Positions 1 through 46,947 of a DNA stretch of 46,947 nucleotides are shown here, piece by piece. Made by a program: the position numbers and the translations under genes. The notes under the pieces were generated by a model, which had not been told where the DNA came from, ran no database searches, and worked only from the letters and a program-made list of their open reading frames with translations. Within the stretch, counting starts at the first letter, position 1, and every line of letters starts with the position of its first letter. Source of the stretch: Chloroflexota bacterium (GTDB lineage Bacteria > Chloroflexota > Anaerolineae > Anaerolineales > Villigracilaceae); NCBI GenBank assembly GCA_016866215.1, contig VGNE01000028.1, positions 1-46,947 of the forward strand, in the 5' to 3' direction.

Positions 1-120
1 CTGCTCAAAGGCGACACCAAACTCAATCACTTTGCACTCAAGTCAAAACTATATTTGCACGCGCTTCACGCCGCTTATGCCAAACTGCGGGAACTCAACC
101 CTGCCTGTTTGGCTGCGTAA
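1..120 (+). CDS. Transposase, C-terminal fragment (5' end outside window)
   Basis: An open frame enters from the left edge and ends at TAA 118-120, giving 39 residues that end in LRELNPACLAA. The stop codon lies inside a 16-bp terminal inverted repeat (113-128) whose exact reverse complement sits just before a transposase start at 46801. That pairing makes this the 3' end of the same kind of insertion sequence. The fragment alone has no recognisable catalytic motif. Its identity therefore rests on the shared terminus and on the interrupted cpaE-like gene next to it. Basis: repeat and frame seen directly; transposase assignment inferred. Confidence 0.7.
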   Translation: MLKGDTKLNHFALKSKLYLHALHAAYAKLRELNPACLAA

Positions 121-829
121 GGTGAGTTAATATTTCTTCAACCAGGTCCGGGTCTAGTTCATCCACGCGGGGCGCCAATTCGAGAATGGTATTCTTCCCC
201 TGTTCGTTAACGAAGACCGCGACATCACCGAATTGTAAATTTGCGTCAACGAGTACGGTGCGGGTATCTTCGTTATGCAAGGCGATGGCCAGATTTACCG
301 CAATGGTGGTACAACCAGTTCCGCCTTTTGGACTATACACAGTGATGATTTTGCCATTTGAGACAGGTGTTAAAGCATTCGGAGAAAGAAGCAATCCCGC
401 GGCTTGGCTTGCGGAAAATTGTTGCTTCGCATTTTTTACCCGCTCGGTTTGGGCCATCTCGCCTGCGCGGCGAATTGCTGAAATTAACTCATCTCCCATT
501 GGAGGTTTTGTTAAAAAGTCACGAGCACCTGCAAGCATTGCCCGCCGCATATAATTTTGATCGCCCTGCACCGATAAGATCACAATCTGAATATGGGGGG
601 ATTTCTTCCTAATCTCCTCAGTAGTGGCAATCCCATCCAGGTCAGGCATGTTGATATCCATCAAGACGACATCCGGATCCAACTCCTGAGCAAGTTGAAT
701 ACCTTCCCTGCCCGACTTCGCAGCACCGACGACATCTATATCAGATTCGAACTGTAACAGCTTGCGGATGGTCTCACGAGTCTCTGCGATATCGTCTACG
801 ATAAGCACTCGAGTTTTTGCTAAAGCCAT
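95..829 (-). CDS. cpaE: CpaE-like response regulator/ATPase, 3' half removed by insertion sequence
   Basis: Residues 1-120 form a receiver domain with acidic pair D12-D13, phospho-acceptor D58 in the LMDINMP motif, and K108. After a linker, a ParA/MinD-type ATPase begins at about 160 with the deviant Walker A KGGTGCTT (168-175) and the following VDANLQFGDV segment. CpaE ATPases localise and drive assembly of Flp/Tad pili. Family members run to about 400 residues; this one stops at 244. Host sequence ends near residue 233, and the last residues are read through the insertion-sequence end, so most of the ATPase domain is missing and the product is probably inactive. It follows cpaB (863) with a 33-bp gap on the same strand, consistent with one pilus operon. 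Confidence 0.85.
   Translation of the reverse strand: MALAKTRVLIVDDIAETRETIRKLLQFESDIDVVGAAKSGREGIQLAQELDPDVVLMDINMPDLDGIATTEEIRKKSPHIQIVILSVQGDQNYMRRAMLAGARDFLTKPPMGDELISAIRRAGEMAQTERVKNAKQQFSASQAAGLLLSPNALTPVSNGKIITVYSPKGGTGCTTIAVNLAIALHNEDTRTVLVDANLQFGDVAVFVNEQGKNTILELAPRVDELDPDLVEEILTHLTQPNRQG
113..128. repeat. Insertion-sequence terminal inverted repeat (right end)
   Basis: CTGCGTAAGGTGAGTT is the perfect reverse complement of AACTCACCTTACGCAG at 46765-46780. Both copies lie exactly at the border between transposase sequence and an interrupted host gene. Sequence beyond the 16 bp is not shared, which defines the element end. Confidence 0.85.
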
Positions 830-862
830 ATTAAATTACTTCCATTCCTGTATCCTCATCCA

Positions 863-1912
863 TTATTGAGGAGGAACTGTCGTTGTATCGTTCGGCAAAA
901 ATGGAGCAATCAGATCAGATAAAGCAGGCTGCATTGCATATGGAAGTTTTGCAGGGACGGGGATATTGTACTGACTGAGCAGGAATTGCAAGGTGGCAGC
1001 TTCGGTTGCCTGGCGGGCTTGATCGGTGGGATTCCTCAAAGTCATCGAAATCCTGGCATTTGTATAGATTAAATAGGAAAGTGTGATGGAATCTTGCGGT
1101 GAAACGATCAGTGTGATGATGTCAGGAGCGAGTGTTTGTTGCGGTGGAGCCTGTGGATCAGTTGGAGCCGTGTCTGCCACAAGCGGGAAATTACCCAATT
1201 TCATTACAACCACATCCTGAAGCAGCATCTGACAGGTCTCCCTGGGCCGCTGCGCCTCAGATGGAACCAGATAAAACGGTTGTTGGACTGATGGATCCAA
1301 TTCCAACCTGCCTAGCGGAGTCCCGGAAGTGCTTGCGCCAAGCGAAAGAACCGGCAAAGCATCCGGCACAAAACCAGTGCCTGTCAAAGAACCAGTCAGG
1401 TTAGGCAAAATAGTTTGGAAGGCGGGATCTACGTCTACGAATAGGAAACAAGCATTAATATTTACATGAGCCCCGTCATTGACCGCATACGCGGATAAAG
1501 CCAGGCGGCTGGTCGGTATGGACATGGCGGTCATCCCCGGCGGAATCAGTGAGGCCCACTGCGGCCCGGAGATTGGAACCGTCAGCGATGCGTCAAGGAT
1601 TAATGCCTCTGTGATCGGTACGCCCTGATCGAGAGGGTATTTTGCCACCTTATTGCTTGTCAATGCGGGTAGTTCGTCTCGCGTATACATGACAGCGATA
1701 ACTTTCTCTTGAGGAATACTCATGGTGGCAAGTACTGCCTCTGTAATTGCGCCTCCCTGCGGAATATTTTGAGCGGCGTAATATACGTCAACATAAACAG
1801 GTTGATCTGGCTGTTGTTGTGAAAGTAAAAATTGGCGGATGGCGACAAAACCCACCGCCAGACCAATGATGATGACAAGAATAACCAGAATTAGAGTTCG
1901 ACCTCGTCTCAT
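863..1912 (-). CDS. cpaB: Flp pilus assembly protein CpaB/RcpC family
   Basis: 349 residues. An N-terminal membrane anchor (about 6-30, rich in Leu/Ile/Val) is followed by a SAF domain (about 40-110; QNIPQGGAITEAVL is the typical opening) and an RcpC/CpaB region with the conserved PPGMTAMSIP segment (about 124-133). The family is periplasmic and acts in Flp/Tad pilus secretion. The C-terminal 100 residues are low in recognisable motifs and Pro/Gln-rich. The start is supported by AAGGAGAG about 5 nt upstream of ATG. It lies between the kinase (2062) and the cpaE-like gene (829). The 149-bp gap after the kinase gene is AT-rich and may hold a promoter. Confidence 0.88.
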   Translation of the reverse strand: MRRGRTLILVILVIIIGLAVGFVAIRQFLLSQQQPDQPVYVDVYYAAQNIPQGGAITEAVLATMSIPQEKVIAVMYTRDELPALTSNKVAKYPLDQGVPITEALILDASLTVPISGPQWASLIPPGMTAMSIPTSRLALSAYAVNDGAHVNINACFLFVDVDPAFQTILPNLTGSLTGTGFVPDALPVLSLGASTSGTPLGRLELDPSVQQPFYLVPSEAQRPRETCQMLLQDVVVMKLGNFPLVADTAPTDPQAPPQQTLAPDIITLIVSPQDSITLSYLIYTNARISMTLRNPTDQARQATEAATLQFLLSQYNIPVPAKLPYAMQPALSDLIAPFLPNDTTTVPPQ

Positions 1913-2061
1913 ATTTCTCTCCTTACATTGAATTCGAAATTATCTGAATATATAAAACATATTCATTATACAAGAAAAATGGTCAAAACATACCGCGGCA
2001 ACCAAGGAAACTCTGGGTACAAGCTACAATATTGTTAGGTTGCGATAAAGCAAAGGGATGC

Positions 2062-3069
2062 TTAGTTCTTTGCTTGAACTGTGAAAGATATCCTGGTTCC
2101 CGAACCGGCAAGGCTGTCAACCTCAAATTTCCCGCCCAGCATTTCTGCCCGCTCCTGAATAAGTCTTAATCCCAAATTTGTTGAATCTTTTAATGTTTCT
2201 GAGTCAAATCCCTTGCCATTATCATCCACACTCACCCTAATCAGCTCGGTTCCAATATCGATTTGAATTTTGATCATCGTAGCCTGGCTATGACGGGCGG
2301 CATTTCCAAGTAATTCCTGCACCGCTCGAAAGATCATCACCTCCAGGTAAGGCTTAAGGCGGCGTTCAGTGCCAGTCACAGTTAAACTCACATCCAGTCC
2401 CGTTTGTTCCTTAAATGCATCGGTGTATTTTCTGAGAGTGGGAGTCAAGCCCAGATCATCAAGCATCATTGGACGCAATTCAAAAATAAAATTACGTACT
2501 TTCTGAAAGGTGCCCATGGCGGAGGTTTTTAGATTTCCTAATTCTTCCTTCGCTTGCACAGGGTCAATATCCAAAAGGCGCATTGCAATTTCAGTCTGCA
2601 AAATAAAATTGGATAGAGCCTGGGCAGGCCCATCATGCATCTGGCGGGATAAGCGTTGGCGCTCCGCCTCCTGCGCATTAACAATCATTTCGATTCCAGC
2701 CATCTGGCTTTTACCGCCTTCAGAAGCGGCGGATGAAATCCCTGATTCACTCGTTCCTGAAACGATTTTTTCCAAAACTGCCGCATATTTTTCAAGATGT
2801 GTTTTGTCATTTTGAAGCTTCTCTAACTGCCCACGCATCACAAAAAGTCTTTGTTGAACATCCAAGGCGGAATCGTATCCCATTTTAAGTTCCTCAATTG
2901 GCACGCCTTGTTTTTGCACCTGTTGAAGATGTGAGGAAATCGCAGCATTACGCTTTGTTATCTTGGAAAGTTCGCCCTGGCTCTGTTCGGTCATCAATAT
3001 GACCTCACGCAGGGCGCGTTGGGTTTCTTTCAATTCCTTCTGGTAATCCATTCCTTCTGTTTCACTCAT
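2062..3069 (-). CDS. DegS-like cytoplasmic sensor histidine kinase
   Basis: 335 residues with no membrane segment. The N-terminal 100 residues are a charged, Gln/Leu-rich coiled coil as in DegS sensors. A HisKA_3 box (RQRLSRQMHDGPAQ, phospho-acceptor H145) is followed by an HATPase_c domain with the N box (GNAARHS) and G1 box (DDNGKGFD), ending near 330. It presumably phosphorylates a NarL/FixJ-type regulator, but none with an HTH is in the window. The start has AGGAG about 8 nt upstream. Its position ahead of cpaB and the cpaE-like receiver protein suggests a role in controlling pilus output (inference). Confidence 0.88.
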   Translation of the reverse strand: MSETEGMDYQKELKETQRALREVILMTEQSQGELSKITKRNAAISSHLQQVQKQGVPIEELKMGYDSALDVQQRLFVMRGQLEKLQNDKTHLEKYAAVLEKIVSGTSESGISSAASEGGKSQMAGIEMIVNAQEAERQRLSRQMHDGPAQALSNFILQTEIAMRLLDIDPVQAKEELGNLKTSAMGTFQKVRNFIFELRPMMLDDLGLTPTLRKYTDAFKEQTGLDVSLTVTGTERRLKPYLEVMIFRAVQELLGNAARHSQATMIKIQIDIGTELIRVSVDDNGKGFDSETLKDSTNLGLRLIQERAEMLGGKFEVDSLAGSGTRISFTVQAKN

Positions 3070-3278
3070 AAAATCGCTCCTGAGGGCGAAGATCAGTGTC
3101 TTTTTGTGTCACCCAGCCTCACCTCGAGGTAAATACAACTGCCTAAGTACCATCGGCACGGCGCGTCCCTGCCATTCCATCTTTCACCCAAAGTTTCAGC
3201 TCGCTGTGGTTTAAAAACTTTATTTGCAAAAACAAACTTTTCTTAGGTCATTTTTTAATACGCTCCTATTTTAACCCA
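3070..3278 (-). promoter_or_regulatory. Unexplained GC-rich leader upstream of the DegS-like kinase
   Basis: 209 bp with no open frame. Read on the minus strand it has an AT-rich entry, then a segment able to form small hairpins. One is GGCA...TGCC around 3158-3175; another is GCC...GGC directly after. The palindrome TCACCTCGAGGTAA lies at 3119-3132. A 12-nt stretch GCCGATGGTACT equals a conserved 5S rRNA stretch, but no 5S fold surrounds it. I recognise no known riboswitch. Confidence 0.3.
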
Positions 3279-4769
3279 TTAAGGGTTTTTCCACAGATAG
3301 ACAACCATATTTTGCCGCCCAAATTTCAAGGGGACTTCACCATTCGTTGAAAAGACTTGCTCGAGCCCTTCAGACAAGAGGGGGTAAAACTCGGGAAATG
3401 CGATCAAAAAATCCGCACCTTTCTCATCTAAAAATATGGCGAGCTGCGGTTCGTCGCGAATGAAAGGAATAACCTCTGGTGAGATCAAACCCGCCAGGTC
3501 TATCAATTCATGGTTGTCAAAATATCCCAATGCGCCAATATCATGCGCGGCGATGATCGCTTCGGCGGGCAGGTTTTCAGCGACCCATTTTGCGGTGACT
3601 ACCATTTCACCTTCGATCACTGCCACATCCTGCGCAAATGATTTCGCGCCCAGGAAAATAAACCCTAAAGTGAGCATGGCAATACTGCCCCGCCAGATTG
3701 TTTTCGCCACCCAATGATAGCGGGTGAATATTTTCCGCCCATCAAAATCAGCAAATGCCAGCAAGCCAAAGGTAAAAAATATGGGCATGGCCGGCATGAG
3801 GTATCGTCCATGTTGATAGACCGGTAGGCGCGAAATATAAAGCCAAAGGTATCCCGCGCACCAGATCAGCGCGGACAGGCTTCCCCACATACGACCTTTG
3901 ATTGATTTTATCAACCAACACACGACACCAGGTATCAGCACAAGGCTTGGGCCGACAAGTAGTTGCAAAGACAGTAGACCAAGACGGTTGGATATGGGAA
4001 TCATTTGCCAGGCTGCGTACTCAGCTTGTTTTGCGTAAAAAGTATTTGGCATAGGCGCGCCGCCGACTGCAAGATTAAATAGTAAATACAACCCAAAAAT
4101 CGGGATGAATCCAAGAGAATAGCGCATCATGGCGCTCAACCGGGAGCGTGTGCCCTGCTCGACGAAGAATATCGTCATCAGCGCGGGACCAAGCAGGGTC
4201 AAACCGTCGGGGCGCGCCCAGACTGAAAGTCCAGTCAGCAATCCCAAGGTCAAGTATCGAGGCGAGTTCGTCATCAGCAAGATCAGAACAGTTGTGACGA
4301 TCAATCCATGCAATAAAGTTTCCATGCCAGACAACCCGGCCCAAACCAGATGCCATTCAAAGGCGATGAAGATTCCAACCCAGGGAAAATGAGGCTGATA
4401 AGAATTTACAAGTTTGCGGACTGCTCCTTCGCATAAAATTGCAAGGGCGAACAAAATTAAGAGACCGAGGAAAAATGTCCAAAAGTAAGGCGAAAGGTTA
4501 AGCAAAAAACCTATTGCAAGTACCGCCGACCAAATTGGCGCGGTGGAACCTGCGGAAGGAAGGCCGGGGCGAAATGCCCATTCACGGTTCAATGCGAGAT
4601 TTCGCGCGTAGGTTTGATGGATCCATGAATCGTCGAGAGGAAAACCGATTGCGTACGTGAAGCGGCTGGTAAGCAGATAGACCGCCGAGATCAGCAGCAC
4701 GGCAAAAGCTATGACCCATAAATGGCGCCGCGAAATTTCATTTGTTGATCTTGAAGATGTTTGCGCCAT
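3279..4769 (-). CDS. Multi-pass GT-C type glycosyltransferase-like membrane protein
   Basis: 496 residues with roughly ten hydrophobic segments. The first outside loop carries GFPLDDSWIHQTYARNLA with the adjacent acidic pair D46-D47, the usual position of the catalytic acid in GT-C enzymes that transfer sugars from polyprenyl-phosphate carriers. A soluble C-terminal part (about 390-490) contains AHDIGALGYFDN, typical of this membrane-protein group in Chloroflexota. Its start lies 32 bp inside the preceding glycosyltransferase gene (4738-6375), so the two are translationally close. The substrate is not predictable. No strong ribosome site is seen upstream. Confidence 0.75.
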   Translation of the reverse strand: MAQTSSRSTNEISRRHLWVIAFAVLLISAVYLLTSRFTYAIGFPLDDSWIHQTYARNLALNREWAFRPGLPSAGSTAPIWSAVLAIGFLLNLSPYFWTFFLGLLILFALAILCEGAVRKLVNSYQPHFPWVGIFIAFEWHLVWAGLSGMETLLHGLIVTTVLILLMTNSPRYLTLGLLTGLSVWARPDGLTLLGPALMTIFFVEQGTRSRLSAMMRYSLGFIPIFGLYLLFNLAVGGAPMPNTFYAKQAEYAAWQMIPISNRLGLLSLQLLVGPSLVLIPGVVCWLIKSIKGRMWGSLSALIWCAGYLWLYISRLPVYQHGRYLMPAMPIFFTFGLLAFADFDGRKIFTRYHWVAKTIWRGSIAMLTLGFIFLGAKSFAQDVAVIEGEMVVTAKWVAENLPAEAIIAAHDIGALGYFDNHELIDLAGLISPEVIPFIRDEPQLAIFLDEKGADFLIAFPEFYPLLSEGLEQVFSTNGEVPLKFGRQNMVVYLWKNP

Positions 4770-6375
4770 TGACTTGACCTAAGAAAACAAAATAGGGTTG
4801 GGCTTGCGGGTTATCCAGTAAACTATTTATCTGAGAATTCCCCGCATTCGGTTCTAGCACCAAATAACCTGCATCAAATTGATTTGCAACCGCAAGGATA
4901 GCGCCTTTACCGCCGTAGGGTATTGAAATGGCAGAACGATTCGTTTCGAGATAATACCCCGGTGCATTCCGAACAATCACAACATCATCAGGCTGAATCC
5001 CGTTCGTAAGCAGAAATTTCTCCACAGCAGGATAATTCGCCTCGCCCTCACCCCAACCTAGAGTGAATAAACGAAGATTGACGATAAAGCCGGTCAGGAT
5101 GATTGCGATCATAACAAGCGCGCTTCGGAATATGACTTTGGTCTGGTCGTTGCCCCAGTTGCGTTTTCTCAGGGACAGTAGAATCTCATCAAGACCCAAT
5201 GGCGCAAGAGTCCACCACATGGGTTGAAGGGCCGCGCCCGCATGGAAGAATGCGCCACGCGCACCGGCAAATGGAAAGATGAATGTCATCACAAAAAACA
5301 AAGATAGCCAGGCGGTAGTGGCAAGTTTTATTCGTTCATCCTTGCGATAATAGATAATACCTGCAAGAATAAATGGAAATAAGATGATGCCGCCATGCGC
5401 GGCAAATCCGCTTTGCAGATTTACACCGAGCGCCCACATTCTGGCAGAGATGATTTTATCCCGGCCAATTGCCAGAAAGGATTCCCTGCTAAGGTGTTCG
5501 GGGGGATAGATAAAGGTCTGGTCGTAATTCTCGAGCCAGAGAGTGCGGCCGCCGCCGGGAGCAATGATTGTTCCGAAGGCCCTCAAATTCCGAACATACC
5601 AGGGGGACATGATGAGGAGGAAGCCCAGTAGAGCAGTGAGTGAGTTGCGTAATACATATTTCGTAATTCGTAATTTGTGATGCGTTCCTTCGGCTGCGCT
5701 CACGCGAAGCGTGTAGTTGCGAGTTGCAGGTTGCAGGTTATTTAATAATGAATCTTCTTTCGCGCGCCAGATCGTGAATAGAAAAGTGAGCGCCAGCCAG
5801 AGTAAACCGTCACTGCGTGAGAGGGTCGATAAACCTGCGAGCAAGCCAAGCAGAAACCAGTTGCGTGTGCGGGTTGGGTCTTCCATGAGTTTCGTGGCAA
5901 GGATGAAATACAGGCCCCCAAAAAGCATAAAAAGGCTGAAGTTATCGGTTACGCCTACGAAAGAGGCATGGTAAATCGAAAAGATCGCCAGCAATGCCGA
6001 TGTAATCGCAAGCTCGCGTTTTTTGGAAAATGAATAGGACAATCCCGCAGTAACAGGCACAACCAGTGCTGCGATTATAAGGAAAGGTAACCGCGCCGAT
6101 GCGTAGGTTTCTTCACCTGTCAGCCACATCCCCAGGGCGGAAAAAATGGAAGCCAGCGGCATCCAGTAAGTATGCGAAGGGTGCGGCAAGGATGCAGCGC
6201 CATCCAGATAATTCCACAAGTAAGGCTCGTTGAAACCGTTCCCTCTGAATAGTTGAATACCACCCGCAAAGTAATAATCCGAGTCAAGATAGCCGGGGGC
6301 CGGCTGAAATTGCGCGATGACGATGGGCAAGATCAAGCCAGATATGAATAAAAGGAAATAAGTTCGGAATGACAT
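4738..6375 (-). CDS. ArnT/PMT-like GT-C glycosyltransferase
   Basis: 545 residues. A signal-anchor-like N-terminus is followed by the outside-loop motif LDSDYY (acidic residues D31 and D33) and many hydrophobic segments, then a soluble tail with VVIVRNAPGYYLETNR. The layout matches dolichyl-phosphate-mannose-type glycosyltransferases of the cell surface. Residues about 212-240 are a hydrophilic insertion encoded by two tracts with 7-bp periodicity around a short palindrome (5659-5741), breaking an otherwise hydrophobic stretch while keeping frame. It overlaps the downstream glycosyltransferase by 32 bp and follows another (6388) by 12 bp, so three such genes form one operon. Confidence 0.78.
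   Translation of the reverse strand: MSFRTYFLLFISGLILPIVIAQFQPAPGYLDSDYYFAGGIQLFRGNGFNEPYLWNYLDGAASLPHPSHTYWMPLASIFSALGMWLTGEETYASARLPFLIIAALVVPVTAGLSYSFSKKRELAITSALLAIFSIYHASFVGVTDNFSLFMLFGGLYFILATKLMEDPTRTRNWFLLGLLAGLSTLSRSDGLLWLALTFLFTIWRAKEDSLLNNLQPATRNYTLRVSAAEGTHHKLRITKYVLRNSLTALLGFLLIMSPWYVRNLRAFGTIIAPGGGRTLWLENYDQTFIYPPEHLSRESFLAIGRDKIISARMWALGVNLQSGFAAHGGIILFPFILAGIIYYRKDERIKLATTAWLSLFFVMTFIFPFAGARGAFFHAGAALQPMWWTLAPLGLDEILLSLRKRNWGNDQTKVIFRSALVMIAIILTGFIVNLRLFTLGWGEGEANYPAVEKFLLTNGIQPDDVVIVRNAPGYYLETNRSAISIPYGGKGAILAVANQFDAGYLVLEPNAGNSQINSLLDNPQAQPYFVFLGQVNGANIFKINK
5659..5741. repeat. 7-bp-periodic tandem repeat inserted in a glycosyltransferase gene
   Basis: Left tract is TTTCGTA-ATTCGTA-ATTTGTG-ATGCGT. 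The centre has a CTTCG...CGAAG inverted repeat. The right tract is TAGTTGC-GAGTTGC-AGGTTGC-AGGTTAT. The unit is 7 bp throughout. The whole lies in frame in the coding sequence. Confidence 0.7.
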
Positions 6376-6379
6376 ATGA

Positions 6380-6407
6380 CCTACGATTTACGATTGACGA
6401 TTGGCAA
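6380..6407. repeat. 7-bp-periodic tandem repeat at a gene junction
   Basis: CCTACGA-TTTACGA-TTGACGA-TTGGCAA, four degenerate units in the gap between two glycosyltransferase genes. The stop codon of the upstream gene (6388-6390) is supplied by the repeat, so the last residues of that protein (NRQS) come from repeat sequence. Confidence 0.65.
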
Positions 6408-7644
6408 GGTCAGCCCAGATACGCGGCGGACAGATTGCCCACCAGCGAATCCAGTATAAGCCTAGGATTGTAAAGATAGGCAGAAAGAGGAACATGATCT
6501 CTCGAGCCAACCGGCCAAAGCGAGGCAGGCCAAAGAAATAACCAGCCCAGGGTATGAGAAAAACAATGACCAGCAGCAGGATCGTCAAGCCATCTCCCAT
6601 AGACTGCCAACGGTCATGGACAATGGCAATGATGAGTGCCAGTGGAATCACTAATACTGCCAGGTGTTCCATTTCGGTACGGAAGCCAAGCAAAGGCGCC
6701 GCCGCAAGGGATAGGCAGCAGGTCCAGTAAAATTTTCTAAAATCTGCGCTGTGTGCTGTGCTCCATTCATAACCGAGTGTAATTACAAGGATGCCAATAA
6801 AAACCCAGGCGAATGTGCCGTTTTGAGATGGAAAAAAATGAGCAAATGACTCTTGGGCTGTAAAGCCAAAGTCTGCGCGCAGATTATTCATGCCGGCCCG
6901 CAGATAGGGAATGATCCAATTTGGATACCAGAGAAAAGAAGCGGCCAGTAATATGAAGGAAAGCATCCCAAAGCCTGCCAATACTCTTCCACGTCCCTCA
7001 CTATAAACACGCCATGCCACTAAGATCAAAAACAGCGCGCCAACCTCCCAATAATATAAAGAGACTGCCATCAATGCGCCCGCCAGTTCATCCTGCCCGG
7101 CTCGCAGGGCAAGCAAAATGCCTGCATAGATCAAACCAAGCAATAAAACAGGACTTGCTTCAAGCAAGGCTTGAAAAGCATAAAAATTGAAAATGCAGAA
7201 TAGAATAAATAAAACCACAAAAGTGGGCGGAGCTGCCCAATCCGTCAGGCGCAGGCTCAACAAGGCAAGTGCGAACAATGCCAGTTCGAGGACCAAGGTA
7301 AATATAGCCCGGGCAATCTGCGGGTCGGAAAGAAGCGAAAAAGGGAAATAAAGCAGGAGAATGTGAAATGGTGTATCCAGAATGTAAGGTTTGTCGCCAG
7401 CCTGCGCTGAGCCTCCATAAACCAATTCCTGAACACGGGCGGGGATTTCAGCGCCATAGGGATCTATCTTATCAAAAAGAAACGCGCGTCCCGCGACCCA
7501 TTGGACATAAAAATCGCCGCCGCCAGTGAGTGTAAGATTCGCAGTCACAAGCGCGGCTGAAACGATCAGAACAATCATTACAACTATAGCAATGAATAGA
7601 TAATCGCGAGGGGTGAGGGATTTTGAAGGTGGATGAAATGTCAT
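6388..7644 (-). CDS. Glycosyltransferase 87-like (DUF2029) membrane protein
   Basis: 418 residues with about nine hydrophobic segments. After the first transmembrane helix comes GGGDFYVQWVAGRAFLFDKI followed by DPYG. This is the GT87/DUF2029 pattern, with an acidic residue in the first outside loop followed by Asp-Pro-Tyr. Members transfer mannose or related sugars from polyprenyl carriers on the outer membrane face. The start overlaps the stop of the upstream acetyltransferase by 4 bp (ATGA type), indicating coupled translation. Protein end and stop codon derive from a 7-bp repeat tract. Confidence 0.78.
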   Translation of the reverse strand: MTFHPPSKSLTPRDYLFIAIVVMIVLIVSAALVTANLTLTGGGDFYVQWVAGRAFLFDKIDPYGAEIPARVQELVYGGSAQAGDKPYILDTPFHILLLYFPFSLLSDPQIARAIFTLVLELALFALALLSLRLTDWAAPPTFVVLFILFCIFNFYAFQALLEASPVLLLGLIYAGILLALRAGQDELAGALMAVSLYYWEVGALFLILVAWRVYSEGRGRVLAGFGMLSFILLAASFLWYPNWIIPYLRAGMNNLRADFGFTAQESFAHFFPSQNGTFAWVFIGILVITLGYEWSTAHSADFRKFYWTCCLSLAAAPLLGFRTEMEHLAVLVIPLALIIAIVHDRWQSMGDGLTILLLVIVFLIPWAGYFFGLPRFGRLAREIMFLFLPIFTILGLYWIRWWAICPPRIWADLANRQS

Positions 7645-8243
7645 GCGCTCTCGCCCTGCCTCTCCCCTGTCGGAGAAGGGATAATGTAGCGAAAGATGGG
7701 ACGCGTTGGCGAATTACGGGCCGCTTCCTTGAAACCCGCTTTTATGAATGCCGATGCCGTGCCGGTAAAGACAAAAGGAGCAGGTTGCTCCTTTTTTGAA
7801 TCCACCGGATAACCCTCCACAATTTTACCGCCGCGATCTTTTACATGTTCGATTGCAGCTTTCAATAATTCAACTGTAATACCTTTGCGGCGATGTTTCT
7901 TTTCGATAAAGAAACAAGTGACAGACCACACTTCCTGATCGTCAATCGGTTTGAGTGTGCGCGAATGGGCAAGCTTGGGATAGGCAATGCGCGGTTCGAC
8001 TGCGATCCATCCAACAGGATAGCCCTCCAGGTAAGCCAACAAGCCTGGAACAATTTTCGAATCAACAATGGATTTTTGCATTTGCCGCGCATTATCGCCT
8101 GTGTTCTCACTGAATTCTTTCCCGCGTAATTTCCAATACATACACCAACAGCCGCCGCATGCGCCGTTATTGCCAAAGAGCAATTCAAAATCACGCCACA
8201 GTTTTTGTGTCAGGGGATGAAAAGAGAGGTCGAGAGATTCCAT
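7641..8243 (-). CDS. GNAT-family N-acetyltransferase
   Basis: 200 residues. The acetyl-CoA binding signature is VTCFFIEKKHRRKGITVELLKAAIEH (residues about 109-134), with R/KxxG/A as RRKG. Earlier the sequence has VGWIAVEPR (about 77-85), the usual beta strand. A cysteine-rich start (GACGGCWCMYWK, 27-38) is characteristic of a GNAT subgroup common in Firmicutes and Chloroflexota whose substrate is unknown. The last 14 residues (IPSPTGERQGESA) look like a read-in from a CCTCTCCC-type dispersed repeat and probably are not ancestral. It is the first gene of the run into the glycosyltransferases. No Shine-Dalgarno is obvious. Confidence 0.8.
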   Translation of the reverse strand: MESLDLSFHPLTQKLWRDFELLFGNNGACGGCWCMYWKLRGKEFSENTGDNARQMQKSIVDSKIVPGLLAYLEGYPVGWIAVEPRIAYPKLAHSRTLKPIDDQEVWSVTCFFIEKKHRRKGITVELLKAAIEHVKDRGGKIVEGYPVDSKKEQPAPFVFTGTASAFIKAGFKEAARNSPTRPIFRYIIPSPTGERQGESA

Positions 8244-8357
8244 GAGGGTAAGGTCGAAGGATGAAATTTCGTGGTGTCCAGCTGCTTCGCAATTCGCAGA
8301 TCACAATCCGCGTGACTTGCTTCCCGGTCTGCCCAGCCATAGGCTTATGTACCACAA

Positions 8358-9257
8358 TCACACAAGCATCTTTAATCTCTGCGGCAGGATTTCGTATTCG
8401 AAATTTTGTATCCATTCGGGGAATAATTCGCCGTCCGTATGCGCAGGGGAGGGCGTTTCGAGTTTGATGGATATTTTTGTAGCGTCCAACTCGCGCATGC
8501 CTTCCATTTCGACATAATTGCCCTTATCTTCATTGAACGCGCGCGGCAGGGCCTGGAACAGTCCCAGCCGAGTGGCGCGATAACCAAAGGCGAGGGTGAG
8601 TTTTCCATCGAACATATCTGCGTGCGGTGTCATAAAGAAACCGCCTGTGCGCCTGCCATTACCAATTGAGAGCATCGAGAATTTTCCTTTATATTCCCCA
8701 TCATCCCAATGAACTTCTCCGCTCCATTCGGGTTTGTCCATGATCCCTTGTACAGCCGCGACAAGATAGCGGGCTAGGCCTTTTATCCATTTAATTTTTT
8801 CGTGTTTGATGCTGACGTACGGTTCGAGTCCTGCGGCTGAATTATTGACGAAATATTTTCCGTTCAACTTTCCCAAATCAATTAACCTGGTCTTCCCCAT
8901 CGCGATCACCTTTGCCGCCTCATTCAAATCCGTTGGCAAACCCAGTGAATAAACAATGTCATTTGCGGAACCTGTGGGCATGATTCCTAGCGGACCAACT
9001 GCGTCCCGCTCAGACCCCGCCGCCTGCATCAATCCATTTGCCGCTTCGCCTATGGTACCGTCTCCGCCCGCGGCAATAACAGGTGAAAAACCATCCAGCG
9101 CAGCTTGCTTTACGAGTTCGATAATGTGACCTTTGTGTTCGGAAACATCCAGCGCAAAATCCACGCCTGCGGCTTGGAGTGCGGCTTCCACTTCGGGCCA
9201 GCGCGCTTTAGAATTCCAGCGATTCGAATATGGGTTGAGAATTACCTTGGCAGTCAT
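8358..9257 (-). CDS. Diacylglycerol/lipid kinase family protein (YegS/LCB5-like)
   Basis: 299 residues. The DAGK catalytic domain begins at residue 3 with VILNPYSN and carries the nucleotide-binding AAGGDGTIGEAANGL (GGDGT at 64-68) and LGIMPTGSANDIVYSLG (about 91-107). The C-terminal beta-sandwich includes DGKLTLAFGYRATRLGLFQALP. The family phosphorylates diacylglycerol or other membrane lipids at the cytoplasmic face. GGAGG lies 5 nt upstream of the ATG. The start overlaps the EamA transporter stop by 4 bp, so the two are translated together. Confidence 0.88.
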   Translation of the reverse strand: MTAKVILNPYSNRWNSKARWPEVEAALQAAGVDFALDVSEHKGHIIELVKQAALDGFSPVIAAGGDGTIGEAANGLMQAAGSERDAVGPLGIMPTGSANDIVYSLGLPTDLNEAAKVIAMGKTRLIDLGKLNGKYFVNNSAAGLEPYVSIKHEKIKWIKGLARYLVAAVQGIMDKPEWSGEVHWDDGEYKGKFSMLSIGNGRRTGGFFMTPHADMFDGKLTLAFGYRATRLGLFQALPRAFNEDKGNYVEMEGMRELDATKISIKLETPSPAHTDGELFPEWIQNFEYEILPQRLKMLV

Positions 9258-10171
9258 CGGCCCTCCACTAAGTGATTTTTATCCATTGTACCTGAATTCC
9301 ATCCTTTGAATTGAGATAGAACAACTGCAATAAAAATTAGAACGCATCCTGCAATTTGGATGGCGGCAAGATTTTCGTTCAACAAAAACCAGCCCGATAA
9401 TACCGAAAATACAGATTCGAGGCTCAAGATCAATGCGGCGTCTGCGGGAGGGGTGTGCCGCTGTGCCCATATTTGAAGTGTGTAGCACAGGCCAAGCGAG
9501 AAAAATGCAGTGTATGCGATTGCGCCAAACAACGGCCAACTAAATGTCAAAGATGGCTCGGCGAAAACGCCCAAGACTAAATTCAGGATGGCGCATACGA
9601 AGAGTTGTCCCACTGAAAATGGCATGGCTTCATATTTGGATGCATACTTTCCCAGCACAATGACGTGAAATGTCCAAAATATTGCTCCGATCAGTTCAAG
9701 CGCGTCTCCTGGCTGGACCTCGAAACTGCCGCTGGTTGACAGGAGAAATGCTCCCATCCCTGCCAAAGCCACTGCAACGATGGACATCCAATGCGGCTTC
9801 TCGCGCCAAACGATGAACAACGCTACAGGAACCAGCACAACATATAAACTGGTAATGAACCCCGCGTTGCCCGCTGTCGTGGAAACCAGGCCCGCTTGCT
9901 GAAATGCACTTCCGAGAAAAAGCAGAAAACCAGCGGCGAACATCCATTTGTATCCCTCGCGGGAGTAGGTCGGGTTAATAACCCGGCCTTTTAGGCTGGA
10001 AGCCTTACCTACGCGCAGCGCAAGCGGCAAAACTACCAAGGCGGCGAGAAGATAACGCGCTCCATTAAATAGATATACGCTTCCCAATTGACCTGCGACT
10101 CGCTGCGCAACAAAGGCTGAGCCCCAGATCACGGAGACCAGCAGGAGGGTTAGATCTGCTTTGAGTCGCAT
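9254..10171 (-). CDS. EamA/DMT family transporter with in-frame repeat insertion
   Basis: 305 residues, ten predicted helices in two EamA repeats (about 5-140 and 150-290). The first opens with LLLVSVIWGSAFVAQRVA; the second ends FLLNENLAAIQIAGCVLIFIAVVLSQF. Such drug/metabolite exporters move amino acids or small metabolites. Residues about 54-70 (VGKASSLKGRVINPTYS) are encoded by a nested palindrome and replace what is normally a short cytoplasmic loop, so the protein tolerates a mobile-type repeat. It is followed by the lipid kinase with a 4-bp overlap. Substrate unknown. Confidence 0.85.
   Translation of the reverse strand: MRLKADLTLLLVSVIWGSAFVAQRVAGQLGSVYLFNGARYLLAALVVLPLALRVGKASSLKGRVINPTYSREGYKWMFAAGFLLFLGSAFQQAGLVSTTAGNAGFITSLYVVLVPVALFIVWREKPHWMSIVAVALAGMGAFLLSTSGSFEVQPGDALELIGAIFWTFHVIVLGKYASKYEAMPFSVGQLFVCAILNLVLGVFAEPSLTFSWPLFGAIAYTAFFSLGLCYTLQIWAQRHTPPADAALILSLESVFSVLSGWFLLNENLAAIQIAGCVLIFIAVVLSQFKGWNSGTMDKNHLVEGR
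9965..10012. repeat. Nested palindromic repeat inside the EamA gene
   Basis: The 48-bp element is bounded by GTAGGT (9965-9970) and ACCTAC (10007-10012). Inside are two hairpins: CGGGTT-AAT-AACCCG (9971-9985) and AGGCT-GGA-AGCCT (9993-10005). Length is a multiple of three and the frame is kept. The GTAGGTCGGGTTA motif is a known style of dispersed palindrome in many bacterial genomes. Confidence 0.7.
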
Positions 10172-10477
10172 AAATTTTCCAAAGGTGATGGCTGAAAGTT
10201 GAAGGTATTTCGATTAATACCTTGATTCATTTCTTTCTCTATACTCAATACAGAAGCGCAATCATAGCACAAGATTTATTTATCAAACCTTGCCGAAATC
10301 CGGAACAATAGGCAGGGTAGGTTCAGGCAATAAATTTTAGGGAAATTCTGGGAATTCATTTTCATTGATGGTAAAGTACGTGGCGTTTGTCTGCCAGATC
10401 TAGCCCATCAAAAAAAATAACAGGCATGACCCGGCGAATGGTCTTGCCTGTTATGATATTACAACAAATTGGTTTTT
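10172..10477. other. Intergenic stretch, no gene seen
   Basis: 306 bp between the cytochrome and EamA genes, both on the minus strand. It contains the cytochrome terminator (10409-10454) and a small inverted repeat AAGGTATT...AATACCTT (10202-10222) that could be an operator. No credible coding frame. Confidence 0.5.
10409..10454 (-). terminator. Rho-independent terminator of the cytochrome c gene
   Basis: On the minus strand, ATAACAGGCAAGAC pairs with GTCATGCCTGTTAT (13 of 14 positions) around a 10-nt loop. A run of eight T follows (plus-strand A at 10410-10417). It lies 24 bp past the cytochrome stop. Confidence 0.85.
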
Positions 10478-10885
10478 CTACTTGAGCGTGCGAATAAAGG
10501 CAACAGCCTGCCAAATCTGCTCGTCGGTCAGAACACCCTTCCAAGCCACCATGGATGTGCCTTCCTTGCCAGTGTAAATGCGCCAGAACAAATAATCATC
10601 ACCAGCCTTAGCCTGAAGTTCACCAAGATTCTTGGGAGCAGGATCAAGCGCCGCACCGGCAGGTCCGTCACCATGGCCTTGAGGACCGTGGCAGGCTTCA
10701 CAGTTGGTCTTGAAAACCAAGGCACCGGCCGCAGCGGCGTCTGCACCAAGGGGATTGGCCTGACCGGAAAATTCAGAAGGAACAGGCGCCAGAGTGGCAA
10801 CAGCATCCGCACTGCTTCCACCACCGCAGGCAGCCACGACCAGCGCGGTGAAAACTAAAACACCAAACAAAATTTTATTCATCAT
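10478..10885 (-). CDS. Monohaem c-type cytochrome lipoprotein
   Basis: 135 residues. A lipoprotein signal peptide (hydrophobic 4-18, lipobox VVAAC with C20) is followed by a Ser/Ala/Pro linker and a small class I cytochrome c fold. The haem site is C62-E-A-C65-H66, and the likely distal ligand is M112 in GTSMVAWKG. The C-terminal helix EQIWQAVAFIRTLK is typical. It should carry electrons at the outer face of the membrane in respiration. It is alone, with GGAGG before the ATG pair and its own terminator, so it appears to be a single-gene transcript. Confidence 0.9.
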   Translation of the reverse strand: MMNKILFGVLVFTALVVAACGGGSSADAVATLAPVPSEFSGQANPLGADAAAAGALVFKTNCEACHGPQGHGDGPAGAALDPAPKNLGELQAKAGDDYLFWRIYTGKEGTSMVAWKGVLTDEQIWQAVAFIRTLK

Positions 10886-11194
10886 AAACCTCCAGTTATT
10901 ATGTGTATCGAATTGCGCGGTGATTATATCCGCTTAATGAAGTTATTTAGTGTGACTAAAGTTACAAGTTACAGTGTGCACGCAAAACATATCAGGCAAG
11001 TTGCTCCTTGCGCCGTCCTCGGCGCAAGATTTCGACACAGCTGCGCTAGTCAATCTGCCAGATTTATCCTGCAAACGCCGCCGAGGACGGCGGCTGGATC
11101 ATGGGTTACTGAAAGTTACATATTATGATGACGCCAGCACTAATAAAATCTACACATCCATTCCTGACATTTTCGCCTCATGCTATGCTTCAGG
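10886..11194. other. Intergenic region carrying a 14-bp inverted repeat
   Basis: About 309 bp without a convincing gene. It must hold the cytochrome promoter. The notable element is the perfect inverted repeat CGCCGTCCTCGGCG (11011-11024) and CGCCGAGGACGGCG (11079-11092), 54 bp apart. Confidence 0.5.
11011..11092. repeat. Perfect 14-bp inverted repeat with 54-bp spacer
   Basis: Arms 11011-11024 and 11079-11092 are exact reverse complements. Each arm is itself partly self-complementary (CGCCG...CGGCG). This looks like a small dispersed palindromic unit, not a terminator, because no T-run follows. Confidence 0.6.
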
Positions 11195-11401
11195 CTACTC
11201 CTGTTTCCTCGAACTGACCCACCACCCGATAATAACCATCGAAAAGAAGAAGGCAATTCCAAGATACAACAACCATTCAAGTTCCGTATTAGGCCCTGGG
11301 CCGCCTCCGGACAACAAACGAAATGCAAGCATAAATGCCTCCAGAAATTTATTTATGCCAGTTATACGTGAAAAAATGAGGTGTGTCAAATCACGCGGCA
11401 A
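11195..11401 (-). CDS. Small single-pass membrane protein, unknown function
   Basis: 68 residues from a TTG start. Residues about 43-64 (WLLYLGIAFFFSMVIIGWWVSS) form one clear transmembrane helix with a basic tail (RKQE), preceded by a Gly/Pro-rich turn (GGGPGP). The opposite strand shows no competing protein. No family is recognised. There is no strong ribosome site before the TTG; an internal ATG at residue 24 would give a 45-residue version that keeps the helix. It lies between the divergent DUF1684 gene and the cytochrome. Confidence 0.5.
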   Translation of the reverse strand: MPRDLTHLIFSRITGINKFLEAFMLAFRLLSGGGPGPNTELEWLLYLGIAFFFSMVIIGWWVSSRKQE

Positions 11402-11455
11402 AGAGTAAAATTGACCAATCAGACATTTTGATGGAAATTATAGGAAGATAAATAG

Positions 11456-12271
11456 ATGACATCCTACAAAGCCAACATCAATAATCTCCGTGCACAAAGA
11501 GATAGGAATACATCGTCCGATCCGTTACACTGGCTTAATCTGGCAGGCTTATTCTGGCTGGAAGAAGGAGAAAATTCATTTGGGAGCGATCCACAGGACA
11601 AGATCAGCCTCGCGGCTTTTCCTTTGGCTCACTGCGGTATATTCCACCTCAAAGAGGGACTTGTTACTCTCTCGACAGCCAAAGAGGCACCCATCAACGT
11701 TAATGGGGCAATACCTGAAGCCCGCCTGTTACGGACAGATCGCGATAAAGAAACCGACTTAATAAATATAGGTTCGCTTACCATGAAGATCATTATCCGC
11801 GGAGGAGTCCCATTGGTGCGAATTTGGGACAGGGAATCTCCCGTGGGCAGGAATTTCACAGGCTTCCATTATTACCCGGTTAAACCTGAATATCGCGTGA
11901 GTGCAAAATACATCCGTTACGACCCGCCCAAGCCAATAAAGATAATGGAAGTGATCGGAACAGAAATTGACAGCATGTTTTTAGGACAGGCGCAGTTCGC
12001 ATTGAATGGCGTCCATTACACCCTTGAAGCTGAGCAAAGCGGCGGCGAATTGCTTTTCAACTTTACAGATGGAACGAACAAAGATACCACCTACGGCGGC
12101 GGGCGGAAATTCTATTTACCAATCCCGAAGGGCGAGGAGATCATCCTCGATTTCAACCTGACTGAGAATTGGCCCTGCGCCTACACGGCATTTGCAACCT
12201 GTCCCATCCCGCCTAAAGAAAATCACCTGCCCATAAAAATTGAAGCAGGTGAAATGAAATATTCCGAATGA
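11456..12271 (+). CDS. DUF1684 domain protein
   Basis: 271 residues matching the DUF1684 layout: an opening helix with the HWLNLAGLFWLEEGENSFGSD motif (about 24-44) typical of the family, a beta-rich body, and the closing GGRKFYLPIPKGEEIILDFNLTENWPCAYT region with a conserved FATCPIPPKENHLPI. The biochemical function of the family is not established. It is soluble with no signal peptide. AGGAAGA lies about 7 nt before the ATG. Transcription ends in a strong hairpin that overlaps its own stop codon and is shared with the convergent nitroreductase gene. Confidence 0.85.
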   Translation: MTSYKANINNLRAQRDRNTSSDPLHWLNLAGLFWLEEGENSFGSDPQDKISLAAFPLAHCGIFHLKEGLVTLSTAKEAPINVNGAIPEARLLRTDRDKETDLINIGSLTMKIIIRGGVPLVRIWDRESPVGRNFTGFHYYPVKPEYRVSAKYIRYDPPKPIKIMEVIGTEIDSMFLGQAQFALNGVHYTLEAEQSGGELLFNFTDGTNKDTTYGGGRKFYLPIPKGEEIILDFNLTENWPCAYTAFATCPIPPKENHLPIKIEAGEMKYSE

Positions 12272-12320
12272 AAGAAACAGGGCAAGGAGAAGAAAAAACT
12301 CCTTGCCCTGTTTCTTTCAT
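12268..12320. terminator. Bidirectional terminator with perfect 22-bp stem
   Basis: Arms 12268-12289 and 12299-12320 are exact reverse complements around a 9-nt A-rich loop. The left arm contains the TGA stop of the DUF1684 gene (12269-12271). It serves the convergent DUF1684 and nitroreductase genes. Confidence 0.85.
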
Positions 12321-12342
12321 CTTTCTTCTAATAACCTGGATA

Positions 12343-12900
12343 TTATTCCACCCATACTGTTCTATCTTCATATCCCTGCCTCAAGTATGGCTCAGGGAAA
12401 ACATCGGGATAGCCAACATATATAAATCCCACAATATACTGGTCTGCGTCAAAGCCTAAAAATTCCTTCACTTTTGCATCGCGCGCCCATTCGCCCGTGC
12501 GCCAAATCGCGCCGAGACCCAAAGCATTTGCGGCAAGCAAAATGTTTTGACATGCGGCCGAAGCGGCGGAAACATTTTCAATTTCGATGATCCTGGCATC
12601 GGCAGGGTGATCCACGCCAACGGCAATCACCACGGGAGCGCGGAGCGGCAATGCCCGGGTTTTGTCTAAACCCTCCGGCGGCGCGGCAGGATTACGCTCC
12701 GCGAAAGAGGCGGCCATTACGTCGCCCAGTTTTTTTCGCCCATCCCCCGTCAACACGACAAAACGCCAGGGTCTCACTTTATGATGATTGGGAGCCTGCG
12801 CGCCGGCGCTTAAAAGTTTTTCGATCATCTCGCGCGGCAAAGCTTCCTGTTTTAATTTACTGATTGTAAGCCTTCCATGAATTGCTTCAATTACATCCAT
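12343..12900 (-). CDS. Nitroreductase family protein (YdjA-like)
   Basis: 185 residues with the short single-domain nitroreductase layout: MDVIEAIHGRLTISK (the usual IxxRRSxR region is weakened to HGRLTIS), SAGAQAPNHHKVRPWRFVVL (31-50), and ACQNILLAANALGLGAIWRTG (115-135) for FMN binding and dimer contact. The family uses FMN and NAD(P)H to reduce nitro compounds or quinones in the cytoplasm; the physiological substrate is unknown. GGAGG lies 5 nt upstream. It is divergent from the HDAC-like gene over 46 bp. Confidence 0.85.
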   Translation of the reverse strand: MDVIEAIHGRLTISKLKQEALPREMIEKLLSAGAQAPNHHKVRPWRFVVLTGDGRKKLGDVMAASFAERNPAAPPEGLDKTRALPLRAPVVIAVGVDHPADARIIEIENVSAASAACQNILLAANALGLGAIWRTGEWARDAKVKEFLGFDADQYIVGFIYVGYPDVFPEPYLRQGYEDRTVWVE

Positions 12901-12931
12901 CGTTCCTCCGTGCTACACAGACGCTTGCGGG

Positions 12932-12937
12932 TAAAAT
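12932..12937 (+). promoter_or_regulatory. Probable -10 element giving a leaderless HDAC-like transcript
   Basis: TAAAAT ends 9 nt before the ATG at 12947 and no Shine-Dalgarno is present. Transcription would start at or within a few bases of the start codon. Confidence 0.4.
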
Positions 12938-12946
12938 TGTCTTACC

Positions 12947-13996
12947 ATGAAAATATTTTACTCGGAAGAACACCGCAAACATTTTCCACCATTTGAAGTT
13001 TTTGATGGCGGGAAACGCGTGCCGTATTACGAAAACCCCGAACGCATGGATCGGATTTTATCCGCGCTCAAAAAAACAGACTGGGCTGAATTCAGTGAGC
13101 CAAAAGATTTTGGACTCGACCCAATCCTGGCTGTGCATGACAAGGGATACATCAACTTCCTCGCCTCGGCCTGGAGGGAGTGGCTGGCTTCTGACCCTGA
13201 GGTTGCGGCTTCGCCTGAGCAGAATGCCTTCCTGCCGGCAACCTTTGCACTGCGACGCAAGACTCGCGTGCCTAACGCCCTGCTTGGCAAGGCAGGCTAC
13301 TATATCATGGACTTATCCGCCTGCATTGTTGAAGCGACCTATGAAGCCTCACTTGCATCTGTAAATTGTGCATTGAGTGCGGCAGAATTTATTTCATCGT
13401 CCATAGTCAATCGTCAATCATCTGCCTTTGCCCTCTGCCGTCCGCCCGGCCACCACGCAGGCAGGGATTACGCCGGCGGATATTGCTTCATCAACAATGC
13501 CTCTGTTGCAGCAAACTGGCTTTCATCAAAAGGAAAAGCTGCCCTGCTCGATATTGATTATCATGCGGGCAATGGCACTCAGGACATTTTCTACGAACGC
13601 AATGACGTCTTAACTCTGTCGATTCATGGCGACCCGGATTACGAATATCCCCACTACATTGGCTTTGCAGATGAAACTGGCGCAGGTGTCGGACTCGGCT
13701 ATCATAAAAACTATCCACTGCCTGCCGACACAAACGACACGGATTATTTATCCGCGCTGGATGATGCCATCACAATGATAAAAAAATTCGCACCGAAATA
13801 CCTCGTCCTTTCCGCCGGCATGGACATTTTCGACGGCGACCCACTTGGCAAATTCCACGTCACAGGTAATGGAATTGGTGAAATAGGAAAAAGAATCGCC
13901 GAATTAAATTTGCCTGCCGCAATCATCATGGAAGGCGGTTATGCAAATGAGGCGCTTGGTAATAACATGGTCAAATTATTGGAGAATTTCAAATGA
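12947..13996 (+). CDS. Histone deacetylase-like / acetylpolyamine amidohydrolase
   Basis: 349 residues of the arginase/deacetylase fold. Visible active-site parts: the His pair in CRPPGHHAG (H169, H170), zinc ligands D204 and H206 in LLDIDYHAGNG, D293 in AGMDIFDGDPLG, and the glycine-rich MEGGYA end. The N-terminal FYSEEHRKHFPP and ENPERMDRI are characteristic of the acetylpolyamine amidohydrolase branch, which removes acetyl groups from polyamines or small amides. Residues about 150-159 (SSSIVNRQSS) are an insertion encoded by four 7-bp repeat units just ahead of the catalytic strand. The short spacing to a TAAAAT box and lack of a ribosome site suggest leaderless expression. Confidence 0.88.
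   Translation: MKIFYSEEHRKHFPPFEVFDGGKRVPYYENPERMDRILSALKKTDWAEFSEPKDFGLDPILAVHDKGYINFLASAWREWLASDPEVAASPEQNAFLPATFALRRKTRVPNALLGKAGYYIMDLSACIVEATYEASLASVNCALSAAEFISSSIVNRQSSAFALCRPPGHHAGRDYAGGYCFINNASVAANWLSSKGKAALLDIDYHAGNGTQDIFYERNDVLTLSIHGDPDYEYPHYIGFADETGAGVGLGYHKNYPLPADTNDTDYLSALDDAITMIKKFAPKYLVLSAGMDIFDGDPLGKFHVTGNGIGEIGKRIAELNLPAAIIMEGGYANEALGNNMVKLLENFK
13395..13422. repeat. 7-bp-periodic repeat inside the HDAC-like gene
   Basis: CATCGTC-CATAGTC-AATCGTC-AATCATC, four degenerate heptamers in coding sequence just before the catalytic RPPGHH strand. Confidence 0.6.
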
Positions 13997-14009
13997 GAAA
14001 ACGCCTGTT

Positions 14010-14196
14010 CATAATTCGGTCGTGGATGTGGCTGGCGATATCAGCAACATAGACAAAGTCACGCCCAACTTGCAATCCATCGGCTTACACTGTAAAAGAT
14101 GAAGCCGGCTGTCCTGCACCTTCCAACGGTCAGCTATATACAGTTGAAAAACATGGCTGCTCCCAACCGGTGGAAATTCCCTGGCTTGCGCCTTAA
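14010..14196 (+). pseudogene. Possible frameshifted 3' remnant of a secreted-protein gene
   Basis: One frame (14022 onward) reads VDVAGDISNIDKVTPNLQSI. After a +1 shift near 14083 another reads AYTVKDEAGCPAPSNGQLYT and continues to KHGCSQPVEIPWLAP before TAA at 14194. CSQPVEIPWLAP resembles the PWLSVSP opening of BACON/Ig-like domains of secreted proteases. There is no start and no intact frame, so it is at most a relic. Confidence 0.25.
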
Positions 14197-14250
14197 ATCA
14201 CAACACTATACCAAGCTCGGTCATAAATTGCGGTTTTCTGCGACGCGATT

Positions 14251-14363
14251 CGCGGGGCTAAAGCCGCCTGCTCAGTATTATGGAAGCGCTTCGCGCTGGC
14301 CGCTGGCGCGACGAGTCCGCTTTAGCGGACTTCCATGTACTGAGGCAGGGATTCATCCCGCCG
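14251..14363. repeat. Mobile-type palindromic repeat, about 113 bp
   Basis: Imperfect inverted arms (14251-14286 and 14330-14363, sharing CTGC(C)TCAGTA..ATGGAAG) enclose two perfect hairpins: GAAGCGCTTCGC (14284-14295) and GTCCGCT-TT-AGCGGAC (14315-14330). The organisation is that of a non-autonomous MITE or REP-like unit. No coding. Confidence 0.65.
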
Positions 14364-14539
14364 AATCACCATTGAACAAAACCGCAATTGGTTATCGAGC
14401 TTGTCGAGATATTGTCTCCGCGTGCAATATATAAGACAAATTTGAACCGCAAAGACCGCGAAGATCACGAAGAAAATCCATAAAACTTAATGTACTTTGC
14501 GCTCTTTGCGGTAAAAAGGAGGGATGCAGGATAGAGAAA

Positions 14540-14570
14540 TCAAAAGCGGACGCTGATTACGTCCGCTTGA
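14540..14570 (-). terminator. Terminator of the response-regulator gene
   Basis: On the minus strand AAGCGGAC and GTCCGCTT pair around a 9-nt loop (arms 14561-14568 and 14544-14551), followed by TTGATTTC. It lies just beyond the stop at 14573. Confidence 0.65.
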
Positions 14571-14572
14571 TC

Positions 14573-14941
14573 TTAAACCAAGACTCCTGTTTTTTTCAAA
14601 ACGCCTTCCAGCGCATCAATTGTGGCAGGCTTGATCAGCATGGCCTGAGCGCCTCCGCTTAATACTTGTTGGCGCGTCTCGGGTTGGTCATCTGAGGTGA
14701 TGACAATGACCGGCACCTTCATCAGCCGCGGTTCACGGCGGATATATGCCAGCACTTCGGTACCATCCAGGCCGGGCATATTGATATCCAGGCAGACAAA
14801 ACTCGGAGTAAAACTTCCCAAAACAACCATGGCCGGGCTGGAGCCGTAAGCGATGCGCGCAGATAAATCCAATATTTTCAACATTTGTTGTAAAGCATCG
14901 GCGGTCTGCCGATTATCGTCAATAATTAATCCTTCCGACAT
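14573..14941 (-). CDS. Single-domain response regulator (CheY-like)
   Basis: 122 residues, a receiver domain only. Acidic pair D8-D9 in LIIDDNR, phospho-acceptor D52 in CLDINMPGLDG, the Thr of VIVITSDD, and the Lys of MLIKPA are all present, so it should be phosphorylatable. There is no output domain; it must act by protein contact. Its ATG follows the stop of the moeA-like gene with no gap, and its GGAGG lies within the end of that gene, so the two are one transcript. No kinase is adjacent. A link to molybdenum metabolism is positional only. Confidence 0.88.
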   Translation of the reverse strand: MSEGLIIDDNRQTADALQQMLKILDLSARIAYGSSPAMVVLGSFTPSFVCLDINMPGLDGTEVLAYIRREPRLMKVPVIVITSDDQPETRQQVLSGGAQAMLIKPATIDALEGVLKKTGVLV

Positions 14942-17026
14942 TTACTCCTCCAAAATTACAGCGCCCATCACAGACACGTCATAACCTTTCAGTTGAGATA
15001 CTGCCTCTCGAAAGCCGCGATCAGCCAACAGTTCAAAAAGAGGCGCGAGCAGGTCGTCATCCGCAAATTGTTTGGGAATCACCAGGTCATAACGTTCCTG
15101 AAAAAGCGGGATGAAATCCAAGTCCAGAGCCTGTGCGGCGGCGGCAATTCCCAGCCCGCAATCAGCGCGCCCGGATGCGACAGCGGTTGCAACACCTAAA
15201 TGAGTATACTCTTCCTGAGAATAGCCGACAATGGACTCTGGGGAAATTGTCATCAAATTCAAATGATAATCCAGCAGGACTCGCGTACCCGCCCCGCGTT
15301 GACGATTCACAAAAAGGACGCTCCGACTCGGCTCCACGCGAGCTTTACGCCGCGGACTCCGCTCGGAACTGCTGAGGTCTCCCAGGCTTTTAATTCCCTT
15401 TGGGTTTCCCTGCCTAACGATCAAGCCTTGGTCACGCCCAACCAGCGCAATCACTTTCACGGGAATATTCGGCATATATTGACGAATATATGAGATATTA
15501 TATTCACCATTATTTGGGTCAAGTAAATGTGACCCTGCCATGTGCGCTTCGCCGCGCCGCAACGCAACCAGCCCACCTTGCGAACCGACATTTGCAGAAG
15601 CAAACCTGCGATCATACTTCGAGAGGAATTGCGCGAGCAAATCTAGAGTCATGTCATGTGAGCCAATGCAAAAAATCGTTTTTTCGATTTCAGCCCTGCT
15701 TCGATACAAATGAACTTTGACTTGTTCACCTGCTTCGTAACCCTGCACACCGCTTGGGATTAACGCCAGTCCATCCGCTTGAACAAGGGAAGTGATGACA
15801 CCCGCCCCACGTGATAATGGTGCGGCAAGAAGTTTACCTCCCACTTTACCAACTGCCACGCGGACAAAATCATCATCCCCCGCAGGTGAGACCAGTTTGC
15901 GCGTCAGCGTTGCCATTTCAGTCGGGAGTTCATTCGGTCTGCGCCCAAGCCATTTGGCAATGATAGGCTCAACAAAAATATCTACTGTCAGTGCGGATGA
16001 GACGGGATAGCCGGGGACGCCGATGATGGGAGTAAGTGACGAGATACGAGGGACGAGTAACGAGTTGCTCATATCTCGTTCCTCGTTACTTATCTTCTCG
16101 TTACTTGCATTCTCGTTTCTCACCATCCCAAGAATGACTGGATGCCCCGGTCTCACTGCAACTCCATGCACAAGTAATTGACCTAACTTCTCAACTACTT
16201 TGGCGGAAAAATCTTCTGCGCCTGCGGAGGACCCTGCATTTAGCAAAATAAGATCATGCGCTTGTGCGGCTTCTTGGACACGTTCACAAATCGAATCAAA
16301 ATTATCTTTTGTGATCGGATAACGCGTCGGCTCGCCGCCCATGGCTTTGATCTGCGCCGCCATCACCAATGAGTTGTATTCAAGGATGTCACCGAATTTT
16401 AGTTTGGAACCGATTGGGACCAACTCCGTGCCTGTTGGCAAAATCGCGACTTTAGGTTTACGCGCGACAGTGATATTCTGATGTCCGGAAGCGGCTATCG
16501 CACCCAAATCCACTGGACGAAGGGTATGTCCCGCAGGCAGGACGAGTTGAGTTGCAACGATGTCCTCCCCCAACGGGCGGATGTGACTCCATGGTGGGAC
16601 AGCGGCACGAATGCGAATGGATTTTGGCCCGCGAATATCTGTTGTGATCTGTTCGTTCTCATCAAGCGATTCAACATTCTCAATGGGAACGACCACATTC
16701 GCCCATTCAGGGAGCGGATCGCCCGTATCCACATATTGAGCCTGTACTGATGACTGATCACTGACAACTGATAACTGAACAGGAGACGACGGCTGTGCCC
16801 CGCTCGTATCCTCTGCTTTGACAGCAAACCCATCCATCGCGGAGGCGTGGTAATGCGGAGAAGAGACCATCGCCCAGATCGGCTCGGCGGTGATGCGGCC
16901 TAAAGCGTTTTCATCGAGAGGAATTGATTCAACGCCAAGCACGCGCCACAAGTCCGTGTCTTGCAAGGCTTCGCGAAGACGGGCTTGAGCTTGAGAGAGG
17001 GGAATATCGTGAAGGTAGACAGACAT
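14942..17026 (-). CDS. moeA: MoeA-type molybdenum insertase fused to a substrate-binding domain
   Basis: 694 residues. MoeA N-terminal and linker domains run about 1-185 (HASAMDGFAVKAEDT at 60-74, YVDTGDPLPE), the MoCF/MPT-binding domain about 190-355 (PTGTELV, LNAGSSAGAEDF, HGVAVRPGHPVILG, GVPGYPVS), MoeA C-terminal domain about 365-440, and a PBP-like domain about 448-690 (GSHDMTLDLLAQFL, GLVALRRGEAHMAGSHLLD, VNRQRGAGTRVLLD). MoeA inserts molybdate into adenylylated molybdopterin; the fused domain resembles those that bind molybdate or tungstate-type ligands and is known in archaea and some bacteria. Three in-frame insertions made of repeat DNA lie at residues about 82-94, 300-331 and 552-569. 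No ribosome site is visible; the upstream region is repeat DNA. Confidence 0.88.
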   Translation of the reverse strand: MSVYLHDIPLSQAQARLREALQDTDLWRVLGVESIPLDENALGRITAEPIWAMVSSPHYHASAMDGFAVKAEDTSGAQPSSPVQLSVVSDQSSVQAQYVDTGDPLPEWANVVVPIENVESLDENEQITTDIRGPKSIRIRAAVPPWSHIRPLGEDIVATQLVLPAGHTLRPVDLGAIAASGHQNITVARKPKVAILPTGTELVPIGSKLKFGDILEYNSLVMAAQIKAMGGEPTRYPITKDNFDSICERVQEAAQAHDLILLNAGSSAGAEDFSAKVVEKLGQLLVHGVAVRPGHPVILGMVRNENASNEKISNEERDMSNSLLVPRISSLTPIIGVPGYPVSSALTVDIFVEPIIAKWLGRRPNELPTEMATLTRKLVSPAGDDDFVRVAVGKVGGKLLAAPLSRGAGVITSLVQADGLALIPSGVQGYEAGEQVKVHLYRSRAEIEKTIFCIGSHDMTLDLLAQFLSKYDRRFASANVGSQGGLVALRRGEAHMAGSHLLDPNNGEYNISYIRQYMPNIPVKVIALVGRDQGLIVRQGNPKGIKSLGDLSSSERSPRRKARVEPSRSVLFVNRQRGAGTRVLLDYHLNLMTISPESIVGYSQEEYTHLGVATAVASGRADCGLGIAAAAQALDLDFIPLFQERYDLVIPKQFADDDLLAPLFELLADRGFREAVSQLKGYDVSVMGAVILEE
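16035..16131. repeat. Inverted 7-bp-periodic repeat inside the moeA-like gene
   Basis: Left half has units ending ACGAG or ACGA (GTGACGA-GATACGA-GGGACGA-GTAACGA). The right half is its inverse (CTCGTT-type units through GTTTCTCAC). It encodes residues about 300-331, between HPVILGMVR and IIGVPGYPVS, which are normally adjacent in MoeA. Confidence 0.7.
16747..16781. repeat. Five clean 7-bp units inside the moeA-like gene
   Basis: CTGATGA-CTGATCA-CTGACAA-CTGATAA-CTGAACA: five consecutive heptamers sharing CTGA. They encode the Ser/Val-rich insert SVVSDQSSV after PVQL. Confidence 0.8.
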
Positions 17027-17030
17027 GGCA

Positions 17031-17079
17031 ATTTACGATTTTAGATTTACGATTTACGCATCACGCATCACGCAACCCC
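17031..17079. repeat. Seven 7-bp units between the moeA-like and aminotransferase genes
   Basis: ATTTACG-ATTTTAG-ATTTACG-ATTTACG-CATCACG-CATCACG-CAACCCC. The TGA stop of the aminotransferase gene (17068-17070) lies within the repeat. Confidence 0.8.
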
Positions 17080-18405
17080 ATCCATCGCAGCGCCGAGGCG
17101 TTTGATGATTTCATCCACTTCATCTTCGGTAATGGAAAGCGGAGGTGAGAATGCCAATATGTTTCCAAGCGGACGAGTTCTCAATCCACGTTCTTGCGCG
17201 GCTTTGAAGATTTTCATGGTCATTGCGGGGTCGGCGGCTTTGGTCTCTTTGCTTGAGACAATCTCCACGCCGCAGACCAAGCCGAGTCCGCGCACATCAC
17301 CGACGAAGGGGAATTCTATCAGCGTCTTCAATCCATCCAGCAGACGTTTGCCCAACTCACGTGCGCGCTTTGGAAATTCTTCGCGTTCCATGATTTCCAA
17401 ATTTTTGAGTCCAACGGCGCACGCCATGGCATGACCTGAGTAAGTGTAGCCGTGCATGTAGGCTTCGGATTCTGCGGCAGCTTCCATAGTCCCACGGATT
17501 TCATCGGAGAGTTGAATGCCGCCCAGTTGGGCATATCCGCTGGTGATGGCTTTGGCGAATGCGAGAATATCAGGCTTCACATTCCAATGCTTGAGTGCGA
17601 ACCACTCGCCTGTGCGTCCAAAACCTGTGATGACTTCATCGGCAATGAAGAGCACTTCATATTTATCGCAGATCGCGCGCACGAGCGGAAAATAGTCAGC
17701 GGGAGGAACGATCACGCCACCTACGCCCATGACAGGTTCAGCGATGAACGCCGCCACGGTATCCTGACCTTCGCGCAGAATCGCTTCTTCCAATTCGCGC
17801 GCTGCGGCTTGACCAATCGTCTCGCCTGCATTGATTTTGCCTTCATAACGATATGGATTCGGCGCATGGATATGAACAAATCCATCCATCGCGGGACCAA
17901 ACATGGTTTGATATTTTTCGAGTCCAGTGGCAAAAGTAGCCGCGAGGGTAATGCCGTGATACGAACCTTTGCGCGCGATGACTATGTATTTCCCTGGCTT
18001 GCCTTTTCGCTTCCAGTAATAACGCGCAGTCTTGAACGCTGAGTCATTTGCTTCCGAACCGCCAGAGGTGAAGAAAGTAGTATTCAATCCTTCGTAAGCA
18101 AAGCCTGCAAGCTTATCTGCCAGTTGAATGGACGGAAGATTTGTCATCCCCGAAAAATTGGATGTGAACGCCAAATCCTTCATCTGGTCATAGGCGGCTT
18201 TGGCAAGTTCCTCACGCCCATACCCAGCATTGACATTCCACAGTCCCGCCATGCCATCGAGGATTTTCTGGCCGTCGGTTGTGTGCAGCCACACCCCTTC
18301 CCCACGCTCGATCACCAACGGATTCGCATGTGACTTGGGATGATAAACGGGATGTAATTGTCTTTTATCTTTTTCGATCCAGGTTGCTGTGTCTTGTTTG
18401 GTCAT
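17068..18405 (-). CDS. Class III (omega) aminotransferase
   Basis: 445 residues from the ATG at 18405, which has GGAGT 7 nt upstream; a longer reading from 18444 adds 13 residues with no ribosome site. PLP fold type I, class III: DGMAGLWNVNAGYG near the start, FTSGGSEANDSAFKTARYYW (PLP phosphate region), LFIADEVITGFGRTGEWF with the PLP-ring Asp, and AFAKAITSGYAQLGG with the Schiff-base Lys. The YWKRKGKPGKYIVIARKGSYHG segment places it with putrescine/beta-alanine:pyruvate-type omega-aminotransferases. The amine substrate cannot be fixed from sequence. Confidence 0.9.
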   Translation of the reverse strand: MTKQDTATWIEKDKRQLHPVYHPKSHANPLVIERGEGVWLHTTDGQKILDGMAGLWNVNAGYGREELAKAAYDQMKDLAFTSNFSGMTNLPSIQLADKLAGFAYEGLNTTFFTSGGSEANDSAFKTARYYWKRKGKPGKYIVIARKGSYHGITLAATFATGLEKYQTMFGPAMDGFVHIHAPNPYRYEGKINAGETIGQAAARELEEAILREGQDTVAAFIAEPVMGVGGVIVPPADYFPLVRAICDKYEVLFIADEVITGFGRTGEWFALKHWNVKPDILAFAKAITSGYAQLGGIQLSDEIRGTMEAAAESEAYMHGYTYSGHAMACAVGLKNLEIMEREEFPKRARELGKRLLDGLKTLIEFPFVGDVRGLGLVCGVEIVSSKETKAADPAMTMKIFKAAQERGLRTRPLGNILAFSPPLSITEDEVDEIIKRLGAAMDGVA

Positions 18406-18427
18406 TGTTGACTCCAGAAAAAATATT

Positions 18428-18523
18428 AAACACGAAAGGCACAAAGCACACCAAGGTTAAATACAACCGACCTTAGACCTTAGACCTTTCTCATCCTTTA
18501 TCCTTCATCCTTCATCCTTATCC
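18428..18523. repeat. Heptamer repeat tract between the aminotransferase and guaB
   Basis: From 18467 the phase is exact for eight units: CCGACCT, TAGACCT, TAGACCT, TTCTCAT, CCTTTAT, CCTTCAT, CCTTCAT, CCTTATC. Before it, CACGAAA-GGCACAA-AGCACAC-CAAGGTT is a second 7-bp family. The tract fills most of the gap upstream of the aminotransferase and runs into the guaB stop. Confidence 0.75.
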
Positions 18524-19957
18524 TAAAACCTCCACATCATGCGGACCAGACTCCTTCAACCCCGCCCCAGTCATCCGCACAAAGATTGCCTTCTTCTGAA
18601 AATCTTCAATTGAAGTCGCGCCGCTGTAGCTCATGCCTGATTGTAAACCACCGACGAGTTGAGTCAGCACTTCGCGCGCCTTGCCACGATAAGGCACAGC
18701 CGCTTCCACGCCTTCGGCGACATACTCTTCGATTTCCTCTTGAGTGAGGTCATTACCTTCTTTTTTATTTCGATCAATATTCGCTTCACGGGATGCCATG
18801 CCGCGCGAGGCTTTGTAACGATGACCTCGGCGAGTCATAATCATACCGGGGCTTTCGTCGGTGCCAGCCAGCATACTGCCGATCATCACTGTTTGCGCGC
18901 CTGCCGCGATTGCTTTGGCAACATCCCCAGGCTGACGAATGCCGCCATCGGCAATGATCGGGATGCCCGCAGACTCAGCCGCCTTCGCACAATCCATCAC
19001 TGCTGTGAGTTGCGGCACACCAGAACCTGCCACAATGCGAGTAATACAAATTGAGCCAGGCCCCACACCGACCTTCACCGCATCTGCGCCTGCATCAATC
19101 AATCTCTTTGTGCCATCCGCAGTGGCGACATTGCCGCCGATAATTTGCGCGTCTGGAAAATGCTTGCGGATATTTTTGATCATGTCAATTTCAAGGTGCG
19201 AGTCGCCGTGCGCGATGTCCACCACAATGCAATCCGCGCCGGCGGCAAGCGCAGATTCGACGCGGTGCATTTCCCTGTCACGCACACCCACCGCCGCGCC
19301 GACAGCCAAACGTCCCTTCGAATCTTTCGTAGCCATCGGAAACTGCGTGATCTTCATAATATCCTTCAAGGTCACAAGCCCTGCAATTTTTCCGTTCGCA
19401 TCCACCAGCGGAAGTTTTTCAATCCTATATTCATGCAATAATCTTTCCGCGTCTTTCAAGGTTGTGTTTGGCGGCGCGCTATGCACAGGGCGGGTCATCA
19501 CATCGGCCGCAGATTTACGATCATCCTCTTCAAACAACAGATCGCGCGTCGTCACAATGCCGATCAATTTTTCATTGCCATCCAGAATCAAAATTCCGCC
19601 CGTGCCTGTTTCGTCCACCACACGCTTTAAATCACCGACGGTATGCGCTTCGGTCATCGTGATCGGTTTGTCTACGATAAAAGACTCAGCCTTCTTCACG
19701 CGGTCAATTTGACGCGCCTGCTCGGCAATCGTCATAAAGCGATGGATCATCCCAATGCCGCCCTCGCGCGACATCGTGATCGCCATCTCACTCTCGGTCA
19801 CCACATCCATGTTCGCAGAAACGATCGGCATTTGCAAAACGATTTTCTTCGTCAAAAATGATCTGGTGGAAAGCGTTCGCCGCGAATCCACAGCCGAGTA
19901 TTGCGGCACAAGCAAAACATCATCATACGTTAAAGCAGTATCTGGCAATATCTTCAT
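18518..19957 (-). CDS. guaB: IMP dehydrogenase
   Basis: 479 residues from the ATG at 19957, chosen because AGAGGA lies 7 nt upstream; an upstream in-frame ATG adds seven residues. It oxidises IMP to XMP with NAD, the first committed step to GMP. The (beta/alpha)8 barrel is interrupted by a CBS pair (about 95-205: [39 protein letters not shown]). The catalytic Cys is C304 in [11 protein letters not shown]. The flap and dimer regions ([22 protein letters not shown]) are intact. Length is normal for the family. It is divergent from purA, so the two branches from IMP are adjacent. Confidence 0.95.
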
Positions 19958-19986
19958 ATTCGTTCCTCTTGAAATCAATCGCCCGA

Positions 19987-19992
19987 ATTATA
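19987..19992 (-). promoter_or_regulatory. Probable guaB -10 element
   Basis: TATAAT on the minus strand, 29 nt upstream of the guaB ATG, leaving a short leader that contains the AGAGGA ribosome site. No clear -35. Confidence 0.5.
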
Positions 19993-20220
19993 ATGCTTGA
20001 TGTCTGCTCTTCGTGCTCTTTCTCCGCTGGTGAACGCCTCGAACTTAACCTTTTGCCTGCTCATTCCAAAACCGGCATTTTCCTCCCCTCGAGCGGAGTC
20101 AAACCCGTCGAAACGGAAGCGGGTTTCAGGCCAGAGAATGAAACGATGACCCAGATTGGAAAATGCTCGAGAGTTGGGATTCAAAATAACGAATGTAGTG
20201 CGACATTTATGTCGCGCTAC

Positions 20221-21568
<1,348 letters not shown>

Positions 21569-21571
21569 TGG

Positions 21572-21592
21572 ATAGTAATTGGTAATCAGATA
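21572..21592. repeat. Short heptamer tract after purA
   Basis: TAGTAAT-TGGTAAT-CAGATAA immediately after the purA stop, at the entry of the first toxin-antitoxin cassette. Confidence 0.45.
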
Positions 21593-21607
21593 AACGCCAG
21601 CAGGCGA

Positions 21608-21613
21608 TATAAT
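21608..21613 (+). promoter_or_regulatory. Probable -10 element of the DUF433/DUF5615 operon
   Basis: TATAAT 21 nt upstream of the ATG, preceded by the inverted repeat CGCC-AGCA-GGCG (21596-21606) that could be an operator, and followed by GAGG as ribosome site. Confidence 0.5.
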
Positions 21614-21634
21614 TGAGTTGAAAGCAGAGGCTGA

Positions 21635-21865
21635 ATGACAACCAATCGTATTGCTGTTGACCCCAAAATATTAAGCGGCAAACCGTGCATTAAAGGCACG
21701 CGAATAGCTGTAACTATGGTGTTGGAATTGCTAGAAGACGGCTTATCTTTCAAAGACATCACCAAAGACTATTATCCACAACTGACTGCGGAAGATATAC
21801 GCGCCTGTCTTGAGTATGCGAAAGCCATGATTGAAGGCGAAGAAATACATTTTGCAGCCGCATGA
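21635..21865 (+). CDS. DUF433 antitoxin
   Basis: 76 residues. The DUF433 core IAVDPKILSGKPCIKGTRIAVTMVLELLEDGLS (6-38) is a compact winged-helix, followed by TKDYYPQLTAEDIRACLEYAK. The family is the antitoxin partner of DUF5615 PIN-like toxins. The ATG of the toxin overlaps its stop by 4 bp, which couples translation. It likely binds and autoregulates its own promoter. Confidence 0.9.
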   Translation: MTTNRIAVDPKILSGKPCIKGTRIAVTMVLELLEDGLSFKDITKDYYPQLTAEDIRACLEYAKAMIEGEEIHFAAA

Positions 21866-22212
21866 AACTTTTCGCTGACGAATGCGTTTATCTTGCCACA
21901 GTACAAGCCTTGCGTTTATGGGGGCACGATGTCGAGAATACACATGAGACAGGGTTAGACGGCCAGCCTGATGAAGCCATTCTTGCTTATGCTCAAAAAG
22001 AACGGCGCATTCTCATTACAGCCGATTTTGATTTTAGTAACATTCGTAATTATCCGCCAAAAAGTTACGGTGGAATTGTTGTATTGAAAATACGACCGCA
22101 CATCATTGAGGAAGTTCACGCGACATTGAAACAGTTGCTGGAGGGAACAAACGAAAGCGATCTGCGGCAATCATTGGTGATCGGGGACGGGAACAAGTAT
22201 CGAATTCGATAA
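21862..22212 (+). CDS. DUF5615 PIN-like toxin
   Basis: 116 residues. MKLFADECV supplies the N-terminal acidic pair (D6, E7); HETGLDGQPDEAILAYAQKERRILITADFDF (31-61) gives the central acidic D/E and the TxD(F) strand of PIN-like nucleases. The family is a predicted RNase toxin neutralised by DUF433. It terminates 4 bp before the second purA-end copy. No separate promoter. Confidence 0.9.
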   Translation: MKLFADECVYLATVQALRLWGHDVENTHETGLDGQPDEAILAYAQKERRILITADFDFSNIRNYPPKSYGGIVVLKIRPHIIEEVHATLKQLLEGTNESDLRQSLVIGDGNKYRIR

Positions 22213-22216
22213 AACT

Positions 22217-22273
22217 GTCCCTGTGAAGTGGATCGGGGTTGGACCTGAGAGGGATGCGACGATCAGAAGATAG
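22217..22273 (+). repeat. purA 3'-end repeat, copy B
   Basis: 57 bp encoding [18 protein letters not shown] and TAG, no start codon. Against copy A all changes are silent (GTG/GTT, GGG/GGA, GAC/GAT, GCA/GCG, ATT/ATC, CGG/AGA, AGG/AGA). Homology begins exactly at GTCCCTGTG, 4 bp after the toxin stop. Confidence 0.92.
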
Positions 22274-22283
22274 ATTTTAGGTT

Positions 22284-22289
22284 TATAAT
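22284..22289 (+). promoter_or_regulatory. Probable -10 element of the DUF4258/YgiT operon
   Basis: TATAAT 11 nt beyond the purA-end copy B stop. AGAGG lies about 9 nt before the GTG start at 22319. Confidence 0.5.
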
Positions 22290-22318
22290 CAAAGCAGCCC
22301 AACAAAGAGGATGCATCC

Positions 22319-22591
22319 GTGAGCAGAATTGCTGAAATTCAAGCAATGGTTCGAAACGGTCTTTATTACCTGACCGAGCACGCCGATGATGAAGCCATGC
22401 AAGACGGATTTGACATCTACGACATCGAAAATGGAATCCTGTCAGGCAAGATAAGAAAAACATGGCCGAAGGAAGAAAAATTTGAGGTTATTGGAAAAGC
22501 CCTGGACGGGCGCGCAATCGGAACCGTCTGTCGCCTTACACAAGGCGGCAAAATTCGTGTCATTACTGTTTATCTGGATCAATCCAAATAA
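22319..22591 (+). CDS. DUF4258 toxin (MqsR/RelE-like)
   Basis: 90 residues from GTG, supported by AGAGG upstream; the nearer ATG at 22311 is out of frame. The sequence LTEHADDEAMQDGFDIYDIENGILSGKI (18-45) followed by KFEVIGKALDGRAIGTVCRL and GGKIRVITVYL is the DUF4258 pattern, a predicted mRNA interferase. It is followed after 6 bp by a YgiT-type antitoxin gene, the standard toxin-first order of this pair. Confidence 0.87.
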   Translation: MSRIAEIQAMVRNGLYYLTEHADDEAMQDGFDIYDIENGILSGKIRKTWPKEEKFEVIGKALDGRAIGTVCRLTQGGKIRVITVYLDQSK

Positions 22592-22597
22592 AAACCT

Positions 22598-22846
22598 ATG
22601 GAAACTACAAACTTCTGGCAAGGCGAAACCTGTGAATATTGCGGCGGACAAATTGTTGAAAAACGAGTTACCTTGCACCGCAAAGTCAAAGGCGAGTATG
22701 TTTTGATCGAAAACGTCCCTGCTGGCGTATGTGTTGAGTGCGGGACTCGCTACTACACCGCCAACGTGCTAAAAACCATCAAAGAAAGCGTGCGCGGACG
22801 CCGCCACGCAAACCGAAAAATCGTTGTGCCTGTGTATGCGTTTTAG
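22598..22846 (+). CDS. YgiT-type zinc-finger antitoxin
   Basis: 82 residues. Two zinc-binding knuckles, CEYC (12-15) and CVEC (45-48), flank the beta core KRVTLHRKVKGEYVLIENVPAGV, as in the MqsA/YgiT N-terminal domain. The DNA-binding HTH of long MqsA is absent, so autoregulation would need another route. Its stop is inside the left arm of a 23-bp terminator stem. Confidence 0.88.
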   Translation: METTNFWQGETCEYCGGQIVEKRVTLHRKVKGEYVLIENVPAGVCVECGTRYYTANVLKTIKESVRGRRHANRKIVVPVYAF

Positions 22847-22895
22847 CAATAAGTAAGAAAACAGCCTCGAAAGAGGCTGTTTTCTTACTTATTGC
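22846..22895 (+). terminator. Strong terminator after the YgiT gene
   Basis: A perfect 23-bp stem (22846-22868 with 22873-22895) closed by a GAAA tetraloop. The T-rich right arm contains TTTTCTTACTTATT. The third purA-end copy starts 4 bp beyond the stem. Confidence 0.85.
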
Positions 22896-22898
22896 GCG

Positions 22899-22952
22899 CC
22901 CGTGAAGTGGATTGGCGTTGGACCTGAGAGGCAAGCAACGATCAGAAGGTAA
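22899..22952 (+). repeat. purA 3'-end repeat, copy C
   Basis: 54 bp encoding [17 protein letters not shown] and TAA. It differs from A and B mostly silently, with one D-to-Q change. It shares GTT GGA and ATC AGA codons with copy B, so B and C are closer to each other there than to A. Confidence 0.9.
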
Positions 22953-22954
22953 TA

Positions 22955-23053
22955 GTCATTGCGAGCCCCCGATCCCCAAACAGCGAGTGAGGCGAAACAA
23001 TCCCCAATTTTACGGGAGATTGCTTCGGCAGACGAACACCGCCTCGCAATGAC
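22955..23053. repeat. Dispersed GTCATTGCGAG palindromic repeat
   Basis: Terminal arms GTCATTGCGAG (22955-22965) and CTCGCAATGAC (23043-23053) are perfect inverse copies. The interior contains GGAGATTGCTTCGGCAGACG. It follows purA-end copy C by 2 bp and precedes the BrnT promoter. Confidence 0.8.
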
Positions 23054-23073
23054 GGCACATACTATCCATATGC

Positions 23074-23079
23074 TATACT
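23074..23079 (+). promoter_or_regulatory. Probable -10 element, leaderless brnT
   Basis: TATACT ends 7 nt before the ATG at 23087, leaving no room for a ribosome site. Confidence 0.45.
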
Positions 23080-23086
23080 CTTTCAC

Positions 23087-23386
23087 ATGCCAAAAATAAA
23101 ATTCAACTGGGATCCCGCCAAAGCAGAAAAGAATATCATCAAATATGAGGTCAGTTTTGACGAAGCCGCCTCCATCTTCAAAGATCCGCTCGCTCTCTAT
23201 TATGACGACATCGAACATTCGCAAAAAGAAAAGCGTGAATTTGTTATCGGAAGGTCAGCCGCGCGCGAAAGATTGCTGACATGCTTCATGGTCAGAACTG
23301 AAGACACCGTCCGTATTATTAGCGCCCGCACCTCAACACACAGGGAGAGACAAAATTATGACGAAAATGCGGAAATTGGATCATAA
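23087..23386 (+). CDS. brnT: BrnT-family toxin (DUF497)
   Basis: 99 residues. FNWDPAKAEKNIIKYEVSFDEAASIFKDP (5-33) is the hallmark N-terminus, then REFVIGRSA, and the C-terminal VRIISARTSTHRERQNYDEN carries the basic RNase-like residues. BrnT is a ribonuclease toxin normally paired with a downstream BrnA antitoxin whose start overlaps the toxin end. Here only a 19-codon frame follows. The region between it and purA-end copy C is repeat DNA. Confidence 0.9.
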   Translation: MPKIKFNWDPAKAEKNIIKYEVSFDEAASIFKDPLALYYDDIEHSQKEKREFVIGRSAARERLLTCFMVRTEDTVRIISARTSTHRERQNYDENAEIGS

Positions 23387-23417
23387 GCAATTTATCAACG
23401 GGGACCTTCGAAATTGA
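23358..23417 (+). pseudogene. brnA: BrnA antitoxin remnant
   Basis: An ATG inside the end of brnT opens MTKMRKLDHKQFINGDLRN and stops at TGA 23415-23417. The start position and MRK opening fit BrnA, but the ribbon-helix-helix body is missing. The toxin is therefore apparently without a full cognate antitoxin in cis. Confidence 0.5.
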
Positions 23418-23498
23418 CTTGGACTATTAATTGCTGACAACATTTCCAAATTACATGGGCACACTATTCCACTATTCCATTCAGATATACAACTGTAT

Positions 23499-23504
23499 TA
23501 TAAT
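23499..23504 (+). promoter_or_regulatory. Probable -10 element of the GlsB-like gene
   Basis: TATAAT 42 nt before the ATG at 23547. A leader with GGAGG follows. Confidence 0.45.
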
Positions 23505-23546
23505 GAAAACGATAGAACGATCATCTTATTATCCATGGAGGTAAAA

Positions 23547-23798
23547 ATGAACTTTCTGGTATGGATCATCTTTGGCGCGCTTGCTGGATGGATCGCAAGC
23601 ATCATCATGGGAAAGAACGCAAAAATGGGAGCCATCGCCAACATCATTGTCGGCATACTCGGTGCTTTCATTGGCGGCTACATTATGGATTTCTTCGGCG
23701 CAGGAGGAGTGACTGGCTTCAACTTCACCAGCCTGCTGGTGGCCATCGTGGGCGCGGTCGTTCTGCTCTTCGTCGTGGGGTTATTCACCCGCCGTTGA
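23547..23798 (+). CDS. GlsB/YeaQ/YmgE family membrane protein
   Basis: 83 residues. ATG 23547 is chosen because GGAGG lies 6 nt upstream; the earlier ATG at 23535 overlaps that site. Three hydrophobic segments: FLVWIIFGALAGWIASIIMG, GAIANIIVGILGAFIGGYIMD and LLVAIVGAVVLLFVVGLF. The Gly-rich helices are diagnostic of the transglycosylase-associated/GlsB family, small inner-membrane proteins often stress-induced. It has its own promoter and terminator. Confidence 0.9.
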   Translation: MNFLVWIIFGALAGWIASIIMGKNAKMGAIANIIVGILGAFIGGYIMDFFGAGGVTGFNFTSLLVAIVGAVVLLFVVGLFTRR

Positions 23799-23822
23799 TG
23801 AGATGATCGAAAGATCCAAAAT

Positions 23823-23855
23823 AAAGAGCCGTGTACTTTACATGCGCGGCTCTTT
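23823..23855. terminator. Terminator between the GlsB-like gene and fahA
   Basis: AAAGAGCCG (23823-23831) pairs with CGGCTCTTT (23847-23855) around a 15-nt loop. A/T runs on both sides allow action in both directions for these convergent genes. Confidence 0.7.
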
Positions 23856-23882
23856 GATATTTATAAAGATAATTGAATTCTC

Positions 23883-25136
23883 TCAGTTTATTAATAACGC
23901 GGGCAGAATCTTCCCAGTCACTTCCCCAAACCCAACGCGGAAACCCTCACCCTGACAGTATCCCTTCATCGTCACCGTATCTCCATCCTGCAAAAATTTA
24001 CGTGTCTCGCCATTGGGCAACGCAATCGGCTTTTCACCGCGCCAGGTCAATTCGAGCATGGAACCATAACTATCTGCAGTTGGGCCGCTGATCGTGCCTG
24101 TGCCGCACAAGTCGCCGGTCCGCATGTTACAGCCGGTGACCGTGTGATGTGTCAATTGCTGGACGATGCTCCAATACATATACTTCATATTCGAACGGCT
24201 GATGGTTTGCGGCGAGTCCATCGTTGGGGATTGCAGAGTCACTTCAAGGTGAATATCGTATCCGTGCGCGGCATCCAATGCCAAGTAAGGGAGAGGCGCG
24301 GGGTCTTGCTTCGGTCCGTGCACACGGAACGGTTCGAGCGCATCCATGGTCACTACCCAGGGCGAGATCGAAGTCGCAAAATTTTTCGCGAGGAACGGCC
24401 CCAACGGTTGATACTCCCAAGCCTGAATATCGCGCGCGCTCCAATCGTTAAGCAGAACCATGCCAAAGATATGTTCGTGCGCGTTCTCAATTGAAATCGG
24501 TTTTCCCAACTCATTGCCCACACCGATGAAGAAACCCATCTCCAATTCAAAATCGAGCGAGCGCGACGGGACAAACTCAGGCGGAGGTCCCATCGGCGCG
24601 ACCTGTCCGCGCGGACGACGAATATCCGCGCCAGAGATGACCACCGAACTCGCGCGCCCATGATAGCCCACAGGCAGATGCAGCCAATTAGACATAAGCG
24701 CGTTTTCTTTTCCGCGAAACATGATGCCCACATTCGTGGCATGTTCACGCGATGCATAAAAATCCGTGTAATCGCCGATGGTAACGGGTAATTGCATCAG
24801 TACTTCTTCAATTGGAATAAGCCGACGCGACTTTAGCGTCTCTTTCTTTAACGGGGAATTGTCATTACTCAACAAACCAGTCAACTGCTCACGCACTTCC
24901 CTCCAAACCCCACGTCCTCCAGACATAAAACGATTCAACGTTGAGTCAGCAAAGAAGCCATACTGTTTGTCGAATAAATTTTCTTCATCAAGAACAGCAA
25001 GGTCAACTACAAAATCACCAATCCGAGTCCCAATTCTTGGGGTTGGAATCGACTTCGTAGAAAACACACTGTATGGCAGGTTTTGAATCGGGAAATCTGA
25101 TTCGGGATTTACTTCGATAAATGATTTGAGAGACAT
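23883..25136 (-). CDS. fahA: Fumarylacetoacetase
   Basis: 417 residues. It hydrolyses fumarylacetoacetate to fumarate and acetoacetate, the last step of tyrosine/homogentisate breakdown. The N-terminal SH3-like domain covers about 1-115. The catalytic domain has [16 protein letters not shown] (metal Asp and catalytic His), [29 protein letters not shown] (two metal Glu), [25 protein letters not shown] and [12 protein letters not shown]. All key residues are present and the length is normal. No other homogentisate genes are in the window; the neighbour at 25230 is an uncharacterised protein. The 93-bp gap between them is mostly a dispersed repeat. Confidence 0.95.
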
Positions 25137-25146
25137 GTTTTTCCTG

Positions 25147-25216
25147 ATGTCATTCTGAAGAGCAAAGAGACGAAGAATCTCTGAGTACAGGAGTAGAGAC
25201 CCTTCGCTCCGCTCAG
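25147..25216. repeat. Dispersed GTCATTCTGA-type repeat
   Basis: GTCATTCTGAAGAGCAAAGA ... GAAGAATCTC and, inverted, GAGACCCTTCGCTCCGCTCA. The style is the palindromic intergenic repeat found in many bacterial genomes. It occupies the gap between fahA and the next gene. Confidence 0.55.
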
Positions 25217-25229
25217 GGAATCACTAATT

Positions 25230-26195
25230 CTACAAATGTTTCAATAACCCTATCTTTTGCAAATCCTCACGCGGCTCATCGAAACTACAACTGCCAAATG
25301 ATACGATTTGGCGACGGGCATGCAAAATCTTTGAAGCGGCTACGCGCAATTTCTTCCAGGTAAAGCCGTTATTATTAAAGACAAAACTAGCGGGGTTTTC
25401 ATCTTCCAAAATGGATTTAATTTGTTCTTGCGATAACTTATGCGCCACTGCCAACACCCCTGCCCCAAAGACGTTGATAAACCCGTGCATTTTGGTCTGG
25501 ACGTTTTCATTGTAATGCCGCACGGGATGATGCAGTCCCGCCGTGCATTTCATAGGAATGCCTGCATCGCGTGTTGAGGCAATCGCCCATGCCACCTGCT
25601 CTGTGGATGGGAATGCATCCGCGGTTACGCCGCCCGTCCGCAGTTTGAAACCAACATGTTTATCTTTGATCTTTCGAAGAGATCGAATTAATTTTTCCGC
25701 ACGCACCTGCCACCCTTCGCCATATGACGCTTCAAAGAAAACAATCATTCCGTTTTTATTCAGAACATCCGCTACTGCATTAACTAAACCAAGCGTGCTG
25801 GAATTATCACCCAGCGCAGACGCAGGCAATACAACTTCAAACATATCTACAAGGACAGCACTATCATGGTTTTCGCGAAACGCATGAATGTCTTCAAGAT
25901 CCTGTTTCAGATTTTCAAGGAATTCATCCGCATCTTTTCCACCACGCCCCAATGCGGAAAAAGTCAACACGCCTTCACGTGGAAAAACTTGTTCCGCAAG
26001 TTGTGATAATTCCACCAGCCGTTTTGCAGGGATGATAAATCGTGAAAGCATCCACTCATCAGCATCAATTTGATATCTCACAAAATTACGGATTGCATCT
26101 CCAAGCGGTAAATTTGCGGGCGGATAAAGACCTGCATAGTCAATAATCTTCGATAATAAAGTTTGCAGGGATTTCGATGGGAGGCTTTTTATCAT
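25230..26195 (-). CDS. Conserved protein of unknown function next to fahA
   Basis: 321 residues, soluble, no signal peptide. Alternating strands and helices suggest a TIM-barrel-like fold (LTFSALGRGG, AVLVDMFEVVLPAS, GMIVFFEASYGEGW, KHVGFKLRTGG, GIPMKCTAGLHHPVRHYN), with conserved-looking Lys, Thr and His residues in the last. The C-terminal FGSCSFDEPREDLQKIGLL reads like a family signature. I cannot assign a function. Its position suggests a role with tyrosine or aromatic breakdown. A minus-strand TATAAT lies 8 nt before the ATG with no ribosome site, so the transcript may be leaderless. Confidence 0.75.
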   Translation of the reverse strand: MIKSLPSKSLQTLLSKIIDYAGLYPPANLPLGDAIRNFVRYQIDADEWMLSRFIIPAKRLVELSQLAEQVFPREGVLTFSALGRGGKDADEFLENLKQDLEDIHAFRENHDSAVLVDMFEVVLPASALGDNSSTLGLVNAVADVLNKNGMIVFFEASYGEGWQVRAEKLIRSLRKIKDKHVGFKLRTGGVTADAFPSTEQVAWAIASTRDAGIPMKCTAGLHHPVRHYNENVQTKMHGFINVFGAGVLAVAHKLSQEQIKSILEDENPASFVFNNNGFTWKKLRVAASKILHARRQIVSFGSCSFDEPREDLQKIGLLKHL

Positions 26196-26203
26196 GGAAG
26201 GTA

Positions 26204-26209
26204 ATTATA
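26204..26209 (-). promoter_or_regulatory. Probable -10 element, leaderless transcript of the fahA neighbour
   Basis: TATAAT on the minus strand ends 8 nt before the ATG at 26195; no purine-rich ribosome site lies between. Confidence 0.5.
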
Positions 26210-26325
26210 GTCGGAAATTTTTTCGTCGAGCGGGACGAATTTGATTAGCCCGGAAATCCGGCGAATTATACAAACTGGCTCATTCCCAGATTGTACGGGG
26301 TATGCCAGAACAAGCCATCAGACTT

Positions 26326-26368
26326 ATAATCTTATGACGATGGACAATAAAAAATGGTACATCGTCAA
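26326..26368 (+). promoter_or_regulatory. Promoter and leader hairpin of the dehydratase gene
   Basis: TATAAT at 26326-26331 is followed by a leader in which TGACGATG (26335-26342) pairs with CATCGTCA (26361-26368). AAAGGA and the ATG at 26383 come next, so the hairpin sits directly before the ribosome site. Confidence 0.4.
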
Positions 26369-26382
26369 AAAAGGATTTCATC

Positions 26383-27324
26383 ATGACTGTCACAATCACC
26401 GACATCCAACAAGCCGCACAGCGCATCAAGCCGTACGCACATCGTACACCTGTTTTGACGAACGAGAGTTTGAATGAGAAAGTTGGCGCGGAGGCGTTTC
26501 TCAAATGCGAGAATTTTCAAAAAGTGGGCGCATTCAAATTTCGCGGAGCTTGTAATGCAGTCTATTCATTAAGTGCTGATGAAGCCGCGAGTGGAGTTTG
26601 CACACATTCATCGGGCAATCATGCGCAGGCATTGGCGCTCGCGGCAAAGATACGCGGCATCCCTGCGTACATCGTGATGCCAAACAATGCTCCGTCAGTG
26701 AAGAAAAATGCAGTGGACGGATACGGCGGCCTGATCACGTTTTGTGAGCCGACGCTCGCAGCGAGAGAAAGTACATTGGACAGGCTCAGACTCGATACAG
26801 GCGCGAACGTTGTCCATCCATATAATGATGCACGTGTGATCGCAGGTCAAGGCACAGCGGCATTGGAATTGCTAGAGGATGTCCCCAATTTGGATGTGAT
26901 CATCGCGCCTGTTGGGGGCGGCGGATTGTTGAGCGGCACCGCCATTGCGGCGACGGAACTCAAAAAGGGGATTCGTATCATTGCTGGCGAACCCGAAATG
27001 GCAGATGATGCTTTTCGTTCAATGATGGCAGGCGAGATCATTCCCGCAAAAAGTCCGAAGACAATTGCGGATGGTCTGCTTACATCCCTTGGCACACTCA
27101 CCTTTCCAATCATTCAACAACGCGTCGAGCAGATTGTCACTGTAAGTGAAGCGGGAATTATCGAATCAATGAAATATGTTTGGGAACGGGTGAAGATCAT
27201 TATTGAGCCATCGTCCGCTGTGGCAATAGGTGTTTTGTGGGAGAAGAAAATTGATCTAAGCAGGCTTAAGGTCGGCGTTATCTTAAGTGGTGGTAATGTA
27301 GACCTCGAAAAACTACCCTGGTAA
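26383..27324 (+). CDS. Threonine/serine dehydratase or serine racemase (PLP)
   Basis: 313 residues, PLP fold type II. The Schiff-base lysine is in FQKVGAFKFRGACNAV; SSGNHAQALALAA binds substrate; APVGGGGLLSGTA binds the PLP phosphate; VILSGGNVDL closes the site. There is no ACT-like regulatory domain, so this is the short catabolic or racemase type. It converts threonine to 2-oxobutyrate or serine to pyruvate, possibly with racemase activity. Which applies cannot be told from sequence. AAAGGA lies 8 nt upstream. Confidence 0.9.
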   Translation: MTVTITDIQQAAQRIKPYAHRTPVLTNESLNEKVGAEAFLKCENFQKVGAFKFRGACNAVYSLSADEAASGVCTHSSGNHAQALALAAKIRGIPAYIVMPNNAPSVKKNAVDGYGGLITFCEPTLAARESTLDRLRLDTGANVVHPYNDARVIAGQGTAALELLEDVPNLDVIIAPVGGGGLLSGTAIAATELKKGIRIIAGEPEMADDAFRSMMAGEIIPAKSPKTIADGLLTSLGTLTFPIIQQRVEQIVTVSEAGIIESMKYVWERVKIIIEPSSAVAIGVLWEKKIDLSRLKVGVILSGGNVDLEKLPW

Positions 27325-27380
27325 GGATCACCCTCGGGCAGTGCTTGCGGACAAATACCAAATGACAATATACAGATTCG

Positions 27381-27408
27381 AAAAACCGCCATCCCGGCGG
27401 CGATTTTT
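27381..27408. terminator. Bidirectional terminator
   Basis: AAAAACCGCC-ATCCC-GGCGGCGATTTTT: a 5-bp GC stem flanked by A and T runs, between the convergent dehydratase and CBS genes. Confidence 0.65.
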
Positions 27409-27442
27409 ACAGGACTCAGTCATCAAACCATGATAATAAAAC

Positions 27443-27880
27443 TCATCGCCCGCCACCAGTGATGTAATGCTCCAATTGCGAGATCATGAATTTCTGCACA
27501 TCCACCACCTCTTTCAAGACGTCGCGTATGGATATTAATCCTAGCAATTCTGTGCCATCGAATACTGGCAGATGACGAATGTTCTTATCGATCATCAAGG
27601 CCATGCTCTCTTCCAACTGTTGGTCCGCTTCCACATAGATCACTTTGGAGGTCATGATCTCGCTGACTTTTGTGTTTTTGGATGATTTACCTTCCAAATC
27701 CACTTTGCGAACACAATCCCGCTCAGAAAGAATTCCTTCCACTTTATTACCGCGCACAACCATCAGAGCGCCTGTGTTGTGCTTCGCCAATAGGGTCAGC
27801 GCCTCGTAAATGGTTGCATCAGGAAGGATGGAAAAAACTTCACTTCCCTTCTTACGGATCATATCGCGCACTGTCGGCAT
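27443..27880 (-). CDS. CBS-domain pair protein
   Basis: 145 residues from the ATG at 27880, which has GAGGAG 8 nt upstream; a longer frame to 27949 lacks support. Two CBS motifs fill the protein: MIRKKGSEVFSILPDATIYEALTLLAKHNTGALMVV (about 6-41, ending ILSERDCVRKV) and VSEIMTSKVIYVEADQQLEESMALMIDKNIRHLPVF (ending LISIRDVLKE). Such stand-alone Bateman modules bind adenine nucleotides and control partner proteins. No partner is evident nearby. Confidence 0.9.
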   Translation of the reverse strand: MPTVRDMIRKKGSEVFSILPDATIYEALTLLAKHNTGALMVVRGNKVEGILSERDCVRKVDLEGKSSKNTKVSEIMTSKVIYVEADQQLEESMALMIDKNIRHLPVFDGTELLGLISIRDVLKEVVDVQKFMISQLEHYITGGGR

Positions 27881-28000
27881 GGCCTGTCTCCTCATGTTGA
27901 TTTCGTCAAAGTATAGACAATAAATGGAATAATGACAAGGCGTGGCCACTTACGAGGCCGGCCTGAGTTTTTTAACCCTGATTATAGGATGGATCCCCAA

Positions 28001-28036
28001 AAACACAAAAAAAGACTCCCTCGGGTTGGGAGTCTT
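28001..28036 (-). terminator. tRNA-Pro terminator
   Basis: On the minus strand AAGACTCCC and GGGAGTCTT pair around a 7-nt loop. A run of T follows (T6, then GTGTTTTT). It lies 17 bp after the tRNA. Confidence 0.85.
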
Positions 28037-28053
28037 CCTTGCATTATTATCTG

Positions 28054-28127
28054 TCGGGGTGAGAGGATTTGAACCTCCGACCTCACGGACCCGAACCGTG
28101 CGCTCTACCGGTCTGAGCCACACCCCG
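28054..28127 (-). tRNA. tRNA-Pro (anticodon CGG)
   Basis: 74 nt. Acceptor CGGGGTG/CACCCCG with discriminator A; D arm GCTC...GAGC; anticodon arm CACGG-TTCGGGT-CCGTG, so anticodon CGG reads CCG; T arm GGAGG-TTCAAAT-CCTCT. CCA is not encoded (CAG follows). Confidence 0.95.
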
Positions 28128-28157
28128 AATAGACCCCGTAAGGGGAACGGTATGCGA

Positions 28158-28185
28158 ATTATACCATTGCGATTTGTTTTGGCAA
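28158..28185 (-). promoter_or_regulatory. tRNA-Pro promoter
   Basis: On the minus strand TTGCCA (28180-28185), 16-bp spacer, TATAAT (28158-28163), about 30 bp ahead of the tRNA. Confidence 0.6.
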
Positions 28186-28191
28186 GCCGGG

Positions 28192-29121
28192 TTATGGATT
28201 CAGAGTAATTTCAATACTATAGACATAAACATACTTCTCCAGCTCCGGGTCACTGACGCTTAAGAGTGGATTCTCCTGCCGAAAGGTCAGGCGCGCGAGG
28301 GTTGGTTCGGTCACTTTATATGGAAGAGTTGTTTCAAAGGATTGAGTTTCAATTCCATCAAATGTCAACACGCGTGTGGAAATTGGCCTTCCGTCTGGCA
28401 GGATCAATTCCACAAACACAGGCTGGTCATTGAAAGGCCAGATGCGGCCTTTGAGGCTTACCTCGCCTGCATAAAAATCAGCTTTCTCCTTGAGTCCTTC
28501 AACCATCACCCTCTCATAGATCATGTTACCCGGCGGGTTGATTTGAGCAGAACCGATGGAATATAAAAGCACAGGCATGGTGTTCAAAGCCTGAATACGC
28601 CCAAAATCATCTTTACTGCTGATGCGGATATAGCCTACTTCGGAAACGGCTCGGATTTCAAATTTCAGGTCAAACCGGCGGAAGATGCCTTTTAGATTTC
28701 TGGTTACCCGTTCAAGGTCACGTTGCAAGACGCGGCCATCTTCGCCCAGCAAGTCCACTTGCACGATCTCGCTTTCTCCGGAGATGAGCATTACCTGTAT
28801 GTGGATCGGAGAGATTACACTGGAGGCAGGACCCGGGGTCATAAACCGAATTTGCGCAAAATCCGTAAAGCCTGCGGCAAATGTAGGCGTTGGACTGGGA
28901 ATCTCAATTGATGGAGTAGGGAGTTCGGTTGAAACAGCAATTTCAGCGGGCATTGCAGAAGGGGTTAATCCATCGGGTGTAGCAAACGCAGCTAGACCCG
29001 TCAGCGCAACCACCGTCGAGAGGTAGTTGGGAGGTAAAGGCGTGGGCGTAGACTGGGCTTTTTTCGAGCAGGCAGATAAAAGCGTGAGGATGGAAGCGAT
29101 GAGAAGTATTTTATGTTTCAT
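28192..29121 (-). CDS. Lipoprotein with Gmad2-like C-terminal region, unknown function
   Basis: 309 residues from the ATG at 29121. A lipoprotein signal (ILLIASILTLLSAC, Cys at 18) is followed by a Thr/Pro-rich spacer (STPTPLPP, SPTP), then a beta-rich body beginning FMTPGPASSVISPIHIQVML, with paired Ig-like strands (VEGLKEKADFYAGEVSLKGRIWPFNDQPVFVELILPDGRPI). The PGPASSVISPI opening is like sortase-independent surface Ig modules. It should be anchored at the outer face of the membrane. Function unknown. A 14-bp perfect palindrome lies upstream. Confidence 0.75.
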   Translation of the reverse strand: MKHKILLIASILTLLSACSKKAQSTPTPLPPNYLSTVVALTGLAAFATPDGLTPSAMPAEIAVSTELPTPSIEIPSPTPTFAAGFTDFAQIRFMTPGPASSVISPIHIQVMLISGESEIVQVDLLGEDGRVLQRDLERVTRNLKGIFRRFDLKFEIRAVSEVGYIRISSKDDFGRIQALNTMPVLLYSIGSAQINPPGNMIYERVMVEGLKEKADFYAGEVSLKGRIWPFNDQPVFVELILPDGRPISTRVLTFDGIETQSFETTLPYKVTEPTLARLTFRQENPLLSVSDPELEKYVYVYSIEITLNP

Positions 29122-29130
29122 TGTAAATAA

Positions 29131-29162
29131 GGTGACAGTCACTTTAATAAGTGACTGTCACC
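29131..29162. repeat. Perfect 14-bp palindrome with TAAT loop
   Basis: GGTGACAGTCACTT-TAAT-AAGTGACTGTCACC. Located between the M32 carboxypeptidase stop (29169) and the lipoprotein start. The GTGACTGTCACC core is typical of REP-type repeats. It may also act as the carboxypeptidase terminator. Confidence 0.8.
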
Positions 29163-29168
29163 TGTTGT

Positions 29169-30665
29169 TTATAACCCGTAAATTTCACTATATTTCTTTG
29201 TCAAATAGCGGACGTATGCGGCGGAGTCGATCTTCGAGCCGGTGACTCTTTGGACGAGATCTTGCGGATCATACTTGTGACCATGAATATGGATCTTCTC
29301 GCGCAGCCAGCCGAGCAATGAATCAAATTTGCCCTTGCGGATCTGCTCATCGAGATCTTTGATATCCTTATTGATCTTCTCCCACAACTGTGTGGAAACA
29401 AGATTGCCGAGCGCGTAGGTGGGAAAGTAACCAAACAAACCGTAGGACCAGTGAACATCCTGCAAAATGCCGTGGGCATCGTCGGGCGGCGTAATGCCGA
29501 GGGTTTCCCGCATTTTTGCGTTCCAAATTTCCGGCAAGTCTTTGATGGCGACCCGGCCTGCGATCATTTCAATTTCAAGTTCAAGGCGCAGCATGATATG
29601 CAAATTATATGTGGCTTCATCTGCATTCACACGAATGAGAGACGGCTCAACTTTATTGATGGCTTTGTAGAAAGACTTCGCGCTGATGTCTTCCAATTGA
29701 GATGGAAAAGTTTTTTTCAATTCAGGAAGGAATTGTTCACAGAATGGAAGCGAACGACCGACAAGATTTTCCCACATGCGCGACTGCGACTCATGCACTG
29801 CGGAAGATACACCGCCCGCAAGAGGCGTGCGTTCATACGCGGGATTGACTCCCTGCTCGTACATCGCATGACCTGATTCATGCATACCACTGAAAAAGGT
29901 TGCAAGTGGATTCTCAGGTTCAAAACGATTCGTAATGCGGACGTCGTCCACGCTGAACGATGTTTCAAATGGATGCGCGGCTTTATCCTGCCTGCCGCGG
30001 CTAAAATCATAACCAAACCTGCCAATGATGATTTCACTGAAATCCCATACTTTCTTTTCATTATATTTTTTGTGGAGGAAATCATCCTTTACCTGTTTGG
30101 CAGAACTGATCTGTTTGATCAATTCCACTTGTTTCGGACGCAGGCTGCCAAAGATCTCCTGCACTTCGGCAGTCTTCATACCCGGTTCGTAATCATCGAG
30201 CAGGATATCGTATGGGTGATCGGCGGGCGGGAAGAATGAAATGTATTTCTGCACAAGCCCCACAACTTTTTCAAGGTGCGGGCGGAAGATGGAGAAATCT
30301 GATTTGCCTTTTGCTTCCACCCAGGCCTCAAACGCGGCGGTCGTGACTATGGATTGCTCAGCCACGAATTCGGCAGGCACACGCGTGGCTTTGTCATAAT
30401 TCCGCGCCGCCACGCGAATCATTGCGGACTCATCTGAATCAGAACCCGTAAATTCTTTTTTTAGTTCGTCGAGCAATTTGCCAACTTCATCCGAGGTTGA
30501 TTTTTCATGAGAAATTTTACCCAGCGTAGCAAGTTGCTGTCCGCGAGCTTCTCCGCCTCCGGGAGGCATATTGACTTGTTGATCCCAACTCAATACGCTA
30601 CCCGCATGATTTAAGTCTGAGACCACTCCAAGAATTTCCTTAAGTTGATTCAATTTTTCAGACAT
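29169..30665 (-). CDS. Carboxypeptidase M32 (Taq carboxypeptidase family)
   Basis: 498 residues from the ATG at 30665, which has GGAGG 6 nt upstream. The zinc site is HESGH in FFSGMHESGHAMYEQG, with the downstream Glu in GGVSSAVHESQSRMWEN, the M32 signature. The N-terminus DLNHAGSVLSWDQQVNMPPGG and the C-terminal RVNADEATYNLHIMLRLELE are also diagnostic. It is an all-helical cytoplasmic metallopeptidase that removes C-terminal residues. Single gene between a lipoprotein and the SH3 lipoprotein. Confidence 0.93.
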   Translation of the reverse strand: MSEKLNQLKEILGVVSDLNHAGSVLSWDQQVNMPPGGGEARGQQLATLGKISHEKSTSDEVGKLLDELKKEFTGSDSDESAMIRVAARNYDKATRVPAEFVAEQSIVTTAAFEAWVEAKGKSDFSIFRPHLEKVVGLVQKYISFFPPADHPYDILLDDYEPGMKTAEVQEIFGSLRPKQVELIKQISSAKQVKDDFLHKKYNEKKVWDFSEIIIGRFGYDFSRGRQDKAAHPFETSFSVDDVRITNRFEPENPLATFFSGMHESGHAMYEQGVNPAYERTPLAGGVSSAVHESQSRMWENLVGRSLPFCEQFLPELKKTFPSQLEDISAKSFYKAINKVEPSLIRVNADEATYNLHIMLRLELEIEMIAGRVAIKDLPEIWNAKMRETLGITPPDDAHGILQDVHWSYGLFGYFPTYALGNLVSTQLWEKINKDIKDLDEQIRKGKFDSLLGWLREKIHIHGHKYDPQDLVQRVTGSKIDSAAYVRYLTKKYSEIYGL

Positions 30666-30847
30666 AAAAACCTCCAATGGATGATTCAAATTTTAGTTTT
30701 ACTTGAGATGCAATATTTATTGTGATACAACAAGCGCCTCAGGCCTAACGGAGGGCTGATACTGTTTTCCCGGATATTCCATCCGCTTTGGCATTGACGC
30801 CAATCAGTATGATTTTATCGCACACGCAGGAATTTTGTCTTTTCATG

Positions 30848-30874
30848 GTAGGACAAATTTCCAATTCGTCCTAC
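30848..30874. repeat. Palindromic GTAGGACAAATT repeat
   Basis: GTAGGACAAATTT...AATTCGTCCTAC. The right end supplies the TAG stop of the SH3 lipoprotein gene (30871-30873). Confidence 0.6.
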
Positions 30875-31626
30875 GGGCATTTATGTTTTACGCCCAGGCC
30901 GTTCATGGTGATGTAGGCTTGCGCCCCTTCGCGGATTTCAAACTTTTGAGCTTCAGGCTCTCCGGGGACGAATAGATCGTACGCGATGTAGCTGCCGGGG
31001 TTGACCTGGACTTCATTTTTATATTCAGCATTGGTATATAAATTAGGCAGGTAAATATCGCCGGGCGTAATGAACATATCATGCTCGGTACAGTTTTTGA
31101 TGTAAGCCGGGAGAGGCCAACCTGTGAAGGTGAAATCAGGCAAATTATTTATGTCCCCGTCAATTTTGGAATATAGGGTTTGAATGGACACCCAGCCTGT
31201 GTTGTCGGAATTTGGGATCAGCACCTGAACCCAATTGGAGAGCACGTCATGCGCAATCACCTCCGTGCTTGTGTCCTTGAGTAAAACGCCAATCTGGTTG
31301 TATTCCAAACCCGGTCCGCGGCGGATGTAAAGATTACCTTTTACCGAGGTGATCGTGACTTTTGACAAAGGCGTGGGAGAAATTTCCGTCGCGGCTGGAA
31401 CAGGCTTGCCCTCCCGAGAAGGCACCGGGACTTTGTGAGTTTGATCGAAGGGTGTAAGCGAAGGCAAAGCAAGTGGCGTTGAAGTCGCCGCAATCCGTGA
31501 TTCAGCTTGAGTGGATTCAATATCCCTTGGTGTGGGCACGGCAGGTATATCCAACCTGGCTCGCATACATCCCTGAGCGACTAAAGCGATGGAGATGAGA
31601 ATCTGTGCCTTCCTGAATTTTGACAT
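30871..31626 (-). CDS. SH3-domain lipoprotein
   Basis: 251 residues. Lipoprotein signal (AQILISIALVAQGC, Cys 20), a Thr/Pro/Ser spacer (about 25-90), then a bacterial SH3 domain (about 91-150: VTITSVKGNLYIRRGPGLEYNQIGVLLKDTSTEVI ... GWVSIQTL). The C-terminal 95 residues, with KNCTEHDMFITPGDIYLPNLY, are unassigned and contain cysteines that could pair. SH3 domains of this sort bind cell-wall or peptide ligands. It is the last gene of the operon after the ABC permease, with a 2-bp gap, suggesting it works with the exporter at the cell surface. Confidence 0.82.
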   Translation of the reverse strand: MSKFRKAQILISIALVAQGCMRARLDIPAVPTPRDIESTQAESRIAATSTPLALPSLTPFDQTHKVPVPSREGKPVPAATEISPTPLSKVTITSVKGNLYIRRGPGLEYNQIGVLLKDTSTEVIAHDVLSNWVQVLIPNSDNTGWVSIQTLYSKIDGDINNLPDFTFTGWPLPAYIKNCTEHDMFITPGDIYLPNLYTNAEYKNEVQVNPGSYIAYDLFVPGEPEAQKFEIREGAQAYITMNGLGVKHKCP

Positions 31627-31628
31627 TT

Positions 31629-32888
31629 TTACTCGTACCGCAAGGCTTCCACCGGCTCTAAATTCGCGGCGCGGCTGGCAGGGTATATGCCAAAGAACAA
31701 ACCAATGATCGCAGAAAAACTGGTTGAAAGAATGATCGCATCGGCGCCAACGATCGGGGTAAAGTTATTCCCGGTTGCCGCTGCTACCTGCCCGACGATA
31801 AAGGCAATCAGCCAACCGAACATAATCCCGATGATTCCGCCGATCAAACTAAGTAAAGAAGACTCGGTCAGAAACTGAAGCAAAATATCGCGCTTCCGTG
31901 CGCCCAATGCTTTTCGCAGGCCGATCTCGCGGGTTCGTTCTGTGACGGAAACCAGCATAATGTTCATAATGCCAATCCCGCCGACGAGCAGGGAAATGCC
32001 TGCAATACCGCCGAGGAAAATTGTGAGGACACCTGTGATGGTTGCGAATGTGGAGAGGAAATCCTGCTGTGTGAACACGCTGAAATCATCCACGCCAATC
32101 GGCGTGCGGTGACGCTGACGGATGATGCTGGAGATTTCTTGCACCGCCTGCGGTACGACTTCGGCGGAAACAGACTGTACGTAAATAATATCCACTTCAT
32201 CACGCGAGCTGCGTTTGATCAGGCGCGCCTGTGCTGTTGAAAATGGGATATATGCCGCATTATCTTCACTGCCAAATGCGCTGCCGCCTCTTTGAACCAA
32301 AACGCCGATCACGCGGAACGGCTGTCCTTCGATGCGGATCGTCTCGCCAACCACGCCGTCGGCATGACCGAACAGGGTGATTGCTGTTTCAGGACCAAGC
32401 ACTACCACAGACATCTGTCCAAGGCTGTGTTCTTCGTTGATAAATTCGCCCTCCGCCATTTGCAGATTTCGCACGGAATAATAAGCCGGGGTAACGCCAG
32501 AAATGCTGGTTGTGGTATTTTCACCCGCAAAAACCAGGCCCCCATTTCCCTGTATAACAGGCGCAACTGATTCCACCGAAGGTGCGGCAAAGGGATCGGA
32601 AATCGCGTCGGCATCCCCCAAAGTAAGCGGACGGTCATTATTGCCGCTTCTGCCGCTGCCTGGTCCGCCGGGACCTCCTGCCTGTGTTCCGCCGCTAAAA
32701 ACAAAAAGCAGATTCGTACCGATGCTTGAAATAGAGCCCGTAATGGATGCCTGTGCGCCGTTCCCTACTGCAAGCATGGCGATCACCGCCGCCACGCCGA
32801 TGACAATGCCAAGCACCGTGAGCCCGGAACGCATCTTATTGCCGTTTAAACTTTCAAGCGCTTCAAAAATGGCTTGTGTAAAACTCAT
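31629..32888 (-). CDS. MacB-type ABC transporter permease (FtsX fold)
   Basis: 419 residues. One N-terminal helix (LTVLGIVIGVAAVIAMLAVGNG), a large extracytoplasmic MacB_PCD domain (about 45-260), and three C-terminal helices with VTERTREIGLRKALGARKRDILLQFL between them, ending SRAANLEPVEALRYE. A Gly-rich loop GGTQAGGPGGPGSGRSG (70-86) is unusual. Mechanotransmission-type exporter. Its ATG overlaps the ATPase stop by 4 bp. Substrate unknown. Confidence 0.92.
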   Translation of the reverse strand: MSFTQAIFEALESLNGNKMRSGLTVLGIVIGVAAVIAMLAVGNGAQASITGSISSIGTNLLFVFSGGTQAGGPGGPGSGRSGNNDRPLTLGDADAISDPFAAPSVESVAPVIQGNGGLVFAGENTTTSISGVTPAYYSVRNLQMAEGEFINEEHSLGQMSVVVLGPETAITLFGHADGVVGETIRIEGQPFRVIGVLVQRGGSAFGSEDNAAYIPFSTAQARLIKRSSRDEVDIIYVQSVSAEVVPQAVQEISSIIRQRHRTPIGVDDFSVFTQQDFLSTFATITGVLTIFLGGIAGISLLVGGIGIMNIMLVSVTERTREIGLRKALGARKRDILLQFLTESSLLSLIGGIIGIMFGWLIAFIVGQVAAATGNNFTPIVGADAIILSTSFSAIIGLFFGIYPASRAANLEPVEALRYE

Positions 32889-33586
32889 TTCTTCCTCCCA
32901 TTATTTTCTTCAGCAGACAGGTCGAGTTCGCCGTCACGCAAATGGATGATACGCTGGGTCTGCCCGGCAATGTTGGGATCATGCGTCACGATAATAAGTG
33001 TTGTGCCGCGTTCCTTGTTGAGGTTGAGTAACAGATTTATGATCTCTTTTCCGACTTTTGAGTCAAGATTACCGGTCGGTTCATCTGCCATGATCATGGC
33101 AGGGTCATTAACAATAGCGCGGGCAACCGCCACACGCTGCTGCTGCCCGCCGGAAAGTTCATACGGGCGGTGCGTCATGCGATCACTCAAACCCACCGCT
33201 TCCAGCGCGGCTTGTGCGCGCTCACGGCGCCCTTCTGTTAATCCCGCATAACGCAAAGGCAATTCCACATTCCCAAGCGCAGTCAGACGGGAAAGTAAAT
33301 TAAAACTTTGAAAGACAAACCCCACCTTGCGGTTGCGGACGCTGGCAAGCTGGTCATCATCCATATCAGCGACCGACTCGCCGTCAAGAAAGTATTCACC
33401 GGAGGTGGGTCTGTCCAAACAGCCAAGCGTATTCATCATGGTGGATTTTCCCGAACCCGAAGGTCCCATAATGGAAACTATTTCACCACGTTCAATATTA
33501 AAGGAAACATTGAGCAATGCCTGCACTTCGAACTCGCCCATCATATAGGTTTTTGTCAGATTGCGCGCTTCTATCACCCAATCCAT
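32885..33586 (-). CDS. MacB/LolD-type ABC transporter ATPase
   Basis: 233 residues. Walker A GPSGSGKST (39-47), Q loop VFQSFNLLSRLT, signature LSGGQQQRVAVARAI, Walker B IMADEPTG, D loop NLDSKVG and switch His in IIVTHDP. It powers the FtsX-type permease encoded next. GGAGG before the ATG lies in the end of the adaptor gene, so adaptor, ATPase and permease form one coupled operon. Confidence 0.95.
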   Translation of the reverse strand: MDWVIEARNLTKTYMMGEFEVQALLNVSFNIERGEIVSIMGPSGSGKSTMMNTLGCLDRPTSGEYFLDGESVADMDDDQLASVRNRKVGFVFQSFNLLSRLTALGNVELPLRYAGLTEGRRERAQAALEAVGLSDRMTHRPYELSGGQQQRVAVARAIVNDPAMIMADEPTGNLDSKVGKEIINLLLNLNKERGTTLIIVTHDPNIAGQTQRIIHLRDGELDLSAEENNGRKK

Positions 33587-33587
33587 A

Positions 33588-34844
33588 TCAGCCTCCGAAC
33601 GGATTGCCGCTGGCAGAGGGCGGATTCAAAATGATTAGATCGCCTTCCTTGATATCGCCCTCCACGATCACGCTCATCGTATCAGAGGAGGAACCGAGTC
33701 GCACCTTGACCTGAACAGGCTCGCCGTCCATAAGCACATACACCACCCGATTCCCATCCACCAAACGGACGGCACGGTTAGGGATCAGCAGCACATCCCT
33801 TACTTCTTCAACCACGATGATGACCGCAGCGGTCATTCCGGGCTTCACAAGTTCATCAGCATCTGTCAATTCTATGGTAACGGTAAAACTAACCACGCCC
33901 TGCAGGGTATCGCCAGCCTGCCCGACCTGTACAACTTCTCCATGATATTCCCGACCCAGGATCGCATCGAATGTCAGAATGGCTATCTGGCCTAACGAGA
34001 CACTGTTGATATCCACTTCCGAGACCTGCACATCCACCAATAGATGAGAGAGATCGTCAATACGAAAACCAATGGTCCCAGCCGCGACTTGATCTCCAAC
34101 GGCCGGGTTTGCCTGTGTGATGGTTCCATAAAAGGGCGCGGTTAAAAAGGCCATGTTCAATGTGGATTGTGCCGCTGCAACACGCGCCCGCGAGGCGGCC
34201 ACCTCAGCGGAATCTGCGCCGCCCAACATACGCCCATAAGTGCGGCGGGCATCATCAAGACGAGCCTCCGCCAGAGCAAGGTCTTTATCCGCCTGGGCAA
34301 TAGTTTCATCACTGGCATAGCCTTTGTACTTCCGCGACTTTAACACTCCAAACTCCCACCAGGTATCTGTAATATCTATTTTGCCGTTGAGCTGCATTCG
34401 CCAGTTATAGGCTTTTTCATAGGCTTTTTCTGCTTTATCCACCGCAGCCTGAGATTCCAACCGAGCCGTATCAGATGTAAGCAGATCCTCCAAAGCTTTT
34501 TGGGCGCTGAGCAGGTCTGCTTCTGCGAGGATAATATTCTGGCTGAGAGAAGTTTTATCGAGACTGGCCAGCACATCGTCATGTGAGACAAGGCTGCCCA
34601 CTTCCACGTTGACAGCCTGCACGATCCCGCTTGTCTGCCAGATGAGCGAAGCGCTTTGTTTTGCCCGCACACTTCCAGTTGCGCCAACGGATGCGACCAA
34701 ATCTCCACGCTCAACGGGCGTTGTTTGAAAAGCGGCAACATCTTTTCCGCCTGAATTGGCAAAAAAGATAATCAGCAAAACAACCACCACAACACCCACG
34801 ATGATCCACGTTCTGCGGGAAAATCTTGAAATAAATTGTTTCAT
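33588..34844 (-). CDS. HlyD/MacA-type efflux adaptor
   Basis: 418 residues. Signal-anchor helix 12-30 (RTWIIVGVVVVVLLIIFFA), lipoyl/barrel-sandwich halves (VGATGSVRAKQSASLIWQTSG, TAPFYGTITQANPAVGDQV) around a helical hairpin (about 95-215), beta-barrel domain and C-terminal membrane-proximal domain (VILIPNRAVR-like VLLIPNRAVRLVDGN). In MacAB-like systems the adaptor stimulates the ATPase and gathers substrate outside the membrane. GGAGG is 9 nt upstream. First gene of the operon. Confidence 0.92.
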   Translation of the reverse strand: MKQFISRFSRRTWIIVGVVVVVLLIIFFANSGGKDVAAFQTTPVERGDLVASVGATGSVRAKQSASLIWQTSGIVQAVNVEVGSLVSHDDVLASLDKTSLSQNIILAEADLLSAQKALEDLLTSDTARLESQAAVDKAEKAYEKAYNWRMQLNGKIDITDTWWEFGVLKSRKYKGYASDETIAQADKDLALAEARLDDARRTYGRMLGGADSAEVAASRARVAAAQSTLNMAFLTAPFYGTITQANPAVGDQVAAGTIGFRIDDLSHLLVDVQVSEVDINSVSLGQIAILTFDAILGREYHGEVVQVGQAGDTLQGVVSFTVTIELTDADELVKPGMTAAVIIVVEEVRDVLLIPNRAVRLVDGNRVVYVLMDGEPVQVKVRLGSSSDTMSVIVEGDIKEGDLIILNPPSASGNPFGG

Positions 34845-35361
34845 TAACGTTATCCTCCGGAAATACAGTCAGTCTGCGCTCAAACATTCTTACGAGCTGC
34901 GTAATTTAGTTTATCAAATTAATGTGTAAAAATTGTGCAGAGTTATTTTAGTTCAAGAGGCCAAAAATATGCCTTGTTAATAACCGGCATTAATAATTAT
35001 CTAATTAGGCCATTCGCTTATACGGGTATAAACGCACGAACAAGCATCATAGCGTCCCTGCAAGCGAAAGTCCTGTCTATATTATATTAACGAGGTTCGC
35101 GGCGTTTTTATTCACTAACTCCCCTTTCATGGGCTCACTCTGACCAGAGCGAGAGTCACAACACTTGTTTCAGAGGCGTTTCGCAATTGCTGCGTAGGGC
35201 GCAATGCAACAACAGGTTTTGAACTAACGTTCTGATAATTAAGAAACTTGTGACGATTGTCCTTTGGTTTTGTGACATTTACGCCTATGTCTGTCCAAAT
35301 AGATTAGGTATCATCATCGAAAGCTTTTAGGTGTGAGAACACACAATTTTTCGGAGGCAGT
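34845..35361. promoter_or_regulatory. Divergent promoter region with repeated TTGTGAC sites
   Basis: 517 bp between the efflux operon (-) and the GltD-like gene (+); no coding frame seen. TTGTGAC occurs at 35248-35254 and 35270-35276, 22 bp apart (about two helical turns), and inverted as GTCACAA at 35155-35161. These could be sites for a CRP/FNR- or Rex-like regulator. A TATCAT -10-like box lies near 35309. Confidence 0.35.
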
Positions 35362-36804
35362 ATGCAGGCAGTCCCCAGTGAGTATTTGGAAATTGACCGG
35401 AAAGAACGCGCCAACCGGCCATTCTTTGATCTTGACCTGCGCGCGCCCGAGGTACGGACTTGCGACTTCGATGATGTGGTCATTGAATTTGATCCAGAAC
35501 GCGCCATGCTGGAAGCGGCGCGCTGTATCCATTGCCCGGATCCTGCCCCCTGCATGACGGCCTGCCCGGCCTCAAATGACATCCCCTCTGCGATGTGGTT
35601 AATTGAACAAGGACGTTTTGTGGATGCGGCTGGCATATACCATAAGACCAGTTCCCTGCCGGAGGTTTGCGGACGCGTATGTCCACATGAAGCTCTGTGC
35701 CAGGGTTCCTGTGTTTTGAACAAACATCATCAGCCCGTGCTTTGCGGTGAGCTGGAAGCATTTACAGTGGACTATGAACGCCGAACGCATGGATACCTCA
35801 TCCCAGTCGGCGCACCCAATGGAAAGAAAGTCGCCATCATCGGCGCCGGCCCTGCCGGACTTGGATGCGCTGATCTCCTTGTACAAAAAGGTTATCAAGT
35901 GACGATTTTTGAATCCAAGCCTGCGCCCGGTGGATTGCTTGTTTACGGTATCCCGAATTTTAAATTACCAAAGGACGTATGGCAGGAAAAATGGGAGGAG
36001 TTTGAACGTGCCGGCGTAAAATTTTCGCCAAACACTTACATCGGAAAAGACAAAACCATTGACGATTTATTTAAAGATGGTTTTGAAGCTGTGTTCATTG
36101 GCGTGGGTTCTGAAATTGATGCGAAAATGGAAGATGCGCCCGGTACAGATTTGCCCGGTGTCTACGAAGCTACAGATTTTCTCATCCGCGGAAATGTCGA
36201 TCCTGATCTACTCCCTGAAGGCATGCGCCAACCGCTTGAAATCGGCAAGCGCGTTGTCGTTATCGGTGGCGGAGATACGGCTTCCGATTGTCTGCGGACT
36301 GCGCTTCGACTGAGCGCGGAGGATGTCACTTGTTTGTATCGCCGTACGGAAAAGGAAATGCCCGGCGGAAAAAAAGACCGGCAAATGGCGCGGGAAGAAG
36401 GCGCAAAATACCGCTTCCTTACGCAACCGGTGAAATTCATCGCAGGCGCGGACGGCAGACTCGCGGCCGTCGAGTGTATTGAAATGAAACTTGGCGAACC
36501 AGATGCAAAAGGCCGCCGCAAACCTGTTCCAGTGGAAGGCTCAAACTTCAGCGTCGCAGCAGATACTGCCATTCTCGCGCTCGGTTATTGGCCAGACCCC
36601 ATCCTGAGTAAAACCACAGCAGGGCTGGAAACCCATGATTGGGGTTTGATAAGTGTGAAAAATAAATCTACAGGCGAAACATCCCGCCCAGGCATATTCT
36701 CCGGTGGTGATTGTGTCACAGGTCCAGACCTGGTCGTGACTGCCATGGTGGGTGGCAGAAAAGCTGCCTTGGCGATTGATGGATACTTAAAGAATAAGGA
36801 ATAA
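35362..36804 (+). CDS. Glutamate synthase small subunit-like NAD(P)H oxidoreductase
   Basis: 480 residues. The N-terminal Fer4_20 domain has cysteines in ARCIHCPDPAPCMTACPASNDIP and EVCGRVCPHEALCQGSCVLN for two 4Fe-4S clusters. Then FAD binding VAIIGAGPAGLGCADLL, NAD(P) binding VVVIGGGDTASDCLRTAL, and the closing GIFSGGDCVTGPDLVVTAMVGGRKAA. This is the GltD/NfnL/PreT family that passes electrons from NAD(P)H to a partner subunit. No GltB, NfnS or dihydropyrimidine dehydrogenase gene is adjacent, so the partner is unknown. GGAGG lies 4-5 nt upstream. Confidence 0.9.
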   Translation: MQAVPSEYLEIDRKERANRPFFDLDLRAPEVRTCDFDDVVIEFDPERAMLEAARCIHCPDPAPCMTACPASNDIPSAMWLIEQGRFVDAAGIYHKTSSLPEVCGRVCPHEALCQGSCVLNKHHQPVLCGELEAFTVDYERRTHGYLIPVGAPNGKKVAIIGAGPAGLGCADLLVQKGYQVTIFESKPAPGGLLVYGIPNFKLPKDVWQEKWEEFERAGVKFSPNTYIGKDKTIDDLFKDGFEAVFIGVGSEIDAKMEDAPGTDLPGVYEATDFLIRGNVDPDLLPEGMRQPLEIGKRVVVIGGGDTASDCLRTALRLSAEDVTCLYRRTEKEMPGGKKDRQMAREEGAKYRFLTQPVKFIAGADGRLAAVECIEMKLGEPDAKGRRKPVPVEGSNFSVAADTAILALGYWPDPILSKTTAGLETHDWGLISVKNKSTGETSRPGIFSGGDCVTGPDLVVTAMVGGRKAALAIDGYLKNKE

Positions 36805-36828
36805 CCTGTTATGAGGGCAGGCTGCAAA

Positions 36829-36864
36829 GAAGGGCGAGGCTGAACGGTCTCGCCCTTCGCTTTT
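36829..36864 (+). terminator. Terminator of the GltD-like gene
   Basis: GAAGGGCGAG (36829-36838) and CTCGCCCTTC (36849-36858) pair around a 10-nt loop; GCTTTTG follows. Confidence 0.85.
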
Positions 36865-36866
36865 GT

Positions 36867-36872
36867 TATAAT
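36867..36872 (+). promoter_or_regulatory. Probable -10 element, leaderless transcript
   Basis: TATAAT ends 7 nt before the ATG at 36880, right after the previous terminator. No ribosome site. Confidence 0.55.
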
Positions 36873-36879
36873 CCAACTC

Positions 36880-38178
36880 ATGTTCAAATACATCCTCCGA
36901 GGACTTGAAATCACATTTGCCCTTATCGTCCTCACAATGATCACGGAGTACAGCAATCCATCCCTCACGCATCCCACTGAAAAGATACGCACATATACAC
37001 GTCAGGTGGAATTCAATTACATTTCGTGGATGTCCAATGCTTTAATCATCAAACTGCGCGCGGCTTCTGTGGGCATCCCATATACACTTGACCAATCATC
37101 ACAAAAACAGATCGTAAACGAGTATTTACGCGCCACCCAATTCATTCTCGATAAAGAACAACTGCTCGCCCAAATCTACGCAGATGCCGCGCTCACAGAC
37201 AAGAACCTTGCATCCGAATCATTGCGCGGCGAGCTTGCGAAGCTATACTTCATGCAGAGTGAACTTGCGCCGCTGGCGGAAGCGGTATTACAAGAGCAGG
37301 TTAGTCAGATCCTGGCAGAGATCGAACTGACATCTGCCGGACAGCCCATGCCGAACGTATGGTATCACTCTACCCCGCTGCCAAAGGCTCTGATCGTTTC
37401 TCCACGCAGCCATATTGAACAAATTGCAAATATCTCAGTTAACACAGACCTGAAGGTTGATGAACAAGCTGCGCTTGAAAACAATGTAGATCACGGACTC
37501 AATACATCCTCATTGGTTGTGAACATCGGAGGTGTTGGGGTTTACCCAACCATGGTCATGCGCACAACAAACTTAAACTGGATGGTCAACACCATCGCTC
37601 ATGAATGGATCCACAATTATCTGACACTGCGTCCTCTTGGATTTTTATATGACAATACGCCTGAACTTCGCACGATGAATGAGACCACAGCCTCCATCGC
37701 CGGAGATGAAATCGGGGCGCTCGTTGTTGAGCGGTTTTATCCTGAATTGATATCCGCTTCGCCCTTGACACTTCGACCTCGCTCAGCCCAGACCTTGAGC
37801 CTGGTCTCTGCTCCGATTGACCACCCCGAACCTGGAGATTTTTTGCGCCCCCCCTTTGATTTCCGCGCAGAGATGCACGAAACACGTGTTTTCGCAGATG
37901 CTCTGCTTTCCGAAGGAAAGATCGAAGAAGCGGAAGCGTACATGGAGGCGCGCCGCCTGATATTCTTGAAAAACGGATATTTGCTGAGGAAACTCAACCA
38001 GGCTTATTTTGCATTTCATGGAGCGTATGCCGATCTGCCCGGCGGCGCAGCGGGCCAAGACCCCGTCGGTCCCGCTGTGCGAGCATTACGCGCCCAGAGC
38101 GAATCACTCGCAGACTTCGTCAACACCATGTCGTGGATGTGGAAATATGAACAATTACAGAAAGTGGTAAACCAATAG
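36880..38178 (+). CDS. Membrane-anchored putative zinc metallopeptidase (HEWIH), unknown family
   Basis: 432 residues. One N-terminal helix (9-24, LEITFALIVLTMITEY) would anchor the protein with the rest outside. A helical region (about 70-150) is followed by the HExxH motif NTIAHEWIHNYLTL (H241, E242, H245), and downstream MNETTASIAGDEIGALVVERFYP offers E268 and E277 as a third zinc ligand or gluzincin-type helix. I do not recognise the family. Protease activity is inferred from the motif. It heads an envelope cluster with a foldase lipoprotein and a PrsW-like protease. Confidence 0.7.
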   Translation: MFKYILRGLEITFALIVLTMITEYSNPSLTHPTEKIRTYTRQVEFNYISWMSNALIIKLRAASVGIPYTLDQSSQKQIVNEYLRATQFILDKEQLLAQIYADAALTDKNLASESLRGELAKLYFMQSELAPLAEAVLQEQVSQILAEIELTSAGQPMPNVWYHSTPLPKALIVSPRSHIEQIANISVNTDLKVDEQAALENNVDHGLNTSSLVVNIGGVGVYPTMVMRTTNLNWMVNTIAHEWIHNYLTLRPLGFLYDNTPELRTMNETTASIAGDEIGALVVERFYPELISASPLTLRPRSAQTLSLVSAPIDHPEPGDFLRPPFDFRAEMHETRVFADALLSEGKIEEAEAYMEARRLIFLKNGYLLRKLNQAYFAFHGAYADLPGGAAGQDPVGPAVRALRAQSESLADFVNTMSWMWKYEQLQKVVNQ

Positions 38179-38182
38179 CAGA

Positions 38183-38233
38183 TGTCATTGCGAGGAGGAT
38201 GCAATTCCCGACGAGGCAATCTCCGCGCAATAA
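38183..38233. repeat. Dispersed GTCATTGCGAG repeat, third copy
   Basis: GTCATTGCGAGGAGGATGCA...GACGAGGCAATCTCC lies between the HEWIH gene and the foldase gene. It shares GTCATTGCGAG with the element after purA-end copy C. Confidence 0.65.
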
Positions 38234-38249
38234 AAGAGACACACAAAAA

Positions 38250-39497
38250 ATGAAACAAATACTATTGATATTGTTATTATCCGTTGCAGGAATCTTTATT
38301 CTTAGCGGTTGCGCAGGCAAAACAGAAACGCCACTCTTGCCTGCCCTGATCGTTGAAAACCCGATCATTATGGACACACCGACTTCCGTAATCGGATGCT
38401 CGGTAAAATTCGCCGAGGTGGAACCAACCTCAGCACCCAGTTCTGCCTCCCTCATTCCTCCCGTCAGCGCGGCGGACTTTTCGTTGGGGACTGCTGACGC
38501 GCCAGTGACCCTTGTTGAGTACTGCGAGTTTCAATCACAAGGTTGCGCGAGCATGGCAAATGTTGTCATGGAATTGTTGAAGAATCATGCCAGCCTGCGC
38601 TTCGTTTTCCGCCCATTGCCATTGATCGGCATCCTCAATAAATCTGACAAAGCAGTTCTTGCAGCGCTTGCGGCAGATGAGCAAGGTCAGTTTTGGGTGA
38701 TGTATGACATATTGTTCACAAAATATAATGAGTGGGCGGATTTAAGTCCAAGCGAATTTAATGCCTGGGTTGTGCGAAATGCTACCAGTGCAGGCATGGA
38801 TGGAGACCAACTCACTGCGGCGATAAAGTCTGATAAAACGACGACCAGAATGATGTCCATGTATGAAGCGGCCAAGCAATTAAGTATCCCGGCAATTCCA
38901 TTGGTTTTTATCAATGGTAAGCTCCAGCAATCCTACGTGCTTGATTATCAAAACATGAGCGACACGATCGGCTTGATCACGTTGGGACAGAAACAATTTA
39001 CCGAGTGTCCGCCATTTGATATTGACCCTTTGAAACAATATATTGCCACGATCAAAACGGACAAGGGGGATATCGTGATCGGATTATTTCCGGACAAGGC
39101 GCCGTTGGCCGTAAATTCTTTTGTGTTTCTTGCGCGGGCAGGTTGGTTTGACGGCGTGACATTTCATCGTGTCATCCCCGGCTTTGCCGCGCAGGCCGGC
39201 GACCCAAGCGGCACAGGCCGAGGCAATCCCGGTTATTTATTCAACAATGAGATTAGTGATTTGAAATTTGACAAACCCGGACTGATAGGCATGATAAACT
39301 CAGGGCCGGACACAAATGGCAGTCAGTTCTTTGTCACATTCGCGCCGGCTCCCCAACTGGATGGCGGCTACACCATCTTTGGGCAGGTATTAAAGGGATT
39401 GGATGTAGCCGAGCAATTGACGCCGCGCGACCCAGACCAGGTCCCGTTACTGCCGCCGGGCGATCAGATCATCAGAGTAACGATCGAAGAAAAATAA
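38250..39497 (+). CDS. Thioredoxin-fold/cyclophilin fusion lipoprotein
   Basis: 415 residues from the ATG at 38250; the longer frame begins inside repeat DNA. Lipoprotein signal LLLSVAGIFILSGC (C21), then a DsbA/Thioredoxin_4 domain (about 76-255: ADAPVTLVEYCEFQSQGCAS, IPAIPLVFINGK with cis-Pro), then a cyclophilin-type peptidyl-prolyl isomerase (about 268-410: GVTFHRVIPGFAAQAGDPSGTG, NGSQFFVTFAPAPQLDGGYTIFG). In the first domain the CxxC is S96-Q-G-C99, so the nucleophilic Cys is missing, although C92 lies nearby. It is probably an extracytoplasmic folding factor whose redox role is altered or lost. Confidence 0.9.
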   Translation: MKQILLILLLSVAGIFILSGCAGKTETPLLPALIVENPIIMDTPTSVIGCSVKFAEVEPTSAPSSASLIPPVSAADFSLGTADAPVTLVEYCEFQSQGCASMANVVMELLKNHASLRFVFRPLPLIGILNKSDKAVLAALAADEQGQFWVMYDILFTKYNEWADLSPSEFNAWVVRNATSAGMDGDQLTAAIKSDKTTTRMMSMYEAAKQLSIPAIPLVFINGKLQQSYVLDYQNMSDTIGLITLGQKQFTECPPFDIDPLKQYIATIKTDKGDIVIGLFPDKAPLAVNSFVFLARAGWFDGVTFHRVIPGFAAQAGDPSGTGRGNPGYLFNNEISDLKFDKPGLIGMINSGPDTNGSQFFVTFAPAPQLDGGYTIFGQVLKGLDVAEQLTPRDPDQVPLLPPGDQIIRVTIEEK

Positions 39498-40741
39498 TGC
39501 AAACCAATAAGACTCACTGGGCTTCCATCCTGGCATTGGTCGTATTTTGTTTTAGCACATTGTCTCTGCTATTGATCGCATTCATTTTGGGGATAAGTTC
39601 CTTATTCAGTCTCTTTTCAGAGGGTGGCGACGCCGCTGCAAAAATGATCGGCGCATTTGCCTTGGGTTTTGAATCACTGGTTTTACTCGCATGTTCATGG
39701 TTTGCGTTTCAAAAAACAATGCGGCGGGAGCAGGCTGACCTGCCATTCGATTTCCCCTTTGTCAGTTGGCAAATTTTCGCAGTCATCGGAGTTGTGATTA
39801 TTTCTGTGACGCTCGGTAGCATCGTGATAGCCACAGAGATCACCTGGCTGGGATGGTTCGCGCTCCCTGTATTAACTTTGCTCGTCATCTTACCGCCCAT
39901 TTGGATACTTTTTGGGCTCGGCACAAGTGGTCTCGAGATCGGTGCGCGCTGGCGCTTTTTTGCAATACTTGGCCTGAGTATGACCGTGGCGCCTGTACTC
40001 ATAGTCGCTCTCGAAATCATGCTGGTGCTGGGAATCGTGGTTGGCGCGGCAATTCTGATCGGGATCACACAACCTGAATTGCTTCAACAAATATCCGATC
40101 TTATTAACCTAATCGAATTCGAAACAGATCAGCAATTGATTCTGAATTTGCTCGCGCCTTACGTTAGCAACCCGGTCACCATTGCCGCCGGCATTGGGTA
40201 TATTGCCATCATCGTGCCATTAATAGAAGAGCTATTGAAACCACTGGCGGTTTTGTTCTTTGCGAAGAAGATTGAATCTCCGGCACAGGGATTTGCGTTG
40301 GGCATGTTAAGCGGCGCGGGCTTTGCCTTGGTTGAAAGCCTGAACGCAAGCGCAGGCAGTGCGATCAACTGGCCTGTTGTCGTTAGCGTACGCGCCGGCA
40401 CAAGTCTTTTGCATATGACCGCCTCGGGGCTGGTTGGCTGGGGCACCGTCTCAGCCTTTCATGAAAAACGGGTTGGACGGTTCTTTGCCGCATATTTTGC
40501 AGCTGTCTTAATTCACGGCTTGTGGAATGCCTGCGCCGCTGGAGCAGGTCTCTCAGCCATCGGCGAATCCATTGGGAAACCCGAATGGCTGTCCAATTTT
40601 GCCCCCGCCTTGTTATCCGGATTGCTCGTTCTTGGCATCGGGATGTTCGCTGTCCTGCTCCGATCCAATCGACAACTGAGAAGCGCGCCTATCGTCCTCT
40701 CAACTAACAAACAGGATAGTTCAGACCTCCCTGGTGAATAA
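39497..40741 (+). CDS. PrsW-family intramembrane metalloprotease
   Basis: 414 residues, about ten hydrophobic segments. The PrsW motifs are in order: VPLIEELLKPLAVLFFA (EExxK, about 244-260), GMLSGAGFALVESLN, AGTSLLHMTASGLVGWG (His) and FAAVLIHGLWN (His). The family cuts membrane-bound substrates such as anti-sigma factors. Its start shares one base with the stop of the foldase gene, so both are cotranslated. C-terminal tail is Ser/Arg-rich and cytoplasmic. No sigma/anti-sigma pair is in the window. Confidence 0.9.
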   Translation: MQTNKTHWASILALVVFCFSTLSLLLIAFILGISSLFSLFSEGGDAAAKMIGAFALGFESLVLLACSWFAFQKTMRREQADLPFDFPFVSWQIFAVIGVVIISVTLGSIVIATEITWLGWFALPVLTLLVILPPIWILFGLGTSGLEIGARWRFFAILGLSMTVAPVLIVALEIMLVLGIVVGAAILIGITQPELLQQISDLINLIEFETDQQLILNLLAPYVSNPVTIAAGIGYIAIIVPLIEELLKPLAVLFFAKKIESPAQGFALGMLSGAGFALVESLNASAGSAINWPVVVSVRAGTSLLHMTASGLVGWGTVSAFHEKRVGRFFAAYFAAVLIHGLWNACAAGAGLSAIGESIGKPEWLSNFAPALLSGLLVLGIGMFAVLLRSNRQLRSAPIVLSTNKQDSSDLPGE

Positions 40742-40775
40742 AAAAACACGCACATCCATTTGGATATGCGTGCGT
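40739..40775 (-). terminator. Terminator of dnaA
   Basis: On the minus strand GCACGCATATCC and GGATGTGCGTG pair (one mismatch) around AAAT. T6 follows. It lies between the convergent prsW-like and dnaA genes. Confidence 0.7.
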
Positions 40776-40792
40776 AAAATCAAAAATAAAAG

Positions 40793-42154
40793 TTATAAGG
40801 CTGCCACAGCCTTATCATACAACTGGTGTCTGAGAAAATCTATATCTTTTCGGACACGACCATCGCCATTTTTGTATTGGTCTTTTATCTTGTCGAAAGC
40901 AGACATGACAGTGGAATGATCGCGCCCACCCAATGTCTCACCAATCTGGGGAAATGAGATTTTGGCCTCTTCGCGTAATAAATACATCGCGATTTGACGA
41001 GGATGCGCCACCTCTTTTGTGCGGTCACGTCCCATAAGTTTTTCAATCGACAACTTATAATACTCGGCTACCTGGGTAACTATTTTATTTGGTTCGATAT
41101 CACTACGGGATGGCAGAAGGTCAGATAATGCCATTTCCACGAGGCTGGGAGTGAGGGCAGATCCGCTTAAGTCCGCAAAAGCAATGATTCGATTCAAGGC
41201 GCCTTCAAGTTCACGGATATTGGATTGCACTTGTTTCGCAACACTTTCAAGGATTTCATCGGAAATATGCCGTCCGGTGCGTTCTGCCTTGGAGCGCAAA
41301 ATGGCAAGGCGGGTTTCAAAATCGGGAGCTTGAATATCTGCGCTTAAGCCCCACTCGAAACGGGAACGCAGACGTTCTTCCAGGGTGATCAGTGACTTGG
41401 GGGGACGATCAGACGATACAATGATCTGTTTATCCTGTCCATGCAGGGTGTTGAAGGTGTGGAAAAATTCCTCCTGCGTGGATTCCTTGCCTGCGATGAA
41501 TTGAATATCGTCCACGAGCAAAACATCTGCAGAGCGATATTTTTCGCGGAAAGCCTGGGTGGTGTGGGTACGAATGGCGGTGATCATGTCATTCGTAAAT
41601 TCTTCGGATGAAACATATAAAACGTTGAGGCCGCTGGCGTGACAGGCGTTACCGATGGCATGTAATAAGTGAGTTTTGCCAAGTCCCACACCGCCGTAGA
41701 GGAAAAGCGGATTATACGCACGGGCAGGTTTTTCTGCCACAGCCAAACAAGCCGCATGGGCAAGGCGATTGCCAGAGCCAACGACATATGTATCAAAGGT
41801 ATAGCGCGGATTGAGGGACATATGGCGTGGTTTTGGCTCGGGCGGCGTTATTTCAATGGAAGATGCATCACGCTCTGCGTCAGGGTTAGAAAATGAGACG
41901 GTTTCGTCAGACTGCGAGACAACAAACTTTACCGATACGTTTGAATTGAGGATTTCGATCAGTAAGCGGCTGACATTCGTCGCAAGGCGGTTTTCGAGCC
42001 AGTCACGCGCGTAAGCATTACGAACGCCAACGGTAATGACTCCATTTTCGTAAACCAGGGGACGCGTATCCCGCACCCATGTGTCGAAGGAAGCGCGCGG
42101 CATTTCCATTTGAAGTTGTGCGAGTACTGATTGCCAAGCCTGCTCTGCGTTCAT
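40793..42154 (-). CDS. dnaA: Chromosomal replication initiator DnaA
   Basis: 453 residues from the ATG at 42154, which has GAGGA 6 nt upstream; longer frames to 42241 lack support. Domain I (AEQAWQSVLAQLQMEMPRASFDTWVRDTRPL), a linker, AAA+ domain III with Walker A GGVGLGKTHLLHAIG, Walker B LLVDDIQFIAGK, sensor EERLRSRFEWGLSADIQ, and domain IV with the DnaA-box recognition motif GGRDHSTVMSAFDKI. Complete and normal. dnaN and recF are not adjacent and no DnaA-box cluster is seen nearby. Confidence 0.96.
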   Translation of the reverse strand: MNAEQAWQSVLAQLQMEMPRASFDTWVRDTRPLVYENGVITVGVRNAYARDWLENRLATNVSRLLIEILNSNVSVKFVVSQSDETVSFSNPDAERDASSIEITPPEPKPRHMSLNPRYTFDTYVVGSGNRLAHAACLAVAEKPARAYNPLFLYGGVGLGKTHLLHAIGNACHASGLNVLYVSSEEFTNDMITAIRTHTTQAFREKYRSADVLLVDDIQFIAGKESTQEEFFHTFNTLHGQDKQIIVSSDRPPKSLITLEERLRSRFEWGLSADIQAPDFETRLAILRSKAERTGRHISDEILESVAKQVQSNIRELEGALNRIIAFADLSGSALTPSLVEMALSDLLPSRSDIEPNKIVTQVAEYYKLSIEKLMGRDRTKEVAHPRQIAMYLLREEAKISFPQIGETLGGRDHSTVMSAFDKIKDQYKNGDGRVRKDIDFLRHQLYDKAVAAL

Positions 42155-42629
42155 AGGCATTCCTCTATGTGATGTTTTGTGAATTTTAGAGTGTACTGAA
42201 CTAGCCCGCCTTGATCGCGGCTTAGTAAATGCATAAAACAAATTTTCTTCTAAAGTTTCTTACAGGGATTCGGATGCCTGAGGCAAGCGTCCTTTATATC
42301 AGCGTGCATATATTCTAGCAGATACATTGAAATGATAACAGGCGTTAGACCTACGTTAAGTTAAAAAGATGTGTTTTATTAAGGTTTGTATATGTTAAAG
42401 GATCATTTCGCATTCAATCATCACCACGCTTTTGTTTAGAACAGGTGTTTCAGCCAGTAACGCCCACATCCACGCCCCAGCCCCCCCATATATGGGCATG
42501 AAGGGCAATTTTAGGGCCTGCAGGATGTATCCATCTTAAAAAATACTAATGTAATACTTTTTTGTTTCATCAATAATGAGACACGAGTTCCTGTGATTCA
42601 TTTCGCAATGATTCATTGATTCGCATGAT
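42155..42629. other. Region upstream of dnaA, no gene seen
   Basis: 475 bp, AT-rich, between dnaA and the GAF kinase gene (both minus strand). It must contain the dnaA promoter. I find no TTATCCACA-type DnaA boxes, so no origin is supported. A CCCATATATGGG palindrome lies at 42485-42496. Loose 7-bp periodicity (TGATTCA-TTTCGCA-ATGATTC) occurs near 42594-42620. Confidence 0.5.
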
Positions 42630-44303
42630 TTATTGTTTAATGGCGCGAGGAACCCAGACAAGTATGGTCGTTCCATCTCCATTTGCTGATGAAATATCAA
42701 TATCACCACCGACTGAATGTGCGCGAGTTTGCATATTCGCGAGTCCATGTCCAATGGAAGTTATTATTTGGTCCAGATCAAAACCTTTCCCATCGTCATG
42801 GATCTCCAATAAGACGCGTTCATTGGTCATCCAGAGTGAAACCTGCACTTTTCTTGCCTTTGCATGTTTGGCAACATTGGCTAAAGCTTCCTGGCAGATG
42901 TGAAATAAGGCCAATGACTGCGCATGTGGAGGATCTTTTAGCTCATCAGGATCATTAAAGGTTACCTCAGAGAAGGTATTGGCGCGATATTCAGCAATCA
43001 GGCGTCTAATCCCCTTTAACAAGCCTTCATTGCCAAGTTGACGCGGCCTCAGATCAAGAATATAGGCGCGGATATCCCGAATCGCCTGGTTTAAGCCATC
43101 GATGGCCTGGTGGATTCGTTCCTTGGCACCTCCAGCGTCTTCATTCAGGGTGAGTTTCGCCCCTTCCAGCGCCAACCCCACCCCATAAATGGACTGAATG
43201 ATGCCATCATGCAAATCCATGCCGATGCGGTCACGTTCTTCAAGCACAGCCAATCGGCGAGCATTGGAATGCAAACGCGCATTCTCAATCGCAAGCCCGG
43301 CCCAGGTACCAACTGCAACTAGCATTTGAACATTTCTTTCATCCAACGGTTCCCTGGCGCGGGTGGCAACACTCATCACACCCATGAGGTTTTCCCCTGA
43401 AAGCAGGGGGATACAAGCAAGTTGTTGAAAACCCGCCTCCACAACAGCATTACGTAAAAAGTTCGTATCACTCGGAAGGTGCCTGCCAATTATAGGCTTG
43501 CGACTCATTGCAACAAGCCCAGGGTATCCCTCGCCTACGGAAAAAACATTGCGTGTCCAAAATGCCTCGGCGGCTTGCCCGCGATGTAAGACCATACGCA
43601 GTGTGGTTTTGTCTTCTTCCAATAAAAAGATATCGCCTGCTTCCACTTTCATGTAGTTCATCACAAGCCCGAGGGTCTTGTTAAGAATCTCATCGAGTTC
43701 CAGGCTCGAGGTCAAGGTGGATGCGATGCCGTTGAGCAGTCCCATGTCCACGTTGCGGCGAGTCAGCGCGAGGTCGCGTTCCTTCATCTGCTCGTATAAT
43801 CGCGCATTCGTGATGGCAGTAGCGGCGTACGCGGCCAGCATTTGAATGATCATTTCGTCGTCCGCGTCAAATTCGGATGCGCCTATTTTTTCAGTAAGAT
43901 AGATCTGCCCCAACTGTTTATCCCCTGAGCGAATCGGAACACCCAGGAACGAGGTCATTTTTGGATGATGCGCGGGGAAACCCACCGAGCGCGGATGCTC
44001 CGAGATCACGGGAACGCGTAAAGGATATTTGGCATCCATTAATTCCCCGAGTAAACCACGCCCCACAGGGGGGTGGGCAATTTTTTTAACTTGAGCGTCT
44101 GTCATGCCAACAGAAACAAATTGCTTGAGTTTGCCTTCATCATCCAGAACCCCCAGCGCAGCATAACGCGCATCTGCCTGCTCGCAAGCCGTGGATGCAA
44201 TTCGCTCAAGCAAGGTCTCAAGCGAAACATCCTTTACCAATTCCAAACTTGCGCGATGAAGCGCAAATAATCTTTCCTGTAATTGTTCGCGGGTGAGGAG
44301 CAT
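42630..44303 (-). CDS. GAF-GAF sensor histidine kinase (NarL/DegS type)
   Basis: 557 residues, no membrane segment. GAF 1 about 23-165 (GVPIRSGDKQLGQIYLTEK), GAF 2 about 190-345 (CIPLLSGENLMGVMSVATR), then HisKA_3 with ERDRIGMDLHDGIIQSIYGVGLALEG (phospho-His in DLHDG) and HATPase_c with EALANVAKHAKA and IHDDGKGFDLDQ. A soluble sensor of small ligands or redox state. No response regulator is adjacent. A minus-strand TATAAT lies 6 nt before the ATG, consistent with a leaderless mRNA. Confidence 0.92.
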   Translation of the reverse strand: MLLTREQLQERLFALHRASLELVKDVSLETLLERIASTACEQADARYAALGVLDDEGKLKQFVSVGMTDAQVKKIAHPPVGRGLLGELMDAKYPLRVPVISEHPRSVGFPAHHPKMTSFLGVPIRSGDKQLGQIYLTEKIGASEFDADDEMIIQMLAAYAATAITNARLYEQMKERDLALTRRNVDMGLLNGIASTLTSSLELDEILNKTLGLVMNYMKVEAGDIFLLEEDKTTLRMVLHRGQAAEAFWTRNVFSVGEGYPGLVAMSRKPIIGRHLPSDTNFLRNAVVEAGFQQLACIPLLSGENLMGVMSVATRAREPLDERNVQMLVAVGTWAGLAIENARLHSNARRLAVLEERDRIGMDLHDGIIQSIYGVGLALEGAKLTLNEDAGGAKERIHQAIDGLNQAIRDIRAYILDLRPRQLGNEGLLKGIRRLIAEYRANTFSEVTFNDPDELKDPPHAQSLALFHICQEALANVAKHAKARKVQVSLWMTNERVLLEIHDDGKGFDLDQIITSIGHGLANMQTRAHSVGGDIDISSANGDGTTILVWVPRAIKQ

Positions 44304-44309
44304 ACAGAC

Positions 44310-44315
44310 ATTATA
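44310..44315 (-). promoter_or_regulatory. Probable -10 element, leaderless kinase transcript
   Basis: TATAAT on the minus strand ends 6 nt before the ATG at 44303; no ribosome site can fit. Confidence 0.55.
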
Positions 44316-44375
44316 ATCAATGAAATGCTTTTTGATAGCATTTGAAAGAAAGCCAAATCTATACTTGGAAACAAA

Positions 44376-45655
<1,280 letters not shown>

Positions 45656-45659
<4 letters not shown>

Positions 45660-45703
45660 CGAAAAACTGAAAAGGTATATACTTTAAATATATACCAAAG
45701 GAG
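45656..45703 (+). promoter_or_regulatory. vapBC promoter with palindromic operator
   Basis: TTGACG (45656-45661, overlapping the mvaA stop), 16-bp spacer, TATACT (45678-45683). The -10 lies inside the inverted repeat GGTATATA-CTTTAAA-TATATACC (45674-45696), suited to autorepression by the antitoxin. AAGGAG (45698-45703) is the ribosome site. Confidence 0.75.
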
Positions 45704-45708
45704 ACGAA

Positions 45709-45942
45709 ATGGAAACAGCAAAACTCTTTCAAAATGGAAAAAGTCAAGCAGTGCGGCTTCCCAAGGAATTCCGCTTTGGAAGTGATCGTGTTTATATCAA
45801 AAAGGTCGGCAACGCGGTTGTTCTTCTTCCCTACCAAACGCCCTGGGACACCATGCTTGACAGCCTTTCGCTTTTTTCAGCAGATTTCATGGTCGAACGA
45901 AACCAACCTCCCACTCAAAATCGGGAGGCTGCGTTTTCATGA
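45709..45942 (+). CDS. vapB: VapB-type antitoxin (AbrB/SpoVT fold)
   Basis: 77 residues. METAKLFQNGKSQAVRLPKEFRF is the swapped-hairpin AbrB DNA-binding domain, followed by VYIKKVGNAVVLLPYQTPWDTMLDSL, the VapB/MazE-like pattern with a C-terminal toxin-binding tail. It should bind the palindrome upstream of its own gene and neutralise VapC. Its stop overlaps the toxin start by 4 bp. Confidence 0.92.
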   Translation: METAKLFQNGKSQAVRLPKEFRFGSDRVYIKKVGNAVVLLPYQTPWDTMLDSLSLFSADFMVERNQPPTQNREAAFS

Positions 45943-46340
45943 AATACATGCTGGATACGAATATCTGCATCGGCCTGATTCGTCAAAAACCGCAAAAACT
46001 CATCCAACGATTGACTCATTGCGAGCCAGGCGAAGTCGGCGTTTCAAGTATCACTATCGCTGAATTGGCGTTTGGGGCAAACAAGAGCAATCAAGTTGAG
46101 CAGAATTTATCCGCTTTGGACCAGTTCCTTCTTCCCGTTGAAGTTGCAGATTTCGATCAACGCGCTTCAGCTGCCTACGGGATTGTGCGCGCGTACCTGG
46201 AGCGCGAAGGCAAGGTGATCGGTTCAATGGATATGCTAATTGGCGCGCACGCATTAAGCCTGGACACAATTCTGGTCACAAATAATGTGGATGAATTTCA
46301 GCGCATCCTAAAATTGAAGATCGAAAATTGGCTGGCGTGA
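45939..46340 (+). CDS. vapC: VapC-type PIN-domain toxin
   Basis: 133 residues. The acidic active-site residues of PIN nucleases are D6 in YMLDTNICI, E42 in TIAELAFG, D98 in IGSMDMLIGAHAL, followed by the VTNN turn (114-117). The family cuts specific tRNAs or rRNA to stop growth. Complete. It is the second gene of the vapBC operon, downstream of mvaA and upstream of the broken merB-like gene. Confidence 0.93.
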   Translation: MKYMLDTNICIGLIRQKPQKLIQRLTHCEPGEVGVSSITIAELAFGANKSNQVEQNLSALDQFLLPVEVADFDQRASAAYGIVRAYLEREGKVIGSMDMLIGAHALSLDTILVTNNVDEFQRILKLKIENWLA

Positions 46341-46398
46341 AAAACAGAACGCGCCACACTTCCCATCTACCGGCGGGAAAGGCCAGGGTGAGAGAGAA

Positions 46399-46791
46399 AT
46401 GACTAACGAATCTCTCCTCTGGCAGGTACGCGCCTTCGTCTACTAACAGTTTGCGGATACCACTTACCCACCAAGCGTGGACGAGACCGCGAATCATTTC
46501 AATATCAGCAATGAAGAAGCTGGCGAGATTTACAAGGAATTACACAATCGCCACGCGCTTTTTCTAGAGCCAGAGACCTTGACGATCCGTATGGCAAACC
46601 CGTTCTCCGGGATTTCAACGGACTTTCGAGTCCATGCGAATGGCAGGACTTATTACGCCAACTGCGCCTGGGACATGCTCGGCATCTCCGCCGTGCTGCA
46701 TTGTGACGCGGTTATTGAAGCAGTTTGCACCGAAAGCAACAAGACAGTTCAATTGGAAGTTAAGAACTCACCTTACGCAGTTTTAGCGTAA
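46399..46791 (+). pseudogene. Alkylmercury lyase (MerB)-like gene, nonsense mutation plus insertion-sequence truncation
   Basis: From ATG 46399 (GAGAG upstream) the frame reads MTNESLLWQVRAFVY, then TAA at 46444-46446, then continues in the same frame as QFADTTYPPSVDETANHFNI and onward to residue 131. The family N-terminus is a winged helix of this kind, and FRVHANGRTYYANCAWDMLGI with the Cys-x-x-Asp pair is the MerB-like catalytic region. The 3' end is cut by the inverted repeat at 46765; the last residues are read from insertion-sequence DNA. A GTG at 46477 could restart translation but would lack the N-terminus. Whether the intact parent had organomercurial activity is unknown. Confidence 0.75.
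46765..46780. repeat. Insertion-sequence terminal inverted repeat (left end)
   Basis: AACTCACCTTACGCAG, the exact reverse complement of 113-128. It marks the left end of a second copy whose transposase starts at 46801. Confidence 0.85.
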
Positions 46792-46800
46792 ACTTGACAG

Positions 46801-46947
46801 ATGAAAAACGGCAAACTCCTTGATTTGTACAGCGACTACCTGATTAGTGCCTTTGGACAAACAAGCGCAACGGGATTATCTTCACTTCTCAACGGCGAAG
46901 TTAGCCATGACCAGACGCAACGGTGGCTGGCAGGCGAGAAGCAAACC
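46801..46947 (+). CDS. Transposase, N-terminal part (runs off window)
   Basis: 49 residues from ATG. LLDLYSDYLISAFGQTSATG followed by LSSLLNGEVSHDQTQRWLAG matches the N-terminal helical domain of DDE transposases annotated as IS4/IS701-like, where YSDYL.xSxGQTxATGLSxLL is a hallmark. The start is 21 bp after the terminal repeat. With the 3' end at 1-120, the window is bounded by two ends of the same element type in the same orientation. Confidence 0.85.
   Translation, partial: MKNGKLLDLYSDYLISAFGQTSATGLSSLLNGEVSHDQTQRWLAGEKQT

Follow-up and report, generated by a model that had tools for sequence, protein, structure and literature searches.

Introduction

The closest described relatives of the protein considered here are Thioredoxin_4-type DsbA-like proteins (BdbD and 3gyk; PF13462/PF01323), which share with it the common fold, the cis-Pro position and the second active-site Cys. 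The protein encoded in the window, by which we mean the whole 46,947-nucleotide stretch of DNA that was analysed, differs from this type in having Ser for the first Cys, a CX6C arrangement with a Cys where the first strand ends, and a cyclophilin domain. Another related group is NF041057, the Rcas_1661 family of thioredoxin-like (seleno)lipoproteins, whose name implies a lipoprotein carrying a thioredoxin-like domain that can contain selenocysteine (Sec). The NF041057 profile covers 247 positions without a cyclophilin, and the fusion scores 63.8 bits against it, below the curated cut-off of 190. Among 30 loci of the order with NF041057-type matches, the motif was located in 25, each with CxxC or UxxC, and no motif was found in the other five.

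An atlas of thioredoxin folds sorts active sites into CxxC, Cxxc, cxxC and CxxxC, with 22% of sequences lacking these motifs or too unusual to assign (PMC2757866). That scheme has no CX6C site extending back into the first strand. The sole dithiol motif of shifted spacing listed there is the CxxxC of SCO1-type proteins, in which the shift of the N-terminal Cys is confined to the loop preceding the helix, whereas in the fusion the Cys lies four residues upstream, at the strand end, and six residues separate C92 from C99, compared with three in CxxxC. Peroxiredoxins and GST kappa have Ser or Thr at the first CxxC position, as does the fusion, and the atlas passages on these proteins mention no additional Cys at that strand site (PMC2757866). 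DsbA-like selenoproteins as such are already known (PMC1794560; also NF041057, by its name). In the open-licence PMC literature, at the level of titles and the beginnings of abstracts, we found no report of a CX6C DsbA, of Rcas_1661, of a DsbA-cyclophilin selenoprotein, or of a Cys relocated from position 96 to 92.

Here we describe a family of DsbA-cyclophilin fusions of Anaerolineales bacteria in which Sec-xx-C, CxxC, CX6C and Cys-less sites, together with one form retaining C99 alone, occur side by side. We tentatively propose, as a real possibility, that in this thioredoxin-fold family the attacking Cys or Sec has moved repeatedly and independently from the start of the helix to the end of the first strand, giving a working CX6C dithiol site in a prolyl isomerase fusion. 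If true, CX6C would be a class of motif that the published scheme lacks, and it would belong to an enzyme with prolyl isomerase activity as well. The natural family makes active-site residue relocation and selenocysteine loss testable, and the DsbA-cyclophilin fusion with Sec is a probable additional form of selenoprotein, whose gene is expected to be cut at the UGA by standard gene calling.

Results and discussion

Domain organisation of the fusion protein

The ATG at 38250 opens an ORF (38250-39497) with the lipoprotein signal MKQILLILLLSVAGIFILSGC; an in-frame ATG is also present at 38199. The product is a 415-aa lipoprotein in which Pfam identifies a DsbA-like domain and a C-terminal cyclophilin. 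Its best named matches are Chloroflexi/Anaerolineales records, and the host genome is 3.74 Mb. The features of the protein are as follows.

38250..38312, + strand: signal peptide and lipobox (LSGC), residues 1-21 (sequence; helix 2-18 in the AlphaFold2 model)
38475..38987, + strand: DsbA-like (thioredoxin-fold) domain, residues 76-246 (PF13462; AlphaFold2; 3gyk_A)
38898..38900, + strand: Pro217, predicted cis-Pro position of the thioredoxin fold (Pro in 187/187 homologues)
39039..39491, + strand: cyclophilin-type prolyl isomerase domain, residues 264-414 (PF00160; 2a2n_C, Z 21.6)

Pfam searches matched PF13462 (Thioredoxin_4; E 3.4e-16, 60.3 bits, cut-off 23.2) at residues 76-226, PF01323 (DSBA; 7.4e-8, 32.8 bits, cut-off 25.6), and PF00160 (cyclophilin; 2.1e-40, 139 bits, cut-off 21.7) at residues 267-397. 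An AlphaFold2 model built from 35 aligned sequences had a mean pLDDT of 85.9, with both domains mostly confident: from residue 71 onwards the ten-residue blocks are mostly at pLDDT 85-98, and the linker at about 25-65 is of low confidence. In structure comparisons, residues 65-247 resembled the DsbA-like 3gyk_A (Z 19.6, rmsd 2.8, 173 aligned) and residues 255-415 resembled cyclophilins, 2a2n_C being the best. A sequence search with the DsbA part likewise retrieved 3gyk (1.3e-7), with BdbD and other DsbA entries matching weakly. The thioredoxin fold with helical insertion and the Pfam scores above cut-off are those of a DsbA-type protein, as is Pro217, which by sequence occupies the cis-Pro position ahead of strand 3. 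Where helix 1 begins, S96-Q-G-C99 stands in place of CxxC or UxxC.

These results uphold the sequence-only reading in its description of a DsbA-like domain fused to a prolyl isomerase in one product, with SQGC in place of CxxC and a further Cys, C92, four residues before S96; its residue numbers (S96, C99, C92) are exact in the numbering from 38250. Cys21 of the lipobox would be the lipid anchor, and a lipobox-like motif occurs within the first 60 residues in 134 of the 187 homologues, a set that includes sequences truncated at the start. The cyclophilin domain, as judged from its sequence, retains most of the main catalytic residues of the family, which we take to be R307, F312, Q315, F361 and L370, and differs from CypA at four positions, where A313, I349, Q369 and Y374 presumably stand for M61, A101, W121 and H126.

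Active-site states among homologues

The motif in the window's protein is V-E-Y-C92-E-F-Q-S96-Q-G-C99, with codons TGC at 38523 (C92), TCA at 38535 (S96) and TGC at 38544 (C99). The AlphaFold2 model puts C92 at the end of strand 86-92 and has C99 within the opening turn of helix 97-112. The three positions are as follows.

38523..38525, + strand: Cys92, putative relocated redox/disulfide Cys, last residue of strand 86-92 in the AlphaFold2 model (58/187 homologues)
38535..38537, + strand: Ser96 (TCA), at which relatives have Cys (TGY) or UGA (Sec) (77 Cys, 39 UGA, 71 other)
38544..38546, + strand: Cys99, second active-site Cys, first turn of helix 97-112 in the AlphaFold2 model (175/187 homologues)

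The fusion is common in the order, with at least 193 of 251 genomes matching at E ≤ 1e-65. An earlier, smaller set of homologues (177 extracted, 148 distinct) was later enlarged by 39 sequences, so that 220 extracted sequences gave 187 distinct fusions once exact duplicates over the last 330 residues had been dropped. Rows were required to have tblastn cover from query residue 85 or earlier to 300 or later, and were drawn from among the matches listed, so weaker members lie outside the set.

Position 96 is Cys in 77 sequences, an in-frame UGA in 39 and neither in 71. All of the Cys and UGA rows also have C99 (C96+C99 in 77, U96+C99 in 39). C92 and C99 occur together without Cys or Sec at 96 in 58 of the 187, where residue 96 is Ser (36), Ala (16), Thr (4), Glu (1) or Arg (1). 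Twelve sequences lack every active-site Cys, and one (L298) has C99 alone; these 13 rows make up the "none" label in the hairpin, residue and neighbour counts. C92 was never found together with Cys or Sec at 96 (0/187). Elsewhere in the DsbA domain (76-246 minus 92, 96 and 99) there is one Cys in 31,205 residues, and in its insertions none in 462 residues, so C92 is not a background or stray Cys. Since it occurs only where Cys/Sec96 is absent, the first redox residue appears to have moved, turning CxxC/UxxC into CX6C, rather than simply to have been lost. The sequence-only reading had spotted C92 as a nearby Cys, and missed both its replacement of C96 and the UGA at position 96 in relatives.

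That reading had also allowed for a local mutation or sequencing error, should all homologues turn out to retain CxxC. An error of this kind was rejected: the C92/non-Cys96/C99 state is found in the 58 sequences above and in 38 of 38 own-genus rows entering the alignment, which come from separate genomes (the window's own included) at identities down to 55%.

Outside the window's genus, its family (f1) contributes nine Cys96 rows and nine Cys-less rows. A clade of f1 without active-site Cys (L174, L176, L180, L181 and L184) has a DNRSA-like motif and keeps the domain and P217. In L283 (genome G038), which has no active-site Cys, the domain's only other Cys is at position 223, just past the cis-Pro strand. 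Cyclophilin positions 312, 349 and 370 are mostly altered too in the 13 "none" rows. One same-genus fusion (L191, G016), kept outside the counts, is split between frames and has one in-frame TGA in its first piece. A class-wide CX6C pattern search matched 12 of 396 genomes; the odd one (L111, G114), outside the family, was taken as chance, with no ORF of at least 120 aa covering the match.

A second pair of Cys residues lies outside the DsbA domain.

38397..38399, + strand: Cys50 (linker), likely partner of Cys253 (co-occurrence)
39006..39008, + strand: Cys253 (between domains), likely structural partner of Cys50 (co-occurrence)

Both are present in 163 of 187 sequences, and none has just one of them where both columns are filled; nine sequences have C253 and a gap at 50. 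Given this co-occurrence, a C50-C253 bond probably fastens the linker at the junction of the domains.

Probable selenocysteine in relatives

All 39 UGA genes contain exactly one in-frame UGA, at position 96. A hairpin with a 7-bp stem and a six-base loop begins 19 bases downstream of the U of this codon, the loop being CGTGTT, CGTGAT or CGTGCT in 34 of the 36 UGA genes of the earlier set. Stem pairs covary, for example TA/CG at one pair and GC/TA/AT at another. At least six of the seven stem pairs form in 35/39 UGA genes, 3/77 Cys96 genes, 1/58 C92 genes and 0/13 others, and in a control with the stem start shifted by -6 to +7 bases no fully paired case was obtained. Folding energy alone separates the Sec genes weakly (mean z -0.87, versus -0.34 and -0.57 in the others); the hairpin at its fixed position does distinguish them. 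On the strength of this conserved SECIS-like hairpin 3' of the UGA, position 96 in these genes very probably encodes selenocysteine.

Among 61 genomes (the window's own and 60 relatives), SelB was above its curated cut-off in 49 and tRNA-Sec above its gathering score in 50. The window's own genome has both, though its fusion is without Sec, so loss of those two parts did not force the move to C92. In three of the 61 genomes a tRNA-Sec gene lies near the fusion, at about 960 bases in G059 (L258, 3488-3582), 170 in G040 (L259, 2751-2846) and 280 in G053 (L260, 767-862). The adjoining fusions have Cys96 in G059 and G040 and are Cys-less in G053; tRNA-Sec genes near non-Sec fusions are possibly a relic of Sec use. 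Another genome (G605) has two adjacent fusion genes at one locus (L229), one with Cys96 and one with Sec96.

Number of origins of Cys92

A careful tree was built from 93 rows with the active-site columns 89-101 excluded; rows were thinned by identity, those with fewer than 300 filled positions were dropped, and nine were forced in. On this tree the C92 label needs four changes, four being forced by the starred branches, and none of 200 bootstrap trees needs only one, in a bootstrap that was not fully settled. A quick tree of the same rows places the four origins in f1 (the window's family), f14, f13 (L289) and f5 (L300). Holding all 17 C92 rows as one clade was 118 log-likelihood units worse, and a single origin of all C92 was rejected (p-AU 0.00025) once L289 and L300 had joined the set. 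Holding f1 and f14 together cost 24.5 units (p 0.097), with p 0.08 in a 66-row set, and a single origin of these two largest C92 clades was not rejected. Before the addition of L289 and L300, a careful 102-row tree required two changes, with 0 of 200 bootstrap trees needing one; a quick 133-row tree also suggested two origins, yet there a tree constrained to one clade beat the unconstrained search by 18 units (p 0.70). Taken together, C92 appears to have arisen more than once, with four origins as the best estimate.

On the same 93-row tree the Cys96 label must change 22 times and the Sec label 19 times, so exchanges between Sec and Cys are frequent. In the window's clade the Ser96 codon is TCN in 35 of 35 cases, one base from TGN. 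An independent-pairs sign test gave 0 pairs in the same direction and on average 2.4 in the opposite direction, of 8 pairs, too few for significance.

Proposed mechanism and alternative explanations

Given the sequence states observed, which exclude one another, together with the hairpin and the tree, we lean, with somewhat more confidence than doubt, towards a reversible C92-C99 redox disulfide in a membrane-anchored DsbA-cyclophilin foldase. Signal and lipobox would place this foldase, lipid-anchored and extracytoplasmic, on the outer face of the membrane. Most relatives rely on CxxC or Sec-xx-C in the DsbA-like module; in this lineage the N-terminal redox partner would have moved four residues upstream, from 96 to 92, to the end of the first strand, so that C92-X6-C99 became the new active pair and the old site 96 was free for Ser, Ala or Thr. 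The predicted C92-C99 bond, lying above the cis-Pro loop, would be reactive, opening and closing in exchange with the thiols of presumed clients, and the cyclophilin domain would isomerise prolines of the same clients.

A buried structural disulfide between C92 and C99, in a domain that performs no thiol exchange and serves the cyclophilin by holding or binding clients, seems to us somewhat unlikely; it would fit the possible trade of redox chemistry for chaperone work. It draws on changes in the 48 C92 rows of f1, where H122 is replaced by Pro in 46, P97 is kept in only 6, E140 is mostly Leu, Phe, Ile or Val, H129 mostly Leu, Met, Ala or Phe, and W77 commonly Phe; the residue before the cis-Pro, mostly Thr in the Cys/Sec96 type, is mostly Val. 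Loss of the polar residues H122, H129 and E140, which Cys/Sec96 relatives commonly have, and of P97 would fit a site without redox work. The DsbA part has also evolved faster relative to the cyclophilin in this clade, with a rate ratio of 1.73 (f14 C92, 1.61; Cys96 and Cys-less, 1.52 each; Sec, 1.38; from pairs with a cyclophilin distance of 0.25-0.45), and the 12 relatives without active-site Cys keep the domain. Since these 12 still have Pro217, that residue by itself is no argument for activity. Against a purely structural role, the f14 C92 rows keep E140 in 8/8 and H129 in 6/8, and the f13 case (L289) keeps both H122 and E140; in the f5 case (L300) residue 140 is Leu and residue 122 is Gln. 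The repeated replacement of exactly the redox partner, in a domain where other Cys residues are scarce, also suggests that selection favoured a reactive pair. In the window's own clade the change may have gone further than in the others, towards a structural disulfide.

Two further explanations fare worse than the reversible pair. That C99 alone is active, in a peroxiredoxin-like SxxC or TxxC site with C92 incidental or merely resolving, is improbable, even though cxxC sites with a C-terminal Cys nucleophile and Thr or Ser first are described (PMC2757866) and 40 of the 58 C92 rows have Ser or Thr at 96. The other 18 have Ala, Glu or Arg there; all 58 C92 sequences have C99, which is unpartnered in 1 of 187, and this also speaks against the single-Cys reductase entertained in the sequence-only reading. 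No peroxiredoxin Pfam family matched the fusion at E ≤ 0.001, nor the DsbA domain alone among the matches listed to E 5. Decay or artefact, meaning a pseudogene-like DsbA domain or a sequencing error, is the least credible and extremely improbable: the 12 Cys-less relatives could be read that way, but the open frames are conserved, as are C92, C99 and P217, and the own-genus rows agree throughout. In the f1 C92 clade, R121, W162 and P217 are invariant beside C92 and C99, which again speaks against decay.

Genomic neighbourhood

The fusion gene is flanked by two genes on the same strand.

36880..38178, + strand: HExxH (HEWIH) protein with an N-terminal hydrophobic stretch (sequence)
39497..40741, + strand: PrsW-type intramembrane protease (PF13367, 3.1e-14)

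A Pfam search of the upstream protein listed no match, even at E 5, and from its HEWIH motif it is a candidate unnamed metalloprotease. There is a one-base overlap between the stop of the fusion and the start of the PrsW gene. Among loci whose sequence extends 1 kb or more on the relevant side, the upstream HExxH protein adjoins 39/39 C92, 4/6 Sec and 9/18 Cys96 loci, and the downstream PrsW-type protease 31/38 C92, 1/6 Sec and 19/20 Cys96 loci. The HExxH protein, the fusion and PrsW together look like an envelope protein-quality unit. Elsewhere, the window's own genome encodes a VKOR homologue (98.3 bits), a possible oxidant, together with no fewer than three further DsbA-like proteins whose sites are normal (CPYC or CPFC), and these proteins may therefore take care of ordinary oxidation.
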